64,000 nt of DNA from Kordia zhangzhouensis. GTDB taxonomy: Bacteria; Bacteroidota; Bacteroidia; Flavobacteriales; Flavobacteriaceae. The notes under the pieces were generated by a model that saw only the letters and a program-made list of their open reading frames with translations, had not been told where the DNA came from and did no database searches. The stretch covers positions 186,001 to 250,000 of the forward strand of contig NZ_LBMH01000003.1 of the NCBI RefSeq assembly GCF_001005305.1, written 5' to 3'. The translations under genes and the position numbers were made by a program. Shown here in pieces: positions 1 to 64,000 of the stretch; within the stretch, counting starts at the first letter, position 1; each line of letters starts with the position of its first letter.

Positions 1-132
1 AAAGGCTATAATAGAAGTGAGTACAAGCTGCTGCTTAATCTTTTTTTTGTCTCGTTGACTCAGTGGTTTTTGAGTTATTTGCGACTGAGTTTCAAAAGTT
101 ACATCATTGATTGATGAGTTTTCTTTCATCAT
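1..132 (-). CDS. N-terminal fragment of an unidentified protein, cut by the window edge
   Basis: An open frame of 44 codons starts at ATG 132-130 (a second ATG follows at once) and runs off the left edge with no stop. The visible part is polar and rich in Ser, Gln and Thr. It ends in a basic stretch (QRDKKKIKQQ) followed by hydrophobic residues, which suggests the start of a membrane segment near residue 36. It lies downstream of the copper-receptor gene on the same strand, behind a terminator. The function cannot be told from this fragment. Confidence 0.5.
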   Translation of the reverse strand, partial: MMKENSSINDVTFETQSQITQKPLSQRDKKKIKQQLVLTSIIAF

Positions 133-172
133 TATTTTTTATTAAAACTACAATTTTTACTCTTCATTAGAA

Positions 173-210
173 AATAAAAAAAAGCCTTATTTTAAAAAGA
201 ATAAGGCTTT
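173..210 (-). terminator. Intrinsic terminator after the copper receptor gene
   Basis: Eleven-bp perfect stem (181-191 with 200-210, AAAGCCTTATT and its complement) around an 8-nt loop. Read on the minus strand it is followed by a T-rich run (180-173). It lies 40 bp past the stop of the receptor gene. Confidence 0.85.
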
Positions 211-249
211 TAGTAGTTGCTTTTTTGAATCGAGTTTTACGATGAAAAT

Positions 250-2352
250 TTAAAAACTGTATTGAATAAATGCAGAAAAATTTCTTCCAGGATCATTAAT
301 TGGTTCGTTACCGAAGCCGTCTAAGTTTCGAAAAGAAAAGTTCAAATGATTATTATATTCTTTATCAAATATATTAAGTGCCGCTACTCCAATGGTTACT
401 TTTTTTACGGGCTGCATACCAAAACGTAAGTCGAGGGTTTGATAACCAAGTGTTTTTTGTTCCCTAAAAGAAGTTGAAATGTGATCTTGGCGTGACGTGA
501 CGTTGTAATTTGCGCGTGCCCAAAATTTTTCTTTTTCAAAAAGGAGTTCAAAACTACTGGTTAATGGAGGTGTTAATGGCAAACTCTCACTAAGGTCTTT
601 ATTTTTACTGTATACATAGGCTACATTCGCACTGAAAGCTAGATCTTGTAGCACATCAAAACCGATACTTGCTTCGATACCTGTTTTGTATGCGTTTTTA
701 ATATTTGTAAAACGTTTTACTTCTTGCGGCTGTGCCATCGGCATGAATTTTCTTGACAAACTTGGATCTACCACTGCTAGTATTGTATTATCAAGATTTG
801 CATAAAACCCTGAAAAAGAATAGTTCAAAAAACTATCGTTATTAAAAAGCCATGTTTTTCCTTTAATCCCAATTTCAAATTGATGGTTTACTTCTGCTTT
901 TAAGTTTGGGTTTCCAACATATTCAAAGGCATCTTGCCCTACAGTAAAGTGATTGATAAAACGCTCAATCATGTTGGCAGAACGAACACCACGACCATAC
1001 GCTACTTCTAAAATTGTTTCTTCAGAAATATATTTTTTAATCGAAATAGTTCCTGAGATGTTATGCTCATTACGTTTTGTTAAATCATATATTGCTGCAA
1101 AATCATCTTCTGGATCTTTAATGTCAGATGTAACCAAATCGTATCGCAAACCTGCAGTTATGATAGTTGTGCTATTTAGCGCATATTTGTTTTCGGCAAA
1201 CACGCCAAAATCGTTCACATATGAATCTTGCCAGATTTTGTCAACGAAATTTACAGGTTGTGGCAAAGGCATACCCATCATGTTTCGTTTTACCAATCGA
1301 TCTCTATTTCCATCTCTTGCAATTAGTAATGCATCCACTCCTGTAAATAAGGTCCAATTTTTTGTTGGAGTTAAGGTCATTTCAAGTTTTCCTCCTGAAG
1401 TAGTAGCTTCAATCGAAGAAACAGCTTCTGTCATCATAAAATTAGGACGTCTTTTATTCGACATGATATGATCTACATACGAATAATACACCTTTGCGTT
1501 AAATTCATCAATACTATTCGATTGAGGTGCAAGTCTATAATCTACTGATAAAATACTACTGTTGTCTTCGTCAGTGTCCATTGGCAAACCAGCATGCAAC
1601 ACATCTCGTCCAAACGATTGACGCCAATGTATTTGTAAGCGTTGATTATCTTTTGGATTGAAACCAACTTTTATTCCGTAATCTGCACTTCTAAATGCAG
1701 ATGGAATTTCAAGTCCAGTACCATCTTCGTAGTTTCCAAAGTCACGATATCCTCCATTGGCTGTAATATCATAAGTGCCTGAGACATACTGTATCTTTCC
1801 CATAGAAACAAACGAATTTCCATTGGTTTCATATCCAGAATTTATAGAACCGTGCCACCCTTTTTCTTGGAAATTGGTTTTTTGAGTTACCAAATTGACT
1901 ACACCTCCATAATTAGCTCCATACCGCACAGAATAAGGGCCTTTTATTACTTCTATTTTTTCTATTTCTTCAGGAATTACATGTGTAGTAATTGGATCCA
2001 TACGGTTAGGGCATGCGTGCATGGCTTTTGTACCACCATCAAATTGAATATTTAATTGTTCGTATTGAGAAGCTCTAAAAGAAGGATCAATTGCGTAGTT
2101 TCCTCTTTTTATTAGCGAAAATCCAGTAAGGTAGTTAAAAAGATCTGCTACGTTTTTAGGCTGTACAATATTTTTTTCCGTTTCAGTCTTGACAATAGTC
2201 AATACAGGATCTTTTTTAGGATTTCCCTGAATGAGAACTTCGTTTAATTTGATTGTTTTTGTAATTGTATCTTTCGGGTTTGTCGTATTTTCTTGACTAT
2301 AACTAATATAGCCAATGCAAGCGCACACTAACGCTAAAATCATTTTTTTCAT
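250..2352 (-). CDS. TonB-dependent outer-membrane receptor, OprC-like copper type
   Basis: A 700-residue receptor, near the usual length of the OprC/NosA copper family. Residues 1-20 look like a signal peptide. A TonB-box-like stretch (LNEVLIQG) lies near 37-43, a plug domain spans about 55-165 (including VIKGPYSVRYGA), and the rest is a beta-barrel ending in the aromatic terminus QYSF. The plug carries HACPNRMDP: Cys114 and Met118 form the CxxxM pattern that binds copper in OprC, which supports copper or a copper complex as substrate. The gene before it encodes a small Cys-containing membrane protein, and the two probably form one unit. What I see is a TonB receptor with a CxxxM plug; the substrate is inferred from family knowledge. 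The family is certain, copper likely. Confidence 0.85.
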   Translation of the reverse strand: MKKMILALVCACIGYISYSQENTTNPKDTITKTIKLNEVLIQGNPKKDPVLTIVKTETEKNIVQPKNVADLFNYLTGFSLIKRGNYAIDPSFRASQYEQLNIQFDGGTKAMHACPNRMDPITTHVIPEEIEKIEVIKGPYSVRYGANYGGVVNLVTQKTNFQEKGWHGSINSGYETNGNSFVSMGKIQYVSGTYDITANGGYRDFGNYEDGTGLEIPSAFRSADYGIKVGFNPKDNQRLQIHWRQSFGRDVLHAGLPMDTDEDNSSILSVDYRLAPQSNSIDEFNAKVYYSYVDHIMSNKRRPNFMMTEAVSSIEATTSGGKLEMTLTPTKNWTLFTGVDALLIARDGNRDRLVKRNMMGMPLPQPVNFVDKIWQDSYVNDFGVFAENKYALNSTTIITAGLRYDLVTSDIKDPEDDFAAIYDLTKRNEHNISGTISIKKYISEETILEVAYGRGVRSANMIERFINHFTVGQDAFEYVGNPNLKAEVNHQFEIGIKGKTWLFNNDSFLNYSFSGFYANLDNTILAVVDPSLSRKFMPMAQPQEVKRFTNIKNAYKTGIEASIGFDVLQDLAFSANVAYVYSKNKDLSESLPLTPPLTSSFELLFEKEKFWARANYNVTSRQDHISTSFREQKTLGYQTLDLRFGMQPVKKVTIGVAALNIFDKEYNNHLNFSFRNLDGFGNEPINDPGRNFSAFIQYSF

Positions 2353-2420
2353 TATCGTTTTTTTTTACAATAGTTAGGTGAGAGCAGTTCAAATGAATGC
2401 CCTATTAAGTGAATTCTTTT

Positions 2421-2822
2421 TTATATGTAAAAACGATTATTTGGCGGATGAAAAATGGAATGATTTACTTGAAAAGTATATAAATTAGTATAGTAGAATA
2501 GTGTTGTAGATTCTTGAATTTCTGTAGAATTTACCTCAAATACCGCTTTATTTGGATAAAAATATAAAAGGATATTTTTAAGGTCTAAATTGACCACAGG
2601 AAGTGAATCATCTTTAGAAGATTCGAGTTGATTTTGTGTTACCTTTTTTAAATAACATTTTCCATTACATTCAAGCTCAGGCTTATCTGTATTTTCGCAA
2701 AAAAGAGCCGTAAAATTGTCTGGATTGATAAAGTAATACGAATACACAATCGCTGTTTTTATACTACTTATAAAAACGATAAAACCAATTATATATATGA
2801 TTGCAATTCGTGTAAATTTCAT
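2421..2822 (-). CDS. Small membrane-anchored Cys-motif protein preceding the copper receptor
   Basis: A 133-residue protein with one N-terminal transmembrane or uncleaved signal segment (about 5-25). It then has a cysteine cluster of the form CxNxxxPxxxCNGKCYL (FCENTDKPELECNGKCYLKK), a polar stretch and a hydrophobic C-terminus. I start it at ATG 2822; the frame also opens at a TTG three codons earlier, but that overlaps the end of the -7 box. The Cys motif and the place directly before the OprC-like receptor suggest periplasmic metal handling. I recognise the motif as recurrent in Bacteroidota but know no assigned function. It is co-transcribed with the receptor (68-bp gap). Confidence 0.75.
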   Translation of the reverse strand: MKFTRIAIIYIIGFIVFISSIKTAIVYSYYFINPDNFTALFCENTDKPELECNGKCYLKKVTQNQLESSKDDSLPVVNLDLKNILLYFYPNKAVFEVNSTEIQESTTLFYYTNLYTFQVNHSIFHPPNNRFYI

Positions 2823-2828
2823 CGCCGG

Positions 2829-2872
2829 CAAAAATACAACGAAAAGTTAGTTTAGAATGTGATGAAAGTCAC
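2829..2872 (-). promoter_or_regulatory. Promoter with Crp/Fnr-like site, small Cys protein / copper receptor unit
   Basis: The -7 box TATTTTTG (minus strand, 2836-2829) matches the Bacteroidota TAnnTTTG element. Upstream lies GTGATGAAAGTCAC (2859-2872), an inverted repeat with half-sites separated by 4 nt. Its centre (2865.5) is 36.5 bp from the downstream edge of the -7 box, near -41.5, the class II activator position. Only about 6 nt separate the -7 box from the ATG, so the mRNA may be nearly leaderless. Confidence 0.6.
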
Positions 2873-2890
2873 CTAATTTATACTTTTTAG

Positions 2891-2930
2891 TGTTAAAAAA
2901 AGGCTCTAGAAATTACCTCTAAAGCCTTTT
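2891..2930 (-). terminator. Intrinsic terminator after the peroxiredoxin gene
   Basis: Twelve-bp stem with one G-U wobble on the minus strand (2899-2910 with 2918-2929), 7-nt loop, then a T run. It sits just past the peroxiredoxin stop. Confidence 0.85.
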
Positions 2931-2935
2931 GTATT

Positions 2936-3601
2936 TTAAATATCTTTTTTGGCTAAATACCAAGTGATTTTTTCTACAGAATCATCTGCCAACCGTTCAT
3001 TTAACGCATCTAACGATTTTGGCGGTGGACAAATTGCCTTATCACCTCTTTTCCAATCTAATGGCATTGCAACTTTGTATTTGTCTGAAACTTGTAATGC
3101 ATCTAGTACACGTAAAATTTCATCCATATTGCGACCTACATTTAATGGATAGTACATAATTAATCGTACTTTTTTGGATGGATCAATGAAGAAAACAGCG
3201 CGTACAGCTGCGGTTTCACTTTCATTGGGTTGTAGCATTCCGTACAACTTTGATACTTTCATATCAATATCTGCAATGATTGGAAAGTCAAAATAAACCC
3301 CTGTATTTTCTCTTACATTTTGTACCCAACCTAAATGTGCATGAATACTATCAATACTTAATCCTAGCAATTCTGCATTTAATGCGTCAAATTCAGCTTT
3401 TCTTGTAGCAAATCCACTCATTTCCGTTGTACAAACTGGCGTAAAATCTGCAGGATGCGAAAACATTACAATCCATTTGTCTTTGGCAAAATCTGACATT
3501 TTTATGTTTCCTTTGGTAGTCACTGCTTCAAAATCAGGAGCAATATCTCCAATTCGTAACATGGAGTTTTTTGGCTCTTGTACTTGTGTTTCTAAGTTCA
3601 T
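2936..3601 (-). CDS. Peroxiredoxin, 1-Cys (Prx6) type
   Basis: A 221-residue cytosolic thiol peroxidase that reduces hydrogen peroxide, organic peroxides or peroxynitrite. The peroxidatic site HPADFTPVCTTE is complete with Cys57. The Prx6-type C-terminal region contains AICPPP (a late Cys near residue 192) and the dimerisation tail expected of the AhpC/TSA plus C-terminal domain architecture. The length is typical of Prx6 (about 210-225). It has its own promoter and terminator and shares the palindromic site found before its neighbours, so it probably belongs to the same stress regulon as the copper and sulfur genes. Confidence 0.93.
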   Translation of the reverse strand: MNLETQVQEPKNSMLRIGDIAPDFEAVTTKGNIKMSDFAKDKWIVMFSHPADFTPVCTTEMSGFATRKAEFDALNAELLGLSIDSIHAHLGWVQNVRENTGVYFDFPIIADIDMKVSKLYGMLQPNESETAAVRAVFFIDPSKKVRLIMYYPLNVGRNMDEILRVLDALQVSDKYKVAMPLDWKRGDKAICPPPKSLDALNERLADDSVEKITWYLAKKDI

Positions 3602-3639
3602 TTTTTATAGTTTTTTGTTATTGATTTTATTTTACACTA

Positions 3640-3683
3640 TAAAATTAATTTATATTTAAACCATTTGCAGCAACTTAAGTTAC
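3640..3683 (-). promoter_or_regulatory. Promoter with Crp/Fnr-like site, peroxiredoxin
   Basis: On the minus strand the -7-like box TAATTTTA (3647-3640, last G replaced by A) is preceded by GTAACTTAAGTTGC (3683-3670), a near-perfect palindrome. Centre-to-box spacing is 36.5 bp, the same as at the 2829-2872 and 6933-6976 promoters. Confidence 0.55.
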
Positions 3684-3738
3684 ATACGCTTTGTATTTTC
3701 TTTTGATTGCTCATTTTTTATGTGTGTCTTAGTATTGG

Positions 3739-4503
3739 TTACAATTGATAGGTAAGTGTCGTTTCCCAAATTTGATTATTGATTTGTAAATTTTCTTTCA
3801 TCACGTAAATATCATGATATCCAGTGCGGACATTGATATGATTGTTGGCGCGAAATGACAAACCAACAAATATCCAGTTTTGCTCAAGCTTTTGTGGTCG
3901 CAATTGATTTTCTAAGTTAAAGAAAGCCTCGTCATAGACAATTAAGAAGATTGGATGACTTGCTTTTTTATGACTTACAGGAATACTGATTTGAAATCTA
4001 TATCGAAAACGGTTTTTGTAGTTAGTTCCTTGAGTTTCGTAACTTCCAAGTTCATTTTGAACTGTATTTGCAATGAATCGTTCTTCCAAGCGCAAACGAT
4101 GTTTAAGAGAAAATACTGTGAGCTGATGTTTAAAAGTTAGCTGTTGAAATATATTATTTTCAATTGCATTAATAGGAGAACTGAAAGAAGCAAAAGCATA
4201 GTTTTTTATAAAGCTATAGCCAATTGCAATATCTGCATTTTTTTCAAATTTGTAATGAATGATAGGTCGAATAATAAATTGTTGCCAATCGCTTTGAAAG
4301 TTGGTACGTCGTACATTAAACTCTGAGTTTATAAACCATTGATCATTCAACTTTTTTTGAATATTTAACGTATTCCAGTTGCTAAAGTGTGTTACCTTTT
4401 GATCTTGTGCATTTGCATGTAAAGTTAGCAAGAGCGCTATTCCAAATAATAGAAACGGTGTATAGTAATTTTTAAAGTCTTTCAAAGCAATGTTGCCATT
4501 CAT
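3739..4503 (-). CDS. DUF2490 family outer-membrane-like protein
   Basis: A 254-residue protein with a hydrophobic N-terminal export signal (to about residue 32, ending ANA-QDQ). Beyond it are alternating beta-strand segments typical of DUF2490: early W-N motifs (FSNWNTLNIQKKL), repeated strands, and the hydrophobic ending ETTLTYQL. The family is predicted to form a small outer-membrane barrel and has no proven function. Its ATG overlaps the stop of the cytochrome gene (ATGA), so the two are translationally coupled and are the last genes of the HMA / cytochrome / DUF2490 operon. Confidence 0.8.
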   Translation of the reverse strand: MNGNIALKDFKNYYTPFLLFGIALLLTLHANAQDQKVTHFSNWNTLNIQKKLNDQWFINSEFNVRRTNFQSDWQQFIIRPIIHYKFEKNADIAIGYSFIKNYAFASFSSPINAIENNIFQQLTFKHQLTVFSLKHRLRLEERFIANTVQNELGSYETQGTNYKNRFRYRFQISIPVSHKKASHPIFLIVYDEAFFNLENQLRPQKLEQNWIFVGLSFRANNHINVRTGYHDIYVMKENLQINNQIWETTLTYQL

Positions 4504-4997
4504 TTTCTCGGTTCGTTTCTATGCTTTATTTTGCCATTAGACTCTTCTTCTATATGTTTTTTGAACCAAGTTGGTTCTTCAATTTTATGATCAAACATAT
4601 ACTCTGCAATGCTTTTAATCTCTTCTTCTGTAAAGGGTTGATACGGCATAACTCCAAATCGCCTTACAGCACCTCTCATTCTCGATTTTTCTTTGCTGGG
4701 TTTTTTGACAAATTCCCAAATAGCATTCGAAAATTCATTTTTTGAAATATCATCGGTAATGTAGTGAGATTTAATAGCAACCATAGGCGGCGCTATTCTT
4801 TGATCGTGATCTGCTGACGGATGATGACAAATATAGCATTTGGTTTCCATCAGTTTTTTTCCAGGATGCTCTCCTGCAGACGTATTGAGTAAACTTGTCT
4901 CGTTTGAAACGAGTACGTAGTTGCGTGTTTTTGAATCTTGGCAACCAATTAATAGGAGAAACAACAGAGCCAAAAGAATACGTGTAGAATGCTTCAT
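4500..4997 (-). CDS. Monohaem cytochrome c lipoprotein
   Basis: A 165-residue protein with a lipoprotein signal (LLLIGC, lipidated Cys19) and one haem-attachment motif CYICH at 54-58. A later Met in FGVMPYQPF is a plausible distal ligand. It fits a class I cytochrome c domain anchored to a periplasmic membrane face and carrying electrons there. The partner is unknown. It follows the HMA protein by 40 bp and overlaps DUF2490 by 4 bp, which places it in a metal-linked operon. Confidence 0.85.
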   Translation of the reverse strand: MKHSTRILLALLFLLLIGCQDSKTRNYVLVSNETSLLNTSAGEHPGKKLMETKCYICHHPSADHDQRIAPPMVAIKSHYITDDISKNEFSNAIWEFVKKPSKEKSRMRGAVRRFGVMPYQPFTEEEIKSIAEYMFDHKIEEPTWFKKHIEEESNGKIKHRNEPRK

Positions 4998-5037
4998 TTT
5001 TACGATTATTTTAGAGAAATTAGAGTTGTAGACAGAA

Positions 5038-5304
5038 TCACTTCATTTTTCCGGAAGCACAGCTAACAAATGATTTGGCTTTTGTAAGGATTCCATTAGT
5101 ATCATCAATAGAAGGATATCCTAAAGTTTTCAATTTTTCTTTTACTTGTATAGCTACTTCTGTGTTTTCAGCTTCAAAAGAAACACTAGCAGTTTCATTA
5201 TTGACTTCAATTTTTGAAACACCTTTTAATTCAGATAATTTGGAAGTGATTGTTTTAGCACAACCGCCACATTTTAAGTTTTGTACTATGATGGAAGTTT
5301 TCAT
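5038..5304 (-). CDS. Heavy-metal-associated (HMA) domain protein, CopZ-like metallochaperone
   Basis: An 88-residue protein made of a single HMA ferredoxin-like fold. The metal site CGGC is at Cys12-Cys15 (LKCGGCAKTI), followed by the conserved GVSKIEVN and LGYPSID stretches. Such proteins bind Cu(I) and pass it to P-type ATPases. No ATPase is present in this window. A further Cys lies in the C-terminal tail (FVSCASG), beyond the usual domain. It is the first gene of its operon and has a palindrome-bearing promoter. Confidence 0.88.
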   Translation of the reverse strand: MKTSIIVQNLKCGGCAKTITSKLSELKGVSKIEVNNETASVSFEAENTEVAIQVKEKLKTLGYPSIDDTNGILTKAKSFVSCASGKMK

Positions 5305-5325
5305 GTCTTTTTTTTATTATGAGTG

Positions 5326-5368
5326 CAAGTTAGTAATAGGCGTTAACCCAAGCAGTAACATGAGTTAC
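5326..5368 (-). promoter_or_regulatory. Promoter with Crp/Fnr-like site, HMA/cytochrome/DUF2490 operon
   Basis: On the minus strand the -7-like box TAACTTG (5332-5326) is preceded by GTAACTCATGTTAC (5368-5355), whose GTAAC and GTTAC half-sites are perfect complements around 4 nt. Spacing is 35.5 bp, within 1 bp of the three related promoters. Confidence 0.55.
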
Positions 5369-5382
5369 ACACTATAGATTTT

Positions 5383-5438
5383 ATAAAAAAAGTGTCTCAA
5401 AATGTGCTTTGACCAGCTTCCATCATTTCAAGACACTT
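5383..5438 (-). terminator. Intrinsic terminator after the MBL/rhodanese gene
   Basis: AAGTGTCT (5390-5397) pairs with AGACACTT (5431-5438), with further pairing inside (AAATG/CATTT). A T run follows in the minus direction. Confidence 0.7.
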
Positions 5439-5492
5439 CAGCATTAAGAAAGTTGTTAAATTCTTAAGAAAACGGTATGTTCTTGTAAATAC

Positions 5493-6905
5493 CTATAACA
5501 AAGTAGTCGGACACACATAGTCTGATTTTGGTACAGCTGTTTCTGATATTTCTTTAAAACCGCCTTTTACATCGACAAAATCATCCCAACCTCGTTGTTT
5601 CAAAATGGACGCTGCAACCATACTTCTGTAACCGCCAGCACAATGAAGAATGAATGGTTTATTTTTTGGAATCTCAGCTAAATGTTGATTGATTTCGTTT
5701 AAAGGAATATTGATAGCATCAATCACATGTTCAGAATCGTATTCACTTTTTTTGCGAACATCAATAATAAGTGGTTTTTGAGAAGTATAGCTCTGTTCGA
5801 AATCCGTAGCAGAAATTCGACCAATAGTCTCCATATCTTTTCCACTTTTTTCCCAAGAAGAAAAACCATCTTTTAAATAGCCTAATGCAAAATCATATCC
5901 CACTCTAGATAACCTTGTGATTGCTTCTTCTTCCTTTCCTGGTTCTGTGATTAATAATATATTTTGTTTTACATCAGGAATCATTTCTCCAACCCATTGT
6001 GCAAAATTGCCAGTCAGTCCTATATTGATACTATTAGGAATAAATCCTTTTGCAAAATCAGAAGCATCTCTTGTATCAAGAATCAAGGCATCTGTTTCAT
6101 TTGCTACAACTTCAAATTCTTCAGGTGTTAATGCTCTCGTTGCTCGATTCATCACTGTATCTAAACTTTCATACCCTTGAATATTCATTAATACATTTTG
6201 TGGAAAATAACCAGGAGGCGTTGTCAAACCTGTCAACAACGCTTTTTTAAATTCTTCTTTGGTCATTTCTTGAAGTGCGTAATTTGTTTTTTTCTGGTTT
6301 CCTAATGTATCTGTAGTTTCTTTACTCATCATTTTTCCACAAGCAGATCCTGCCCCATGATTAGGATATACAATTAAATCATCATTAAGTGGTAAAATTT
6401 TATTGCGTAGAGAGTCGTAAAGTAATCCCGCAAGTTTGTCTTCTGTTAAATCGGAAATAACATGCTGTGCTAAGTCCGGTCTACCGACATCTCCTATAAA
6501 TAATGTGTCTCCTGTAATAATTCCATGTTCTTGATTATTTTCGTCAATAAGAAGATATGTCGTACTTTCCATAGTATGTCCAGGTGTATGGATTGCCTTT
6601 ACTTTATAGTCGCCAATTTCAAATACCTGACCATCTTTAGCTACTATGGCTTCATAGGCAGGTTTGGCATTAGGTCCAAAAACAATTTCTGCTCCTGTTT
6701 TTTTCTGTAAGTCTAAATGACCACTTACAAAATCTGCATGAAAATGTGTTTCAAATACATATTTAATCTGAGCATTGTCTTTTGTAGCTCTATCTATATA
6801 TGATTGTACTTCTCGAAGAGGATCAAAAACTGCTGCAACACCATTACTTTCTATATAATATGCGGCATGCGCTAAACATCCTGTATAAATTTGTTCTACT
6901 TTCAT
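5493..6905 (-). CDS. Metallo-beta-lactamase-fold persulfide dioxygenase-like protein with two rhodanese domains
   Basis: A 470-residue cytosolic protein. Residues 1-240 form an ETHE1/glyoxalase II-like metallo-hydrolase domain with the metal motif THFHADFVSGH (His54, His56, Asp58, His63), then HTPGHT and a later YPNHGAGS. Two rhodanese domains follow. In the first (about 265-355) the active-loop Cys is missing (LLITEPGKEEE). The second (about 370-460) keeps it (FILHCAGGYRS). This is the architecture of fused persulfide dioxygenase/sulfurtransferases that oxidise glutathione or other persulfides. The stress-type promoter and the thiol and copper neighbours agree with a sulfide/persulfide detoxification role. 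Confidence 0.88.
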   Translation of the reverse strand: MKVEQIYTGCLAHAAYYIESNGVAAVFDPLREVQSYIDRATKDNAQIKYVFETHFHADFVSGHLDLQKKTGAEIVFGPNAKPAYEAIVAKDGQVFEIGDYKVKAIHTPGHTMESTTYLLIDENNQEHGIITGDTLFIGDVGRPDLAQHVISDLTEDKLAGLLYDSLRNKILPLNDDLIVYPNHGAGSACGKMMSKETTDTLGNQKKTNYALQEMTKEEFKKALLTGLTTPPGYFPQNVLMNIQGYESLDTVMNRATRALTPEEFEVVANETDALILDTRDASDFAKGFIPNSINIGLTGNFAQWVGEMIPDVKQNILLITEPGKEEEAITRLSRVGYDFALGYLKDGFSSWEKSGKDMETIGRISATDFEQSYTSQKPLIIDVRKKSEYDSEHVIDAINIPLNEINQHLAEIPKNKPFILHCAGGYRSMVAASILKQRGWDDFVDVKGGFKEISETAVPKSDYVCPTTLL

Positions 6906-6932
6906 TTTGATGGATTTTTAAGATTAGAGTTA

Positions 6933-7014
6933 TAAAAGTAGAGAACAATAAGTGATTGAAAAGTTACTTAAGTTACAGAAATTGAATTCGTTACAAAACA
7001 ATGACTTTCGTCAT
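6933..7014 (-). promoter_or_regulatory. Promoter with two Crp/Fnr-like sites, MBL/rhodanese gene
   Basis: On the minus strand the -7-like box TACTTTTA (6940-6933) is preceded by GTAACTTAAGTAAC (6976-6963) at 36.5 bp. A second site, ATGACGAAAGTCAT (7014-7001), lies 38 bp further up. That second site resembles the one before the copper-receptor unit. Confidence 0.55.
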
Positions 7015-7039
7015 AAAATGACACTTTTTTTTACAACCG

Positions 7040-8413
7040 CTAAACAATTAAACGAGTAGAACTATTTGTTTTTACTAATTCTTTTCGCAGAATTCGTTGC
7101 ACATCTATATTATCTTTTTGTTTTATGAGGTAACTTTCTAATTCGTCCGCATGCGAAATTTGCGAATCGTTTTCAATAAATCCATATCCTAAGTATACCC
7201 CATTTTTTACCAGTACAAAAGCTTCTTCATTCACGGTTCTTCCTTTTTGCTTGATTACAACATTTTGTGACGATTCTGAACTTTGTAAAATAGCTTCAGC
7301 TACTCGGGTATTGTAGGTATCTACATGCTCCTCCTGTTTGCATACTCCTTTACAGGATTGTATCATAAAGTGCGAACATTCGGTAACACCTTCTTGCAAA
7401 TGACAATATTTAGGACATAATTCAAACTGCATGCATAAGCGTTCCAAGTATGTTCTACAATCACGAATAGTATAAAAAATGATGAACGGATTTGGTGTTT
7501 TTTTAGCATCATTGATTGCCAAATGTCGTACACCACGACGATCGTAATAATCAAAAATGGCAAAGCGTTTTGGCATCCGTTTGGAAGCTGTGTTATACTG
7601 TGGATAGTATTCTTTGATAGCAGCATCTTCCATTAACAATGCAATCAATTCACTTCCCGACAGTTCATAATCAATATCAGCTGTTTCCCTACAAAGATCG
7701 AGTTCTTTTTTCGATTTATCATAAAAATGCCCTAATACCCGTTTTTGAATATTTTTTGCTTTCCCTACATAAATAATTTTTCCTTTTTTGTCTTTGAAAT
7801 AATACACACCAGGTTGCTCTGGCAATGCTTCAAATATTTTACTAGGCAAATGTGGCGGTAAAGTAGCTTCTTTTGAATTGTGCTTTAAAAATTTTTGAAA
7901 TGTAGCTTCGGCGTTTTCTTGAGTGAGTAATAATTGAAATAAAATAACGGTAGCAGCAGCATCTCCACGCGCACGATGTCTGTTAGAAATATGAATGTTA
8001 AGCGATTTACATAATTTTCCCAAACTATACGAAGACAAATCTGGAATCAACGTTCGAGATAGGCGTACTGTACATAGTTTTTTTCGTCTAAAATCAATAT
8101 CTAAGGTTTTGAATTCATTACGAATTATATTGTAGTCAAAATTCACATTATGCGCTACAAAAATACTGTCTTTTGTAATTCGGCATATGTCTTTCGCTAT
8201 TTCTGCAAAAGTTGGAGCATTTGCTACCATTGCATTATCAATTCCCGTCAGCGCTGTAATATGCGTAGGAATTAGCACTTTCGGATTGACCAATGAAGTA
8301 AACTCATCTACGATTGTTTCACCATCAAACTTAAAAATAGAAATTTCTGTAATTTTGTTGGTTCTGCCAGTTGTTTCAACATCTATAATAGTATATACTT
8401 GTTTTTTAGACAT
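7040..8413 (-). CDS. DEDDh exonuclease fused to a GIY-YIG (UvrC/Cho-like) nuclease
   Basis: A 457-residue fusion. Residues 1-165 are a DnaQ-like 3'-5' exonuclease with DVETTG (Asp and Glu ligands), AHNVNFDYNII and a C-terminal HRARGDAAAT containing the DEDDh His and Asp. Residues about 195-280 form a GIY-YIG endonuclease domain of UvrC type (GVYYFKDKKGKIIYVGKAKNIQKR). The C-terminal part is a Cys-rich region (CPKYCHLQ, QSCKGVCK). The same combination is known from Bacteroidota and actinobacteria, where it is thought to act in DNA repair. It begins 2 bp after the S24-type repressor, so the two are one operon, which suggests damage-inducible expression. Confidence 0.85.
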   Translation of the reverse strand: MSKKQVYTIIDVETTGRTNKITEISIFKFDGETIVDEFTSLVNPKVLIPTHITALTGIDNAMVANAPTFAEIAKDICRITKDSIFVAHNVNFDYNIIRNEFKTLDIDFRRKKLCTVRLSRTLIPDLSSYSLGKLCKSLNIHISNRHRARGDAAATVILFQLLLTQENAEATFQKFLKHNSKEATLPPHLPSKIFEALPEQPGVYYFKDKKGKIIYVGKAKNIQKRVLGHFYDKSKKELDLCRETADIDYELSGSELIALLMEDAAIKEYYPQYNTASKRMPKRFAIFDYYDRRGVRHLAINDAKKTPNPFIIFYTIRDCRTYLERLCMQFELCPKYCHLQEGVTECSHFMIQSCKGVCKQEEHVDTYNTRVAEAILQSSESSQNVVIKQKGRTVNEEAFVLVKNGVYLGYGFIENDSQISHADELESYLIKQKDNIDVQRILRKELVKTNSSTRLIV

Positions 8414-8415
8414 AT

Positions 8416-9183
8416 TTATGACATTCTTTTGACAGCTTCCAATTCTACTTGCAATTCACGAAACATAGTCATAATACTACTCAATTTTAATTCTTTTTCA
8501 TCGTACTCTTGTGTATTGATGCAACAAGTAAATTCCCATATTTCTAATACTTCTTCAATGGGAACATGGTAAGGTTCGTATGCTTTGTTATCACTTTTTA
8601 AAAGTAAAGCTTGCTCTGTAAAGTGTTTGTATACGCGCTTGTATACTAATCCGTCATTTTTAGTTAGAACAATGTAGGTTCGACCATCTTTTACATCAGA
8701 AATGTCATCTACAAATTTGGCAACAATATAGGAACCATCTTTTACGGGTAGCATAGAATCTCCTTTTATAGGAAATGCGCGATGCGTTCCAGTAGGAAGA
8801 AAAGGAAGTTTGATTTTTTGCAATTGCTCTATATATTCAGGATCAGCATATCCCGCTAAATAACCAGCAGAAGCCTGCGTTGGAATAATTTCAATAAGCT
8901 CTTCATCGTTTTCATCAACTGTAATTGGAAACAATAAACGTTGATTACCGATTTGCATAAACGAAGTGTCTTTAGCCTTTGTCAAATCATTTTTGACCAA
9001 TATATCAATAGGTAATTTGAAATAATCTGAAAGATCAATCAAGCGATCGATAGGTGGTTCTGAACGACCTTCTTCATACGAACCAACCATTGAGCGTGAC
9101 CAGCCTAAGACTTCTGCAAAACGCTCTTGTGAAAATCCTTTAAGCGAACGCAAATGCTTGATGTTTGCCTGAATATTTTTCAT
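8416..9183 (-). CDS. XRE-family repressor with S24 (LexA-like) autoprotease domain
   Basis: A 255-residue regulator. The N-terminal HTH (about 5-60) contains SQERFAEVLGWSRSMVGSYEEG. The C-terminal S24 domain starts at a putative cleavage site in TQASAGYL. It carries the catalytic Ser in GDSMLP and the catalytic Lys in LVYKRVY, so the Ser-Lys dyad is intact and self-cleavage is plausible. It lies upstream of and in operon with the exonuclease/GIY-YIG gene (2-bp gap). The pair looks like a small repressor-repair module serving as, or beside, a LexA-type response. A short palindrome over its predicted transcription start may allow autorepression. Confidence 0.88.
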   Translation of the reverse strand: MKNIQANIKHLRSLKGFSQERFAEVLGWSRSMVGSYEEGRSEPPIDRLIDLSDYFKLPIDILVKNDLTKAKDTSFMQIGNQRLLFPITVDENDEELIEIIPTQASAGYLAGYADPEYIEQLQKIKLPFLPTGTHRAFPIKGDSMLPVKDGSYIVAKFVDDISDVKDGRTYIVLTKNDGLVYKRVYKHFTEQALLLKSDNKAYEPYHVPIEEVLEIWEFTCCINTQEYDEKELKLSSIMTMFRELQVELEAVKRMS

Positions 9184-9198
9184 AACGTTTGGGTTTAT

Positions 9199-9220
9199 TA
9201 ACTACGTTACTACAAACATA
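9199..9220 (-). promoter_or_regulatory. Promoter and possible operator of the S24 repressor operon
   Basis: The -7 box TATGTTTG (minus, 9220-9213) matches TAnnTTTG. The 11-bp inverted repeat TAAC-tac-GTTA (9199-9209) covers the predicted start of transcription, where a repressor would block initiation. Confidence 0.4.
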
Positions 9221-9295
9221 AGGAATAATCGCTACAAATAGAAGCTATTTTAAAGCAATGATTTTATTCTTGATAAAAAGTTTGAAGTTTTTACA

Positions 9296-9712
9296 TCACT
9301 CTTCCTGTAACATTTCTAAAAACTCCAATAGATACAAGGTTCGCTCACGGAATTGTTGTTTTTCATGCCTTGCAGTTGCTGCCATTGTCATCGTACCTCC
9401 TTCATATTGTTTGTGATAAAATGCGGCATAGAAAGCTAAATCGGCTTTTTGAAATGCGAGCCATTTTTTTTGTGAATCTTCTAATGAAGCCACCGACAAG
9501 TGTTTTGATTTCGCTTTTAATTGCTGTAAAGTCTCAGTCATGAGTTTCTGCCAAGAAGCGAGTGCAGCCTTCTCACATTTAACACCCCAAAGTGTCGTAG
9601 GCATTGTATTTTCAAGACATTTGCGATTTTCTTTATCGATGGTTTCAACTATATCTTGTCCAAAACCGATTGTAATTGTAAAGAATGCCAGAAGAAAGCA
9701 ACGATTTTTCAT
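9296..9712 (-). CDS. LprI/DUF1311-like secreted protein
   Basis: A 138-residue protein with a signal peptide (MKNRCFLLAFFTITIGFGQ). Its compact helical domain contains the DUF1311/LprI signatures: two early cysteines (RKCLE, GVKCEK), AALASWQKLM, SQKKWLAFQKADLAFY, and the late GGTMTMAATARHE. Members of this family include the mycobacterial lysozyme inhibitor LprI. In most bacteria the role is unproven. It is a separate gene with no clear partner. Confidence 0.75.
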   Translation of the reverse strand: MKNRCFLLAFFTITIGFGQDIVETIDKENRKCLENTMPTTLWGVKCEKAALASWQKLMTETLQQLKAKSKHLSVASLEDSQKKWLAFQKADLAFYAAFYHKQYEGGTMTMAATARHEKQQFRERTLYLLEFLEMLQEE

Positions 9713-9745
9713 AAGTCATGTATTGAATGGATAGAAAGTTACGAA

Positions 9746-11098
9746 TTATCTTTTTTTATTCTTATTTCTTCGATTGTAATTTTTATCACCTCTGGTTTTT
9801 GGTTTTTTATACTTTTTGGCAATTTCTCTTCGATACGAACCTCCTTGATTCGTTTTTTTATTTTTTTCTTTCTTTTCGTGAAATCCTTTGGCAAGTCCTT
9901 CTTCTTTTGATGGGTTGTTGATTTCGGCAATTTTTGTTTGTTCCTCTGGAGCTAATTCACTTGAGATAGTAACAGCATCAGGAAATACGACTTGAGGAAT
10001 TTCATAATTCATTAAAGTTTCAATTGCTTCTTTATATTCTTTTTCTTTTTCAGTGTAGAATAGAATAGCATTTCCTTTGGCTTTTGCACGACCTGCACGA
10101 CCAATGCGATGCATATAGTTTTCGGGATAGTTAGGCGTGTTAAAATTGAAAACATGTGTAATCATATCTAAATCTAAACCACGTGCTATAACATCTGTAG
10201 CTATTAGAATTCGGTTTTCTCCTGTATTAAAATTTTCAATAGAACGAATTCTGTAATTCTGAGTTTTATTAGAGTGAATGACAGCTACCTCTTCTCCAAA
10301 ATCGCGTTGTAAAGATTCAAATAGTCGATCTGCCAACCGTTTATTGGTAATAAAAACAAGAACTTTACTATACGTTTCCTTATCTTTTAATAAATAGGTC
10401 AAAAGATTAACTTTAGTGTAAAAATTGGGAACCGCATAACAAGTTTGGGAAATGTTTTCCAACGGAGTTCCGCTTACTGCTATAGAAATTTTGTGAGGAG
10501 CAATAAAAAAATCGTCAATTAAAGTATTCACGTCATCTGTCATAGTTGCCGAAAACATGATATTTTGACGTTGCTCAGGCAATAACTCAAAGATATTGGT
10601 AATTTGGTAACGAAATCCTAAATCTAACATTACATCCACTTCATCAATGACTAATTTTTTGATTGCTTTGAGTTGTAATGCTCTACTTAAAACTAAATCA
10701 TATAAACGCCCAGGTGTTGCCACTACAATATCTGCACCTTGCTGTAAGCTTTGCGCTTGTGTGTTCATATTAACACCTCCATACACGCCTACAATCCGCA
10801 CGTTGATGTACTTAGCAAACAATTCTATTTGTTCTACCACTTGAATAACTAATTCCCGCGTAGGAACTAATACTAAAATTCGAGGGTTGATTTGTTTGGA
10901 GAATTTTAAATCGCGTAGCAAAGGCAACATATATGCAAATGTTTTTCCTGTTCCTGTTTGTGCAATTCCTACTACATCTTTTCCTGATCGGATTATTGAA
11001 AAAGATTGCTCTTGGATAGGTGTTGGAGTTTCAAACCCCAAATCTTCAATAGCATACTGTAATTGCTTGGATACGTCAAAATCTTGAAAAGTTGCCAT
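9746..11098 (-). CDS. DEAD-box-family ATP-dependent RNA helicase (motif II reads DEVD)
   Basis: A 450-residue helicase with the two RecA-like cores. The Q-motif region is PTPIQEQSF, motif I is AQTGTGKT (46-53), Ia PTREL, Ib TPGRLYD, III FSATMTDD, then IATDVIARGLD and HRIGRAGRAKAKG. Motif II, usually DEAD, reads DEVD at 152-155; Asp152 and Glu153 are kept, so ATP hydrolysis should remain possible. The C-terminal 60 residues are a Lys/Arg-rich tail that should bind RNA. It probably remodels rRNA or mRNA structure, as RhlE/DeaD-type helicases do in AT-rich Bacteroidota. Confidence 0.93.
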   Translation of the reverse strand: MATFQDFDVSKQLQYAIEDLGFETPTPIQEQSFSIIRSGKDVVGIAQTGTGKTFAYMLPLLRDLKFSKQINPRILVLVPTRELVIQVVEQIELFAKYINVRIVGVYGGVNMNTQAQSLQQGADIVVATPGRLYDLVLSRALQLKAIKKLVIDEVDVMLDLGFRYQITNIFELLPEQRQNIMFSATMTDDVNTLIDDFFIAPHKISIAVSGTPLENISQTCYAVPNFYTKVNLLTYLLKDKETYSKVLVFITNKRLADRLFESLQRDFGEEVAVIHSNKTQNYRIRSIENFNTGENRILIATDVIARGLDLDMITHVFNFNTPNYPENYMHRIGRAGRAKAKGNAILFYTEKEKEYKEAIETLMNYEIPQVVFPDAVTISSELAPEEQTKIAEINNPSKEEGLAKGFHEKKEKNKKTNQGGSYRREIAKKYKKPKTRGDKNYNRRNKNKKR

Positions 11099-11114
11099 AA
11101 TATATAATTTGGCA

Positions 11115-11122
11115 CAAAGGTA
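11115..11122 (-). promoter_or_regulatory. -7 box upstream of the RNA helicase
   Basis: TACCTTTG on the minus strand, an exact TAnnTTTG match, ends 17 bp before the helicase ATG. No clear -33 TTTG is visible. Confidence 0.45.
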
Positions 11123-11305
11123 CTATATTTCGTCACTTTGCGGTCTTGATCTAAACGAATTTGCTGCTTGAAGCTCAAAACATTGAATATTTCCTAACCT
11201 CAACTATCATGCTTTTTTATTTTGTTGATAATGCTCTTCGAGAATATCGTGACTTGTGTAGATAATATAACGTCAGTTTTTGAAGAGACTAAAATGTTTT
11301 CCGCT

Positions 11306-12115
11306 TTATAAATCTGTGACTTTCCATTCTCCATTAACCCTTAACGGACGAGCGTTCATTTGCATGAAATGAGTATTCACATTTTGACTACGTGAATACT
11401 GTTTGTTTTTTTCATAGTCTTTAACTATTTCGGTCAGTTCCATCACCGTTTTACGACTGTCCGTATTTACTGTAAAACTAAAATTCCGTTCTTTTAGTAG
11501 ATTTTCGTTGGTATCCATCAATTTATACGTGTGATGATACCCATACTCACCGACTTCAGTTTTTTCAATTTCTAAAATTTCCCCATCTTTCATAAAGCGA
11601 TAAGTAGAAGTTTCGGCATCTCCTCCTAATCGACGTGTCATACCTAAGTCTGCCCAAGTAGTGAGATTAAATTTCCCAAAAAAAGGAAAATCAAAAGTAT
11701 CTGTAGTAATCTCTTCTTCAGGCAAATCATCTCCTTCCTGTTTAATGGCTCCGCCAAAAACCCAACCTTCTTTATTGTCTTTTGTTTTTACTTTAAACCA
11801 ATTTGCTTCATAAGCTACATTTCGCAATACAATGGTTTCTTTTTGATCTGATTTTTCACCAAGAATCTCCAACGTATTATTTGTATACGTGCCAACAATT
11901 TTTCCTTGACTGTTTGGTGTTTCTCGAACGTTTATTTTGTCAACCCATATATAGTATGTGTTTTTAACTAAGTCTTCTATGTCTGTAATCGTTTCAGTAG
12001 TAATTTCTGTATCATTAGTTGAAGAAGCATTTTTTTTAGCTTTTCCTACACAGGCATTTAATAATATAATTACAATAAGAAATAGTAATCTTAAGATGAG
12101 GGATTTTAATTTCAT
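11306..12115 (-). CDS. SH3-domain lipoprotein of unknown function
   Basis: A 269-residue lipoprotein (lipobox LLNAC, lipidated Cys22). After a Thr/Glu-rich linker comes a bacterial SH3 domain at about 53-125 (YYIWVDKINVRETPNSQGKIVG, then WFKVKTKDNKEGWVFGGAI). Such domains usually bind cell-wall peptides or glycans. The C-terminal half (about 140-269) is a beta-rich region I do not recognise. No neighbour hints at the pathway. Confidence 0.75.
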   Translation of the reverse strand: MKLKSLILRLLFLIVIILLNACVGKAKKNASSTNDTEITTETITDIEDLVKNTYYIWVDKINVRETPNSQGKIVGTYTNNTLEILGEKSDQKETIVLRNVAYEANWFKVKTKDNKEGWVFGGAIKQEGDDLPEEEITTDTFDFPFFGKFNLTTWADLGMTRRLGGDAETSTYRFMKDGEILEIEKTEVGEYGYHHTYKLMDTNENLLKERNFSFTVNTDSRKTVMELTEIVKDYEKNKQYSRSQNVNTHFMQMNARPLRVNGEWKVTDL

Positions 12116-12253
12116 GTAAGGGCAGTTATAAAAAAGTCTGCCTAATTTAAGGTAATTATTAATTTTTCACAATACTAAAAATCGCATTTATTTTAGTGAA
12201 TGTTTTGCTTTATTTTCCTTCAATTTTGGAAGATTCATGCTTTTGAAATTATG

Positions 12254-12285
12254 AATACTCGTAGTGATATTCACTAACTAGTATT
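12254..12285. repeat. Imperfect inverted repeat between the trehalase and SH3-lipoprotein genes
   Basis: AATACT (12254-12259) and TAGTGA (12262-12267) pair with TCACTA (12271-12276) and AGTATT (12280-12285) around a 3-nt loop, with small bulges. No T run follows on either strand, so it is not an obvious terminator. It could be an operator for the lipoprotein gene or an mRNA 3'-end hairpin for the trehalase unit. Confidence 0.4.
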
Positions 12286-12369
12286 TTCATTAGCAATAAT
12301 TTGAAGTTTGTAATGTTTTAGGCAAAAAGAGTAACCAAAAAATTAGTCTGTTATTGAAAAATATTGATT

Positions 12370-14217
12370 CTACTTGAATAGTTCTTCTGGATCTTTTAAA
12401 TCGTTTAAAGCTTTTACATAGCGCGCATCGAGAAGAGCTATTCCTAACTTAAATGAAGCATTTGTCCATCCAAAACCTCCTTCAGAAATATACTTAAAAC
12501 CTGTTCCTACATTTCCATATTCTGCAGTTACTTTATGCGTACATGTTTCCACGTTAAATTTTTCCGGAATTAACCCATTGTAATCAACTGTTGTTTTTAA
12601 TAGTAACCACAACCATCTATAAATCAATTGTTGACATAATTCGGTATAACCATATGTTTGCAATCCTTTCCATGTTAGCATTTGATGTGGAGCCCAACCA
12701 TACGGAAAATCCCATTGTCGCTCAGGTTTTTCAGAATGATTCTCCTCTTTTTTTCGAAGCATTGAAGCGACTCCTCCTTTACAAACTAACGGTAACAATT
12801 GTGTTTTTATGAGTTTTTTAGCTTGTTCTTCATTACAAAGTCCAGCCCATAATGGATATAAATTTGTGACAGAAATTGTTTTATGAAATGTCTGTTTTAC
12901 AAAATTATAATCATAATAAGTAGCCTCTGTTTCGCACCAAAGTAGTGCATTGATGGCCTTCTTTCTATTTTGCGCCTTTTGCTCCCAATCTGCGCTTTTC
13001 ATGATTGTATTATTCACCTCAAGAGTATCGTCAAAATAGGTATTGATAAGATATGCAATATCCGTTTCGTACTTGTATAATAGTGAATTCAAATCGACAG
13101 TATTCAAATGTGCCGAACAATTATCTAGACGACTCGTAGTGTCATGTCCGCTTTCTCTCATGCTTCTATCATGAATAAAATACAAATCCAATTCAGGTTC
13201 TAGGATGACTCCTTTTCGATACAATTCAGTAAAATCAGCTATCGATTTTTCATGTTTTTTTGCATATTTTTTTAGAATGAAATCGAAATGGCCTTTTTCG
13301 GTTTCCATAGGAATTCCTGTTCCTTCTCCATAGTAGCGATTCAGTTTATTTTCTGTGAGTCGCAAGTTTGGTCGCATCCAAACATTATGATATTCTTTGA
13401 TAGCCGTTGTTAGTTTTTGATACAGCCAAGATTTAGATAGTTTGTTCTTATATTTTTCATAAAACTCTCTAACAAACGAAGTAAAAAAAGGCGGTTGAGA
13501 TCGCGATAAATAATAGTTTCTATTGGCGTTCAATATTTTACCATAATGTACTATTTGATATTCCAAGTTATCAATCATTCCTTTTGTTACATCAAATTCA
13601 TCATCTATCATCAATCCAATACCAATAAAATAACTATCCCAGCCATACATTTCATTGAATCGCCCTCCTGGAACTACAAATGGAGCACTTTCCCCAGAAA
13701 TTTTATCAAAAGACAGAGTCAATATTCCAGGATTTTCATGAAGTGTTTTTAGATATCTCCCTGTCATTTTTTCAGGAATAATTTCTAAAGAGATGTTTTG
13801 ATGATTTTTTGTGATTTTTTGATAGAAATCAAATGCGATTGGATCAGATTCAGGCACATACACATATAGTTTATCTCCTTGCATCTTTTCGTCTTCCAAT
13901 ACTTTTAGCAAACCTTCAGCATCCATTTTTCTGGTTAAAACATTCCAGTGATGCTCTTTGATAATTCTTGAAAGCCTTGTTATAGGTTCTTCAAAAATGT
14001 AATCAATTTCAATTTCATCTGACTGTGCAATTGCTAGTTCTTGCAAAAGGTTACCTAAATGATAGGTACCAAATACAGAAATAACAGTTCCATCTTTTGC
14101 AATTAGTTGAAATTTTTTCGATCCTGTATCTTCGACAGTAATTGTATAACTACCCGTTGTGTCTTCTGAAGACAGCAAAGCTTGCATGGTTGTTTTTACA
14201 TCAATCTCCAACTTCAT
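12370..14217 (-). CDS. Trehalase-family glycoside hydrolase (GH37), cytoplasmic
   Basis: A 615-residue enzyme expected to split trehalose into two glucose units. Both trehalase signatures are present: PGGRFNEMYGWDSYF (183-197) and QWDFPYGWAPHQ (near 505), plus the catalytic-domain stretch SGHDTTSRLD. There is no signal peptide, so it should act in the cytosol after import. The first 170 residues precede the usual catalytic core. Residues 1-75 (TITVEDTGSKKFQLIAKDG, then VFGTYHLGNLLQEL) resemble the small beta-alpha N-terminal domains of GH20/GH67 enzymes, an inference from pattern only. It overlaps the MFS gene by 4 bp (ATGA) as the last gene of the sugar locus. Another alpha-glucoside substrate cannot be excluded. 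Confidence 0.88.
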   Translation of the reverse strand: MKLEIDVKTTMQALLSSEDTTGSYTITVEDTGSKKFQLIAKDGTVISVFGTYHLGNLLQELAIAQSDEIEIDYIFEEPITRLSRIIKEHHWNVLTRKMDAEGLLKVLEDEKMQGDKLYVYVPESDPIAFDFYQKITKNHQNISLEIIPEKMTGRYLKTLHENPGILTLSFDKISGESAPFVVPGGRFNEMYGWDSYFIGIGLMIDDEFDVTKGMIDNLEYQIVHYGKILNANRNYYLSRSQPPFFTSFVREFYEKYKNKLSKSWLYQKLTTAIKEYHNVWMRPNLRLTENKLNRYYGEGTGIPMETEKGHFDFILKKYAKKHEKSIADFTELYRKGVILEPELDLYFIHDRSMRESGHDTTSRLDNCSAHLNTVDLNSLLYKYETDIAYLINTYFDDTLEVNNTIMKSADWEQKAQNRKKAINALLWCETEATYYDYNFVKQTFHKTISVTNLYPLWAGLCNEEQAKKLIKTQLLPLVCKGGVASMLRKKEENHSEKPERQWDFPYGWAPHQMLTWKGLQTYGYTELCQQLIYRWLWLLLKTTVDYNGLIPEKFNVETCTHKVTAEYGNVGTGFKYISEGGFGWTNASFKLGIALLDARYVKALNDLKDPEELFK

Positions 14218-15452
14218 TTTGTCACCGTATTTTGTCTTTTTTTAGATAATTTATCAATCAACACAACAGCAATAATTACAGCAAGCATTGGAATTAGAAG
14301 AAAGTAAAAAGCATCTGCTCCTCCAATAGATTCAAAAAGTTCACCTACAATACGCGATCCTAAAGTGCCTCCTAATGCTGAAAAAACAATGATTAATCCA
14401 GACATAGGAGAATGTAATTTTTGTGGCAATGAACTTAGCACAGAAGAGTTTAATAATGGATAAATTGGAGCTATGAATAATCCTATTAATGGAAGAATGA
14501 ATCCAATTACTGGCACACCGTTAAGTGTTTGTATAGTATCTATAGAAGAAGGGTTAGAACTTAATTTTGGCAATACCGTAACCAAGATAACACATGATGT
14601 AATAACACAACCAATGACTAAATATACCCATGAAATTTTTTTGGAAAGATATCCCGCAATAAAACGCCCTAAAGCCAAGGATAATGCTAAGATACTTGCC
14701 ATTTGCACACTAAGCACATCTGAAAATTGAAATATTTTTTCGTTGAATCTTGGCAACCATGTCATGATTCCTTGTTCAATCATTACAAAGAAAAATGCTG
14801 CTGCGAGAAACACAAGTACAAGAGGAATCGTTATTAATCCAATTGATACTTTTACGTCTTCTTTTAAAGTAGTAACAGTTGTTGTTTCTACATGAGCTAC
14901 TTTTGAAAACAATAAAACTAGAAATGATATTGCGATAAGTCCTGCCACTACATAATAAACATTAAGCCAAGCATTTGGATCTGTTTCCGAATAAAATGCA
15001 GGAAATAAAAAGTAAGCAGTAGCAATTCCAATCATGAAAAAACCTTCTATAGAACTCATGAAAGCTGCATGTTCTTTTTTTGACTCTGTCAATACTCCAA
15101 TTAATGAATAGACAGAAAGCTTTATTAGCGCAAAACTGATTCCTATTGTGAGAAACAAAAGTTTGGTATACATAAATGTATTTCCAAAAATCATTGCCAA
15201 ACATCCAACAAAAACAATTGCTAAAGCAGTGAGCATTGCTTTTTTGTATCCAAATCTTGGTAAAAATGAAGCGACTATAAAAGATACTATTGCAATTGGC
15301 AAGTCTTTAAATGCTTCTAAAACAGAAGCATTAGATTCACTCACCTGATATACATTAATCGCTTTTGCAATGACAATTCCAACACTATTTAGCAGAATGG
15401 CGAAAACGAAATAATTAATGTACAATGCTATTTTTATACCAAGATTTTTCAT
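14214..15452 (-). CDS. MFS sugar transporter, probably for trehalose or the locus substrate
   Basis: A 412-residue inner-membrane protein with about 12 transmembrane segments, a central cytosolic loop (about 190-205) and the MFS-like loop FLPRFGYKKA after segment 2. It resembles the FucP/glucose-galactose branch more than the drug exporters. It overlaps the trehalase start by 4 bp, so import and intracellular hydrolysis are coupled. The sugar is inferred from the neighbour, not visible in the transporter itself. Confidence 0.85.
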   Translation of the reverse strand: MKNLGIKIALYINYFVFAILLNSVGIVIAKAINVYQVSESNASVLEAFKDLPIAIVSFIVASFLPRFGYKKAMLTALAIVFVGCLAMIFGNTFMYTKLLFLTIGISFALIKLSVYSLIGVLTESKKEHAAFMSSIEGFFMIGIATAYFLFPAFYSETDPNAWLNVYYVVAGLIAISFLVLLFSKVAHVETTTVTTLKEDVKVSIGLITIPLVLVFLAAAFFFVMIEQGIMTWLPRFNEKIFQFSDVLSVQMASILALSLALGRFIAGYLSKKISWVYLVIGCVITSCVILVTVLPKLSSNPSSIDTIQTLNGVPVIGFILPLIGLFIAPIYPLLNSSVLSSLPQKLHSPMSGLIIVFSALGGTLGSRIVGELFESIGGADAFYFLLIPMLAVIIAVVLIDKLSKKRQNTVTK

Positions 15453-15475
15453 GCGTTGTTATTGAGTCAAATGAA

Positions 15476-15508
15476 TTGAATGCTGCCTTTGTCCGAAGCA
15501 GCATTCAA
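15476..15508 (-). other. Hairpin between the TonB receptor and MFS genes
   Basis: An 11-bp perfect stem (TTGAATGCTGC at 15476-15486 with 15498-15508) around an 11-nt loop, 24 bp upstream of the MFS ATG. No T run follows. It may separate mRNA levels of the receptor gene upstream from those of the MFS/trehalase pair by RNA processing or partial termination, or be a binding site. Confidence 0.5.
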
Positions 15509-15564
15509 ATAGATGAATTAAATAAATTAAAAAACTAGCTCTAAATTATTAACACTTACTTTTT

Positions 15565-18204
15565 TTAAAAATCGAGTGCAACAGATAACCTAAATGCTCT
15601 TCCCAAAATTGGTCTCGCTAAGAACACATCATCGTTTGCATTGGTTGTTTGTCTTGGGTTTCCTTCCGTCAATCCGATGGCATTGAACAAATTGGTTCCG
15701 TCCAAAGCAAAACGTAAGTTCTTTACTTTGTAAGCTAATCCAGCATTAAACACACTAAAAGAAGGCAATGCTACTTCATTGTTTTCATTGGTAAATTTTT
15801 CTCCAAAGTATGACCATTGTGTATAAAAGTTCAATTTTTTAGTGATGTCAACATTTGGGCGTAAGTTGAAGAAAAATTTAGGAATTCTTCTAGCTGTATT
15901 GCCGTCATAATCAAATGTACTTCCATCTGCATTAGTTCCTGTAAAGTCTTTATATTTTGGATTTTGCAAGGTAGCACTCGCATCTATTCCCACGTTCCCA
16001 ATTTTTATATTAGTTTCTACTTCAATTCCTAAGTTATTTACGTCTGCAAATCTATTTTCTGATGTCCCATTTGCTAAAATATCAGCAAAAGCAATATTGT
16101 CCATACTCATGTAGAATACGTTGGCAAATACAGCAAATTTTGGCTGAGAATACTTAAAACCAAGTTCTGTTTGATTTACTTTTGTGATTTCAATATTATC
16201 CAAGTTGGTAGCATTGTCGTAATACGCTTCTTCAATCGGAGAACGGAATCCGCGACTGTAACGCCCGTACATCGCCATGTTTTCGGAAAACTTGTAGTTT
16301 AATGCCATCGTATACGACAGCTCACTTACATCATATTCCCAATAGGTGTATGGATTTCCTGCTACTACTGTTACGGCGTCATCCGCAGTATTATTTGCTA
16401 GAATTCCTAAATTGGTTGAGAAAAATTGTGCATTGTCTCTATACCCTGAATACTGATTGTCATCATAACGCAATCCTACATTTCCTGTTAAATTATCGCT
16501 CAACTTAATTTCTGCATCTACATAAATTGCATTTAACTTCCCTTTGGTTTGCGCATCTCTTTCCAACCACGTAATACGCTCAACTCCGTTCCAAGTTCGT
16601 GAAATTCCTGTGCTAGTATCTACTAAGTTTACCAATCTTGCATTATCAGAAACATCTACTAAATAGTTACTCCAGTTCCAGTATTGATTGGATTTCCAAT
16701 TTGAGTAATAGTATCCAACAGTTACATCAATTTTATCCCAATTAAAGCTAAAGTTCAGATTATTAGCAAAATTACTCATGTCTTTATCAATTGCCCAATG
16801 ATCTGCACGCATAACCAACGTATTCGAATTTAATGCTTGCCCATTGTCTACATATGTATATGCTGCATCAGCTGCATTAGCAATAGGAAATTGTGCGGTA
16901 CTTGTTGCAAAATCATCTTGTGTATTTGGTCCTCCTGTACTAAAAATTGCATTGTAGTTTAAATCAATCTTTGTGCTTCTAAATGAGTTTTTCACTTTTA
17001 CAACTTCTGATATTTCATACTGAAATTCTCCTCCAATAGCATCAACATTTGGGTTTACTCCATCTTCTAAATCTCTTTCAAAAAATCCGCCTCCTAATTG
17101 TGGTACACGCAAGCGACTAAAGTTTCTAGAAGCCAATGTTCCATAGTTAGCGTCAAAACCTGCAAATTCTTCTGGATTTCCATCATTGTCTCCTTTTAAA
17201 GGAATAGGCAATAAAAATAAGTTGCGATCATTTAGTTTTTTATAATTGATACGCGCATATCCTTTGTCAAATTTATATGTTACATTAAATTTCATTTGTC
17301 CTCCACGATTTGCTTCGTATCCAGGACTTCTAATTCCATCATCAACTCTGTAAAATCCGCCAATATTAAAGAATAATTTATCTTCAACGATTGCACCTCC
17401 AATATTCAAATCTGTACGAAACAGTCCGTAATCTCCAACAGTCATTTTGGCACGTCCTTGAAGCTCATTTTGGCCTGTTTTAGAGATGAAATTGATAATT
17501 CCTCCTGGTGAATTTGTCGCAAAAATTGATGCAGAACCTCCTCTTACGGCTTCCATTCTTTTTACCGTTTCGTCAAGTCTATACCAATTATCTGCATTTG
17601 CAAATTGAAGTGCTCCATCTTCAAAAACAGGTAATCCGTCTTCTTGAATTTGCACAAATTCATATGCTCCAGCTGCAGGAATACCACGTGCAAAAAGGTT
17701 ATTTCCAACTTCTCCTCCTGAAGTTTCTACTAAAAACCCTGGAACTGATTGTAGGATATCAGCTGTACTGATAGGAGCTCTTTCTTCAATTTGCTTTACT
17801 CCTATTGAAGTAATTGCCACACTAGATTCAATCTTTTTTCTTGGATTTGAAGAACCCGTAATGACTACTTCATTGAGTGATAATAAATCTTCTTCTAAAG
17901 AAACACTCACATTTTGGGTATCATTATTAATACTAACAGTTACTTCTTGTGTTTTGTATCCTACTGATGATATAACAATTGTATATGAACCATTAGCTAC
18001 ATCATGAATTGTGTATGCACCATTAAAATCTGTGACAGCTCCTTTACTCGTATCTTTTACAATAATATTTGCTCCAGGTAAAGGAAGTTTTCCCTGATCT
18101 GTAATGATCCCAGAAATACTCCCTGTTTGCGCATAACTATATCCTAAAAAGAGGAATAAAATCATGAAGAGCATTTCTCTTAAACGCGTAGATTTAAATT
18201 TCAT
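15565..18204 (-). CDS. TonB-dependent receptor with N-terminal carboxypeptidase-regulatory-like domain
   Basis: An 879-residue outer-membrane receptor with a signal peptide ending at YAQ (about residue 26). A carboxypeptidase-D regulatory-like beta-sandwich follows (SGIITDQGKLPLPGANIIVKDT, about 30-115), then a plug domain (about 130-235, SVPGFLVETSGGEVGNNLFARG) and a long barrel ending in SVALDF. It has no SusD partner next to it, so it is not a classical SusCD pair. It probably brings the substrate of the trehalase/MFS locus through the outer membrane. Transcription starts from a region shared with a divergent LacI regulator. The receptor call is sure, the substrate inferred. Confidence 0.88.
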   Translation of the reverse strand: MKFKSTRLREMLFMILFLFLGYSYAQTGSISGIITDQGKLPLPGANIIVKDTSKGAVTDFNGAYTIHDVANGSYTIVISSVGYKTQEVTVSINNDTQNVSVSLEEDLLSLNEVVITGSSNPRKKIESSVAITSIGVKQIEERAPISTADILQSVPGFLVETSGGEVGNNLFARGIPAAGAYEFVQIQEDGLPVFEDGALQFANADNWYRLDETVKRMEAVRGGSASIFATNSPGGIINFISKTGQNELQGRAKMTVGDYGLFRTDLNIGGAIVEDKLFFNIGGFYRVDDGIRSPGYEANRGGQMKFNVTYKFDKGYARINYKKLNDRNLFLLPIPLKGDNDGNPEEFAGFDANYGTLASRNFSRLRVPQLGGGFFERDLEDGVNPNVDAIGGEFQYEISEVVKVKNSFRSTKIDLNYNAIFSTGGPNTQDDFATSTAQFPIANAADAAYTYVDNGQALNSNTLVMRADHWAIDKDMSNFANNLNFSFNWDKIDVTVGYYYSNWKSNQYWNWSNYLVDVSDNARLVNLVDTSTGISRTWNGVERITWLERDAQTKGKLNAIYVDAEIKLSDNLTGNVGLRYDDNQYSGYRDNAQFFSTNLGILANNTADDAVTVVAGNPYTYWEYDVSELSYTMALNYKFSENMAMYGRYSRGFRSPIEEAYYDNATNLDNIEITKVNQTELGFKYSQPKFAVFANVFYMSMDNIAFADILANGTSENRFADVNNLGIEVETNIKIGNVGIDASATLQNPKYKDFTGTNADGSTFDYDGNTARRIPKFFFNLRPNVDITKKLNFYTQWSYFGEKFTNENNEVALPSFSVFNAGLAYKVKNLRFALDGTNLFNAIGLTEGNPRQTTNANDDVFLARPILGRAFRLSVALDF

Positions 18205-18233
18205 TATTTATAATTTTTGGATGTTATTGTTAC

Positions 18234-18241
18234 CAAATCTA
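18234..18241 (-). promoter_or_regulatory. -7 box for the sugar-locus TonB receptor
   Basis: TAGATTTG on the minus strand matches TAnnTTTG and lies 30 bp before the receptor ATG. The two LacI-type palindromes are centred about 48 and 68 bp upstream of its downstream edge. Confidence 0.5.
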
Positions 18242-18275
18242 TAATTTAATAACTCTATTTATAAATATTTCTCTA

Positions 18276-18314
18276 CTAAAACGTTTTAGATTTTACTAAA
18301 ACGTTTTAGTAAAA
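18276..18314. promoter_or_regulatory. Tandem LacI-family operators
   Basis: Two exact copies of the 14-bp palindrome CTAAAACGTTTTAG lie at 18276-18289 and 18296-18309. The second is embedded in a 24-bp perfect palindrome (18291-18314). Centre-to-centre spacing is 20 bp, about two helical turns, so dimers would sit on one face of the DNA. The central CG step and A/T arms are typical of LacI-family sites. The sites lie between the receptor and regulator promoters. Confidence 0.85.
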
Positions 18315-18335
18315 GATTATTGCTATTTTGATTAT

Positions 18336-18343
18336 TACATTTG
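18336..18343 (+). promoter_or_regulatory. -7 box for the LacI regulator gene
   Basis: TACATTTG matches TAnnTTTG and lies 33 bp before the regulator ATG. The nearer operator is centred about 34-41 bp upstream of this box. Confidence 0.45.
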
Positions 18344-18376
18344 GTTGTGCCGTGTTAAGACAGTATATTTAGTTTT

Positions 18377-19402
18377 ATGAAAACTGTTACATTAAAGCAA
18401 ATTGCAGAGAAACTAGGCGTTTCAGTTACTACAGTTTCAAAAGCATTAAAGGATTATCCTGACATTAGTGAAAATACAAAGCAAATTGTCAAGAATATGG
18501 CAAAATCGATGAATTTTGTCCCTAATGCTTCTGCTGTTTATTTGCGTACACAAGAATCTAAAACTATAGGTGTCGTTATTCCTGCTTTAGTTCATCATTT
18601 TTTTTCGAAAGTAATTGATGGAATTCTCAATAAAGCAGAAAAAAGTGGCTATTTGGTTATTTTGATGCAATCTAATGAGAACTATGAATTAGAGAAGAAA
18701 CAAATTGATTTACTTTTAAAAAAAGGGGTTGATGGAATTTTAATTTCACTTTCCAACAATACTAACAATTTTGATCATTTAAAGCGTGTACAAGAATACA
18801 ATATTCCGCTTATTTTATTTGATAAAATAGCAAAAACTGTCAATTGTAGCAAAGTGGTTATTGATGACAGAAAAGCTGCATATGATGCTGTTACGCATTT
18901 AATTAATAAAGGTCATAGGCGAATTGCCCATTTTCGAGGCGATTTAAATCCACAAAATTCTATTGATCGTTTTTTAGGTTACAAAAAAGCCTTAGAAGAT
19001 CACGGAATTAGTTACGACCCTTCGCTCGTATACATATGTAATAAAAATTCTGACTTTAAAGATGGTTATAAAACAGCGGCAAAATTGATAGAAGATCATC
19101 AAAATACCGTAGATGCTGTTTTTACAATTACAGACGCAGTTGCCATTGGAGCCATGAAATATTTTTCAGATCATTCTATTACTGTTCCTGACGAAATTGC
19201 TGTTTTTGGTTTTAGCAATTGGTTTATGTCCTCTGTTACCAATCCTCCTCTTTCAACAGTTAAACAACCAGGATATAAAATGGGAAAAAAGGCCACTCAG
19301 CTTTTACTAAATGAGATTGAAAACAAAAAAAGTGGAATCTCTTCCATTCCTCAAAAAATTATACTTCCTACGGAGTTAATTATAAGAGCTACTTGTTCTT
19401 AA
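18377..19402 (+). CDS. LacI-family transcriptional regulator of the sugar locus
   Basis: A 341-residue regulator. The HTH and hinge (about 1-60) contain LKQIAEKLGVSVTTVSKALKDYPDIS and the minor-groove hinge helix region NASAVYLRTQ. The rest is a periplasmic-binding-protein-like effector domain (TIGVVIPALVHHFFSKVIDGI, then VDAVFTITDAVAIGAMKYF). It is divergent from the receptor gene, and the tandem palindromes between them are its likely targets. The effector could be trehalose, a derivative such as trehalose-6-phosphate, or another sugar. Confidence 0.92.
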   Translation: MKTVTLKQIAEKLGVSVTTVSKALKDYPDISENTKQIVKNMAKSMNFVPNASAVYLRTQESKTIGVVIPALVHHFFSKVIDGILNKAEKSGYLVILMQSNENYELEKKQIDLLLKKGVDGILISLSNNTNNFDHLKRVQEYNIPLILFDKIAKTVNCSKVVIDDRKAAYDAVTHLINKGHRRIAHFRGDLNPQNSIDRFLGYKKALEDHGISYDPSLVYICNKNSDFKDGYKTAAKLIEDHQNTVDAVFTITDAVAIGAMKYFSDHSITVPDEIAVFGFSNWFMSSVTNPPLSTVKQPGYKMGKKATQLLLNEIENKKSGISSIPQKIILPTELIIRATCS

Positions 19403-19545
19403 TAGTTAGTAATTGTGAATTTCAGTATTGAAAAGTAAAACAAATAACGTGTTTTAATTACGAGTCTTTATAGCTTTACATTTTAATAAAAAGTTTGAGA
19501 AACACATTTTACTTTGTAAAATATCAAAAAAAATCATCTTTTGAA

Positions 19546-19577
19546 TTGATGATATAAAACTTAATTTAGTACTTTTG
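19546..19577 (+). promoter_or_regulatory. Promoter of the arginine operon leader
   Basis: The -33 TTG (19546-19548) and -7 box TACTTTTG (19570-19577) are separated by 21 bp, a good Bacteroidota promoter. The G of the -7 box is 5 nt before the ATG of leader peptide 1, so transcription may start at that ATG. The mRNA would then carry about 300 nt before the first enzyme gene. I see nothing in 19403-19545. Confidence 0.6.
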
Positions 19578-19582
19578 CTTTC

Positions 19583-19648
19583 ATGATTTCTCAAAATAAG
19601 ACATATAGAATACTACCCGAAGTGCGTTTTCGACGCCGACGCTGCTAA
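19583..19648 (+). CDS. Putative arginine leader peptide 1 (21 codons, six Arg)
   Basis: ATG 19583 opens a 21-codon frame ending TAA 19646-19648. The peptide ends in ILPEVRFRRRRC: six Arg in 21 residues, four of them consecutive, encoded CGA-CGC-CGA-CGC. It is the first frame of the transcript that leads to nine arginine-biosynthesis genes, which is the classic layout of an attenuator in which ribosomes stall at Arg codons when charged tRNA-Arg is scarce. The Arg codons and stop lie within possible hairpins (GCGT/ACGC at 19625-19636, and 19641-19646 with 19656-19662). Too short for routine gene calls. Sequence evidence is strong, mechanism inferred. Confidence 0.65.
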   Translation: MISQNKTYRILPEVRFRRRRC

Positions 19649-19842
19649 TTCTACAAGCGAGCACAGTATTTTATTCATTAATGTTTTATTTATTTTTCTT
19701 GAATCATAATTTTTCTATATCATTTTACCAGAGTAGCGTTATTTTAATAAATAACAATATTCCTGTACGCCGCTTTTTTATCCGACGCCCGTAAGGGTGC
19801 ACTTCTATTTTGGGAACTTAGGTGAGTCCGGTTCTTTCTCTT
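19619..19842 (+). promoter_or_regulatory. Structured leader RNA of the arginine operon
   Basis: A locally GC-richer island in AT-rich flanks. GAAGTGC (19619-19625) can pair with GCACTTC (19799-19805), while its GTGC part can instead pair with GCAC (19661-19664), so the two pairings exclude each other. CGCCC (19786-19790) pairs with GGGTG (19795-19799) over the stop of leader 2. A weak terminator-like hairpin, GAAC-GG / CC-GTTC (19814-19834), is followed by a T/C-rich stretch to 19842. The layout fits an RNA switch ruled by ribosome position. The exact terminator and antiterminator are not resolved. Confidence 0.5.
19681..19794 (+). CDS. Putative arginine leader peptide 2 (37 codons, Arg-rich end)
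   Basis: ATG 19681 opens a 37-codon frame ending TAA 19792-19794. The first two thirds are hydrophobic and Asn-rich; the end reads IPVRRFFIRRP with Arg codons CGC-CGC and CGA-CGC. It resembles leader 1 (ILPEVRFRRRRC): both have P, then VR, then F, then an Arg block at the end, and both carry CCGACGC in the same frame (19636-19642 and 19782-19788). That looks like a duplicated Arg-sensing element. The true start may be further inside, since the 5' part has no other support. Confidence 0.45.
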   Translation: MFYLFFLNHNFSISFYQSSVILINNNIPVRRFFIRRP

Positions 19843-19887
19843 CAAGATACATCTAAATAATATTTTAATCATTTTTTAATTGAACAC

Positions 19888-20505
19888 ATGGAAATTGTCA
19901 TTGCAAACAATTCACATAGCGTTTACGCTGAAACTATTTGTGAAACTATCCTACAAGCTGCTCAGATAAGAGGAACAGGAATCGCAAAGCGAAAGCCAGA
20001 ATATATAATCTCAAAAATGGCACAAGGAAATGCTGTCATTGCTTTAGACGGTAAAACGTTTGTAGGTTTTTGTTATATCGAAGCTTGGAGTCATGGAAAA
20101 TTTGTCGCAAACTCTGGACTCATTGTGCATCCTGACTATCGAGGAAAAGGCATTGCTAAACAAATAAAGAAAAAAATATTTGAACACTCTAGAGCAAAGT
20201 TTCCTAATGCAAAAGTATTCAGCATCACTACTGGATTAGCTGTTATGAAGCTCAACAGTGAGTTAGGTTACAAACCAGTTCCATTTTCAGAACTCACAGA
20301 AGATCAATCTTTTTGGAATGGTTGTCAAACGTGTAAAAACTTTGACGTTTTACAACGCACGCAACAAAAAATGTGCTTATGCACAGGCATGTTGTACGAT
20401 CCGAACTCAAATGATCAAATACAAAAAACAAAAATTAAAGAGAAGGTTTTCAATAGATTAAAAAGTATTAAACAAACCTTATTTCTAAAAAAAGATAAAA
20501 AATGA
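19888..20505 (+). CDS. GNAT acyltransferase, probable first enzyme of arginine synthesis
   Basis: A 205-residue GNAT-fold protein with the acyl-CoA motif HPDYRGKGIAKQI (81-93). It heads the arginine operon and overlaps argG by 4 bp. It most likely acylates glutamate (acetyl or succinyl group), replacing classical ArgA or ArgJ; neither is seen here. A C-terminal addition holds four cysteines, Cys146-x2-Cys149 and Cys163-x-Cys165, a possible zinc site beyond the GNAT core. The acyl donor is not decided by the sequence. The transcarbamylase further down the operon favours succinyl. Confidence 0.8.
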   Translation: MEIVIANNSHSVYAETICETILQAAQIRGTGIAKRKPEYIISKMAQGNAVIALDGKTFVGFCYIEAWSHGKFVANSGLIVHPDYRGKGIAKQIKKKIFEHSRAKFPNAKVFSITTGLAVMKLNSELGYKPVPFSELTEDQSFWNGCQTCKNFDVLQRTQQKMCLCTGMLYDPNSNDQIQKTKIKEKVFNRLKSIKQTLFLKKDKK

Positions 20506-21698
20506 ATACTCCAAAAAAATTAGTGCTTGCATATAGTGGTGGATTAGACACATCCTATTGTGCAATCCATTTGGCCAAAGACAAACATTTTGAAGTACAT
20601 GCCGTAAGTGTAAATACTGGCGGATTTTCAGAAGAAGAAATTAAAAAAATTGAAGAAAACGCATATAAAATAGGTGTTTCGACGTATAAAAATATTAATG
20701 CAGTTAGCACTTATTATAAAAAGGTAGTCAAATATTTAATTTTTGGAAATGTGTTAAAAAATAATACCTATCCACTATCGGTAAGTGCTGAACGTATTGT
20801 GCAAGCTATTGAAATTATAGAATATGCGAAAAGTGTGAATGCAACATACATTGCACACGGAAGTACAGGCGCAGGAAACGATCAAGTCCGTTTTGATATG
20901 ATTTTTCAAACACTAGCTCCAGAAATTGAAATCATTACACCTATAAGAGATCAAAAATTAACACGTGAAAAAGAAATTCAGTATTTAAAAATGAATGGAA
21001 TCGATTGGTCTTGGAAGAAAGCAAAATATTCTATCAACAAAGGACTTTGGGGAACAAGTGTTGGTGGAGACGAAACCTTGACTTCCCATAAAACATTACC
21101 TGAAGAAGCATATCCTTCACAACTTCAAAAACAAGAAGAGGAAAAGGTTCAACTTACCTTTCTAAAAGGGGAATTGGTTGCTGTGAATGGAAAACAAAAC
21201 GTTCCAGAAATTAATATCGAAATCTTAAACAAATTAACCTCTAGTTTTGCCATAGGAAGAGACATTCATGTAGGCGATACCATCGTTGGGATTAAAGGAC
21301 GAGTTGGGTTTGAAGCCGCTGCAGCTATTATCTGTATCAAAGCACATCATCTATTGGAAAAGCATGTATTAACCAAATGGCAACTGCAACACAAAGAGTA
21401 TCTCGCTAGTTTTTATGGTATGCATTTACATGAAGGACAATACTTAGATCCTGTAATGCGTGATATTGAAAGTTATTTACAAAGCAGCCAAGAAACAGTT
21501 TCTGGAAATGTTTTCATCACATTAAAACCATATCATTTCACTTTAGACGGTATTGCGTCCAAACACGATTTAATGAATGCAAAATTTGGCAGTTATGGAG
21601 AAATGAACTCCAATTGGACCGCTGATGAAGCCAAAGGTTTTATAAAGATTGTGGGAAATCAAAACAAAATTTATCAACAAGTAAACTCAAACCTATGA
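20502..21698 (+). CDS. argG: Argininosuccinate synthase
   Basis: A 398-residue cytosolic enzyme that joins citrulline and aspartate using ATP. The N-terminal P-loop is complete (YSGGLDTSYC, 11-20). HGSTGAGNDQVRFD, a synthase signature for citrulline and aspartate binding, and WSWKKAKYSINKGLWGTSVGG follow. Length is normal for the family. Its start overlaps the GNAT gene and its end overlaps argC (ATGA), so translation is coupled throughout. Confidence 0.95.
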   Translation: MNTPKKLVLAYSGGLDTSYCAIHLAKDKHFEVHAVSVNTGGFSEEEIKKIEENAYKIGVSTYKNINAVSTYYKKVVKYLIFGNVLKNNTYPLSVSAERIVQAIEIIEYAKSVNATYIAHGSTGAGNDQVRFDMIFQTLAPEIEIITPIRDQKLTREKEIQYLKMNGIDWSWKKAKYSINKGLWGTSVGGDETLTSHKTLPEEAYPSQLQKQEEEKVQLTFLKGELVAVNGKQNVPEINIEILNKLTSSFAIGRDIHVGDTIVGIKGRVGFEAAAAIICIKAHHLLEKHVLTKWQLQHKEYLASFYGMHLHEGQYLDPVMRDIESYLQSSQETVSGNVFITLKPYHFTLDGIASKHDLMNAKFGSYGEMNSNWTADEAKGFIKIVGNQNKIYQQVNSNL

Positions 21699-22672
21699 TA
21701 CAAGTTGGAATTATTGGAGGAGCAGGATATACAGCAGGTGAATTGATTAGATTATTGATACATCATACAAAAGTAAAAATCAATTTTGTGTACAGTACTT
21801 CAAATGCGGGAAATAAAATTAGTGAAGTACATCAAGATTTAATTGGTACTATCGATATGTTATTTACCTCCACTATTAATACTGATGTAGATCTTGTTTT
21901 TTTATGTTTAGGGCATGGAAATTCGAAAGCATTTTTGACAGAAAATAAATTTTCAGCAAAAACTAAAATTATAGATTTAAGCTCTGATTTTAGATTAAAA
22001 TCTAATAAAAACTTTCAAGAAAAAGACTTTGTTTATGGTCTGCCTGAATTACAAAAAGAAACAATTAAAGGAGCTAATTATATTGCAAATCCAGGCTGTT
22101 TCGCAACAGCTATTCAGCTAGCCTTATTACCATTAGCCAATGCTAATCTTATAAAAGAGGATGTTCATATTAATGCCGTAACAGGAGCTACCGGTGCAGG
22201 AACTTCATTGAGTAAAACCACTCATTTCACATGGAGAGACAACAATTTTTCCTATTACAAACCTTTTACACATCAGCATTTAGGAGAAATCAATCAGTCA
22301 GTTAAACAACTCCAAAGTGATTTTGATGGTGAGATTAATTTTATACCAAACAGAGGCAATTTCTCAAGAGGAATTTTTGCAACTCTCTATACAAAATATG
22401 AAGCTTCTTTAAACAAAGCTATATCACTCTACAAAGAATACTATAAAAAAGCAGCATTCACATTTGTATCTGAGTACGATTTGCATTTAAAACAAGTAAT
22501 AAACACTAACAAATGCTTTATTCATTTACATAAACACAACAATAAATTATTAATAACAAGTTGCATCGATAATCTTTTAAAAGGAGCGTCCGGACAAGCT
22601 ATTGAAAATATGAACCTAATGTTCGGGTTTGAAGAAACTGAAGGATTGCAATTAAAAGCCAACTTTTTTTAA
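21695..22672 (+). CDS. argC: N-acyl-gamma-glutamyl-phosphate reductase
   Basis: A 325-residue NADPH-dependent reductase that turns acylglutamyl phosphate into the semialdehyde. The Rossmann glycine motif GGAGYTAGEL (8-17) and the catalytic Cys135 in NPGCFATAIQLAL are present, as are GATGAGTSL and the ending signature KGASGQAIENMNLMFG. It starts inside the argG stop. Confidence 0.95.
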   Translation: MIQVGIIGGAGYTAGELIRLLIHHTKVKINFVYSTSNAGNKISEVHQDLIGTIDMLFTSTINTDVDLVFLCLGHGNSKAFLTENKFSAKTKIIDLSSDFRLKSNKNFQEKDFVYGLPELQKETIKGANYIANPGCFATAIQLALLPLANANLIKEDVHINAVTGATGAGTSLSKTTHFTWRDNNFSYYKPFTHQHLGEINQSVKQLQSDFDGEINFIPNRGNFSRGIFATLYTKYEASLNKAISLYKEYYKKAAFTFVSEYDLHLKQVINTNKCFIHLHKHNNKLLITSCIDNLLKGASGQAIENMNLMFGFEETEGLQLKANFF

Positions 22673-22683
22673 CTAAAATCTAT

Positions 22684-23484
22684 ATGAAAATCGCAATTAT
22701 AGGAACAGGTAATTTAGGGAAGTCTATCGCTAAAGGGTTAATTACTACTAACGCAATAACTACTCTGTACTTAACAAAACGTAATTTAGAAGAACTTCAA
22801 GAATTTACAAGCTTCACTAACGTTTTTTTAACCTCGAATAACGAAGAAGCGGTCAAGAATTCCGACATTTTAATTTTTGCTGTACAGCCAAGACATTTTG
22901 AAACCATTTTGAACAGCATCAAACATGTGTTGACAGAAAAACATGTCTTAATATCCACAATTACGGGCTTTTCCATTTCAAAAATAGAATCGATAGTTGG
23001 TGATAATCAATTTGTTATAAGAGCCATGCCTAATACTGCTATCGCTGTAGGTAAATCGATGACCTGTTTATGCTCGAATGTAAACGGTAAAGAGCGAATT
23101 AAAATTGCGCAAGCAATCTTTAATAGGCTAGGAAACTCTATTGTGATTCCAGAAACGCAAATGCAAGCGGCTACTGTAGTTTGCGCAAGCGGAATTGCTT
23201 TTTGGATGCGATTAATAAGGGCCACAACACAAGCAGCAATTCAATTAGGTTTTGATGCAAAAGAAGCGCAAGAATTAGCAATGTTTACTAGTGAAGGTGC
23301 CGCAAACTTATTAATCACAACAGGAAATCATCCTGAAGAAGAAATAGATAAAGTGACGACTCCAAAAGGATGTACTATAGAAGGATTGAATGAAATGGAA
23401 CATAAAGGATTAAGCTCCTCATTAATTCAAGGAATGGTTGCATCATTCAATAAAATTAACACCATTAAAGAAGAACAGATATGA
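22684..23484 (+). CDS. proC: Pyrroline-5-carboxylate reductase
   Basis: A 266-residue NAD(P)H enzyme that makes proline from pyrroline-5-carboxylate. N-terminal GTGNLGKSI (7-15), central RAMPNTAIAVGKSMT, and the C-terminal signature VTTPKGCTIEGLNEME are all intact. It sits between argC and argD, which is unusual outside Bacteroidota and places proline synthesis under the same control as arginine. It overlaps argD by 4 bp. Confidence 0.93.
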   Translation: MKIAIIGTGNLGKSIAKGLITTNAITTLYLTKRNLEELQEFTSFTNVFLTSNNEEAVKNSDILIFAVQPRHFETILNSIKHVLTEKHVLISTITGFSISKIESIVGDNQFVIRAMPNTAIAVGKSMTCLCSNVNGKERIKIAQAIFNRLGNSIVIPETQMQAATVVCASGIAFWMRLIRATTQAAIQLGFDAKEAQELAMFTSEGAANLLITTGNHPEEEIDKVTTPKGCTIEGLNEMEHKGLSSSLIQGMVASFNKINTIKEEQI

Positions 23485-24605
23485 GTTTATTTGATGTATA
23501 TCCACTTTTTGATGTAACGCCAATTAAGGCAAAAGATGTTTTTGTGTATGATGATAATAATATAAAGTATCTTGATTTATACGGAGGTCATGCTGTCATT
23601 TCAATTGGGCATTCACATCCTGAATATGTAAAAAACATCAGTCATCAAGTGGCTAAACTTGGTTTTTATAGCAATTCCATTCAAAATCCTCTACAACACG
23701 AATTATCTACTAAACTTTGTAAAATTTCTGGATGTGAACACTACCACTTATTTCTCTGTAATTCAGGTGCAGAAGCTAATGAAAACGCCTTAAAACTAGC
23801 TTCTTTCCATACAGGAAAGAGCAAAGTAGTTGCATTTAAAAATGGATTTCACGGGCGAACTTCAGCTGCAGTAGTAGCCACCGACAATCCCAAAATAATT
23901 GCTCCTATTAATGCTCAACAAGAAGTAGAGTTAATTGAATTAGGAGATTTAATAACCCTTGAAAAGGCATTATCTAAAAATGATGTGTGCGCTGTAATTG
24001 TAGAAATAATTCAAGGGATTGGTGGTTTAGATGAAGCGTCTACAACATTTTATCAAGGATTAGAACAATTGACAAAAAAATATAAGACTCTTTTAATAGC
24101 AGATGAGATTCAATGTGGTTACGGACGAACGGGCGATTTTTTTGCTTTTCAGAAACACAACATAACTCCAGATATTATTTCTATAGCAAAAGGTATGGGG
24201 AATGGGTTTCCTGTCGGAGGAATTCTAATTCATCCAGCTATCAAAGCTACTCACGGTTTGTTAGGCACCACCTTTGGAGGCAATCATTTGGCATGTTCTG
24301 CTTCTTTGGCTGTATTAAAAGTATTAGAAGAAGAGAAATTGCTCGACCACACAAAACATATGTCAAATTATTTCAAAGAAAAAGCAAAAGAGATCCCGCA
24401 AATTAAAAAAGTAAAAGGAAGAGGATTGATGCTTGGGTTAGAATTCGATTTTCCAATTGCTACATTGAGAACGCAATTAATTCATGATCAGAAGGTATTT
24501 ACAGGAAGTTCTAAAAATCCAAATTTATTGAGAATACTTCCTCCATTAACCATTCAACAACAGCATATGGATCAATTTTTTAAAGCACTAAAAGCAGTAG
24601 TATGA
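23481..24605 (+). CDS. argD: N-acylornithine aminotransferase
   Basis: A 374-residue PLP-dependent class III aminotransferase that converts the acylglutamate semialdehyde to acylornithine. The cofactor-binding NSGAEANENALKLA, the Asp of LLIADEIQCGYGRTG, and the PLP lysine Lys237 in SIAKGMGNGFPVGG are present. Like other members of the family it could also serve in lysine synthesis. It overlaps proC and the transcarbamylase by 4 bp each. Confidence 0.93.
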   Translation: MSLFDVYPLFDVTPIKAKDVFVYDDNNIKYLDLYGGHAVISIGHSHPEYVKNISHQVAKLGFYSNSIQNPLQHELSTKLCKISGCEHYHLFLCNSGAEANENALKLASFHTGKSKVVAFKNGFHGRTSAAVVATDNPKIIAPINAQQEVELIELGDLITLEKALSKNDVCAVIVEIIQGIGGLDEASTTFYQGLEQLTKKYKTLLIADEIQCGYGRTGDFFAFQKHNITPDIISIAKGMGNGFPVGGILIHPAIKATHGLLGTTFGGNHLACSASLAVLKVLEEEKLLDHTKHMSNYFKEKAKEIPQIKKVKGRGLMLGLEFDFPIATLRTQLIHDQKVFTGSSKNPNLLRILPPLTIQQQHMDQFFKALKAVV

Positions 24606-25537
24606 AAAAATACATTAGTATATACGACATAGAGAACGTTACTGAAACAATACAAGAAGCTTTAATACTTAAGAAAAATCCGTATAACTATTCGGACATA
24701 GGAAAAAATAAAACTTTAGTAATGCTCTTTTTTAATGCGAGTTTGCGCACCAGATTGAGTACTGAAAAAGCGGCTAAAAATTTAGGTATGCAAGTAACAA
24801 CGTTAAACGTTACAGATGCTTGGAACTTAGAGTTTGAAAATGGCATTACAATGAATTTGAATGCTGCAGAGCATATTAAAGAAGCAGCACTCGTTATTTC
24901 ACAATATGCAGATATAATCGCTGTAAGAGCGTTTCCGAGTTTAATTGATAAAGAAAAAGATGAATCAGAATATGTCATACAAAGCTTTGTTAAATATGCC
25001 ACTGTTCCAGTAATCAACATGGAAAGTGCTACAAAACATCCGCTACAGGCATTAGCAGATGCTATAACCATTGAAGAATTAAAAACCATAGAAAAACCAA
25101 AGGTGGTTTTATCGTGGGCACCACACCCAAAAGCGTTGCCACAAGCAGTAGCTAATTCGTTTGTAAAAATGATGCAAAAACTCAATGTTGATTTTAGCAT
25201 AACACATCCTAAAGGTTATGAACTCAACTCCGAAATCACTAAAAACATACCTATTTGTTACAATCAAAAAGAAGCTTTAAAAAATGCTGATTTTGTATAT
25301 GTGAAAAACTGGAGTAGTTATGAATCCTATGGAAAAGTGTTACATCAGGACTCCAATTGGATGATAACAAAGGAGAAATTGAATACTGCAAAATTTATGC
25401 ATTGTTTACCCGTAAGAAGAAATGTTGTGGTGGAAGATGCGGTATTAGATGGAGAGCACTCTGTAGTAATTCAACAGGCACATAACAGGGTGTTTTCTGC
25501 GCAAATAATATTAAAAAAAGTCTTAGAAAATCTATAA
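24602..25537 (+). CDS. argF': N-acylornithine carbamoyltransferase, predicted N-succinylornithine type
   Basis: A 311-residue transcarbamylase that makes N-acylcitrulline instead of citrulline. It lacks the standard STRT loop and has NASLRTRLSTEKA (45-57). The substrate loop and ending FMHCLPVRRNVVV agree with the AOTCase/SOTCase branch. Just before the conserved Glu90-His91, where acetylornithine enzymes have Glu (Glu92 in Xanthomonas) and the Bacteroides succinylornithine enzyme has Pro90, this protein has Ala89. Published swaps of that Glu to Ala or Pro give succinylornithine specificity, so succinyl is predicted. It occupies the position of argF and no ordinary argF is seen. Confidence 0.88.
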   Translation: MKKYISIYDIENVTETIQEALILKKNPYNYSDIGKNKTLVMLFFNASLRTRLSTEKAAKNLGMQVTTLNVTDAWNLEFENGITMNLNAAEHIKEAALVISQYADIIAVRAFPSLIDKEKDESEYVIQSFVKYATVPVINMESATKHPLQALADAITIEELKTIEKPKVVLSWAPHPKALPQAVANSFVKMMQKLNVDFSITHPKGYELNSEITKNIPICYNQKEALKNADFVYVKNWSSYESYGKVLHQDSNWMITKEKLNTAKFMHCLPVRRNVVVEDAVLDGEHSVVIQQAHNRVFSAQIILKKVLENL

Positions 25538-25539
25538 TC

Positions 25540-26316
25540 ATGGAAACATTGAAAATTGTAAAAATTGGCGGAAACATTATAAATGATGAAAATGATTTAG
25601 CCAATTTCTTGGATGATTTTGCAAAATTAGCTTCTCCAAAAATTTTGGTGCATGGAGGCGGAAAATCAGCTACCAAATTGGCACAACAAATGAATATTGA
25701 GGTACAAATAAAAGATGGTAGACGTATTACAAACGCAGACACTTTAGACATTATAACTATGGTTTATGCAGGGAAAATCAATAAAACAATCGTTGCAACG
25801 CTGCAAGCAAAAAACACCAATGCTATTGGTCTCTCTGGTGCTGACGGCAATAGTATAGTTTCAAAGAAACGTGCAGTAACAACTATTGATTACGGATTTG
25901 TAGGGGACATTCAAAAAGTCAACATTCACACATTAAAACTACTTCTTAATCAAAACATTACTCCTGTATTTTGTGCAATTACGCACGACAAAAATGGACA
26001 ATTGTTAAATACAAATGCAGATACTGTTGCTTCTGAATTAGCCATTGCTTTTACAAACGAATACACTACAGAGTTATATTATTGCTTTGAAAAAAATGGG
26101 GTATTAGAAAATGTCAATGACAGCGATTCTGTTATTGAAAAAATTGATTCGAAAAACTATCAAAACTTATTAAAAAGTAACATCATTACAGATGGAATGC
26201 TGCCAAAGCTCGCTAATTGTTTTCATGCAGTTACGCATCAAGTACAAAAAATTCACATTGGAAAATATGCAATGTTGCTGGATAAAAATTTAAAACATAC
26301 AACCATTCAAAAATGA
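25540..26316 (+). CDS. argB: N-acylglutamate kinase
   Basis: A 258-residue amino-acid kinase that phosphorylates the acylated glutamate side chain. The N-terminal KIGGNII, the substrate glycine loop VHGGGKSATKL, GLSGADGNSIVSKKR, and the nucleotide-binding NTNADTVASELAIAF are present. There is no C-terminal arginine-binding extension, so it is the short form. Feedback by arginine may therefore rest more on gene expression, an inference. It starts 2 bp after the transcarbamylase. Confidence 0.93.
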   Translation: METLKIVKIGGNIINDENDLANFLDDFAKLASPKILVHGGGKSATKLAQQMNIEVQIKDGRRITNADTLDIITMVYAGKINKTIVATLQAKNTNAIGLSGADGNSIVSKKRAVTTIDYGFVGDIQKVNIHTLKLLLNQNITPVFCAITHDKNGQLLNTNADTVASELAIAFTNEYTTELYYCFEKNGVLENVNDSDSVIEKIDSKNYQNLLKSNIITDGMLPKLANCFHAVTHQVQKIHIGKYAMLLDKNLKHTTIQK

Positions 26317-27380
26317 ACCATACCAAATTAACAAACGAAGCAATTACGTTACTGAAGCAACTTATTGAAACCCCTTCATTTTCCTCTGAAGAAGAAGGTA
26401 CTGCAATACATATAGAAAATTGGTTTTTGCAACACAACATTCCTTTTAAAAGAACAAATAATAACATTTGGGCAACCAATTTACATTTTGAAGAAAGCAA
26501 ACCTACATTGCTCTTAAATTCACATCATGATACGGTACAACCTAATAATGGATATACTAAAAATCCATTTAAAGCCATTATAGAAAACGGAAAACTATAC
26601 GGCTTAGGAAGTAATGATGCTGGTGGTTGTTTGGTTTCACTCATCGCAACCTTCACTTACTTTTACCATCAACCAAACTTAAAGTACAATCTTGTCATTG
26701 TTGCTTCCGCAGAAGAAGAAAGTAGTGGTGAAAATGGATTGAATAGTATGTTATCTATCATTCCTAAAATTGATGTTGCCATTGTTGGAGAGCCTACATT
26801 AATGCAACTAGCCATTGCCGAAAAAGGATTGTTGGTTTTTGATGCTATCGTTACAGGAACACCAAGTCACGCTGCACATCTCAACACAGACAATGCCATT
26901 TATAACACCATAAAGGTTTTGCAATGGTTTCAAGAATACACTTTTAAAAAAACATCTGCTATATTAGGAGACGTAAAAATGACTGTTACACAAATCAATG
27001 CAGGGAAACAACATAATGCCGTTCCAGCAAATGTACATTTAGTAGTTGATGTTCGTGTTAATGATGCATATACCAACAAAGAAATTGTTTCCATCTTACA
27101 AAAAGAATCGCCTTGCACATCTATCATTCCAAGAAGCTTACGACTAAACTCTTCCTCTATTCCTAAAGAGCATCCATTGGTACAAGCGGGTATTGCTTTG
27201 GGTAGAAAAACTTATGGATCTCCCACACTATCTGACCAAGCTGTATTGTCCTGTCCTTCTGTAAAATTAGGACCTGGAGATAGCTCTCGTTCACATACTG
27301 CAGATGAGTTTATATATATAGAAGAAATAGAAGAAGGAATTAAAATTTACATCGAGTTATTAAAGAAACTAGTATACTAA
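26313..27380 (+). CDS. argE: M20-family deacylase acting on N-acyl-citrulline/ornithine (ArgE/DapE type)
   Basis: A 355-residue metallopeptidase-fold deacylase. Metal-binding motifs are visible: LLLNSHHDTVQP (first His-x-Asp), GLGSNDAGGC (bridging Asp), AEEESSGENG (catalytic Glu and metal Glu), and a C-terminal GPGDSSRSHTADEF with the last His. It should release the acyl group from N-acylcitrulline produced by the preceding transcarbamylase, before argG uses citrulline. It overlaps argB by 4 bp. Acetyl or succinyl specificity cannot be read off. Confidence 0.88.
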   Translation: MNHTKLTNEAITLLKQLIETPSFSSEEEGTAIHIENWFLQHNIPFKRTNNNIWATNLHFEESKPTLLLNSHHDTVQPNNGYTKNPFKAIIENGKLYGLGSNDAGGCLVSLIATFTYFYHQPNLKYNLVIVASAEEESSGENGLNSMLSIIPKIDVAIVGEPTLMQLAIAEKGLLVFDAIVTGTPSHAAHLNTDNAIYNTIKVLQWFQEYTFKKTSAILGDVKMTVTQINAGKQHNAVPANVHLVVDVRVNDAYTNKEIVSILQKESPCTSIIPRSLRLNSSSIPKEHPLVQAGIALGRKTYGSPTLSDQAVLSCPSVKLGPGDSSRSHTADEFIYIEEIEEGIKIYIELLKKLVY

Positions 27381-27392
27381 AATAGAAAACAT

Positions 27393-28667
27393 ATGAAACT
27401 TTGGGATAAAGGAATTAACATAGATAAAAAAATTGAAGCATTTACTGTTGGAAACGACAGGGAAATAGATATGTATATTGCTAAATACGACATATGGGCT
27501 TCGTTAGCACATGCAAAAATGTTGCATAAAATTAATAGCATTACTACTGAAGAATTGGAGCAGCTTACTGAAGGATTGGAAACCTTACTAATGCAACTAC
27601 ACAACGATACTTTTGTAATAGCATCACAGTTTGAAGATGTACATTCAAAAATTGAATATGAGCTTACAAAAGCGTATGGTACTGTGGGAAAAAAGATTCA
27701 TACCGCACGTTCTCGAAACGATCAAGTGTTGGTCGCTTTACAATTATTTTATAAAGACAATTTAAACTTCATCACAGAGCAAACACAAGTTTTGTTTGAG
27801 ACGCTTTTACAATTGGCAGAAACACATAAAGAAGTTTTATTACCTGGGTATACACATTTACAAGTTGCTATGCCCTCTTCTTTCGGGTTATGGTTTTCTG
27901 CCTACGCAGAACTTTTAATTGATGATGTGTATCTCTTACAAGCAGCTTTAAAAACAGTAGATCAAAACCCTTTAGGTTCGGCAGCAGGTTACGGAAGTTC
28001 TTTTCCTATTGACAGAGCTTTTACAACAAATGAATTAGGTTTTAAAACTTTAAAATACAATGTAGTTGCTGCACAATTAAGCAGAGGAAAAAGCGAACGA
28101 ACAGTTGCTATGGCATTGGGAAGTTTATGCAATACGTTAGCACGATTTGCGATGGATATTTGTTTATATATGAGTCAAAACTTTGGTTTTATTTCGTTTC
28201 CAGATGCTTTCACGACAGGAAGTAGCATTATGCCTCATAAAAAAAACCCCGATGTTTTTGAACTCATTCGAGGAAAATGCAATAAAATTCAGGCGCTATA
28301 TTCAGAAATGTTACTCATTACAAACAATTTACCAAGCGGCTACCACAGAGATTTTCAACTTTTAAAAGAACACATGATTGCTGCTTTTTTAGATGTAAAA
28401 AACATATTAGAAATCTTCAATCATTCTATCAAACAAATTCAAGTAAAAAAGGTTGATTTGAGTGATGAAAAGTACAAATATCTTTCTACTGTAGACAGTA
28501 TTAATAATTTAGTAATGAATGGTGTTTCGTTTAGGGAAGCTTACCAAACCATTGGCAAGCAAGTACAAGAAGGTATTTACATACCTGAAATCTCCAAAAA
28601 ACATACACATATTGGCAGTATTCATAATTTATGTTTGGATCAAATTCGTGCTAAGTTTCCGAATTAG
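27393..28667 (+). CDS. argH: Argininosuccinate lyase
   Basis: A 424-residue fumarase/aspartase-superfamily lyase that releases arginine and fumarate, the last step. Conserved motifs are HTARSRNDQV, PGYTHLQVAMPSSFG, and the superfamily signature GSSIMPHKKNPD. It is slightly shorter at the C-terminus than the E. coli enzyme (457), as is common in this phylum. It is the last gene of the operon, followed by a hairpin terminator. Confidence 0.95.
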   Translation: MKLWDKGINIDKKIEAFTVGNDREIDMYIAKYDIWASLAHAKMLHKINSITTEELEQLTEGLETLLMQLHNDTFVIASQFEDVHSKIEYELTKAYGTVGKKIHTARSRNDQVLVALQLFYKDNLNFITEQTQVLFETLLQLAETHKEVLLPGYTHLQVAMPSSFGLWFSAYAELLIDDVYLLQAALKTVDQNPLGSAAGYGSSFPIDRAFTTNELGFKTLKYNVVAAQLSRGKSERTVAMALGSLCNTLARFAMDICLYMSQNFGFISFPDAFTTGSSIMPHKKNPDVFELIRGKCNKIQALYSEMLLITNNLPSGYHRDFQLLKEHMIAAFLDVKNILEIFNHSIKQIQVKKVDLSDEKYKYLSTVDSINNLVMNGVSFREAYQTIGKQVQEGIYIPEISKKHTHIGSIHNLCLDQIRAKFPN

Positions 28668-28814
28668 TATAAATATCTTGACATTGATTTCATTATACGA
28701 AACATAGAAAATAAAAAAGGAAAAAATAACACTATGGTACAAACATTTCGGAAGAGTGAAAGATTGTGTGATGAGTAGGAAACTGAATTGTAAGTAGCCG
28801 ATAGTTACTTATTA

Positions 28815-28855
28815 AAAATCATGATCGAAATTTCTTCCGATCATGACTTTATTTA
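28815..28855. terminator. Bidirectional terminator between argH and the first RiPP precursor
   Basis: Nine-bp perfect stem TCATGATCG (28819-28827) with 28838-28846, 10-nt loop. A-rich DNA lies on the left and T-rich DNA on the right, so it can serve both the arginine operon (plus) and the convergent small gene (minus). The remaining 28668-28814 stretch holds no gene I can support. Confidence 0.75.
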
Positions 28856-28860
28856 TTCTA

Positions 28861-29061
28861 TTAAAAAGTGGTGTTTGTACACGTTCTTTCATCAGAATAA
28901 TTACATGTGTGAACTACTGTGGCTGGGCAACATTTACTATCTACATGAGAAGGATTGCATGTCCAATGATGTCCTGTAATTCCACCACTAATTCCTGTAA
29001 TTTCAAAATTTGAAATAGATTTCTTGTTAAGCTTTAATGATTTGAAATTTTGTTTTTTCAT
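28861..29061 (-). CDS. RiPP precursor peptide, class I lanthipeptide-like leader
   Basis: A 66-residue peptide. The leader KSLKLNKKSISNFEI shows the K-x-L-x-L-x-K-x-x-I pattern of Bacteroidota lanthipeptide-type leaders and ends at a Gly-Gly (SGG). The 39-residue core begins ITGHHWTC and holds five Cys, including a CC pair, and many Thr/Ser, so it could form thioether or disulfide rings. No LanB/LanC, radical SAM or ABC peptidase gene is near, so it would need enzymes from elsewhere. It is on the strand opposite to the other two precursors. Confidence 0.75.
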   Translation of the reverse strand: MKKQNFKSLKLNKKSISNFEITGISGGITGHHWTCNPSHVDSKCCPATVVHTCNYSDERTCTNTTF

Positions 29062-29263
29062 AATAATAAATTTTGAATTAATAATAACTCAAAGAAAACA
29101 TCTCAAAGCCTATAAACAAAGGGATGCACTTGACCTTTTATAAAACATCAATTGTGTCTTTTCATATAATTTAATAAGTAAATTTCTCCTTTTTATAAGC
29201 TTAAAAAACATTAATTAATATATTTAGATTCTCTTTCTTTTTCAATAAAAAGTAACTTCTCGT

Positions 29264-29271
29264 TATATTTG
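29264..29271 (+). promoter_or_regulatory. -7 box upstream of the TPR/AraC regulator
   Basis: TATATTTG, an exact TAnnTTTG match, lies 23 bp before the regulator ATG. Confidence 0.5.
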
Positions 29272-29294
29272 GGTAATTTCAATAAACCTAATAT

Positions 29295-31016
29295 ATGTTT
29301 AGCACTCAACAATCCCCTTATATTCATAAAATAACTTTATTATTTATACTTATTTCCAATCTTTCAATACTATATGCACAGTCAGATTCTTTAGCACTTA
29401 AATCATATGAAGAGCTGGATTCTTTGTATTTGACCTATAGATATAATAATCCTAAAAAAGCCAATATATATGCCATTGCGGCCAACAAAATGGCTTTAAA
29501 AAAAGGAAATAAATCTCAAATTGCTTGGTCTCAATACTATATAGCTCAATCCTTTACAAATATGGCTAAATATGATCTAGCATTAGAGCACATTGATGAA
29601 TCCATTACCACAGCTACTGAATTACAAGACAATTCTTTGCTCTTTAACAATCACAATCTCAGAGGAAATATCCTTTCCGAAAAAGAGAATGAACTTGAAG
29701 CTATTGATGAGTATTCAATAGCAAAAAAACACTCCTTAAAATCAGGAGATCCTATGCATCTAATTATTGTATCTTCTAACATTGCCTATCTGAAAAAAAT
29801 ACATAAAAACCTTAAAGAGGCAGTTACTATTTACAAAGAGACTCTTGCGCTATTAGAAAAAATTGATAGTTCCGAGAAAGAGTTTAATGAGATTGTTCTT
29901 TTAATGAACCTTGCAGACACATACCTAAGAATGAAAAATACAAAGGAGGCTGAGTATTTTAATAATTTGGCACTAAATAAATGTTCCGAAGCTAAATATC
30001 CACATGCTTACTTTCCTTTGTTGATGAATGATGCCATTATTGATTTTCAGAAAGGAAACTATAACAAAACTATTATATCTTCTGAAAGAGTTAGATCGTA
30101 CTTTTTGAGTGTTTCAAATGAAGATCAGTTAGTTACTCCATATTTCTATTTAGGAAAAAGCTATTATAAACAAGAAAAGTATGAGGAAGCTATTTTAGCC
30201 CTTAAAAAAGTAAATACTATTGTAAATAAAAAGAAAATCAATTTTCCCGATTTAGAAGAAGCCAAAGAACTATTATTATTAAGTTATAATGCTACGGGAA
30301 AAACGAATGAGGTCTCGGAAACTTTTACCGAATATTCTGAGTTAAATAAAAAGAATGATAGTATGGATATGGAAGTAATTAGTACTATATACGAGAAGCA
30401 CGATAAAGCCGATTTAGAAAACAAAATAACTATTTTAGATCTTTATGGACAAGAGCAAAAAAGTCGTGCTACTTTATGGTATACTGTCTCAGCCATTTTA
30501 GTTGTATCTCTTTTTTTATTTTTCTTTTTATATAGAAAAAAACAACACCAAGCTAAGAAACATTTTCAAGATCTTTTACAAACTATAGAAACTTTAGAGC
30601 AATCTCAAATCGAATCTGAACCTACTAAAACTATTGCTTCGGTTATAACAGATGAAAGTGTATTGGAAATTTTAGAAGGTTTAGAGACTTTCGAGAAAAA
30701 GGAATATTATTTACGGCAGGATTGTACCCTAAGTTTTGTTGCCAAAAAATTAAAAACTAATACATCCTATTTATCGAATGTAATTAATACGTATAAAGGA
30801 AAACCTTTTAAATCTTATTTAACCGAATTACGAATCAACGCTGCATTGATTCGTTTAAAAAATGACAAAAAACTAAGAGCTTATACCATCAAGGCAATTG
30901 CAGAAGAGTTTGGTTTTAAGCGTCAGGAGACTTTTTCTAAAGCTTTTAAAGCTCAAACAAAAATGCTTCCTTCATATTACATTAAATCACTATCTACCAA
31001 CAAGTTAAAAAATTGA
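29295..31016 (+). CDS. TPR-containing membrane regulator with AraC-type DNA-binding domain
   Basis: A 573-residue protein. It has an N-terminal signal or anchor (about 8-28), then TPR-like helical repeats (about 60-340, for example IAYLKKIHKNLKEAVTIYKETL), one transmembrane segment (about 393-412, WYTVSAILVVSLFLFFFLY), a short coil, and a C-terminal AraC-family HTH (about 470-573, LSFVAKKLKTNTSYLSNVIN and IKAIAEEFGFKRQETFSKAFK). Such proteins sense a periplasmic signal and control genes directly without phosphorylation. It stands between RiPP precursor genes on both sides, so it may govern them, an inference from position. Confidence 0.85.
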   Translation: MFSTQQSPYIHKITLLFILISNLSILYAQSDSLALKSYEELDSLYLTYRYNNPKKANIYAIAANKMALKKGNKSQIAWSQYYIAQSFTNMAKYDLALEHIDESITTATELQDNSLLFNNHNLRGNILSEKENELEAIDEYSIAKKHSLKSGDPMHLIIVSSNIAYLKKIHKNLKEAVTIYKETLALLEKIDSSEKEFNEIVLLMNLADTYLRMKNTKEAEYFNNLALNKCSEAKYPHAYFPLLMNDAIIDFQKGNYNKTIISSERVRSYFLSVSNEDQLVTPYFYLGKSYYKQEKYEEAILALKKVNTIVNKKKINFPDLEEAKELLLLSYNATGKTNEVSETFTEYSELNKKNDSMDMEVISTIYEKHDKADLENKITILDLYGQEQKSRATLWYTVSAILVVSLFLFFFLYRKKQHQAKKHFQDLLQTIETLEQSQIESEPTKTIASVITDESVLEILEGLETFEKKEYYLRQDCTLSFVAKKLKTNTSYLSNVINTYKGKPFKSYLTELRINAALIRLKNDKKLRAYTIKAIAEEFGFKRQETFSKAFKAQTKMLPSYYIKSLSTNKLKN

Positions 31017-31101
31017 TGTTTTATAAAACATCAATTAAAAATTTAGCAGATTTTAAAAAAAATTTACACCTTGTCATCTGTAACATAAAATCATTAACAT
31101 T

Positions 31102-31326
31102 ATGAAAAATTTAAAACTGAAAAAAATGAAAATTGCTAAAATCAATAATTTACGTATGATTTTAGGAGGTGCTGAACAAACTATCATTTCAGGTTGTCTG
31201 CCAGACACTCATACCTGCCCGCCTAAGAAAACTCAAGACCCTTATGATACTAGCTGTCAAACAACAAATGGAGGCACGCTTAGAACTCAAGGAGGCTATG
31301 CACAAACTGATGAGTGTGGCGGTTAA
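31102..31326 (+). CDS. RiPP precursor peptide ending in GGY..TDECGG
   Basis: A 74-residue peptide with a Lys-rich leader (KNLKLKKMKIAKINNLRMI) closing in LGG at about residue 23. The core holds four Cys, several Thr and Ser, prolines, and ends GGYAQTDECGG. The last 23 nt including the stop are identical to those of the next small gene. The leader is of the lanthipeptide-type family seen in flavobacteria, but the core does not match a product I know. It follows the TPR/AraC regulator by 85 bp. Confidence 0.75.
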   Translation: MKNLKLKKMKIAKINNLRMILGGAEQTIISGCLPDTHTCPPKKTQDPYDTSCQTTNGGTLRTQGGYAQTDECGG

Positions 31327-31477
31327 ATATTTTATCCCTAAAACTGAAGAAGTAAGTTATTTCAAAGAAACTACTATTTACCATAAAAGTTTTTGTAGGA
31401 ACACTCTCATTTATTTTTTGACTAGAAATCATCTTAAATTTATTTGTATTTTACAGAAAATTAAATTTTAAAATATT

Positions 31478-31630
31478 ATGAAAAAAAAGAATTTTAAAAC
31501 CCTTAATTTGAACAAAAAAACTGTTTCATCTATAAAACTTAATAAAATTAAAGGAGGTACAAATGGAGGAACAAGAACACTAGGAAACGGAACAGGAGGT
31601 TATGTAGAAACTGATGAGTGTGGCGGTTAA
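31478..31630 (+). CDS. Short RiPP precursor (50 residues) with the same TDECGG tail
   Basis: ATG 31478 to TAA 31628 encodes 50 residues, below common gene-length cut-offs. The leader (KTLNLNKKTVSSIKLNKI) follows the K-x-L-x-L-x-K pattern and ends in KGG. The core TNGGTRTLGNGTGG is Gly/Thr-rich and the peptide closes with GYVETDECGG, with one Cys. A leader of the same class and a C-terminus shared with the preceding gene make it a real and related gene despite its size. A terminator follows. Confidence 0.75.
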   Translation: MKKKNFKTLNLNKKTVSSIKLNKIKGGTNGGTRTLGNGTGGYVETDECGG

Positions 31631-31723
31631 TTTATTACACACAAGTTTTCAGATTATGCATTAAATGTTAACCTTTAAAAGTTACCTAAAAACATATACT
31701 AAAATCCGTTTGAATATAATAAT

Positions 31724-31755
31724 AAAGCCTGTAGTTTAAAAGATTACAGGCTTTT
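31724..31755 (+). terminator. Intrinsic terminator after the RiPP precursors
   Basis: Ten-bp perfect stem AAAGCCTGTA (31724-31733) with 31745-31754, loop of 11 nt, followed by TTTT and further T-rich DNA. Confidence 0.85.
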
Positions 31756-31763
31756 ACAATTTT

Positions 31764-31780
31764 GTGACCTCGGCAGGATT
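31764..31780. repeat. 17-bp copy of the tRNA-Arg 3' end
   Basis: GTGACCTCGGCAGGATT occurs here and again at 31869-31885, where it is the 3' end of the tRNA gene (part of the T loop, T stem, acceptor strand, discriminator). The copies are 105 bp apart, in direct orientation. This is the form of an integrase attachment duplication or a partial tRNA remnant. The stretch between holds only the tRNA terminator and no gene. Confidence 0.75.
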
Positions 31781-31828
31781 ATATTTCCTTAAAGCTCCGC
31801 TTTGAAAATGAAAAACGCGCTAAAATTA

Positions 31829-31859
31829 AAAAGCAAGCTATTTATTTTAGCTTGCTTTT
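31829..31859 (-). terminator. Terminator after tRNA-Arg
   Basis: Eleven-bp perfect stem AAAAGCAAGCT (31829-31839) with 31849-31859, 9-nt loop. Minus-strand reading continues into a T-rich run. It lies 10 bp past the tRNA 3' end. Confidence 0.8.
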
Positions 31860-31869
31860 CATTTATTCG

Positions 31870-31943
31870 TGACCTCGGCAGGATTCAAACCTGCGACCGC
31901 TGGAGCCGAAATCCAGTGCTCTATTCAGCTGAGCTACGAGGCC
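31870..31943 (-). tRNA. tRNA-Arg (anticodon UCG)
   Basis: On the minus strand a full cloverleaf can be drawn. The acceptor GGCCTCG pairs with CGAGGTC (one G-U), the anticodon stem is CTGGA/TCCAG with loop TTTCGGC (anticodon TCG), the T arm is GCAGG-TTTGAAT-CCTGC, and the discriminator is A. CCA is not encoded. It decodes CGA and probably other CGN codons, the very codons used in the arginine leader peptides 12 kb away. Confidence 0.95.
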
Positions 31944-31973
31944 ATTGATATACTTATATAAAAAATAAATCTT

Positions 31974-32426
31974 TTAATTTGATAATTTAGCTTTGACAAT
32001 CGTAGATATGGTTTTTCCATCCGCTTGTCCAGCCAACTCTTTGGATACAATGCCCATTACTCTTCCCATATCTTTCATTCCTGATGCTCCAATCTCATCA
32101 ATGGTCATTACGACTACTTTTTCTATTTCTTCTTCAGATAGTTGCTCAGGTAAAAACTGTTCAATAATTGCTGCTTGAGCCAATTCTGGTTCTACTAAAT
32201 CTTCACGACCTTGCTCGCTAAATATTACAGCACTATCTTTTCGCTGTTTTACTAACTTTTGAAGCAGTTTAATTTCTTCTTCTTCTGATAATTCATCTTT
32301 AGCTCCATCTTGAGTCTTTGCAAGCAATATTTCAGATTTTACCGCTCTTAGTGCAGCTAAAGCAGTTTGATCTTTTGTTTTCATTGCAACTTTCATCGCC
32401 GTCATTATATCTTGTTGTAATGCCAT
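31974..32426 (-). CDS. GatB/YqeY-domain protein
   Basis: A 150-residue YqeY family protein with the helical domain shared with the tail of the GatB amidotransferase subunit: MTAMKVAMKTKDQTALAALRAVKSEI, ELVKQRKDSA-like LVKQRKDSAVIF, LPEQLSEEEI, and GRVMGIVSKELAGQADG. The domain is thought to bind tRNA; the role of the free protein is unclear. It follows ftsZ, as commonly seen in Bacteroidota, but a terminator lies between them. Confidence 0.9.
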   Translation of the reverse strand: MALQQDIMTAMKVAMKTKDQTALAALRAVKSEILLAKTQDGAKDELSEEEEIKLLQKLVKQRKDSAVIFSEQGREDLVEPELAQAAIIEQFLPEQLSEEEIEKVVVMTIDEIGASGMKDMGRVMGIVSKELAGQADGKTISTIVKAKLSN

Positions 32427-32456
32427 GATTTTATATTTTTTTGAATAGCGAAGATA

Positions 32457-32494
32457 AAAAATTAAACCCGAAAATAGAACAGCAATTTCCGGGT
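32457..32494 (-). terminator. Terminator at the end of the division cluster, after ftsZ
   Basis: A nine-bp stem with one G-U (32466-32474 with 32486-32494 on the minus strand), followed by a T-rich run. It would reduce read-through from ftsZ into yqeY. Confidence 0.75.
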
Positions 32495-32526
32495 CTAAAA
32501 AACATATATAATAGTACTAAATCTAA

Positions 32527-34449
32527 TTAGTCAACATTATCGTGCAAGAAAGAGTTATTACTTCTTAATTGCATATCATCATTGCTATCCGTACCTAAAC
32601 TAGTTCGGGAAGCTTTTGAATCTGTAGCCGCATCATTCAATTCAATTCCTGCTCTTTTGTATGCAGGTTGTTTTTCAATTTCATCAATGCGAGAAACGCT
32701 ATTATTAAATTTATAATTGAATTCTTTTAGTTTTCTTCTACGCTCATCAGCTCTGCTTTTTAAGCTTTCTTCAATCGTTGAATTAAAAGGATCAATTTCA
32801 TCTACTTTTTGTACTTCCTCTACAGGAGAATCAATGACTTTTTTCTCAAAAACAATACTTTCTTCTGCAGCTTTAGGCATTTTCTTCTCTGAAGTTTCTT
32901 CTTCATCCATATAGTCGTCCAAACTGTAACGTGTAACTCCTTTATCATTTACTTCGGTTACAGGTATAACTTCTACATGATCTTTTACTTCAATCGCATT
33001 TACTTCATCTGAAGAAAGTTCAAATTTAATAATATCTTCCTTTTTTTCTACGGTTTCTTCCGAAGAATTTTTTAACGGCATATCAAATGAAAAAGCAATC
33101 TGATTTTCGTCCTTCTTTTCTGCAATTACAAACTCTGGATCATGCACTTCAATTGACTTAATCTCCTCTGTCATGTTCGTGATGATGAATTCATCTTCTT
33201 GAATTGCTTTTACTTCTTCATAGACCACTGACATGTTTTTAAGTATTTCAGTAGTTGGAATAAGCTTCATTTCAGCTGTATCATCCACTAATGTGTGACG
33301 AATCACTTCTTCTTTTTTTGGAGTCTCAACCGGAATCGTTGCCTTTGGCGTAGTTGGTGTTACTACAGAAGTAGGCTTCGGTGTTAAGTTTTGAACTGCA
33401 CGTTGTTCGTCTTCAAGTGTATGAATAATTTTTTTAGATTCCGTATTGACGATTTCGTCTTGCTGATCCACATCAAAACCAGTCGCAATAATGGTTACAG
33501 AAATTGCATCTTCCAATGTTTCATCTTCACCAACACCCATAATGATGTTTGCTCCTCCACCTGCTTCATTTTGAATATGATCGTTAATTTCTCCAATTTC
33601 ATCAATCGTAATTTCTTCTGAACCAGAAACGATAAGCAACAGTACGTTTTTAGCTCCGGCAATTTTATTATCATTTAACAACGGAGAATCCAATGCTTTC
33701 ATAATAGCTTCGCTGGCACGATTGGCACCAGAAGCATTAGCCGATCCCATGATCGCTGTTCCACTATTTGATAACACAGTTTTTGCATCACGTAAGTCGA
33801 TGTTTTGCGTATAGTGATGCGTAATTACTTCTGCAATTCCGCGAGAAGCAGTTGATAAAACTTCATCTGCCTTAGAGAAACCAGCTTTAAATCCTAGATT
33901 ACCATATACTTCTCTGAGCTTATTATTATTGATTACTATCAAAGAGTCTACATGCGAACGTAACTTTTCAACACCTATACGTGCTTGTGCATTTCGCATT
34001 TTTCCTTCAAATTGAAAAGGTATTGTTACTATTCCTACTGTAAGTATATCTCTATCTTTTGCTAGTTTTGCAATGATAGGAGCAGCTCCAGTTCCTGTTC
34101 CTCCACCCATACCAGCAGTGATAAATACCATCTTGGTATTGGTATCAAGCATTGTTCCTATGTCATCAATGCTTTCCAATGCCGCTTTTTCTCCTACTTC
34201 TGGATTGGCTCCTGCGCCAAGTCCTTCCGTAAGGGAAACTCCCAATTGAATTTTGTTGGGTACGGGACTATTTTGAAGAGCTTGTGAATCTGTATTACAA
34301 ATCACAAAGTCTACACCTTTTATTCCTTGTTGAAACATGTGATTGATGGCGTTGCTTCCGCCTCCACCTACACCGATCACTTTGATTACATTTGATTGGT
34401 TTTTTGGTAAATCAAACGAAATGTTACCGAATTCTGTGTTGCTACTCAT
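32527..34449 (-). CDS. ftsZ: Cell division GTPase FtsZ
   Basis: A 640-residue tubulin homologue that forms the division ring. The GTP-binding core (about 20-330) has GVGGGGSNAINHM, the tubulin signature GGGTGTGAAP (115-124), and the T7 loop region SKADEVLSTASRGIAEVI. The C-terminal half (about 335-640) is a long acidic, Glu/Thr-rich, probably disordered linker, much longer than in E. coli (383 in total). It ends in a region RADERRRKLKEFNYKF and a polar tail. Long FtsZ tails are normal in this phylum. It is the last gene of the cluster, 21 bp after ftsA. Confidence 0.95.
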   Translation of the reverse strand: MSSNTEFGNISFDLPKNQSNVIKVIGVGGGGSNAINHMFQQGIKGVDFVICNTDSQALQNSPVPNKIQLGVSLTEGLGAGANPEVGEKAALESIDDIGTMLDTNTKMVFITAGMGGGTGTGAAPIIAKLAKDRDILTVGIVTIPFQFEGKMRNAQARIGVEKLRSHVDSLIVINNNKLREVYGNLGFKAGFSKADEVLSTASRGIAEVITHHYTQNIDLRDAKTVLSNSGTAIMGSANASGANRASEAIMKALDSPLLNDNKIAGAKNVLLLIVSGSEEITIDEIGEINDHIQNEAGGGANIIMGVGEDETLEDAISVTIIATGFDVDQQDEIVNTESKKIIHTLEDEQRAVQNLTPKPTSVVTPTTPKATIPVETPKKEEVIRHTLVDDTAEMKLIPTTEILKNMSVVYEEVKAIQEDEFIITNMTEEIKSIEVHDPEFVIAEKKDENQIAFSFDMPLKNSSEETVEKKEDIIKFELSSDEVNAIEVKDHVEVIPVTEVNDKGVTRYSLDDYMDEEETSEKKMPKAAEESIVFEKKVIDSPVEEVQKVDEIDPFNSTIEESLKSRADERRRKLKEFNYKFNNSVSRIDEIEKQPAYKRAGIELNDAATDSKASRTSLGTDSNDDMQLRSNNSFLHDNVD

Positions 34450-34470
34450 AATTCTTTAACTGGTTTTTTA

Positions 34471-35820
34471 TTATTCTGCGTTATCTAAAAAATCTTTTAA
34501 CTTATCGGCCCATTTTTCAAAGATTGATTTTCGTTCTTTTTTTGGTTCCGATGGTTTTGGGGCGCTGGTATGTTCTGTTGTGTCGTTTGTAGTGGTTTCT
34601 ACTTCTGAAATTGTTTCTGTAGGTGATTCCACAATTTCTTCTTCAACAACAACTTTTGATTGGTTTTCGATAGCATTCATTACTAATCCGACAGCAGTAG
34701 CATATAACGGACTTGCCATATCTGCATCTGAGTCTCCTGCCAAATGTTCGTTAGGATAGCCTATTCGCGTATCCATTCCAGTAATGTATTCTACTAATTG
34801 TTTTAAATGATTCAACTGACTTCCTCCTCCTGTCAACACAATTCCTGCAATTAGTTTTTTCTTTTGTTCTTCATGTCCGTAGTTTTTGATTTCTAAATAG
34901 GCTTGTTCGATAATCTCAACTACACGTGCATGAATGATTTTAGAGAGATTTTTTAACGTAATCTCTTTAGGTTCTCTACCGCGTAAGCCAGGGATGGAAA
35001 CAATCTCATTATCTTTATTTTCTCCTGGCCACGCTGAACCAAATTTTATTTTAAGTAGTTCTGCTTGTTTTTCAATGATAGAACACCCTTCTTTGATATC
35101 TTCTGTAATCACATTTCCTCCAAAAGGGATAACTGCTGTATGACGAATGATTCCATCTTTAAAAATTGCCAAATCTGTGGTTCCTCCTCCAATATCAATC
35201 AAGGCAACACCTGCTTCTTTTTCTTCTTGACTTAATACGGCATTAGCAGATGCCAAAGGTTCTAGAGTGATTCCTGCCAAACCTAAGCCAGAACTTTTAA
35301 CACAGCGACCAATATTTCTTATTGAGGAAACTTGTCCAACCACCACATGGAAATTTGCTTCCAATCGCCCGCCATACATTCCGATTGGCTCTTTAATTTC
35401 TGCTTGTCCATCTACTTTATATTCTTGCGGAAGCACATGAATAATCTCTTCTCCAGGCAGCATAACCAATTTATATACTTGATTAATCAACATGTCAATA
35501 TCAGAATCATCGATAACCTCATCTGCATTGGAACGTGTGATGTAATCGCTATGTTGCAAACTACGAATATGCTGTCCAGCAATTCCAACAACAACTTCAC
35601 TAATTTTTAAGTCAGAAACACTTTCCGCTTCTTGTACTGCTTGCTGAATAGATTGAATTGTTTGTGTAATATTATTTACCACACCACGATGCACTCCGAG
35701 ACTCTTGGATTTTCCTACTCCAAGAATTTCTAGTTTTCCATACTCATTTTTTCGCCCAATCATTGCCACGATCTTCGTGGTTCCTATGTCTAATCCTACT
35801 GCAATGTTATTGTTTTCCAT
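34471..35820 (-). CDS. ftsA: Cell division actin-like protein FtsA
   Basis: A 449-residue ATP-binding protein that anchors FtsZ to the membrane. The phosphate-1 motif GLDIGTTKIVAMIG (9-22), ALIDIGGGTTDLAIFKDG, and the adenosine motif IVLTGGGSQL are intact. The C-terminal 50 residues form a Pro/Thr-rich linker and end in a basic amphipathic stretch (KKERKSIFEKWADKLKDFLD), the expected membrane-targeting helix. Confidence 0.95.
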   Translation of the reverse strand: MENNNIAVGLDIGTTKIVAMIGRKNEYGKLEILGVGKSKSLGVHRGVVNNITQTIQSIQQAVQEAESVSDLKISEVVVGIAGQHIRSLQHSDYITRSNADEVIDDSDIDMLINQVYKLVMLPGEEIIHVLPQEYKVDGQAEIKEPIGMYGGRLEANFHVVVGQVSSIRNIGRCVKSSGLGLAGITLEPLASANAVLSQEEKEAGVALIDIGGGTTDLAIFKDGIIRHTAVIPFGGNVITEDIKEGCSIIEKQAELLKIKFGSAWPGENKDNEIVSIPGLRGREPKEITLKNLSKIIHARVVEIIEQAYLEIKNYGHEEQKKKLIAGIVLTGGGSQLNHLKQLVEYITGMDTRIGYPNEHLAGDSDADMASPLYATAVGLVMNAIENQSKVVVEEEIVESPTETISEVETTTNDTTEHTSAPKPSEPKKERKSIFEKWADKLKDFLDNAE

Positions 35821-35823
35821 GAC

Positions 35824-36543
35824 TTATTTTTTGGTGCACACTACTTGATTGGTAAATTTTAAATCAACTTTTGTATAATTATCAAGCGTTTTGTCTTTTG
35901 CTGCTTTTTTGAAAAACGCTTTCAAATTATTCACCTTCTTTTCTATATTTTTTATGTCGCCAAATTGTACCACAAAGTCATTCGCTCTTAATTTCAGATC
36001 GAATGTTTTGTTTTGGTTTTGTATGATGGTGATCACATTCTTTTTGAGAAAGTCATCAGCAGCAATATAGTTGGCTAATACATATATGTTTTTCAACTCT
36101 TTTTTATCGACATGTCCTTCTACAAATGGAACACGCGCAGCCGAAACCGTGGATAAAGGCATCGCTTTTCCTTCAGAATCGACATAATAAGAGTCATTAG
36201 TTGCGATACGTGCAATAGGCGTTCGCTGTTTAATTTTAGCACCAAGAGTCCCATTTACAGACAGATACACTTCTGCATCTTGAATCATTTCATTCGCGCG
36301 TAAACGTTCCTCTAGAACATCCAAATCTAACTGTTCTTTCCGTATGTTCGTAACCGTATCATTATTTTGTATTAACAATTTATTAACCATTGTACGTGTA
36401 ATGAAATATTGCTCTCCATCTAGAAATTGAATTGCAGGATTTTCTATGATGCGTGCTGCATTTCTATTTGCTGAAAAAGCATATAAAAACACTACTACTG
36501 CAACAAGTACAATTCCTTTTATGAGATTCCAATTAATTTTCAA
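35824..36543 (-). CDS. ftsQ: Cell division protein FtsQ/DivIB
   Basis: A 239-residue bitopic protein with a short N-terminus, one transmembrane segment (about 9-25, IVLVAVVVFLYAF), and a periplasmic part with a POTRA-like and beta region. It links early and late divisome parts. The frame begins at TTG 36543 inside the murC end (11-bp overlap). No ATG lies before residue 50, so the TTG start is the best choice. The weak sequence conservation is normal for FtsQ. Order supports the call (murC-ftsQ-ftsA-ftsZ). Confidence 0.85.
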   Translation of the reverse strand: MKINWNLIKGIVLVAVVVFLYAFSANRNAARIIENPAIQFLDGEQYFITRTMVNKLLIQNNDTVTNIRKEQLDLDVLEERLRANEMIQDAEVYLSVNGTLGAKIKQRTPIARIATNDSYYVDSEGKAMPLSTVSAARVPFVEGHVDKKELKNIYVLANYIAADDFLKKNVITIIQNQNKTFDLKLRANDFVVQFGDIKNIEKKVNNLKAFFKKAAKDKTLDNYTKVDLKFTNQVVCTKK

Positions 36544-37885
36544 TTGCGAGTACTTTTTTTATTTTTTTTACTTCTGCTCCAATATCTCCTGCTCCAACAG
36601 TAAGCAATACATCTGTTGAAAGATGAGCTACTTGTTCTATGAGTTTGTTTTTGGTTAACAACTGTTTTTTTTCGTTATGTATTTTATTAAGCAGCCAACT
36701 AGAAGTGATGCCTTCCACTGGTTCTTCTCGTGCTGGATAGATTTCCAATAAAATAATTTCATCAAATTGCGATAAGCTTTCAGCAAATTCATCTGCAAAG
36801 TCTTTTGTACGACTAAACAAATGTGGTTGAAATATTATCGTTACTTTTTTGCCTGGATACATTTCTCGCACTGCTTGATGCAGCGCATTGATTTCTGTCG
36901 GATGATGCGCATAATCATCAATAAATACAAAGTTTGTTGTTTTAATTTGATATGAAAATCTACGCTGTACACCTTTAAATGTTTCCATAGCTTTAGCGAG
37001 GCGGTCGGTTGGGGTTCCTATTTTCTCCGCCATCGCAAAAGCTACTAGTCCGTTTAACAAGTTGTGTCGTCCGGGCAAATTAAATCGTATGTCCTTCACT
37101 ATTTCTGAAGGCGTTTTAATATCAATAATGTATGTTCCGTTTTGTATACGTATGTTTTGCACTTGATAGTCAACTGCATCATCGAATCCATATTTGATTC
37201 CTTGTAATTGAATATCTTCCTGTACTAAAAGTTCTCCTCCAGATTTGAGTCGTTTTGTAAAGGCTACAAAAGAATCTTGTAAAACTTCTTTTTCACCATA
37301 AATATCCAAATGATCTGCATCTACGGAAGTGATACACGCTATATTAGGTGACAGTTGTAAAAATGAGCGATCAAACTCATCTGCTTCCACTACCGTAATT
37401 TTATTTCCTTTGAGAATTAAATTTGATTGATAGTTTTCTGCAATACCTCCTAAAAAAGCTGTGACTTCTACACCCGATTCAGCCAATAAATGTCCTAAAA
37501 TACTAGATGTCGTTGTTTTTCCGTGTGTTCCCGCAACTGCTAAGCAGTATGTATCTTTAGTTATCAATCCTAAGACTTGCGCCCTTTTATAAATGGTAAA
37601 TCCGTTTTCTCGGAAATATGTAAGCTCTGCATGCGATGAGGGTATTGCAGGCGTATAGATGATAATTGTTTTGTCTTTATCTAAAAATTCAGTAGCTACT
37701 TTAGAGATATTATCTTCTGTGGACACATCAATTCCCATTTCTTCAAGCGCCTCAGTAATGGTTGTTCTAGTTTTGTCGTAACCAGCAACATTTTTATTGA
37801 CGAATTTGAAATAACGTGCCAAGGCAGACATTCCGATGCCTCCAATTCCAATAAAATAAACGTTATGTATTTGTTCCAAATTCAC
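36533..37885 (-). CDS. murC: UDP-N-acetylmuramate-L-alanine ligase
   Basis: A 450-residue cytosolic ligase that adds the first amino acid of the peptidoglycan stem peptide. N-terminal FIGIGGIGMSALARYF, the ATP loop AGTHGKTTTSSILGHLL, DEFDRSFLQL, and the ligase motif DDYAHHPTEI are present. The start is GTG (37885), 1 bp after murG. Length matches the family. Confidence 0.95.
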   Translation of the reverse strand: MNLEQIHNVYFIGIGGIGMSALARYFKFVNKNVAGYDKTRTTITEALEEMGIDVSTEDNISKVATEFLDKDKTIIIYTPAIPSSHAELTYFRENGFTIYKRAQVLGLITKDTYCLAVAGTHGKTTTSSILGHLLAESGVEVTAFLGGIAENYQSNLILKGNKITVVEADEFDRSFLQLSPNIACITSVDADHLDIYGEKEVLQDSFVAFTKRLKSGGELLVQEDIQLQGIKYGFDDAVDYQVQNIRIQNGTYIIDIKTPSEIVKDIRFNLPGRHNLLNGLVAFAMAEKIGTPTDRLAKAMETFKGVQRRFSYQIKTTNFVFIDDYAHHPTEINALHQAVREMYPGKKVTIIFQPHLFSRTKDFADEFAESLSQFDEIILLEIYPAREEPVEGITSSWLLNKIHNEKKQLLTKNKLIEQVAHLSTDVLLTVGAGDIGAEVKKIKKVLAIEN

Positions 37886-37886
37886 T

Positions 37887-38993
37887 TTACTTCTCTAATA
37901 ATTTTTCTACTTCATCTACAATCCTCATGGTTGCATCTGGCAAGGCTAGTTTTTTAATCTTTGCCCCGTAATCTGCTTGCAATTTTTCAGACCCTATCAA
38001 TTCATCAAAACATATTTCAAATTGATTATCTAATTCTTTTTCACGAATTAAAATTCCTGCGTTTTGCTCCGTAATCGCCAATGCATTTTTTGTTTGATGA
38101 TCTTCTGCTACATTGGGTGACGGAATAAAAATCACTGGTTTTCCTACTATACACAATTCAGATACCGAACTCGCTCCTGCTCTTGAAATAATAATATCTG
38201 CGGCAGCATACGCCAAATCCATTTTATTGATGAATTGACGTACCTGCACATACGCTAATTCAGTATGTTTTTTATATTTTTCGAAATAATATTTTCCGCA
38301 TTGCCATAACAGTTGCACATTCTGTTGCTTAAAGTAGGGAAGCTCTTTTTCAATCAACTCATTAATTCTTCCTGCTCCTAAACTTCCTCCTATTACAAGA
38401 ATCGTTTTTTTATTTTTTTCTAATTTAAAATGATGAATTGCTTCTTCTTTTTTTCCTTTAATTTCTAATAAGTCTTGTCGCACAGGATTTCCTGTTTTTA
38501 CAATTTTTTCTTTAGGAAAAAATCGATCCATTTTATCATATGCCACACAAATTTTTTGTACTTGCTTTCCTAGCAGTTTATTCGTAATTCCAGCATATGA
38601 GTTTTGTTCCTGAATTAACGCTGGCACTTTTTTATTGGAAGCTACTTTCAATAAAGGACCGCTTGCAAATCCGCCTGTTCCAATTACTACATCTGGCTTG
38701 AATTTATTAACGATTTTTCGTGATTTTATCAAGCTACTCATCAATTTTACAGGAAATAATAGGTTTTTGAGCGTTAGTTTTCGCTGTAAGCCAGAAATCC
38801 ACAATCCTTCTATTTTATAACCCGCATGCGGCACTTTTTCCATCTCCATTCTATCTTTTGCCCCAACGAATAGAAATTCAGCTGTTGGGTATCTTCTTTT
38901 GAGCTCGTTTGCAATCGCAATTGCAGGATAGATATGCCCTCCTGTTCCGCCTCCTGAGAGTATGATTCTGTATGGTTGCTCCTGCTTATTCAA
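37887..38993 (-). CDS. murG: Undecaprenyl-PP-MurNAc-pentapeptide GlcNAc transferase
   Basis: A 368-residue GT28 enzyme on the inner face of the membrane that makes lipid II. The N-terminal [20 protein letters not shown] and the UDP-GlcNAc-binding region ([39 protein letters not shown]) are intact. The frame starts at TTG 38993, only seven codons before the conserved strand, so little alternative exists. A 78-bp gap separates it from ftsW, the largest in the cluster. Confidence 0.95.
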
Positions 38994-39071
38994 TGTTTAT
39001 TCTTTTAGGTCTAAAATTTGACTATTTATTTTTTCTTTGTGCTGCATGTTTCACAGCAGAATATCTTTGGA

Positions 39072-40283
39072 TTAAATTGCTTCAGTTAATACATCTAACG
39101 GATTTTCGTTTTCATCTACTTTTTCCTGATTTTCTAGATTTTCTTTAATCTCTTCCCTTTTTTTACTGACACTTAACACAATTCCTATCGCCAAACACGT
39201 CATCCATATCGATGTTCCTCCACTACTGATAAGTGGCAATGTTTGCCCTGTAACAGGAAATAATTCTACCGCAACCGCCATATTAATTAGCGCCTGAAAT
39301 ACTATGGGAATTCCAACTCCAATAGCTAACAGTTTCCCAAATATAGAATCTGCTTTATGCGCTACAATTACAATTCTAAATAGTAATAATAAGTATAGAA
39401 ATAGCAATGATAGTGCTCCAATTAAACCATATTCTTCCACGATGATTGCATAAATAAAATCAGAAGAACTTTGTGGCAACAAGTTTTTCATAACACTTTT
39501 ACCTGCACCTACTCCTACTATTCCTCCACTAGCAATTGCAATTTTTGCTCGTTCTATTTGATAGTTTGCTTCTGTTTTTTCATTACTTGAAAAATTTTCT
39601 ATCCGCTTGACCCAAGTGTCAACTCTGTTAGGAAATGCACTTGGAAAAGCTTTCGCTGCCAAGATGAACATTGTTAAACTTAACATACCCACAGCTACTA
39701 TTCCTAAGAGATATTTCCAAGGGTAACCTCCCAAAAAGCACAACATTAATACCATTGAAAATATGATTGCTGTTGTAGAAAAGTTAGCAGGAAGGATTAA
39801 TCCAACAATTAAAAATACTGGAAGCCATAAGGGAACAATGGTTTCTTTGAACGTTACTGTTTTGTCTTTGATACGCGATAAGTATCTCGCTACATAAATC
39901 ATCAATACCACACCTGCCAATGTAGATGTTTGAAACTTGAGTCCGACAAAAGGAATTCGCATCCAACGGCTTGCATTAGCTCCTCCAATAGTAGTTCCTT
40001 GCGCTAATGTATATATTAGGAATAACAACACGATTGGAAGCATTATGATAGATAATCCTCTAAAATAATGGTATGGCATTCGATGTACACCATATATAAT
40101 TGCAAATCCTAAAAATAGATGCGATGCATGTTTTATAAGAAATTTAAGTGTATTACCATCTCCATATAAATACGCCAAATTACTACTAGCACTGTATACA
40201 GGCAAAAACGAGAATAGCGCTAATAAGGCCACTACTGCCCAAAGCGCTCTATCTCCTTTTATATTTTTAAAGATGGTATTCAT
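39072..40283 (-). CDS. ftsW: Peptidoglycan polymerase FtsW (SEDS family)
   Basis: A 403-residue membrane protein with about ten transmembrane segments. SEDS motifs are visible: GGANASRWMRIPFVGLKFQTSTLA, SDFIYAIIVEEYGLIGAL, and near the end TGQTLPLISSGGTSIWMTCLAIGI. It polymerises glycan strands at the septum together with the adjacent-cluster FtsI. The C-terminal 35 residues are an acidic cytosolic tail. Confidence 0.95.
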   Translation of the reverse strand: MNTIFKNIKGDRALWAVVALLALFSFLPVYSASSNLAYLYGDGNTLKFLIKHASHLFLGFAIIYGVHRMPYHYFRGLSIIMLPIVLLFLIYTLAQGTTIGGANASRWMRIPFVGLKFQTSTLAGVVLMIYVARYLSRIKDKTVTFKETIVPLWLPVFLIVGLILPANFSTTAIIFSMVLMLCFLGGYPWKYLLGIVAVGMLSLTMFILAAKAFPSAFPNRVDTWVKRIENFSSNEKTEANYQIERAKIAIASGGIVGVGAGKSVMKNLLPQSSSDFIYAIIVEEYGLIGALSLLFLYLLLLFRIVIVAHKADSIFGKLLAIGVGIPIVFQALINMAVAVELFPVTGQTLPLISSGGTSIWMTCLAIGIVLSVSKKREEIKENLENQEKVDENENPLDVLTEAI

Positions 40284-40287
40284 TACT

Positions 40288-41628
40288 TTATAAACTTCTC
40301 ACTGCTTCTTTAAATTGCCTTCCTCTATCTTCATAATTTTCAAATAAGTCAAAACTTGCACAAGCAGGAGACAATAATACAGTATCTCCTTTTTCGGCAA
40401 TCTTATGACTAATTTTTACCGCTTCTTCCATAGAGGTAGTTTCTACCATTAAGTCGGTTACACGTCCAAAAGCTTCAATGATTTTTGTGTTATCTACTCC
40501 TAAGCAAATAATTGCTTTTACTTTTTCATGAACTAACGGTAAAAGATCTGAATAGTCATTTCCTTTATCAACACCTCCAACAATCCAAACTGTTTGAGTT
40601 GTCATACTTTCCAATGCATAATAGGTAGCATTGATATTCGTAGCCTTTGAATCGTTGATGTATTGAACATTTTGAATTTTCAACACTTTTTCTAAACGAT
40701 GTTCTACTCCTTGAAAACTAGACATACTTTCACGTATGGTTTGTTTTCTAATTTTTAATAATTGCGCAACCGCAGACGCAGCCATTGCGTTCTTTGTGTT
40801 GTGTTTCCCTTCTAGTGCTAGCGAATCCGTCGGCATAGTTAATGTCTTATTTTGTATTGTTAATATTATTTGTTTGTTTTCTATATATGCGCCATTTTCT
40901 AGTTTTTTCTCTATAGAAAATGGTATTAGTGTTGATTTGACCGGATGCTTTTTAAGCCAATTCACAAGAACTTCATTATCGGCATCGTAAATCAAATAAT
41001 CTTCTTGAGTTTGATTCATCGCAATTCTAAATTTTGATGCGATATAGTTTTCAAATTTGTATTCGTAACGATCTAAATGATCAGGCGTTATGTTGGTAAT
41101 GACTGCTATATGCGGTTTAAAGTTGATAATGCCATCTAACTGAAAGCTGCTTAACTCCAACACATATTCATCAAACGATTGCTTCGCCACTTGCTTAGCA
41201 AAACTATCTCCAATATTCCCTGCGATTCCCACATTCAACCCTCCTTGCTTGAGCACATGATGTGTAAGCATGGTCGTTGTTGTTTTTCCATTACTTCCCG
41301 TAATTCCAACAATCGTTGCATTTGTATATTGTGCCGCAAATTCTATTTCAGAAATGACTGAGATTCCTTTTTCATGCAATTGTTTTACTAAAGGAGCTGC
41401 ATCAGGAATCCCTGGACTTTTCATTACGATATCAGCATTGAAAATTTTAGCTTCCGTATGCTGTTTTTCTTCCCAGTCAATTTCAAACTGATTCAGAACT
41501 TTTTTATAGTGCGATTTGATTGTTCCTTTATCCGACACAAATACCTCAAAGTCTTTCTGTTTTCCTAAAATGGCAGTTCCTACTCCACTTTCTCCACCTC
41601 CTAATATGACCAATCGTTGTTTTAACAC
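40288..41628 (-). CDS. murD: UDP-N-acetylmuramoyl-L-alanine-D-glutamate ligase
   Basis: A 446-residue ligase that adds D-glutamate. VILGGGESGVGTAILGK, the ATP loop GITGSNGKTTTTML, the metal region NITPDHLDRY, and NDSKATNINATYYALESM are present. I start it at GTG 41628, next to the conserved first strand. The frame also opens at TTG 41670, adding 14 polar residues with no counterpart I know in the family. Downstream ftsW follows after 4 bp. Confidence 0.93.
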   Translation of the reverse strand: MLKQRLVILGGGESGVGTAILGKQKDFEVFVSDKGTIKSHYKKVLNQFEIDWEEKQHTEAKIFNADIVMKSPGIPDAAPLVKQLHEKGISVISEIEFAAQYTNATIVGITGSNGKTTTTMLTHHVLKQGGLNVGIAGNIGDSFAKQVAKQSFDEYVLELSSFQLDGIINFKPHIAVITNITPDHLDRYEYKFENYIASKFRIAMNQTQEDYLIYDADNEVLVNWLKKHPVKSTLIPFSIEKKLENGAYIENKQIILTIQNKTLTMPTDSLALEGKHNTKNAMAASAVAQLLKIRKQTIRESMSSFQGVEHRLEKVLKIQNVQYINDSKATNINATYYALESMTTQTVWIVGGVDKGNDYSDLLPLVHEKVKAIICLGVDNTKIIEAFGRVTDLMVETTSMEEAVKISHKIAEKGDTVLLSPACASFDLFENYEDRGRQFKEAVRSL

Positions 41629-41679
41629 TTTTTTGCTTGTTTCTCTTTTATTTAAGCTATCTTTTATCAATACTTTATG

Positions 41680-42915
41680 TTATCTCACTTTTAATGTCAC
41701 AATTGTCAAAATCGCTAGCAAGATTCCCACAATCCAGAATCGTGTTACTATTTTACTTTCATGATATCCTAATTTTTGATAATGATGGTGTAATGGAGAC
41801 ATTTTGAATATTCTTCTTCCTTCCCCAAATTTCTTTTTAGTGTATTTGAAATAACTTACTTGTAATACCACAGATAAATTTTCTGCTAAAAAGATTCCAC
41901 ATAAAATAGGTATTAACCACTCTTTACGAATTGCAATAGCAATAACTGCAATAATTCCCCCTATGGTTAAACTTCCCGTATCTCCCATAAACACTTGAGC
42001 TGGATATGTATTATACCAAAGAAAACCTATTAAAGCACCGACAAATGCCGCTATATATATAGTAATTTCTCCAGCTCTTGGTATGTACATTACGTTTAGA
42101 TATTCTGAGAAAATTAAGTTTCCTGATATCCAAGCAAAGATTCCTAAAGTAAGAACAATGATAGCTGAAGTTCCTGCGGCGAGACCATCAATTCCATCGG
42201 TAAGATTGGCTCCATTTGACACCGCTGTAATGATAAAAATAACAATTGGAATAAATACCAGCCATGCATATTTAGCATACTCAGGGTTAATCCAAGTAAT
42301 TAGTTTTGCATAATCAATTTCATTATTTTTTACAAAAGGGATGGTTGTTTTCATAGAGCGTTTTTCTTCTCCAAACTTTTTAGTAGGCGTATTGTTTCCC
42401 ACCACCACTTCTTGTTGTTGCGTTACTGGTAACTCTTCTCGAATTGTCACGTCTTGATGAAAGAAAAGTGTAGCGCCAACTATTATTCCCAATCCAACTT
42501 GTCCTAAAACTTTAAATTTACCTTTAAGCCCTTCTTTATCATTTTTAAATTTCTTGATATAATCATCAACAAATCCAATAATTCCCATCCAAACAGTAGT
42601 TACAATCAACAAAATGATGTATATATTTTCTAGTTTAGCAAATAACAATACAGGTACTAGTGTTGCTAGGATAATGATTAGACCTCCCATTGTTGGTGTC
42701 CCTGCTTTTTCCTTCTGCCCTTCCAAGCCTAAGTCTCGCACAGTTTCCCCTATTTGTTTTGAACGCAGATAACGGATAATTCTTTTTCCGTAGATTGTTG
42801 AGATTAACAATGAAAAAATAACTGCCATTGCCGCTCGGAAACTCAAGAATCCAAATAAGGAAGCTCCTGGAAACTGATATTGTTTTTCTAAATATTCAAA
42901 TAAGTAGTATAACAT
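41680..42915 (-). CDS. mraY: Phospho-MurNAc-pentapeptide transferase
   Basis: A 411-residue integral membrane enzyme that makes lipid I. It has about ten transmembrane segments and the motifs [18 protein letters not shown] (catalytic Asp pair), [17 protein letters not shown], and [12 protein letters not shown], plus MSPLHHHYQ near the C-terminus. It is about 50 residues longer than the E. coli enzyme because of a polar insertion near 170-215 ([20 protein letters not shown]), a feature I associate with Bacteroidota. Confidence 0.95.
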
Positions 42916-42945
42916 ATTCTTTTTGTTGCGCTCTTTTTAAACTGG

Positions 42946-44409
42946 TTATTTACTAAGATTTTCTAGTATTTCCTTTGCAATTTTGTAATCGTCAAAATCG
43001 GTGCGTTTTCCTTTAATTTCCTGATAGGTTTCATGTCCTTTCCCCGCGATGAGAACAATGTCATTTTCACTTGCCATTTGACATGCTGTTTTTATAGCTT
43101 GTTTTCGATCTGTAATAGACAGTGTTTTTTTATAATTTTGAGCTTCCACACCTTTTTCAATAGCTTCAATGATAGATTCAGGATTTTCACTTCTCGGATT
43201 ATCTGAAGTGAATATTGCTTTTGTACTTAACGCAGAAGCAATATTTCCCATTTTAGGACGCTTAGTAACATCTCGATCACCTCCACAACCTACAACCGTA
43301 ATTAATTGCTCATTTCCCGTTCGTATGTTATTGATTGTTTCAAGCACATTTTTTAGTGCATCTGGCGTATGTGCATAATCTACAATAACAGTTACTTTAT
43401 TTGCAGATATAAAATACTCAAATCGTCCACTTACACTTTCAAGTTCACTTACCAAGCGTAGTATTTCAATTTCCTCCAGACCTAATAATTCTGCTGTAGC
43501 GTAAATTGCCAATAGATTGTATGCATTGAAATTCCCAATAAGTTTTGTCCACACTTCATTATCATTTACTTTTAAAAGCAATCCTGCCAAGCTATTTTCT
43601 AAGATTTGCGCTCGGTAATCTGCATAGGTCTTCAGTGCATATGTGTATTTTTTGGCTCGTGTATTTTGCATCATTACCAAACCATTTTTATCATCTATAT
43701 TTACTAAACAGAATGCTTCCTTTGGCAATTCATCAAAAAACTGCTTTTTAACATTTCTATATTCCGCAAATGTGTCATGATAATCTAAATGATCGTGCGA
43801 AAGATTCGTAAAAATTCCTCCTTGAAAATGAAGTCCAGCCGTTCTTTTTTGGTGAATTCCGTGAGAAGAAACTTCCATAAAGCAGTATTCAACTCCTTCA
43901 TGATTCATGAGTTGCAAATATTTGTTAATTGTCAATGAATCTGGAGTTGTATGCGTAGCTTTATATTCTGTATCATTTACTAATATTTTTACCGTTGACA
44001 ACAACCCTACTTTATATCCAGCTTTTTTAAATAGTTGATAAAGTAATGTAGCTATTGTTGTTTTACCATTCGTTCCTGTTACTCCTATGAGTTTTAAATT
44101 TTCCGAAGGATTGCCGTAATAGTTGGAAGCCATAATTGCAAGAGCACTACTTGTATTATCTACTTGCACATATGTAATTCCTTGAATAATTTTTTTTGGA
44201 ATTTCTTCACAAATTATAGCAATCGCTCCCAACTTTATTGCTGAGTCTATATAACTATGACCGTCAAATTCATATCCTTTTATAGCAACAAATACATCAT
44301 TGAGTTCCACTTTGCGTGAGTCAAAAACAAGTTCGCGCACAGAGATATTTGTATCTCCTGTAACAGCTTCAATGTGAACTTTGTATAGTATGTCTTTTAA
44401 TATATTCAC
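42946..44409 (-). CDS. murE: UDP-MurNAc-L-Ala-D-Glu ligase, meso-diaminopimelate type
   Basis: A 487-residue ligase that adds the third residue of the stem peptide. The ATP loop GVTGTNGKTTIATL, the HTTPDS motif (ATHTTPDSL), HDHLDYH, and the specificity motif DNPRSENP are visible. DNPR at this place indicates meso-DAP instead of lysine. The GTG start at 44409 overlaps the ftsI stop (GTGA). Confidence 0.95.
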   Translation of the reverse strand: MNILKDILYKVHIEAVTGDTNISVRELVFDSRKVELNDVFVAIKGYEFDGHSYIDSAIKLGAIAIICEEIPKKIIQGITYVQVDNTSSALAIMASNYYGNPSENLKLIGVTGTNGKTTIATLLYQLFKKAGYKVGLLSTVKILVNDTEYKATHTTPDSLTINKYLQLMNHEGVEYCFMEVSSHGIHQKRTAGLHFQGGIFTNLSHDHLDYHDTFAEYRNVKKQFFDELPKEAFCLVNIDDKNGLVMMQNTRAKKYTYALKTYADYRAQILENSLAGLLLKVNDNEVWTKLIGNFNAYNLLAIYATAELLGLEEIEILRLVSELESVSGRFEYFISANKVTVIVDYAHTPDALKNVLETINNIRTGNEQLITVVGCGGDRDVTKRPKMGNIASALSTKAIFTSDNPRSENPESIIEAIEKGVEAQNYKKTLSITDRKQAIKTACQMASENDIVLIAGKGHETYQEIKGKRTDFDDYKIAKEILENLSK

Positions 44410-46400
44410 GATAATTCTAACACAATTCGTTTTTCTGTTCCTATTTTTTCACCTGCTTCAAGTGATTGTTTGGTTACAATTCCTTTTCCCTTCACTTCTA
44501 CTCGCAATCCTAAATTTTCAAGTAAGGGAATTGCATCCATTGCTGGCATTCCGACTACATTGGGAATAATTGTTTTATATTTTCTAGCTTTATCTAGATA
44601 CAGTTCATAACTACTTGCTACATTTTTTTGAACTTGTTCGATATTTTCTACTTGATCAAATATTGGTGTATCTCTATAGATTTTATGAGCAATTTTTTTA
44701 AAAACCGGTCCGGAAACGTCTGCTCCGTAATACCCTATTGCCTGAACAGGTTCATGAATTACTACGATACAAGAATATTTAGGATTTTCAACCGGGAAGA
44801 ACCCTGCAAAGCTTGATATGTATTTAACCTCACTTCTTTTTCCTCCATAATTTTTTTGACATGTCCCTGTTTTTCCCGCCATCGAAAAATCAGGAGAGTA
44901 CAATCCATTTCCTGTTCCATGTTTTTTTTCCACAACGTTCTGCATCATTTTCTTTACCTTTTCAACAGTTTCTTTGGAGCAGATTGAAGGATTTAACACT
45001 TCTTTTTCAAATATTTTTTCACTCGCATACCAATTTTCACGAACTGCTTTTATAAATCGAGGACGCACCATTTCCCCACTATTTGCAATAGCATTGTAAA
45101 ATGTTAGTATTTGCAAAGGCGTTAGTTCAACACCATACCCATATGCCATCCATTGCAATGATATACCACTCCAACTTTTATCTTTTGGATGTGGAATGAT
45201 TGGTTTTCCTTCTCCTTTGATAGACACTCCTAGTGTATCATTGAGTCCCATATTATACAGGCGATCCACAAATTTTTTAGGGTTCTTTCCATAAAAATCA
45301 TTGATAATCTTCACGATTCCTACATTTGAAGACACCTCAAAAGCTTTAGAAGCGGTTATTTTACCGTATCCCTTGTTATTAGAATCTTTTACTGTTTTAC
45401 CATAAAAAGTAAGTTTACCATCACCAGTATCTACTACATAATTACTATCAATTACACGATCTTCAAGCGCAGCTACCATCGCCATTAGCTTAAATGTAGA
45501 CCCTGGCTCATGCTGTTCACCAACCGCATAATTGAGTCGCTCATAATACTTTCCTTGTTTATTTCTTCCTAGATTTGATATGGCTTTTATTTCTCCAGTT
45601 GCCACTTCCATCACAACTACACAACCGTGATCTGCTTTATATTTCTCTAGCTGTTCCAACAAAGCATGATGTGCAATGTCCTGTATATTTACGTTTATTG
45701 TAGAAATGATATCGTACCCATCCTGTGGCTCCAATTCATTTTCACCAGAAACAGGTTTCCATTGCCCTTTTGCTATTTTTTGCTCTAATCTTCGTCCTTC
45801 TTTCCCACGCAAATATTCACCATAAGCACCTTCGAGCCCTACCCCTTTTTGTCCTTCACGTTGATGCCCAACAGTACGCTCTGCGATTTTACCAATAGGA
45901 AGTTCTCGCACTGTTTTTACTTTGTCTATAAAGCCACCTTTGTAAGCTCCATGCTTAAATATTGGAAATTGCTTAATCCGAATATATTCTGAATAACTTA
46001 AATTACGGGCAATTCTCAAATATTGATTTTCATTTTTACGAGCCGTTTTCAACATCTTCTCATAATAAGCAGATGATTTTCCAAACATACGAGACAATGA
46101 ATCTGACAATGCTTTTACATTTTCTGTAAATGTTTTTTTCTTTACTGTTTTGGTATCAAAGAAAATATCGTACTTAGCAACAGAAGTAGCTAACAAACTA
46201 CCATCGTCTGCGTATACATTACCTCTACTTGGAGCAATTGTTGCATTTCTTAGCGTACGCTCTTCCGCCATTTCTTTATACTTCTCTCCTTCTACAAATT
46301 GAATATTAATCAACTGCACCATAACCGCAATCGCAAAGAGAAACATACCTCCTGCGATAAAATATAAGCGATTTAATATGTTTTTTTCGGTTACTGGCAT
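44406..46400 (-). CDS. ftsI: Septal penicillin-binding protein FtsI/PBP3 with PASTA domain
   Basis: A 664-residue class B transpeptidase. One N-terminal membrane anchor (about 10-30) is followed by the dimerisation/pedestal region. The catalytic domain has GSTFKL (S-x-x-K), SSNVG (S-x-N) and AGKTGT (K-T-G). The last 60 residues form a single PASTA domain (PNVVGMPAMDAIPLLENLGL), common in Bacteroidota and Gram-positives but absent in E. coli FtsI. It crosslinks septal peptidoglycan with FtsW and is a beta-lactam target. Confidence 0.95.
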   Translation of the reverse strand: MPVTEKNILNRLYFIAGGMFLFAIAVMVQLINIQFVEGEKYKEMAEERTLRNATIAPSRGNVYADDGSLLATSVAKYDIFFDTKTVKKKTFTENVKALSDSLSRMFGKSSAYYEKMLKTARKNENQYLRIARNLSYSEYIRIKQFPIFKHGAYKGGFIDKVKTVRELPIGKIAERTVGHQREGQKGVGLEGAYGEYLRGKEGRRLEQKIAKGQWKPVSGENELEPQDGYDIISTINVNIQDIAHHALLEQLEKYKADHGCVVVMEVATGEIKAISNLGRNKQGKYYERLNYAVGEQHEPGSTFKLMAMVAALEDRVIDSNYVVDTGDGKLTFYGKTVKDSNNKGYGKITASKAFEVSSNVGIVKIINDFYGKNPKKFVDRLYNMGLNDTLGVSIKGEGKPIIPHPKDKSWSGISLQWMAYGYGVELTPLQILTFYNAIANSGEMVRPRFIKAVRENWYASEKIFEKEVLNPSICSKETVEKVKKMMQNVVEKKHGTGNGLYSPDFSMAGKTGTCQKNYGGKRSEVKYISSFAGFFPVENPKYSCIVVIHEPVQAIGYYGADVSGPVFKKIAHKIYRDTPIFDQVENIEQVQKNVASSYELYLDKARKYKTIIPNVVGMPAMDAIPLLENLGLRVEVKGKGIVTKQSLEAGEKIGTEKRIVLELS

Positions 46401-46408
46401 TTTGTTGA

Positions 46409-46726
46409 TTACTCTTGTGTTGTTACTCTAATTTTTTTTGGCGGATTTTCTGAAGGAGCTAAACCTCTTGCAGACACTTTTTCGGTTATATGTGATTCTA
46501 ACTTTAATTGTTGAAGAGTTGTCCGTGCATCGACAAATTGACTTTTCAATTCTTTTACCTCATCATTTAACTTGGCTATTTTATGTACTTTTTCATCTGC
46601 CCAATGCGAACTTGCAATCATTATAAGCGCTAAAAAAGATGCAAAGACTATAAACCGCCAATTTTTGACTGCATCATCTTTAATGAGAAACTTCCCTTTT
46701 AATATGTCATATATACTTTGCTTCAT
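46409..46726 (-). CDS. ftsL: Cell division protein FtsL-like
   Basis: A 105-residue bitopic protein with a cytosolic N-terminus, one transmembrane segment (about 25-42, WRFIVFASFLALIMIASSHWA) and a periplasmic coiled coil (KVHKIAKLNDEVKELKSQFVDARTT in heptads). The place between rsmH and ftsI and the topology identify it; sequence identity in FtsL is always low. I start it at ATG 46726; a GTG codon just before it overlaps the rsmH stop. Confidence 0.85.
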   Translation of the reverse strand: MKQSIYDILKGKFLIKDDAVKNWRFIVFASFLALIMIASSHWADEKVHKIAKLNDEVKELKSQFVDARTTLQQLKLESHITEKVSARGLAPSENPPKKIRVTTQE

Positions 46727-46728
46727 CA

Positions 46729-47637
46729 CTAAATTCGCTCTGCTATTCTTAGTTTAGCACTACGCGCTCTGTTATTTTTCTTTATTTCTTCGTTAGAAGG
46801 AACTATTAACTTCCCTACTTTTTTAAAAGGCACTTCTACTCTTCCAAAAAAATCTTTTTCAGGCTCACCTTCAAACATTCCATTTCGAATAAAACGCTTT
46901 ACCAATCGATCTTCTAGCGAGTGATAGCTAATTAAACTCAATCTTCCACCTGTTTCAAGCACTTCTTGCGTTTGAAGCAAAAACTCTTTTAACACTTCAA
47001 TTTCTTGATTCACTTCAATACGAATTGCTTGATAAATTTGCGCTAAGATTTTATGCTCTCTATGCATTGGTAAAAAACGTTGTAACACTTGTTTTAACTG
47101 CTCTGTTGTTTTAATTACCTCTTCCGTTCTTGCTAAAACAATCTGCGCCGCGATAGCCTTTGCATTACGCAATTCTCCGTATACGCTTAAAATAGAACGC
47201 AAATCCTCTTCACTATATTCATTTACTACATGATAAGCAGAAATCTCCCCTTCTTGATTCATTCGCATATCCAAATCTGCTTCAAACCGTAATGAAAAGC
47301 CTCTTTCTGCCTTGTCAAATTGATGTGATGACACCCCAAAATCACCTAGAATTCCATCTACTTTTCGCACTCCATGAAATCGCAAGAACTTTTTAAGATG
47401 TCTAAAGTTTTGATTTATTAATGTAAATCGCTCGTCTTCTAATGCATTATCAAGCGCATCTTGATCTTGATCAAAGGCATATAATTTTCCATTTTCTCCT
47501 AATCGGCTTAATATTTCTTTAGAATGTCCACCTCCACCAAAGGTCACATCTACATACACTCCGTCTTCTTTAATATTTAGCCCATCAACGGTTTCTTTCA
47601 ACAATACTGGATTATGATATTCCATCTCCTTCGTCAT
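46729..47637 (-). CDS. rsmH: 16S rRNA (cytosine1402-N4)-methyltransferase
   Basis: A 302-residue SAM-dependent methyltransferase (MraW). YHNPVLLKETVDGL at the start, the SAM site VDVTFGGGGHSKEIL, GILGDFGVSSHQFD, and SYHSLEDRLVKRF are all conserved. ATG 47637 and ATG 47625 are both possible starts; the second is closer to the family norm (MEYHNP). Either way it overlaps the mraZ 3' end. Confidence 0.95.
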   Translation of the reverse strand: MTKEMEYHNPVLLKETVDGLNIKEDGVYVDVTFGGGGHSKEILSRLGENGKLYAFDQDQDALDNALEDERFTLINQNFRHLKKFLRFHGVRKVDGILGDFGVSSHQFDKAERGFSLRFEADLDMRMNQEGEISAYHVVNEYSEEDLRSILSVYGELRNAKAIAAQIVLARTEEVIKTTEQLKQVLQRFLPMHREHKILAQIYQAIRIEVNQEIEVLKEFLLQTQEVLETGGRLSLISYHSLEDRLVKRFIRNGMFEGEPEKDFFGRVEVPFKKVGKLIVPSNEEIKKNNRARSAKLRIAERI

Positions 47638-48079
47638 TTCCCATTACTTTTTCAGCCAAATCCCCAATATCAATTCCCGAATCATCTGTAGCTGCATTAT
47701 ATTTTTCTTTATCCCAGATTTCAACAATATTGATTGAGGAAGACAATACTATCTCTTTTTTTATTCCAGCAGAAAGCACTAAATCTTTCGGAATCAACAA
47801 CCTTCCTGCCGCATCAATTTCCACCATCCGAACACCTTTATTAAATCTTCGAATAAAATCTACATTTTCTCTTTTAAATCGATTAAGTTTGTTCAGTTTT
47901 TGAGTGACTTCATTCCATTCACTCATAGGATGCAACTCCAAACAAGAGCCAAACAGCCCTTCTTTTATAACAAATCCATCTTGCAACACAGGAGACAACT
48001 GCCTTTTGAGATCGGCAGGAACAAGCATCCGCCCTTTGGCATCAACTTTACACTCGTATGTTCCAATTAAATTTATCAC
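47612..48079 (-). CDS. mraZ: Transcriptional regulator MraZ of the division cluster
   Basis: A 155-residue protein made of two AbrB-like SpoVT domains: LIGTYECKVDAKGRMLVPADLKRQL and the second KGVRMVEIDAAGRLLIPKDLV, each with the D-x-x-GR core. MraZ forms a ring and represses or tunes its own cluster. I start it at GTG 48079, directly before INLIGTYECK as in other MraZ. The frame stays open to 48133, but that start lies inside the binding boxes and upstream of the promoter -7 element. Confidence 0.92.
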   Translation of the reverse strand: MINLIGTYECKVDAKGRMLVPADLKRQLSPVLQDGFVIKEGLFGSCLELHPMSEWNEVTQKLNKLNRFKRENVDFIRRFNKGVRMVEIDAAGRLLIPKDLVLSAGIKKEIVLSSSINIVEIWDKEKYNAATDDSGIDIGDLAEKVMGNDEGDGIS

Positions 48080-48109
48080 GTAAAAATGCAGCTCACCTAT
48101 TATAAGATT

Positions 48110-48117
48110 CAAATATA
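48110..48117 (-). promoter_or_regulatory. -7 box of the division cluster promoter
   Basis: TATATTTG on the minus strand matches TAnnTTTG, 30 bp upstream of the chosen mraZ GTG. The MraZ-type boxes start 8 bp further up, where the -33 region would be. Confidence 0.55.
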
Positions 48118-48124
48118 TTGAAAA

Positions 48125-48156
48125 TTTTACCACATTTTACCACATTTTACCACTTT
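48125..48156 (-). promoter_or_regulatory. Three MraZ-type boxes at 10-bp spacing
   Basis: On the minus strand, GTGGTAA occurs three times (48153-48147, 48143-48137, 48133-48127), each preceded by AAA or AAT, with an exact 10-bp period. MraZ sites in E. coli (TGGGN repeats) and mollicutes (AAAGTGK repeats) have the same period. The boxes overlap the upstream promoter region, as expected for autorepression. Confidence 0.8.
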
Positions 48157-48329
48157 GTTGATAAGTTTTTGCTTTTACCCCTTAAAAATCTGATATACAA
48201 CCTCTAAATCAGTCTTTATATCTCCTCAAATATGCTTTAAAAAAAAGCATCTATTCTCCTTTATTTTTCAGTTGTTTCGCTATTTTGTTAGACATTTTAA
48301 AAAAAACACCTTTATAAAATCGAAATGCC

Positions 48330-48337
48330 TATATTTG
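48330..48337 (+). promoter_or_regulatory. -7 box for the hydrolase/engB operon
   Basis: TATATTTG matches TAnnTTTG and lies 28 bp before the hydrolase ATG. Confidence 0.5.
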
Positions 48338-48365
48338 TCTCTTGTTAAAAAACTGATAGCCATTA

Positions 48366-49130
48366 ATGAAAGAAAGCTTTAAAAAGGAAGGGAAATTCAA
48401 TTATCTCGAATTAGGAGAAGGAACACCTATCGTTATTTTGCATGGCTTAATGGGTGGCTTGAGTAATTTTGAAGCCGTTACCCAGAATTTTTCAGCGAAA
48501 GGATACAAAATTTTAATCCCTGAGTTGCCTATTTATACAATGCCACTTTTAAAAACTACTGTAAAGAATTTTGCTAAGTACGTACAAGAATTTATCATCC
48601 ATAAAAACATTGGCAAAGCTATACTACTAGGAAATTCATTAGGCGGACATATTGGATTGTTAACTACAAAACTATATCCAGAATTAGTAAAAGGACTAGT
48701 AATTACAGGAAGTTCAGGTTTGTACGAAAGCGCTATGGGTGATGGATACCCTAAGCGCGGTGATTATGAATTTATCAAAAAGAAAAGTGAAGACGTTTTT
48801 TACGATCCTGCAGTTGCTACCAAAGAAATTGTTGACGAAGTGTTTGCTACAGTAAATGACCGTAGCAAACTAATAAAAACTTTAGCAATTGCCAAGAGTG
48901 CTATTCGTCACAACATGGGAAAAGATCTTCCTAATATGAACGTTCCTGTAGGCATTATTTGGGGAAAGAATGATACTGTAACTCCTCCAAATGTTGCGGA
49001 AGAATTTCATCAATTACTTCCTGATTCTGACTTATATTGGATTGACAAATGCGGACATGCTCCAATGATGGAACATCCTCAGGAATTTAATGATCATTTG
49101 CAAGATTGGCTTACCAAACGTAATTTTTAA
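48366..49130 (+). CDS. Alpha/beta hydrolase
   Basis: A 254-residue alpha/beta-hydrolase-fold protein without signal peptide. The oxyanion strand [13 protein letters not shown], the nucleophile elbow GNSLGG (Ser about 90), an acid in [13 protein letters not shown], and the catalytic His in [12 protein letters not shown] complete the triad. The family includes esterases and C-C hydrolases; the substrate cannot be told. It lies 5 bp before engB, a linkage often kept in flavobacteria. Confidence 0.88.
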
Positions 49131-49135
49131 TCAGG

Positions 49136-49744
49136 ATGAAAATTAAATCTGCTGAATTTGTAATGAGTAATTCGGATGTGGCAAAATGCCCTAAGGATCC
49201 GATTCCTGAATATGCGTTTATTGGGAGATCCAACGTAGGTAAATCTTCCTTAATCAATATGTTAACTCAACGCAAAAGCTTAGCTAAAACGTCAGGACGA
49301 CCAGGGAAAACTCAACTAATCAATCATTTTAAGATTAATGATGAATGGTTTTTAGTGGATTTACCAGGTTATGGATATGCCCGCGTTTCTAAAAGCACCA
49401 AAAAAGTTTTTCAAAAATTCATCACTGAATATTTTAGCAAACGCAGACAATTAGTTTGCGGATTTGTTTTGGTAGATATTCGCCATGAGCCGCAAAAAAT
49501 TGATATGGAATTCATGCAATGGTTAGGCGAAAATCAAATTCCGTTTTGTATCATTTTTACCAAAGCTGATAAATTACGCCCTTCTCAAATTGATAAACAT
49601 ATAGCAAAGTACCGAGAGAAGCTACTTGAAGATGTTTGGGAAGAAATGCCGCAGTATTTTATTACTTCTTCTTCCAAAGCTATGGGACGTGACGAGGTAT
49701 TGGAATATATCAACCAGATTAATGAAGAGTTAAAAAATTCTTAA
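49136..49744 (+). CDS. engB: Ribosome biogenesis GTPase EngB (YsxC/YihA)
   Basis: A 202-residue GTPase needed for 50S assembly. G1 [15 protein letters not shown]2/T in [14 protein letters not shown]3 DLPGYGYA, G4 TKADK, and the late SSS motif are intact. Its stop overlaps the stop of the convergent minus-strand gene by a few bases. Confidence 0.95.
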
Positions 49745-50127
49745 CTATTCATTCTTTCTCTAATAAGACTAATCAACTCTTGAGTTGTTTTCAAATTTTT
49801 CATTTCTTCTTGTGAAATAAACTTTTTTAATTGCTGATTTTCTAGTAATAAAACCATAGGGTATACCTCTTGGTGCACTGAATATTTTTTTCGGAATTCA
49901 TCCTTGTGTAAAAATTCCATTGGAAACTGAACTTGCTCCCTAAATCTTCTCCACTGCTCCTTTTCAACAAATACATCATGCGTCAAACTACAAAGTTTAC
50001 ATTGATACGTTTTAGGGCGCAACATTTTATGCGCAATATCTATAACAGCATTGATTTTTCCTGCCTGAGCATTGTATACAAAAATAAGTTTTTTATCTGC
50101 CCGTTCTGTTTTCATTATTAAATCCAT
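49741..50127 (-). CDS. Conserved hypothetical protein with CxxC motif
   Basis: A protein of about 128 residues without signal peptide. It begins with a strand [23 protein letters not shown] and then [11 protein letters not shown], a CxxC that could bind metal or act as a redox pair, then a helical and strand region ([19 protein letters not shown]). Its look recalls a thioredoxin-like fold, not proven. Starts are possible at ATG 50127 or ATG 50115; the earlier GTG at 50142 is less likely. No function known to me. Confidence 0.65.
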
Positions 50128-50243
50128 TGTAATCACAAACACCTTAATTCATCTAATCTTTCCCTTATTATTGTCGCAAAATAGCAGACTTCCTTTTTCA
50201 CTTTAACATATTTTCATACTTTTAATTCATCAAAAAGAAAATT

Positions 50244-50996
50244 ATGCAAGCTACCACTATTGACGAAGTAATCTCTTTTTTGGATGAAATTATCCAAAAA
50301 AACAAGGAAATTCCCAGCACTATGGGATATTTTGCCGCTTTATATCAAAAAGTAACTTGCAAAGTAAAGGAAGGAATAGAGAATCATTTTTTTGATGATA
50401 ATGAACGAATGGAACGCTTGGATGTGATTTTTGCCAATCGTTACCTTCAAGCATATACCGATTATAAAAGTGGCGTTACACCTACAACTTCATGGAAAAT
50501 TGCCTTTGACGAAGCTGATAATTATTGGCTAATTGTTCTCCAGCATTTATTACTTGGCATGAATGCTCATATTAATTTAGACCTTGGAATTGCTTCCGCC
50601 GAAGTAATGAAAGGGAAAAACATAAATGATTTAAAGGGTGATTTTGATAAAATCAATATAATTTTAGGCGAATTAGTTCATGATGTGGAGAAAGAACTTT
50701 CGTTGATTTGGACTTTTTTAGCTAAAATTTTGAAGGAAACTGAGGAATTTGACACTATTTTGATTGATTTTAGCATGAAATTGGCTCGAAATGGCGCATG
50801 GAAATTTGCAACTATTATGGCAAATACAGATGAGTCTCAGTGGCCAAAAGCCATTGCTGAACGCGATAAAAAAGTAGCCGATATTACCAAAATTATTCTT
50901 GAGCCCGGATTTTTCATCAAACTTATACTAAAAGTCATTCGATTGGAAGAACGCGGATCTATAAAGCGAAAAATTGAGATTCTAGAAAAAGATTAG
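50244..50996 (+). CDS. DUF5995 family protein
   Basis: A 250-residue all-helical soluble protein matching DUF5995, with the polar motif LLLGMNAHINLDLGIASAEV and the early MGYFAALYQKVTCKV. The His/Asn/Asp pattern (MNAHINLDL) could be a metal site. Function is unknown. It is a single gene, convergent with gldC. Confidence 0.75.
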   Translation: MQATTIDEVISFLDEIIQKNKEIPSTMGYFAALYQKVTCKVKEGIENHFFDDNERMERLDVIFANRYLQAYTDYKSGVTPTTSWKIAFDEADNYWLIVLQHLLLGMNAHINLDLGIASAEVMKGKNINDLKGDFDKINIILGELVHDVEKELSLIWTFLAKILKETEEFDTILIDFSMKLARNGAWKFATIMANTDESQWPKAIAERDKKVADITKIILEPGFFIKLILKVIRLEERGSIKRKIEILEKD

Positions 50997-51018
50997 CATC
51001 TCAATTTTACACTTTTTT

Positions 51019-51357
51019 TTATTTCTTTAATATATCTAGCTTTTCTGCAAAATAATCACAGAAATCCAGCATTGTAGCAGCCATTTTTTCATCATTCGTA
51101 GCTCGTTGAAATGTTCGTGCCATCGACACCAATGTTTGATGATAAAAAACTTTCATTTCATCAACCGGCATATCTTTGGTCCACAAATCGATTCGCAAAC
51201 TTTCCTGTGCTTTATGATCCCAAACAGACAACATTACCGCTTTTGAAGATTCATTTTCTACTCCACCATCTTTAGCTGTCCAATTAATAGCTTCTGGCAC
51301 ATTATTTTCATCAACGGTTACTGCTATTTTGATTTCAGACTTGAGTTTCTTCGCCAT
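51019..51357 (-). CDS. gldC: Gliding motility protein GldC
   Basis: A 112-residue small cytosolic protein of the GldC family (KSEIKIAVTVDENNVPEAINWTAKDGG, WDHKAQESLRIDLWTKDMPVDEMKVFYHQTL). It is linked with gldB, whose stop it overlaps by one base (TAATG). It supports type IX secretion/gliding; its precise role is not known. Confidence 0.92.
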   Translation of the reverse strand: MAKKLKSEIKIAVTVDENNVPEAINWTAKDGGVENESSKAVMLSVWDHKAQESLRIDLWTKDMPVDEMKVFYHQTLVSMARTFQRATNDEKMAATMLDFCDYFAEKLDILKK

Positions 51358-52307
51358 TATTTCTTCGGTTTATACTTTGAATTTGTAAAAATTTCTTTTG
51401 CTGGTTTTTGCAACATATCGCGCAAAGATACATCATTATTTTTCATATATGCTTTCACGATTTCACAACCAATATATCGCCCAATTCCTCCAGGTGATTC
51501 ATTGTCTAACTCTAATTGAAATTTTGAAAAAGGCGCTAAATTTAGAAAGCGATTATCTAACTTATAATCTGTACTGTATAACAATTCTTTCTCAACAAAA
51601 TATGTCCAAATTTGCGCTTCATTCTCAGCAGCCCAAGCAGCTTTTTGCTCAGTATACCCAAACAACATTGCTGTACTCGCTTTTGGCACTAACAAAGACT
51701 TTAAGTACTGTACTTTTCCATGATAAATCATCTTATTTAAAAAAGTACGATCACGGGAAGGCGTTACTTGCGTGTATGCAAATTCGTTTGCCATATCTAC
51801 TGGAATCATCTTTTTTTCAAAATTTTGAGCGATATAGCGCTGAATACCTTCATAAAATTTGTGATCAGCGCCCAAATAAGTATTAAGCGCTATCAAAAAC
51901 ATATCTTTATAAAGTATTACTTTTTTGCGATAATCTTCAGAAGTAACCGTAAAAACCTTTGGCGGGTCATATTCTGGAAAATAAAATTCTATATGTTGCA
52001 GGACAGATTTAATGTCGCGCTGCACAGGAGCAAAATCTGAAAAGACTGAGTCTATTTCTATTTTTAATTCTTTCTGTAAAGGATCATTCATCGTATAAAT
52101 CCAAGTAGAATCAGGCACAGAACTCGGAAAAAATAATGGATATGCTTCTTTTAATTTGGGAAGATCTTTCGGTGTAGCTCCTAAAAACACTTGATCAAAC
52201 CTTACGACATTTACCTCTATCGGAATAGCAGCTATTTCTTTTTCAAGAGAATTTTCTTTTGCACATCCTATTACAACTAAAACTAACAAAAACAGTATTT
52301 TTTTCAT
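51357..52307 (-). CDS. gldB: Gliding motility lipoprotein GldB
   Basis: A 316-residue lipoprotein (lipobox VVIGC, Cys15) of the GldB family. Marks are IPIEVNVVRFDQVFLG, YPLFFPSSVPDS, a long helical middle, and PGGIGRYIGCEIVKAYMKNNDVSL near the C-terminus. GldB is needed for gliding and T9SS assembly in Flavobacterium johnsoniae. Some cells without surface gliding also keep it, so motility is not proven by this alone. Confidence 0.93.
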   Translation of the reverse strand: MKKILFLLVLVVIGCAKENSLEKEIAAIPIEVNVVRFDQVFLGATPKDLPKLKEAYPLFFPSSVPDSTWIYTMNDPLQKELKIEIDSVFSDFAPVQRDIKSVLQHIEFYFPEYDPPKVFTVTSEDYRKKVILYKDMFLIALNTYLGADHKFYEGIQRYIAQNFEKKMIPVDMANEFAYTQVTPSRDRTFLNKMIYHGKVQYLKSLLVPKASTAMLFGYTEQKAAWAAENEAQIWTYFVEKELLYSTDYKLDNRFLNLAPFSKFQLELDNESPGGIGRYIGCEIVKAYMKNNDVSLRDMLQKPAKEIFTNSKYKPKK

Positions 52308-52381
52308 CTCAATTTTTAGATTAATCTTTTTACAAACGCAACGAGTGACTGTAAATTTTATTTAAGTGCTATTTTTGTCTG

Positions 52382-52389
52382 CAAAGGTA
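52382..52389 (-). promoter_or_regulatory. -7 box for gldB-gldC
   Basis: TACCTTTG on the minus strand, an exact TAnnTTTG match, 74 bp upstream of the gldB ATG. Confidence 0.5.
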
Positions 52390-52501
52390 CTTTTTTTATC
52401 TTGTAAAAAAATTGAACCTTATGAATTAAGCTCTTATGATTCTGCTGATAGCAACAGAAAAGTAATTGACAAATTCTATTAAAATTTATAAAAATATAAA
52501 G

Positions 52502-53290
52502 ATGAAAACTGAATTGGTAATCGACCATATCGTAAATTGGTTAAAAGAGTATGCTACAAACGCACGAGTAAACGGTTTTGTAGTAGGTGTTTCCGGCGGA
52601 ATTGACTCTGCAGTAACCTCTACACTTTGTGCTAAAACTGGACTTCCTACGTTGTGTATTGAAATGCCGATTCATCAAGCACAAAGTCACGTAACACGAG
52701 CGCAAGAACACATTAAACAATTAAAAGAACGTTTTGAAAATGTAAGTGACACCCGAGTAGATTTGACCCCTGTTTTTGAAGAATTCAAGACAGAAGTAAC
52801 TCTGGAAGGCAAGCAAGCTACAGTAGACATGGCTTTAGCCAACACTAGAGCTCGTTTGCGAATGACTACATTATACTACCACGCTGGTTTACTGGGCAGA
52901 TTAGTAGCTGGAACTGGAAATAAAGTAGAAGATTTTGGCGTAGGTTTTTATACAAAATATGGCGACGGAGGTGTTGATTTAAGTCCTATTGCAGATTTGA
53001 TGAAAAGTGAGGTATATGAGCTAGGACGCGCTTTGAAAGTTCCTGCTTCAATTATGGAAGCCAAACCGTCTGATGGACTGTTTGGAGATGCAAGAAGTGA
53101 CGAAGATCAAATTGGTGCTAACTATGATGAATTAGAGTGGGCTATGAAAATGGATAACGCAGGAAAAACCGCAGAGGAATTTACTGGAAGACAGCAAGAA
53201 GTGTTCAAAATTTACAAACGTTTCAATACAGCGAACCGACATAAAATGATTCCAATTCCAGTCTGTATAATACCGCAAAATCTTACATAA
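52502..53290 (+). CDS. nadE: NH3-dependent NAD+ synthetase
   Basis: A 262-residue enzyme for the last step of NAD synthesis (amidation of nicotinic acid adenine dinucleotide). The ATP pyrophosphatase loop GVSGGIDSAV, the GTGNKVEDFGVGFYTKYGDGGVDLSPIADL motif (quoted in part) and KPSDGLFGDARSDEDQIGANYDELE are present. There is no glutaminase domain, so it uses ammonia. I choose ATG 52502; the frame opens 12 codons earlier but those residues do not match family starts. Confidence 0.93.
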   Translation: MKTELVIDHIVNWLKEYATNARVNGFVVGVSGGIDSAVTSTLCAKTGLPTLCIEMPIHQAQSHVTRAQEHIKQLKERFENVSDTRVDLTPVFEEFKTEVTLEGKQATVDMALANTRARLRMTTLYYHAGLLGRLVAGTGNKVEDFGVGFYTKYGDGGVDLSPIADLMKSEVYELGRALKVPASIMEAKPSDGLFGDARSDEDQIGANYDELEWAMKMDNAGKTAEEFTGRQQEVFKIYKRFNTANRHKMIPIPVCIIPQNLT

Positions 53291-53381
53291 AAAATCGCCT
53301 TTTTTAATAGTTTTTATAAAAATTTGTTTAAATTTGTTTTTTACAGACCCCCTAAACCTGAAATAAAAATTGATTCGTTTT

Positions 53382-53416
53382 TATGTTAGCATGACATAAC
53401 GAGCCTTTCTTTATGT
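53382..53416 (+). other. Mutually exclusive small hairpins before the response regulator
   Basis: ACATAA (53394-53399) can pair with TTATGT (53411-53416) or its ACATA part with TATGT (53382-53386). They lie about 40-70 bp before the regulator ATG. They may be a chance product of AT-rich DNA. Confidence 0.3.
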
Positions 53417-53453
53417 GATGGTCTGATTTAATAATAACTTTAAAAACTAAATT

Positions 53454-54083
53454 ATGGTTAAAGTATTAATTGCAGACAATCATCCCATTGTTCGAAAAGG
53501 AATTAAAGCCTTGTTTAAGAACTCTACAGAGATTGATGTAGTAGGTAAAGCTGCTACGACGTCTGAGTTGTTTGACTTTATTGGTCAAGAGCGTGTAGAT
53601 GTTGTTTTACTTGAGATGGATATTCCTGAAGTAAATGGTATTACTGCTTTAAGAAGACTTAAAAAAGACTTCCCCGATGTTAAAGTAATTATGTTTAGTT
53701 CACACTCTGAAGATGTTTATGCAGTAAGCACATTAAGAGCTGGAGCTTCTGGTTACTTATCAAAATCAGTGACAACAAATGTTATTAAAGATGCAATCAT
53801 TAAAGTTGCTAATGGAGGAATTTACATTAGTAATGAATTAGCACAACGTTTAGCATTTGATGAAAGCACAAACAAACCTCGTAGATTCTTCAGACGTTTA
53901 TCTACCAGAGAAGTAGAAGTATTAAAACTGTTGGCTTCTGGTAAACGTAATAAGCACGTAGCCGAAGAATTAAATTTAAACGAAAAAACCGTGAGCACAT
54001 ACAAAGCTCGCCTAATGCGTAAGCTGAATGTAGACAACTTAGTTGATTTACTACAACAAGCGAAAGCATTAGAATTACTGTAA
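53454..54083 (+). CDS. Orphan NarL/LuxR-type response regulator with altered phospho-site
   Basis: A 209-residue protein: receiver domain (1-120) plus LuxR-type HTH (about 143-205, LSTREVEVLKLLASGKRNKHVAEELNLNEKTVSTYKARLMRKL). In the receiver the acidic pocket reads Asp8-Asn9 instead of Asp-Asp. The phospho-acceptor place of VVLLEMDIPEVNG is Glu54, not Asp, with the +4 Pro kept. A Lys is kept in YLSKS. It probably cannot be phosphorylated in the usual way and may be held in an active-like state or be ruled by another means. No histidine kinase is adjacent. Confidence 0.9.
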   Translation: MVKVLIADNHPIVRKGIKALFKNSTEIDVVGKAATTSELFDFIGQERVDVVLLEMDIPEVNGITALRRLKKDFPDVKVIMFSSHSEDVYAVSTLRAGASGYLSKSVTTNVIKDAIIKVANGGIYISNELAQRLAFDESTNKPRRFFRRLSTREVEVLKLLASGKRNKHVAEELNLNEKTVSTYKARLMRKLNVDNLVDLLQQAKALELL

Positions 54084-54108
54084 TTTGCATACACAGTAGA
54101 AAAAATTT

Positions 54109-54160
54109 AATGATGATATGTTTGAATTCTGTACAGAATACTTCATATCATCATTTTTTT
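54109..54160. terminator. Terminator between the response regulator and dnaG
   Basis: Twelve-bp perfect stem AATGATGATATG (54109-54120) with 54144-54155, followed by T7. The loop itself holds the palindrome ATTCTGTACAGAAT (54126-54139). A-rich DNA on the left may let it also work for dnaG on the minus strand. Confidence 0.85.
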
Positions 54161-54173
54161 GTTTGTGTATTTT

Positions 54174-56135
54174 TTATAATACTCGCTTCAACTGTTCAGA
54201 AAGTGATTTTTTTAAGAAGATATAGTCTTTGATTTCTTCTAAAACATTGTGCAACTCTTCTATTTGTGTATCTTCTTCCAAATTCATTTTAAGCTCATCA
54301 ATTTTTTTATTGATTAAATAGCATCGTAATGAAAGAATTGTTTCACTCGTTAGCTGTGCAATTGTTTCCTCCTTTGGTTTCACAAATATATTTTGCGCTT
54401 CCCAATTATGAAGCTCATAACGCTCTTCCTGCATTAAGATATCTGTTACTTCACTTGCAATTTCAGGAGCAATTTCATTGACAAACGTATCAATTACCAA
54501 ATCGCCTGTACTATTCAATTTTTCTATGGCTTTGTAATATATTTGTTTAAATTTTTCATTGGCAAGATCTATTTCATCTTGCTGTAAATCTAAGTATAGT
54601 TTTTCAAACACTTTCGCTTCAAAAAGTTCGCGTTCCATTTTGAGTTCTCCTTCTTCATCTTCTTTTAATATCAAATCTTCAAAAGTTGCTTTCATATTTC
54701 CATACAACAACAAAATCTCTATGATTTTACGTTCTAAAATGTATTGTTCATCAACTTTTTCTGCTTTTTTTTCTGTCTTAATGACCTCAAATGCTTTTTT
54801 TTCTTGACGAATTTGTTTATTCGCTTCTTTGATATCTTTGTTTTGCAGTTGAGCCAATGTAGCAAATAGCACTTCTTCTGAAATTTCCATGATACGCGAA
54901 GTTTCACGCAAATACAATTCTTGTTTAATCTTATCGGAAACTTTTGAAATACTAGCCATCATATCATTGATGACTTCTGCTTTTTTTATCGGGTCATTTT
55001 TAGCCACTTCCATCAATAGCGAAGCTTTATACCCAATAAAATCTCTTACATTGTTCTTAAAATACGCAAGCACATCTTCTAGTGCGTTATTTTTAGTAAA
55101 ACTATCTGGATCTTCTCCATCGGGAAAAGTACAAACACGCACATTCATTCCTTGCTCCAAAATCAAGTCTACTCCACGAAGTGATGCGCGAATTCCGGCA
55201 GCATCACCATCGTATAGAATAGTGATATTTTTTGTCAAACGATTAATTAGACGAATTTGTTCTGCTGTTAGCGCAGTTCCCGAAGATGATACAACATTTT
55301 GAATTCCCGCTTGGTGCATTTGAATAACATCCGTATAGCCTTCTACCAAATAACAATTATCTTCTTTTGCAATTGCTTGTTTTGAAAAATATAGACCATA
55401 CAATACATTACTCTTATGGTAAATATCACTTTCAGGAGAGTTAAGGTATTTAGCTGCTTTTTTATCGTTTGTTAAAATGCGTCCACCAAAACCTAATACG
55501 CGTCCACTCATACTATGAATTGGAAACATCACTCTTCCCTTGAAACGGTCAAATCGTTTTTCTCCTTTTACAATAGTAAGTCCTGTTTTTTCTAGATACG
55601 TAAGATTATATCCTTCTTTTAATGCACTTTGTGTAAAAGCTTCCCATTCATCTAGCGCATAACCTAACCCAAATTTTTTGATAGTTTCTGTAGTGAATCC
55701 TCTCTCCTTAAAATAGGTGAGTCCAATAGCTTTTCCTTGCGGAGATTCCCATAAAACTTCTTGATGGTATTTTTTAGCATATTCAGAAACCAAATACATA
55801 CTTTCTTTTTCATCTGCCAATGCTTTTTCTTCATCTGTGCGTTCGGTTTCTTCAATCTCTATTCCATATTTTTTTGCCAAATACCGAATGGCTTCTGGAT
55901 AGGTAAAATGCTCATGTTCCATTAAAAACGCCACAACATTTCCTCCTTTCCCTGAACTAAAGTCTTTCCATATTTGTTTTACAGGCGACACCATGAATGA
56001 AGGTGTTCGTTCATCTGAAAAAGGACTCAATCCTTTATAGTTACTCCCTGATTTTTTAAGTTGCACAAAATCTCCGATTACTTCTTCTACACGAGAAGTA
56101 TTAAATACGGCATCTATGGTTGATTTTGATATCAA
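54174..56135 (-). CDS. dnaG: DNA primase without zinc-binding residues
   Basis: A 653-residue primase. The N-terminal CHC2-type domain is recognisable (NYKGLSPFSDERTPSF, QIWKDFSSGKGGN), but all four zinc ligands are replaced: Ser37, Ser40, Asp58 and Ser61 stand where CHCC stand in other DnaG, with spacing kept. The TOPRIM core is normal (YLVEGYTDVIQMHQAG, TILYDGDAAGIRASLRG). The C-terminal helicase-binding part is present. The frame starts at TTG 56135, in line with the conserved MIS-x-STID start. It is probably functional; the zinc loss looks like a lineage trait. Confidence 0.93.
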   Translation of the reverse strand: MISKSTIDAVFNTSRVEEVIGDFVQLKKSGSNYKGLSPFSDERTPSFMVSPVKQIWKDFSSGKGGNVVAFLMEHEHFTYPEAIRYLAKKYGIEIEETERTDEEKALADEKESMYLVSEYAKKYHQEVLWESPQGKAIGLTYFKERGFTTETIKKFGLGYALDEWEAFTQSALKEGYNLTYLEKTGLTIVKGEKRFDRFKGRVMFPIHSMSGRVLGFGGRILTNDKKAAKYLNSPESDIYHKSNVLYGLYFSKQAIAKEDNCYLVEGYTDVIQMHQAGIQNVVSSSGTALTAEQIRLINRLTKNITILYDGDAAGIRASLRGVDLILEQGMNVRVCTFPDGEDPDSFTKNNALEDVLAYFKNNVRDFIGYKASLLMEVAKNDPIKKAEVINDMMASISKVSDKIKQELYLRETSRIMEISEEVLFATLAQLQNKDIKEANKQIRQEKKAFEVIKTEKKAEKVDEQYILERKIIEILLLYGNMKATFEDLILKEDEEGELKMERELFEAKVFEKLYLDLQQDEIDLANEKFKQIYYKAIEKLNSTGDLVIDTFVNEIAPEIASEVTDILMQEERYELHNWEAQNIFVKPKEETIAQLTSETILSLRCYLINKKIDELKMNLEEDTQIEELHNVLEEIKDYIFLKKSLSEQLKRVL

Positions 56136-56191
56136 GGATTGTGAGTTTTAGGAGTAAACATCAAAAATACTAAGTTTCGTTGATATAGAAT

Positions 56192-56222
56192 AAAAAAAGA
56201 GATACTTTGACGTATCTCTTTT
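56192..56222 (-). terminator. Terminator after the ECF sigma operon
   Basis: Eleven-bp perfect stem AAAAGAGATAC (56195-56205) with 56212-56222, 6-nt loop, followed by more T on the minus strand. It lies 33 bp past the stop of the barrel-protein gene. Confidence 0.85.
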
Positions 56223-56254
56223 AGCGCATCCAATGAAATTTATAAACTGTTTTT

Positions 56255-57289
56255 TTAGAATACATCCAATCGAAGTCCAAAGGAAATGTTACGCTGCGCT
56301 GTATTTGGACTTTTAAATATTGGCGACATGTCATATTTACAATACAAACTCAAGTCGTCCCAACCAATATACCCTGCAACACCATATACAAAAGTATTTG
56401 TATTAAAATTTCTTCGAATTTCTTGATCAACACGGTCACCATCTTCAGAATATTTGAATTTTTGCTTTACAGCTATGTTTACTCCTGCAAAACCACCTAA
56501 CCCTATTTTAAATTTTTGACGTGTATTGTAACGAATATATCGTTCTGTCTCTGTTTTATTGGAAGGGCCAAATTCAAAGTATAATGGTACTACCAAATTT
56601 GTCATTCTAATCTTTGATCGACTTAGGTCGTTTGGAAATTCTACTAGGTTTGTTTGTGTTCCTTGATCTACAAAAATTCGATTTCCCGTAGGTTTCAAAT
56701 TGTTATATTGTAATGATAAGCCATATTTGAATCGCACAAAATTGTGATTTTTAAATACTCGTGTACGCCATGAAATTCCAAATTCGAAGAATCGAGAACC
56801 AACAAATCTATAATCAGAGTCACTTAACGACTTTCCTTCTTGTATAGCATTATTAAAACCTACTGCAAAGACTATATCTGAATAGGTTCGTTTGTCATAT
56901 TTTAAAGGTCTTTTTTTGATTTTTCGTGTATCAAATACTTCTCCAAAGCGAATAAAACTTCCTCCTTCTTGAATATAGTAATCAGTAAGCATTTCTCGTT
57001 TCGTTTTTGCCATTCGATACTCAATAGTTGCTGCTGCTAACATGGCTGCTTTCTTTTTTTGCTTTTCAGCTTCTTCTTTGGAAATTTTTCCTTTTTCAAG
57101 TTTTTCATTGATTTTTTCAACTTCATACTTCAACACTTTTTTTTCTTCAGCTTCAATTACACGTAAGCGTTCTTCTAAGTACTTTTTTTCTTGTTCTTTT
57201 TTGAGTTGAATGGAATCTTTTTCTTGAGCCTGCATTGTAAAGTTTAGACATAGGAGTAACAGGCATGCATACATTTTACTTGTTTTCAT
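56255..57289 (-). CDS. Outer-membrane beta-barrel protein with N-terminal coiled coil
   Basis: A 344-residue exported protein (signal to about residue 21, TMQAQ). Residues 25-95 are a highly charged coiled coil (KYLEERLRVIEAEEKKVLKYEVEK). The rest (about 110-344) is beta-strand-rich with a PorT/OmpW-like feel and ends FGLRLDVF. Family identity is not certain. It is the last gene after a sigma factor and its likely partner, so it may be part of an envelope-stress output. Confidence 0.65.
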   Translation of the reverse strand: MKTSKMYACLLLLCLNFTMQAQEKDSIQLKKEQEKKYLEERLRVIEAEEKKVLKYEVEKINEKLEKGKISKEEAEKQKKKAAMLAAATIEYRMAKTKREMLTDYYIQEGGSFIRFGEVFDTRKIKKRPLKYDKRTYSDIVFAVGFNNAIQEGKSLSDSDYRFVGSRFFEFGISWRTRVFKNHNFVRFKYGLSLQYNNLKPTGNRIFVDQGTQTNLVEFPNDLSRSKIRMTNLVVPLYFEFGPSNKTETERYIRYNTRQKFKIGLGGFAGVNIAVKQKFKYSEDGDRVDQEIRRNFNTNTFVYGVAGYIGWDDLSLYCKYDMSPIFKSPNTAQRNISFGLRLDVF

Positions 57290-57343
57290 GTTCGTTTTTT
57301 TATGATGATTATGTTACCTATCGAAAGAAAGGCGTGAGTTCTT

Positions 57344-58105
57344 TTAGTCGCGATTTGCAATCACGGTTCTGCTTTTTTGAAGGTTGTTTTTGATAAGTTC
57401 AAATACTTTTTGCTTGAAAGAGTAATCTAATTCGAGTTCTACTTCTTCTAAGAGTTCATCTGCAGTTGCAAACATTGTGATATTTTCCTGCTTCTTCGTT
57501 TCTAATTCTGATAACGATTTTTTTGCTTCGTTCAACAATTGATCAATCTCAGCATCAGTAATGACTATTTTTTCTTTGACAGACAACTCTAGGATAGAGG
57601 CTTTTATATTTTTTTCTTCGGGTAATTCCGTAACTGTTTCCACTATTTCTGTTTGAATTTCCTTAGGCACTACTATTGTTTTAGACACTTCTTTTTGCAA
57701 TTCTTCAGAAGGTTTTTGTATTTCCGTATGAGTTATTTGCTGCTTCGTTTCTTCTTTTACGGGAGTTTTTAGAGGAGTTGTTTGTTTTGTTACTACAGTA
57801 CGCTCTGTAAGGGAATGCTCTCTTTCAGAAAAAACCTCCTTTTTAAGTTGTTCTTCTTTCTGAAGATAACTAGGTTTAAATTCGTTTGGCGAATTAACAA
57901 TATTTTGCGTGTCATTTGCTTTTGAATTCAGTAAAAAAAAGATCAGTCCTACTAGTATTGCCAAACAGGCAGCATAAGGAATAAAGGAAATTCGTTTTCT
58001 CTTTTGATCATTCGCATCCAATTGACCTGCGAGTTTTTCCCATGAATTAGAAGAAACTTCGATTCTGCGATCTTCCAGAGTTTTTTTTATATCATGCAAT
58101 TTCAT
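57344..58105 (-). CDS. Single-pass membrane protein, possible anti-sigma factor
   Basis: A 253-residue protein. A short cytosolic head (about 1-35) contains LEDRRIEVSSNSWEKLAGQLD, then one transmembrane segment (about 42-60), then a long low-complexity periplasmic part rich in Glu, Lys, Thr and Val. The cytosolic head resembles the N-terminal parts of Bacteroidota membrane proteins that follow ECF sigma factors. It overlaps the sigma gene by 14 bp, which supports an anti-sigma role; no ZAS or FecR motif is seen. Confidence 0.6.
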   Translation of the reverse strand: MKLHDIKKTLEDRRIEVSSNSWEKLAGQLDANDQKRKRISFIPYAACLAILVGLIFFLLNSKANDTQNIVNSPNEFKPSYLQKEEQLKKEVFSEREHSLTERTVVTKQTTPLKTPVKEETKQQITHTEIQKPSEELQKEVSKTIVVPKEIQTEIVETVTELPEEKNIKASILELSVKEKIVITDAEIDQLLNEAKKSLSELETKKQENITMFATADELLEEVELELDYSFKQKVFELIKNNLQKSRTVIANRD

Positions 58106-58655
58106 TAGCGTTGTTTTTTTTTGATCGAAGTTGTGATTGTAGTTGTTTTTTTGCTTTAAATAATTGTGATTTTGAAGTATTTATGGAAATACTCAGCATT
58201 TCTGCGATTTCTTGATGTTTATATCCTTCTATTTCGTATAAGTTGAAAACAATACGATATCCTTGTGGCAAAGCGTCAATTGCTTTTTGTATTTGCTCTA
58301 CACCTGCATGAATATCCATTTCACAATCAATAGTTTCAATATAATTTTCTATTTCATCAACAGTAACTAATGGATTTTTTTTTCGTAAAAATGATATTGA
58401 TTCTCGAATCATAATTCGTCGTATCCAACCTTCAAAGCTACCTTCATTTTTATAAGTTTTCAATTGTGTAAAGACTTTATAAAAACCTGAAAGCATTACT
58501 TCTTCTGCATCGTGAATGTTTGCGATATAGTATCGACACACACTTAACATTTTTGGCGAATGCTGCGCATACAACATTTGCTGCGCTTTACGATCATTTT
58601 GCCTGGCACGCTTTATAAGTTGTGTTTCTTGTTGATGTAATCGAATAACTTTCAC
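58092..58655 (-). CDS. ECF-family RNA polymerase sigma factor
   Basis: A 187-residue sigma-70-family ECF factor. Region 2 (about 25-95) contains QQMLYAQHSPKMLSVCRYYIANIHDAEEVMLSGFYKVF and SFEGWIRRIMIRE. Region 4 (about 128-180) contains LPQGYRIVFNLYEIEGYKHQEIAEML, the promoter-recognition HTH. The start is GTG (58655). It overlaps the following membrane protein and should be its binding partner. Target genes cannot be seen here. Confidence 0.9.
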   Translation of the reverse strand: MKVIRLHQQETQLIKRARQNDRKAQQMLYAQHSPKMLSVCRYYIANIHDAEEVMLSGFYKVFTQLKTYKNEGSFEGWIRRIMIRESISFLRKKNPLVTVDEIENYIETIDCEMDIHAGVEQIQKAIDALPQGYRIVFNLYEIEGYKHQEIAEMLSISINTSKSQLFKAKKQLQSQLRSKKNNANEIA

Positions 58656-58723
58656 GATATAGATTGCTTTCTATTGACATAGACGCAATTTTCATGCGAA
58701 TGGTTGCCTGATGGTCAAAAAAA

Positions 58724-59701
58724 TTATTTTTTTCTATCAATCACGTAGTTTACCATCAATTCCAGAGAATCTTTATAGGTAGATGCTGGATAAGCCTTTA
58801 AGAGTGTAAGTGCCTTTTCTTGATACGATTTCATTTGCGAAATCGCATATTCTAGTCCACCAGTTATTTTAACAAAGTCAATAACCTCTTTCACTCTTTT
58901 TTTGTCTTTATTATGATTTTTTACGGAATTGATGACCCACTTTTTTTCTTCTTTGGAACAATGATTCAAGGCATAAATCAATGGAAGTGTCATTTTTTGT
59001 TCTTTGATGTCAATCCCTGTAGGTTTTCCTATTTGAGTATCACCATAATCAAATAAATCATCTTTTATTTGAAATGCCATTCCAATATATTCTCCAAAAA
59101 GACGCATGGTTTCCACTTCTTCATCTGTAGCATTAACAGATTGCGCTCCCATTGCACAGCAAGCAGCAATCAACGTAGCTGTTTTTTGACGAATAATCTC
59201 ATAATATATTTCTTCGGTAATATCTAAACGGCGTGCTTTTTCAATTTGTAAAAGTTCGCCTTCGCTCATTTCACGCACAGCAACAGAAATAATCTTCAAG
59301 AGGTCAAAGTCTCCATTATCAATAGATAGTAACAGTCCTTTCGACAATAAATAATCTCCAACTAAGACTGCGATTTTATTTTTCCATAGTGCATTGATTG
59401 AAAAAAAACCTCTTCTTCTATTGGAATCATCGACAACATCATCGTGAACTAAGGTCGCTGTATGAATTAATTCAATAACTGAAGCTCCGCGATAGGTGCG
59501 TTCATTTACTTTTCCCTCAGACACCATTTTCGAAACTAAGAAAACAAACATTGGTCGCATTTGTTTTCCTTTACGGTTAACAATGTAGTGTGTAATTCTG
59601 TTAAGTAGCGCAACTTTGGAAGACATCGAATTGTAAAACTTTTTTTCAAAAAGTTCCATTTCTTTTAGAATCGGCTGTTTTATCTGCGCAACTACTTTCA
59701 T
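58724..59701 (-). CDS. Polyprenyl (all-trans) diphosphate synthase
   Basis: A 325-residue prenyltransferase. The first Asp-rich motif is DDVVD (LVHDDVVDDSNRRR) and the second is FQIKDDLFDY. KGKQMRP and GDYLLSKG are conserved. It makes a long-chain isoprenoid, most likely the octa- or heptaprenyl side chain for menaquinone. Product length cannot be fixed from the sequence alone. Confidence 0.92.
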   Translation of the reverse strand: MKVVAQIKQPILKEMELFEKKFYNSMSSKVALLNRITHYIVNRKGKQMRPMFVFLVSKMVSEGKVNERTYRGASVIELIHTATLVHDDVVDDSNRRRGFFSINALWKNKIAVLVGDYLLSKGLLLSIDNGDFDLLKIISVAVREMSEGELLQIEKARRLDITEEIYYEIIRQKTATLIAACCAMGAQSVNATDEEVETMRLFGEYIGMAFQIKDDLFDYGDTQIGKPTGIDIKEQKMTLPLIYALNHCSKEEKKWVINSVKNHNKDKKRVKEVIDFVKITGGLEYAISQMKSYQEKALTLLKAYPASTYKDSLELMVNYVIDRKK

Positions 59702-59802
59702 TCGCTCACAAAGATATTAACTAATTCGATGATTTTATAGTTTTTAACAGCATTTTGATTGAGCTTTTCAAGAGGATTTTGTCTCACTTTTATCTTCACA
59801 AA

Positions 59803-60846
59803 CTACTCTTTATTTGCTAATTGACCACAAGCCGCATCAATATCCTTTCCTCGAGAACGTCTTACCGTCACTGTAATTCCGTTTTGCTCAAGAGAATCTA
59901 CATAACGATCAATAGCTTTAGTACTTGCTTGTTGAAACTCACCATCATCTATCGGATTGTACTCGATTAGATTGACTTTGCTTGGTACATCTTTACAAAA
60001 CTTTACCAACGCATTGATATCCTTTTGTTGATCATTGATACCATCCCAAACAACATATTCGTAAGTAATTTTATTTTTGGTTTTTTCGTACCAATAAGCC
60101 AGCGCTTCTTTAAGATCTGTTAACGGAAAGTGCTCATTAAAAGGCATAATAGACGTTCGCACTTCATCTATTGCAGAGTGTAGAGAAACCGCCAATTTGA
60201 ACTTTACTTGATCGTCTGCCATTTTCTTGATCATTTTAGGCACTCCAGATGTAGAAACCGTGATTCGTTTGGGTGACATTCCTAAACCTTCATCAGAAGT
60301 GATTTTTTCAATTGCTTTCAACACATTGTTATAGTTCATTAATGGTTCTCCCATGCCCATAAAAACAATATTTGATAAAGGACGTCCATGATATAACCTA
60401 CTCTCGCGATCAATAGCAACTACTTGGTCATAGATTTCATCTGGATTTAGATTTCGCATTCGTTTTAACCGTGCTGTCGCACAAAATTTACAATCTAAAC
60501 TACACCCTACTTGACTCGACACGCATGCTGTTGTTCGCGAACTTGTAGGAATCAAAACAGACTCCACAACTAATCCATCATGTAAACGCACCGCATTTTT
60601 AATTGTTCCGTCTTGGCTACGTTGCATTTTATCGACACGAATATGATTGATTACGAAATTATCTTCGAGCATTTTGCGCGTTTCTTTCGAGATATTAGTC
60701 ATATCATCAAAATTGTGTGCTCCTTTTTGCCATAACCATTCATACACTTGATTTCCACGAAAAGCCTTGTCGCCCTGTGTTACAAAAAAACTGCGAAGTT
60801 CCTCTTTGCTTAGCGCACGTATGTCTTTCTTCCCTGCTTGCTTCAT
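59803..60846 (-). CDS. rlmN: 23S rRNA (adenine2503-C2) / tRNA methyltransferase RlmN
   Basis: A 347-residue radical-SAM enzyme. The cluster motif CSLDCKFCATA, GMGEPLMNYNN, STSGVPKMI, LAVSLHSAID, and a late GKDIDAACGQL with the second catalytic Cys are present. I start it at ATG 60846: the frame opens earlier at TTG 60888, but that lies inside the queA terminator hairpin. Confidence 0.95.
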   Translation of the reverse strand: MKQAGKKDIRALSKEELRSFFVTQGDKAFRGNQVYEWLWQKGAHNFDDMTNISKETRKMLEDNFVINHIRVDKMQRSQDGTIKNAVRLHDGLVVESVLIPTSSRTTACVSSQVGCSLDCKFCATARLKRMRNLNPDEIYDQVVAIDRESRLYHGRPLSNIVFMGMGEPLMNYNNVLKAIEKITSDEGLGMSPKRITVSTSGVPKMIKKMADDQVKFKLAVSLHSAIDEVRTSIMPFNEHFPLTDLKEALAYWYEKTKNKITYEYVVWDGINDQQKDINALVKFCKDVPSKVNLIEYNPIDDGEFQQASTKAIDRYVDSLEQNGITVTVRRSRGKDIDAACGQLANKE

Positions 60847-60880
60847 GCTGTAAAAGTAGTGAGAATTTATGAGTTTTAGG

Positions 60881-60920
60881 AAAAACAAAATCCTGTCAAT
60901 GACAGGATTTTGTTTTTTAT
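60881..60920 (-). terminator. Long-stem terminator between queA and rlmN
   Basis: Seventeen-bp perfect stem (60881-60897 with 60901-60917) around only 3 nt, with T runs on both strands. It ends queA transcripts (queA stop at 60961) and shows that rlmN begins downstream of it. Confidence 0.9.
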
Positions 60921-60960
60921 ACTATTTAAGAATATATTGATTCTATTTGATCTACTCTTG

Positions 60961-62016
60961 TTATAAAATTAACATGGCATCACCATATGAGTAGAATTGA
61001 TATCCTTCTTTGATTGCTTCTTCATAGGCTTTTAATATGAAATCATGCCCTGCAAATGCAGAAACCATCATCAACAATGTTGATTTTGGCGTATGAAAAT
61101 TAGTAATCATACAGTTGGCAATGCTAAAATCGTATGGAGGAAAGATGAACTTATTTGTCCAACCTTCATATTCGTTCAATGTTTTTTCAGAAGAAACAGA
61201 GCTTTCCAACGCACGCATTACCGTAGTTCCTACTGCACATACGCGTTTTTTATTCTTTTTTGCATTGTTTACTACTTCTACCGCTTTTGAACCAATCTTT
61301 AACTCTTCAGAGTCCATTTTATGTTTTGAAAGGTCTTCAACCTCTACTGGATTAAAAGTTCCTAAACCTACGTGTAATGTAATTTCAGAAAAGTCAATTC
61401 CTTTAATTTCTAAGCGTTTCAATAAATGTTTTGAGAAGTGTAATCCAGCAGTTGGTGCTGCTACAGCTCCTTCTTCTTTTGCATAGATTGTTTGGTAACG
61501 TTCCTCATCTTCTGGCTCAACATCTCTTTTGATATATTTAGGAAGCGGAGTTTGTCCTAACTCACTTAATTTTGCTCTAAATTCTTCATACGAACCATCA
61601 TATAAAAAGCGTAGTGTACGTCCGCGAGAGGTTGTATTGTCGATAACTTCCGCCACTAAACTTTCATCATCTCCAAAATATAGCTTGTTTCCGATTCGAA
61701 TTTTTCTAGCTGGATCAACCAATACATCCCATAAACGCTGCTCTTCATTTAATTCTCTCAACAAAAACACTTCGATTCTAGCTCCTGTTTTTTCTTTATT
61801 TCCAAAGAGTCTAGCAGGAAATACTTTAGTATTGTTCAATACCATCACATCTCCTTCGTTAAAATATTCAACTAAATCTTTGAATTGTCTGTGCTCAATC
61901 GTTTGTTTTTCGCGATTTAATACCATTAAACGTGCTTCGTCTCTATTTTCTGAAGGATATTCTGCTAATAAATCTGCTGGAAGATTAAAATTAAAGTGCG
62001 ATAGCTTTTTTGCCAT
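60961..62016 (-). CDS. queA: S-adenosylmethionine:tRNA ribosyltransferase-isomerase
   Basis: A 351-residue enzyme of queuosine synthesis that makes epoxyqueuosine in tRNA. Conserved: [57 protein letters not shown], and [21 protein letters not shown] start it at ATG 62016, matching the family start; the frame opens at TTG 62046. Length agrees with the E. coli enzyme (356). Confidence 0.95.
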
Positions 62017-62092
62017 AAGTTTTTCAAGTTTTTTTAAGAAGTGCAAATATACAATCTCAAAATAGGGGTTGTCAAGTATTTAGGGAGTTTTT

Positions 62093-63322
62093 TTAGATTT
62101 CTTCCATTTGCACTCCGATTGATTGTAAATCACTCCAAAAGTCGGGATATGATTTTGAAACAACCTCCGCTTTTTCAATTTGAATTGGCACTCGCAGTGC
62201 TAAAGGGGCAAATGCCATGGCCATTCGATGATCTTTGTAGGTTGAAATTGATATGTTTTTACGTATTGAATTCGTTTTTTCTAGATACAATGACACGTCT
62301 GTTATCTCTACAGAAGCACCTAATTTTTCAAGTTCTGTTTTTAGTGCCACAAGACGATCCGTTTCTTTTATTTTTAGCGTATGCAAACCAATCATTTCAC
62401 ATGAAAGTTGTAATCCAAAGGCTGTTACCGCTATGGTCTGTGCAATATCTGGAGCATTTTTAAGATCCAGTGTTATTTTTTCTTGAGTAGTTTCTTTTGT
62501 TTTGGTAAGTGTAATTGATTTTTCTTCAAAAATAGTTTCTACACCAAATTTTGTATAAATTTCTGCCAAACACGAGTCTCCTTGCAAACTTTCTTTTTTA
62601 TAGGATGAAAGAGTTATTGTTGTTCCCACTTCGCTTAACGCCACCAAGCTATAAAAGTAAGATGCGGAACTCCAATCAGATTCTACCGTAAATTCTTTTT
62701 CTTCCGCAGGAGCATTATAAGGCACTACAGTAATAACATTGTTTTTAAAAGAAGTTTTTACACCTAATTCATTTAGCAAAGAAAGTGTCATTTCTATGTA
62801 GGGAATCGAGGTGATTTTCCCTTCTAATGTTAATGTGATTCCTTTTTGTAAAGAAGGTGCAATAAGTAATAATGCAGAAATATACTGACTACTCACATTG
62901 GCTTGAAGCGTTACCTCTTTTTTAGAAAGTTGAGTTCCTTTAATTAATAATGGTGGATATCCTTCATTTTTAGTGTACTGGATAGATGCGCCTAATTGAC
63001 GTAAAGCTTCCACCAATATTTGAATAGGTCGTTCCTGCATTCGCGAAGAGCCAGTGAGTAACACTTGTTGGCCTTTTTGAGTAGCGTAGTAAGCTGTTAA
63101 AAAACGCATGGCAGTACCCGCATGATGAATGTCTTTCGTTTCATTATCGGAATGCAACGCTTTTTGCATGAGAGTAGCATCATCTGAATTGGATATGTTA
63201 TGAATTCTGATTGTAGGATATAAAGCTTGTAATAACAATAATCGGTTAGACTCACTTTTAGAACCTGTTATATCAATCCTTGATTTTTTTTGAAGTCTTG
63301 ATTTTTGAAGCTTTATATTCAT
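62093..63322 (-). CDS. aroA: 3-phosphoshikimate 1-carboxyvinyltransferase (EPSP synthase)
   Basis: A 409-residue shikimate-pathway enzyme joining shikimate-3-phosphate and PEP. Motifs are TGSKSESNRLLLLQAL, HAGTAMRFLTA, GSSRMQERPI, SDWSSASYFY, KETDRL and KDHRMAMAFAPLAL. It is shorter than the E. coli enzyme (427), as usual in Bacteroidota. The first loop has KSESNR where E. coli has KSVSNR; no statement on glyphosate response can be made from this alone. It is separate from other shikimate genes. Confidence 0.95.
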   Translation of the reverse strand: MNIKLQKSRLQKKSRIDITGSKSESNRLLLLQALYPTIRIHNISNSDDATLMQKALHSDNETKDIHHAGTAMRFLTAYYATQKGQQVLLTGSSRMQERPIQILVEALRQLGASIQYTKNEGYPPLLIKGTQLSKKEVTLQANVSSQYISALLLIAPSLQKGITLTLEGKITSIPYIEMTLSLLNELGVKTSFKNNVITVVPYNAPAEEKEFTVESDWSSASYFYSLVALSEVGTTITLSSYKKESLQGDSCLAEIYTKFGVETIFEEKSITLTKTKETTQEKITLDLKNAPDIAQTIAVTAFGLQLSCEMIGLHTLKIKETDRLVALKTELEKLGASVEITDVSLYLEKTNSIRKNISISTYKDHRMAMAFAPLALRVPIQIEKAEVVSKSYPDFWSDLQSIGVQMEEI

Positions 63323-63421
63323 AAGAAATTTTGAAATGTTTACTGTTATTTTTATCTCTCAATTGTGATTGATATCATAACAGCGATTTATATTCAATAT
63401 AATTTTTGCAATAGAGAAGTG

Positions 63422-63751
63422 TTATGATTTTAACTTGTCATTATTGTGATGACGATCGTGATCTCTCTTGGTTTTTTTATCCATTTTTTTATCAAAAGCC
63501 GTTTGCAGATTAATCCCTGTTTGATTTGCAAGACATAGCACTACAAATACAACATCTGCCAATTCTTCTCCAAGGTCTTTATCTTTATCGCTTTCTTTTT
63601 CGCTTTGTTCGCCATAACGTCTTGCAATAATTCTTGCTACCTCACCTACTTCTTCTGTAAGTTGTGCCATATTGGTAAGTTCGTTAAAATAACGAACTCC
63701 ATGTTCTTTAATCCATGTATCTACTGCAAGTTGTGCTCCTTGTATATTCAT
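63422..63751 (-). CDS. MazG-like nucleotide pyrophosphohydrolase
   Basis: A 109-residue all-alpha NTP-PPase. It has the MazG-type Mg-binding pattern E-x-x-E (QLTEEVGEVARIIARR) and a later ELADVVFVVLCLANQTG with the E-x-x-D pair. It probably removes non-canonical NTPs. The start is ATG 63751, since the frame opens at a TTG 18 bp earlier. Its Lys/Asp/His-rich tail is unconserved. It is 99 bp upstream of aroA on the same strand. Confidence 0.88.
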   Translation of the reverse strand: MNIQGAQLAVDTWIKEHGVRYFNELTNMAQLTEEVGEVARIIARRYGEQSEKESDKDKDLGEELADVVFVVLCLANQTGINLQTAFDKKMDKKTKRDHDRHHNNDKLKS

Positions 63752-63771
63752 GAGTTTAGTTTTGTTCAAAT

Positions 63772-63808
63772 AAAAAAGTGACTTTATACCAAACGCATAA
63801 AGTCACTT
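63772..63808 (-). terminator. Terminator after the gene at the right edge
   Basis: Twelve-bp perfect stem AAGTGACTTTAT (63776-63787) with 63797-63808, 9-nt loop, followed by T6 on the minus strand. It closes the partial gene that ends at 63873. Confidence 0.85.
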
Positions 63809-63872
63809 GTAAAATTAATGCTTTTCATGGAATTACAGGTTGCTTTTCACCAGAAACCTGCTGCATCCTTTT

Positions 63873-64000
63873 TTAAATCTTTTTTAAGACAACTTTTTCT
63901 TGCTCTTTTTCTACTAACACTTTATAAAATTCGCGCAAAGCACTGTATTTATCTGGTGTAATGATTGATGAGTTGATTTCTTTAGACATAACAACACTGA
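63873..64000 (-). CDS. C-terminal fragment of a protein cut by the window edge
   Basis: Forty-one codons plus a TAA stop (63875-63873). The end reads TPDKYSALREFYKVLVEKEQ and then KVVLKKI. This pattern (a Y-x-x-LR-x-FY-K segment followed by charged residues and a final IVLKK) is like the ends of DUF3857/transglutaminase-like exported proteins in Bacteroidota. It is too short to be sure. Confidence 0.4.
   Translation of the reverse strand, partial: SVVMSKEINSSIITPDKYSALREFYKVLVEKEQEKVVLKKI

Follow-up and report, generated by a model that had tools for sequence, protein, structure and literature searches.

A candidate translation-dependent arginine leader upstream of the arginine operon in Kordia zhangzhouensis and other Flavobacteriaceae

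Gene context and parts of the leader

All coordinates refer to the window, the whole stretch of 64,000 nt that was analysed, which spans positions 186,001-250,000 of the forward strand of contig NZ_LBMH01000003.1 from Kordia zhangzhouensis (GCF_001005305.1; phylum Bacteroidota, class Bacteroidia, order Flavobacteriales, family Flavobacteriaceae). The leader lies between a LacI-type regulator gene and a nine-gene arginine (arg) operon, and its parts are listed here together with the operon:

19570-19577, +: Bacteroidota −7 box TACTTTTG (TAnnTTTG), from sequence; predicted transcript start at about 19582
19583-19648, +: ORF1, leader peptide MISQNKTYRILPEVRFRRRRC, 21 aa with 6 Arg
19594-19614, +: 5' arm of P0, within ORF1, pairing with 19665-19691 in the predicted fold
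19665-19691, +: 3' arm of P0, U-rich, just before the ORF2 start (predicted fold, swap test)
19681-19794, +: ORF2 as reported from the ATG at 19681, 37 aa with 4 Arg, ending IPVRRFFIRRP
19699-19794, +: ORF2 from the probable conserved start (TTG here), LNHNFSISFYQSSVILINNNIPVRRFFIRRP; TTG, GTG and ATG exchange in relatives, by eye
19738-19755, +: AU hairpin within ORF2, GTTATTTTAATAAATAAC (sequence, swap test)
19768-19773, +: ORF2 Arg codons −8/−7 from the stop (CGC CGC), the proposed stall site leaving H1 free
19783-19788, +: ORF2 Arg codons −3/−2 (CGA CGC), the second within H1 (sequence)
19786-19799, +: H1, CGCCC-GTAA-GGGTG, with the UAA stop in its loop and a loosely U-rich tail (sequence, alignment)
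19812-19834, +: H2, a variable outer stem with a conserved tip; 6 of 8 pairs changed on both sides
19820-19829, +: H2 tip AGGTGAGTCC, with a bulged A, GG:CC pairs and the loop UGNGU (126 distinct leaders)
19888-20505, +: GNAT acetyltransferase, first gene of the operon (Pfam PF00583)
20502-28667, +: argG, argC, proC, argD, carbamoyltransferase (N-acetylornithine type), argB, argE/dapE-type deacylase and argH (NCBIfam best matches)

The NCBIfam matches of several arg operon genes fall below the curated cut-off of the model. The argB product has 258 aa and is matched by the argB model at residues 6-240. The operon also contains proC (22684-23484), and the leader peptides are Pro-rich as well; Pro makes up 11.2% in frame versus 11.8% in one of the off-frames, so that it is inseparable from base composition.

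Distribution in Flavobacteriaceae

A GNAT protein search of 60 relatives found a match in 33 genomes and returned 30 loci, among which all 25 from Flavobacteriaceae share the element upstream of GNAT and all five from other Flavobacteriales families lack it there. A covariance model of the 3' part of the leader (R1), built from the alignment of these 25 loci, matches 246 of 397 Flavobacteriaceae genomes and 155 of 237 genera, and all matching genomes but one have a single match. In the 110 R1 loci examined, which are the better-scoring ones among the matches listed and several of which repeat model genomes, argG lies downstream in every case, and 108 of them also have GNAT, each time with argG following on its strand. 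When 295 Bacteroidia genomes were searched, R1 gave six matches, four of them within Flavobacteriaceae; the two weak ones outside the family (E 0.0044 and 0.0078) are unlike the element. The sequence-only reading had proposed aligning the regions upstream of GNAT-argG in other Flavobacteriaceae for conserved Arg codons, and Arg codons were indeed found to be enriched there, in frame only and across much of the family.

The counts below derive from 140 loci, of which 132 have an element located by a tip pattern; 126 of these leaders are distinct, and 124 enter the peptide counts, L012 and L143 being left out as leaders in which the script found no ORF. The loci without a pattern match are L025 and L027-L030, from other Flavobacteriales families, and L079, L088 and L112, which carry the element by the RNA model. 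Two of the former, L027 and L028, come from one such family and have a single Arg-rich ORF before GNAT, ending RRRPVRV and RRRPVRR, respectively, followed by a hairpin with the loop TACGT and a short U-rich tail, with no H2.

Twenty of the 151 R1-negative Flavobacteriaceae genomes were tested; 17 are without argG and three have a close argG. By eye, the genomes G027, G084 and G066, with argG and no R1 match, carry H1-like hairpins and different H2-like hairpins. In the genus g147, five genomes have argG and none has an R1 match; three of them carry another near-promoter ORF containing Arg, with no H2, and no leader was seen within 380 nt in the other two (both by eye). The leader ORF of the g147 loci L156, L157 and L158 reads MNK.SLHITSLSRTN.P..SPEVR.L with CGG/AGA codons; its start apparently pairs with a U-rich stretch, and the next frame reaches the GNAT start codon. 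In ten genomes of the genus of Kordia, two have no argG match and one has a distant match only (27% identity; G002, G007 and G010 are those affected), and it looks as if arginine synthesis was lost more than once in this genus. G007 and G010 gave no GNAT match either; one of these two lacks argG and the other has the distant match.

The arginine repressor ArgR (PF01316) gave no match in the K. zhangzhouensis genome and was found in 0 of 120 Flavobacteriaceae genomes, and the same search was positive in 9 of 14 control genomes, including E. coli, B. subtilis and a Bacteroides. With Rfam 15 at gathering scores, the whole window yields tRNA only and nothing at the leader; the five matches in 19400-19900 have E values of 0.7-2.6, far below gathering scores.

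Promoter-proximal ORFs with in-frame Arg codons

In F. psychrophilum the −7 box is placed at −12 to −5, and leaderless mRNAs amount to 5.5%, according to the main text of PMC9723704. An exact promoter box was located in 47 of the 124 leaders and none in the other 77. Box and ATG are 7 nt apart in 17 of the 23 single leaders, which have one leader ORF, and 4-5 nt apart in 19 of 24 other leaders with an exact box, which places the start of the first leader ORF approximately 0-3 nt from the predicted transcript start. Specifically, ORF1 of the window is predicted from its sequence to begin 1 nt from the transcript start.

The sequence-only reading had described two Arg-rich frames in the leader, and both are present, at 19583-19648 and 19681-19794. 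ORF2 probably comprises 31 codons rather than 37, because relatives have TTG, GTG or ATG where the window has the TTG at 19699 (by eye). The further suggestion that one of the frames was copied from the other, based on the shared word CCGACGC, did not hold up, as the RNA contexts differ and the word is not kept in relatives (by eye). Two features expected of trp/his-type attenuators are found here: the leader sits between the promoter and the first gene of the matching operon, and it contains ORFs rich in the cognate codon, namely the Arg-rich ORF1 and ORF2.

Over the 12 codons that precede the last Arg pair of ORF2, the share of Arg is 18.1% when read in frame, compared with 4.7% and 3.5% for the two alternative frames and 2.9% for 15 ORFs of the window. 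The signs that the leader ORFs are translated are evolutionary ones. The codons are biased as well: CGC and CGT together account for 476 of 529 Arg codons (90%; 275 CGC and 201 CGT) in the last 16 codons of the 124 leaders, and for 63 of 171 in the 15 window ORFs (AGA 66, CGT 48, CGA 33, CGC 15, AGG 7, CGG 2). ORF2 ends with Arg-Arg-Pro (RRP) in 115 of 124 leaders (55 tandem, 23 single and 37 assigned to neither class). In the 55 tandem ORF2s with this end, Arg is always present at −3 and −2, is frequent at −8 (73%) and −7 (67%), and is found at −6 in 9%, at −5 in 2% and at −4 in 16%. In the single ORFs (n=23), Arg occupies −4 in 91%, and the preferred places are −4/−3/−2.

Tandem and single leaders

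An upstream Arg-rich ORF1 was defined by a length of 14-32 codons, at least 3 CGN among its last 11 codons and a position 130-300 nt before the H2 tip. ORF1 is present in 62 of the 124 distinct leaders, and in 61 of these 62 tandem leaders the distance from its stop to the H2 tip is 161-180 nt. As controls, segments shuffled in 2-base blocks gave 1 positive in 1240, and reverse complements gave none in 124. In 23 of the 124 leaders, the ORF ending at H1 is also the one that begins at the promoter, and these leaders are single. The tandem arrangement described in the sequence-only reading stands for half of the leaders and does not extend to these 23. The remaining 39 leaders were assigned to neither class, a number that includes L118, which is single and for which the script picked the wrong ORF. 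In a GNAT tree that is midpoint-rooted and has many weak forks, one group of 31 holds 22 of the 23 single leaders and 9 non-assigned ones, and the other group of 93 holds all 62 tandem leaders, 30 non-assigned ones and 1 single leader.

Hairpins around the end of ORF2

H1 is short and nearly constant, usually contains the ORF2 stop and overlaps the last Arg codons. Its outermost pair is absent in 30 of 100 model-aligned matches, and a stem search found it in 93 of 124 leaders, with a threshold that hid the shortest stems. In L016 and L104, which have lost the RRP-stop end, H1 is retained through a compensatory change of CCC/GGG to CAC/GTG, and the stop codon has moved out of H1 (by eye); further leaders put the ORF2 stop later. 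The sequence that separates H1 from H2 varies.

H2 combines a variable outer stem, with at least 5 contiguous pairs in 121 of 126 leaders and a small internal loop in the other five (by eye), with a tip of the consensus A-GG-UGNGU-CC. The tip reads GGTGAGTCC in 95, GGTGTGTCC in 18 and GGTGCGTCC in 11 of 126 distinct leaders, a conservation that is biased upwards because the leaders were located by a tip pattern allowing only two further variable positions. The H2 arms form at least 4 pairs in 96% of own versus 53% of swapped combinations, and the own-versus-swapped pairing energy gives z = −11.7 with the kinship of the sequences left in. In the 100 model-aligned matches, 92.4% of H1/H2 cells are paired and 75 cells are changed on both sides; the expectation from shuffling is 33.1, and none of 500 shuffles reached 75. 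These are 100 chosen loci fitted to the model, and the result leans towards it. When the structure is slid by one column, 55 doubly changed cells still remain, because two stem registers occur. One GG:CC pair of H2 is A-U in 2 of 100 sequences. Neither the H2 arms, the H2 loop nor the 3' side of H1 showed a covarying alternative partner in the leader, by a test to which invariant pairings are invisible.

Additionally, two pairings upstream are supported in the 62 tandem leaders, with the kinship of the sequences left in both tests: P0 gives z = −6.3 in the own-versus-swapped test, and the pairing of the ORF2 end with the stretch before it gives z = −6.4. No equivalent of P0 was found among 48 single leaders. 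Downstream, the H2 tip lies 54-76 nt from the first ATG in 119 of 132 leaders, and the stretch between H2 and this ATG is poor in G and contains T5 runs in 62 of 112 leaders.

Several other roles for the H2 region were considered and rejected. GGGAAC..AGGTGAGTCC, which we take to resemble a cobalamin core, has no match in Rfam to a cobalamin-like or other riboswitch. A 2:3 antiterminator made of GGGTGCACTT and AGGTGAGTCC can form well in the window but shows no covariation with the loop across 126 leaders. The H2 loop pairs strongly with the CGCC arm, but both parts are nearly invariant, so that the swap test is uninformative, and this pairing is broken in L148 (by eye). AGGTGA (19820-19825), in the H2 tip, is complementary to the 16S rRNA tail; a Shine-Dalgarno role of this AGGUGA in the H2 loop does not fit, as N is A, U or C, L148 breaks it and no matching start codon was seen. 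For an antisense RNA against the H2 loop, the sole reverse-strand match of AGGTGNGTCC in the genome falls within a putative aroB frame (by eye).

A proposed sensor and its alternatives

From its sequence features, we propose that 19582-19887 probably acts in cis as an arginine sensor that depends on translation and serves the nine-gene arg operon. The progress of the ribosome in ORF2 would decide whether H1 forms. Given ample arginyl-tRNA, the ribosome would reach the stop inside H1 and cover the hairpin; when the tRNA for CGC/CGU is scarce, it would stall at Arg −8/−7, upstream of H1, and leave H1 free, or alternatively at −3/−2, inside H1. With the usual ribosome footprint, an A site at −8/−7 leaves H1 free, whereas one at −3/−2 or at the stop melts it. 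We assume from the task of the operon that it would be derepressed on arginine shortage. The output may lie in transcription, translation or mRNA decay; masking of the start codon is the least likely, because the region around the start of the first gene is open and poor in G.

The window and the family were also scanned for intrinsic terminators. In the window, H1 is the only terminator-like site, with the tail CACTTCTATT; in a loose scan of the 124 leaders, H1 is terminator-like in 56, another such site lies upstream in 10 and none at or after H2, and 49 of 620 leaders shuffled in 2-base blocks have any terminator-like site. Given the 56 leaders, H1 may act on transcription. Because H1 overlaps the stop and the last Arg codons, its sign as a terminator would depend on the place of the stall: a stall at −8/−7 would lower expression on shortage, which is the wrong sign, and only one at −3/−2 would raise it.

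These results bear on textbook trp/his-type attenuation, in which a stalled ribosome allows an antiterminator to form and an intrinsic terminator before the first gene forms otherwise. We consider this reading rather unlikely. Several features point towards it: leader ORFs with Arg codons stand at the 5' end, the genome also has a textbook his attenuator, H1 is terminator-like in the window and in the 56 leaders, and the P0 of tandem leaders runs into a U-rich stretch. However, the 124 leaders have no terminator-like site at or after H2, no antiterminator pairing covaries, and H1 overlaps the ORF2 stop, so that a ribosome completing ORF2 would block H1. Of the ribosome-mediated attenuation put forward in the sequence-only reading, the Arg-codon leader ORFs are borne out; a terminator has a loose candidate in H1, and for an antiterminator no covarying partner was found.

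Arrest by the nascent peptide, whereby free L-arginine would stop the ribosome on RRP-stop with a logic opposite to that of codon stalling, appears improbable. It would account for the RRP end of ORF2 in 115 of 124 leaders, and translation is known to be slow where Pro precedes a stop codon. However, the body of the ORF2 peptide is not conserved between genera, so that the residues beyond the codon run that nascent-chain arrest would conserve are missing; moreover, L016 and L104 keep H1 without RRP-stop, further leaders have a later stop, and ORF1 has a different end.

The near-invariance of the H2 tip, in leaders located by its pattern, and the double-sided change of one GG:CC pair in 2 of 100 sequences are what would be seen in a recognised RNA motif. 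H1-H2 could accordingly be an RNA aptamer or a protein-binding site, with the Arg-rich frames arising merely from the CGCCC arm of H1, yet we find this quite improbable, given that the enrichment of Arg, seen in frame only, extends to the 12 codons preceding the Arg pair of H1, that the Arg-rich ORF1 ends more than 100 nt before H1, and that the H1-H2 spacer is variable. Finally, it is scarcely credible that the leader ORFs merely raise downstream translation by re-initiation with no arginine sensing, a role that PMC4833913 proposes for leader genes near structural genes, as the Bacteroidetes peak given there is 11-14 bp and the ORF2 stop of the window lies 93 nt before GNAT, and as the Arg bias would be left unexplained.

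Returning to the translation-dependent sensor, we tentatively extend it to a fuller version that we regard as possible and open to considerable doubt: across Flavobacteriaceae the leader would substitute for ArgR through a near-leaderless leader ORF, joined in many genera by a second one acting in series with it, with the position of the ribosome read by H1 and H2 and with neither an antiterminator nor start masking. The count of 0 in 120 for ArgR raises the question of how arginine is sensed in Flavobacteriaceae, to which the leader is a widespread candidate answer.

Comparison with known leader peptides

No description of an arginine leader of Flavobacteriaceae was found in the literature searched, which for PMC9723704 comprised the main text. 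There, 'strong clues' are reported for leader peptides before amino-acid operons of F. psychrophilum generally, and 'arginine' appears once, concerning cyanophycin; in the passages of PMC9976891 that were consulted, the word does not occur.

Leader peptides seem to be in wider use in the K. zhangzhouensis genome, given that it also has a his and a Thr leader. The his attenuator (L163, G000:C43, about 11.4-12.4 kb, minus strand) has the leader MSFIQLHHHHFHTCPQAS and a perfect terminator AAAACCCGTTTGAGTACATCAAACGGGTTTTTTT before hisG. Before a homoserine dehydrogenase gene (L167, G000:C3, minus strand) lies a Thr-rich leader ORF ending TIATTTPFGVL, whose last Thr codons fall within a CCCC-TTTT-GGGG hairpin that resembles H1; an H1-like hairpin over the end of a leader ORF is perhaps a general design in this lineage. 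In the same genome, ilvD and a second homoserine dehydrogenase gene have no such leader directly upstream.

Like his and trp attenuators, the arg leader places an ORF with cognate codons before the operon. In the former, the leader ORF is followed by a terminator, and there is also an antiterminator. In the arg leader, by contrast, the only hairpin resembling a terminator shares sequence with the stop codon, an antiterminator was not seen, the first ORF has a near-leaderless start, and two ORFs occur in half of the leaders. The arg leader is absent from Rfam, and the parts of its switch appear unlike those of textbook attenuators. Ribosomes of this bacterial group mostly ignore Shine-Dalgarno sequences, and the leader, with its near-leaderless start, would offer a case of ribosome stalling that is read in an unfamiliar way, with the H2 tip as a defined RNA motif for study.

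Control of arginine by a leader peptide also exists in fungi, where the arginine attenuator peptide differs in that free arginine acts on a conserved nascent peptide and stalling represses. In the rbfL case of Staphylococcus aureus, an uORF likewise senses arginine through Arg codons, but as presented in PMC13009471 the stall covers the start of the next gene and represses, the codons are AGA/AGG and no arginine operon is involved. The closest worked-out case, and a precedent, is orf34-speF of Salmonella as described in PMC6386406: there, arginine is sensed by Arg codons standing in pairs within a leader ORF, stalling permits a hairpin close to the stop to form, and the position of the stop matters. 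That system differs in controlling an ornithine decarboxylase rather than arginine biosynthesis, in belonging to gammaproteobacteria, and in having a conserved peptide domain, a long leader and a dependence on RNase G and Rho (PMC6386406). Compared with these systems, the proposed sensor would extend leader-peptide control to an arginine biosynthesis operon, with leader ORFs arranged in series.
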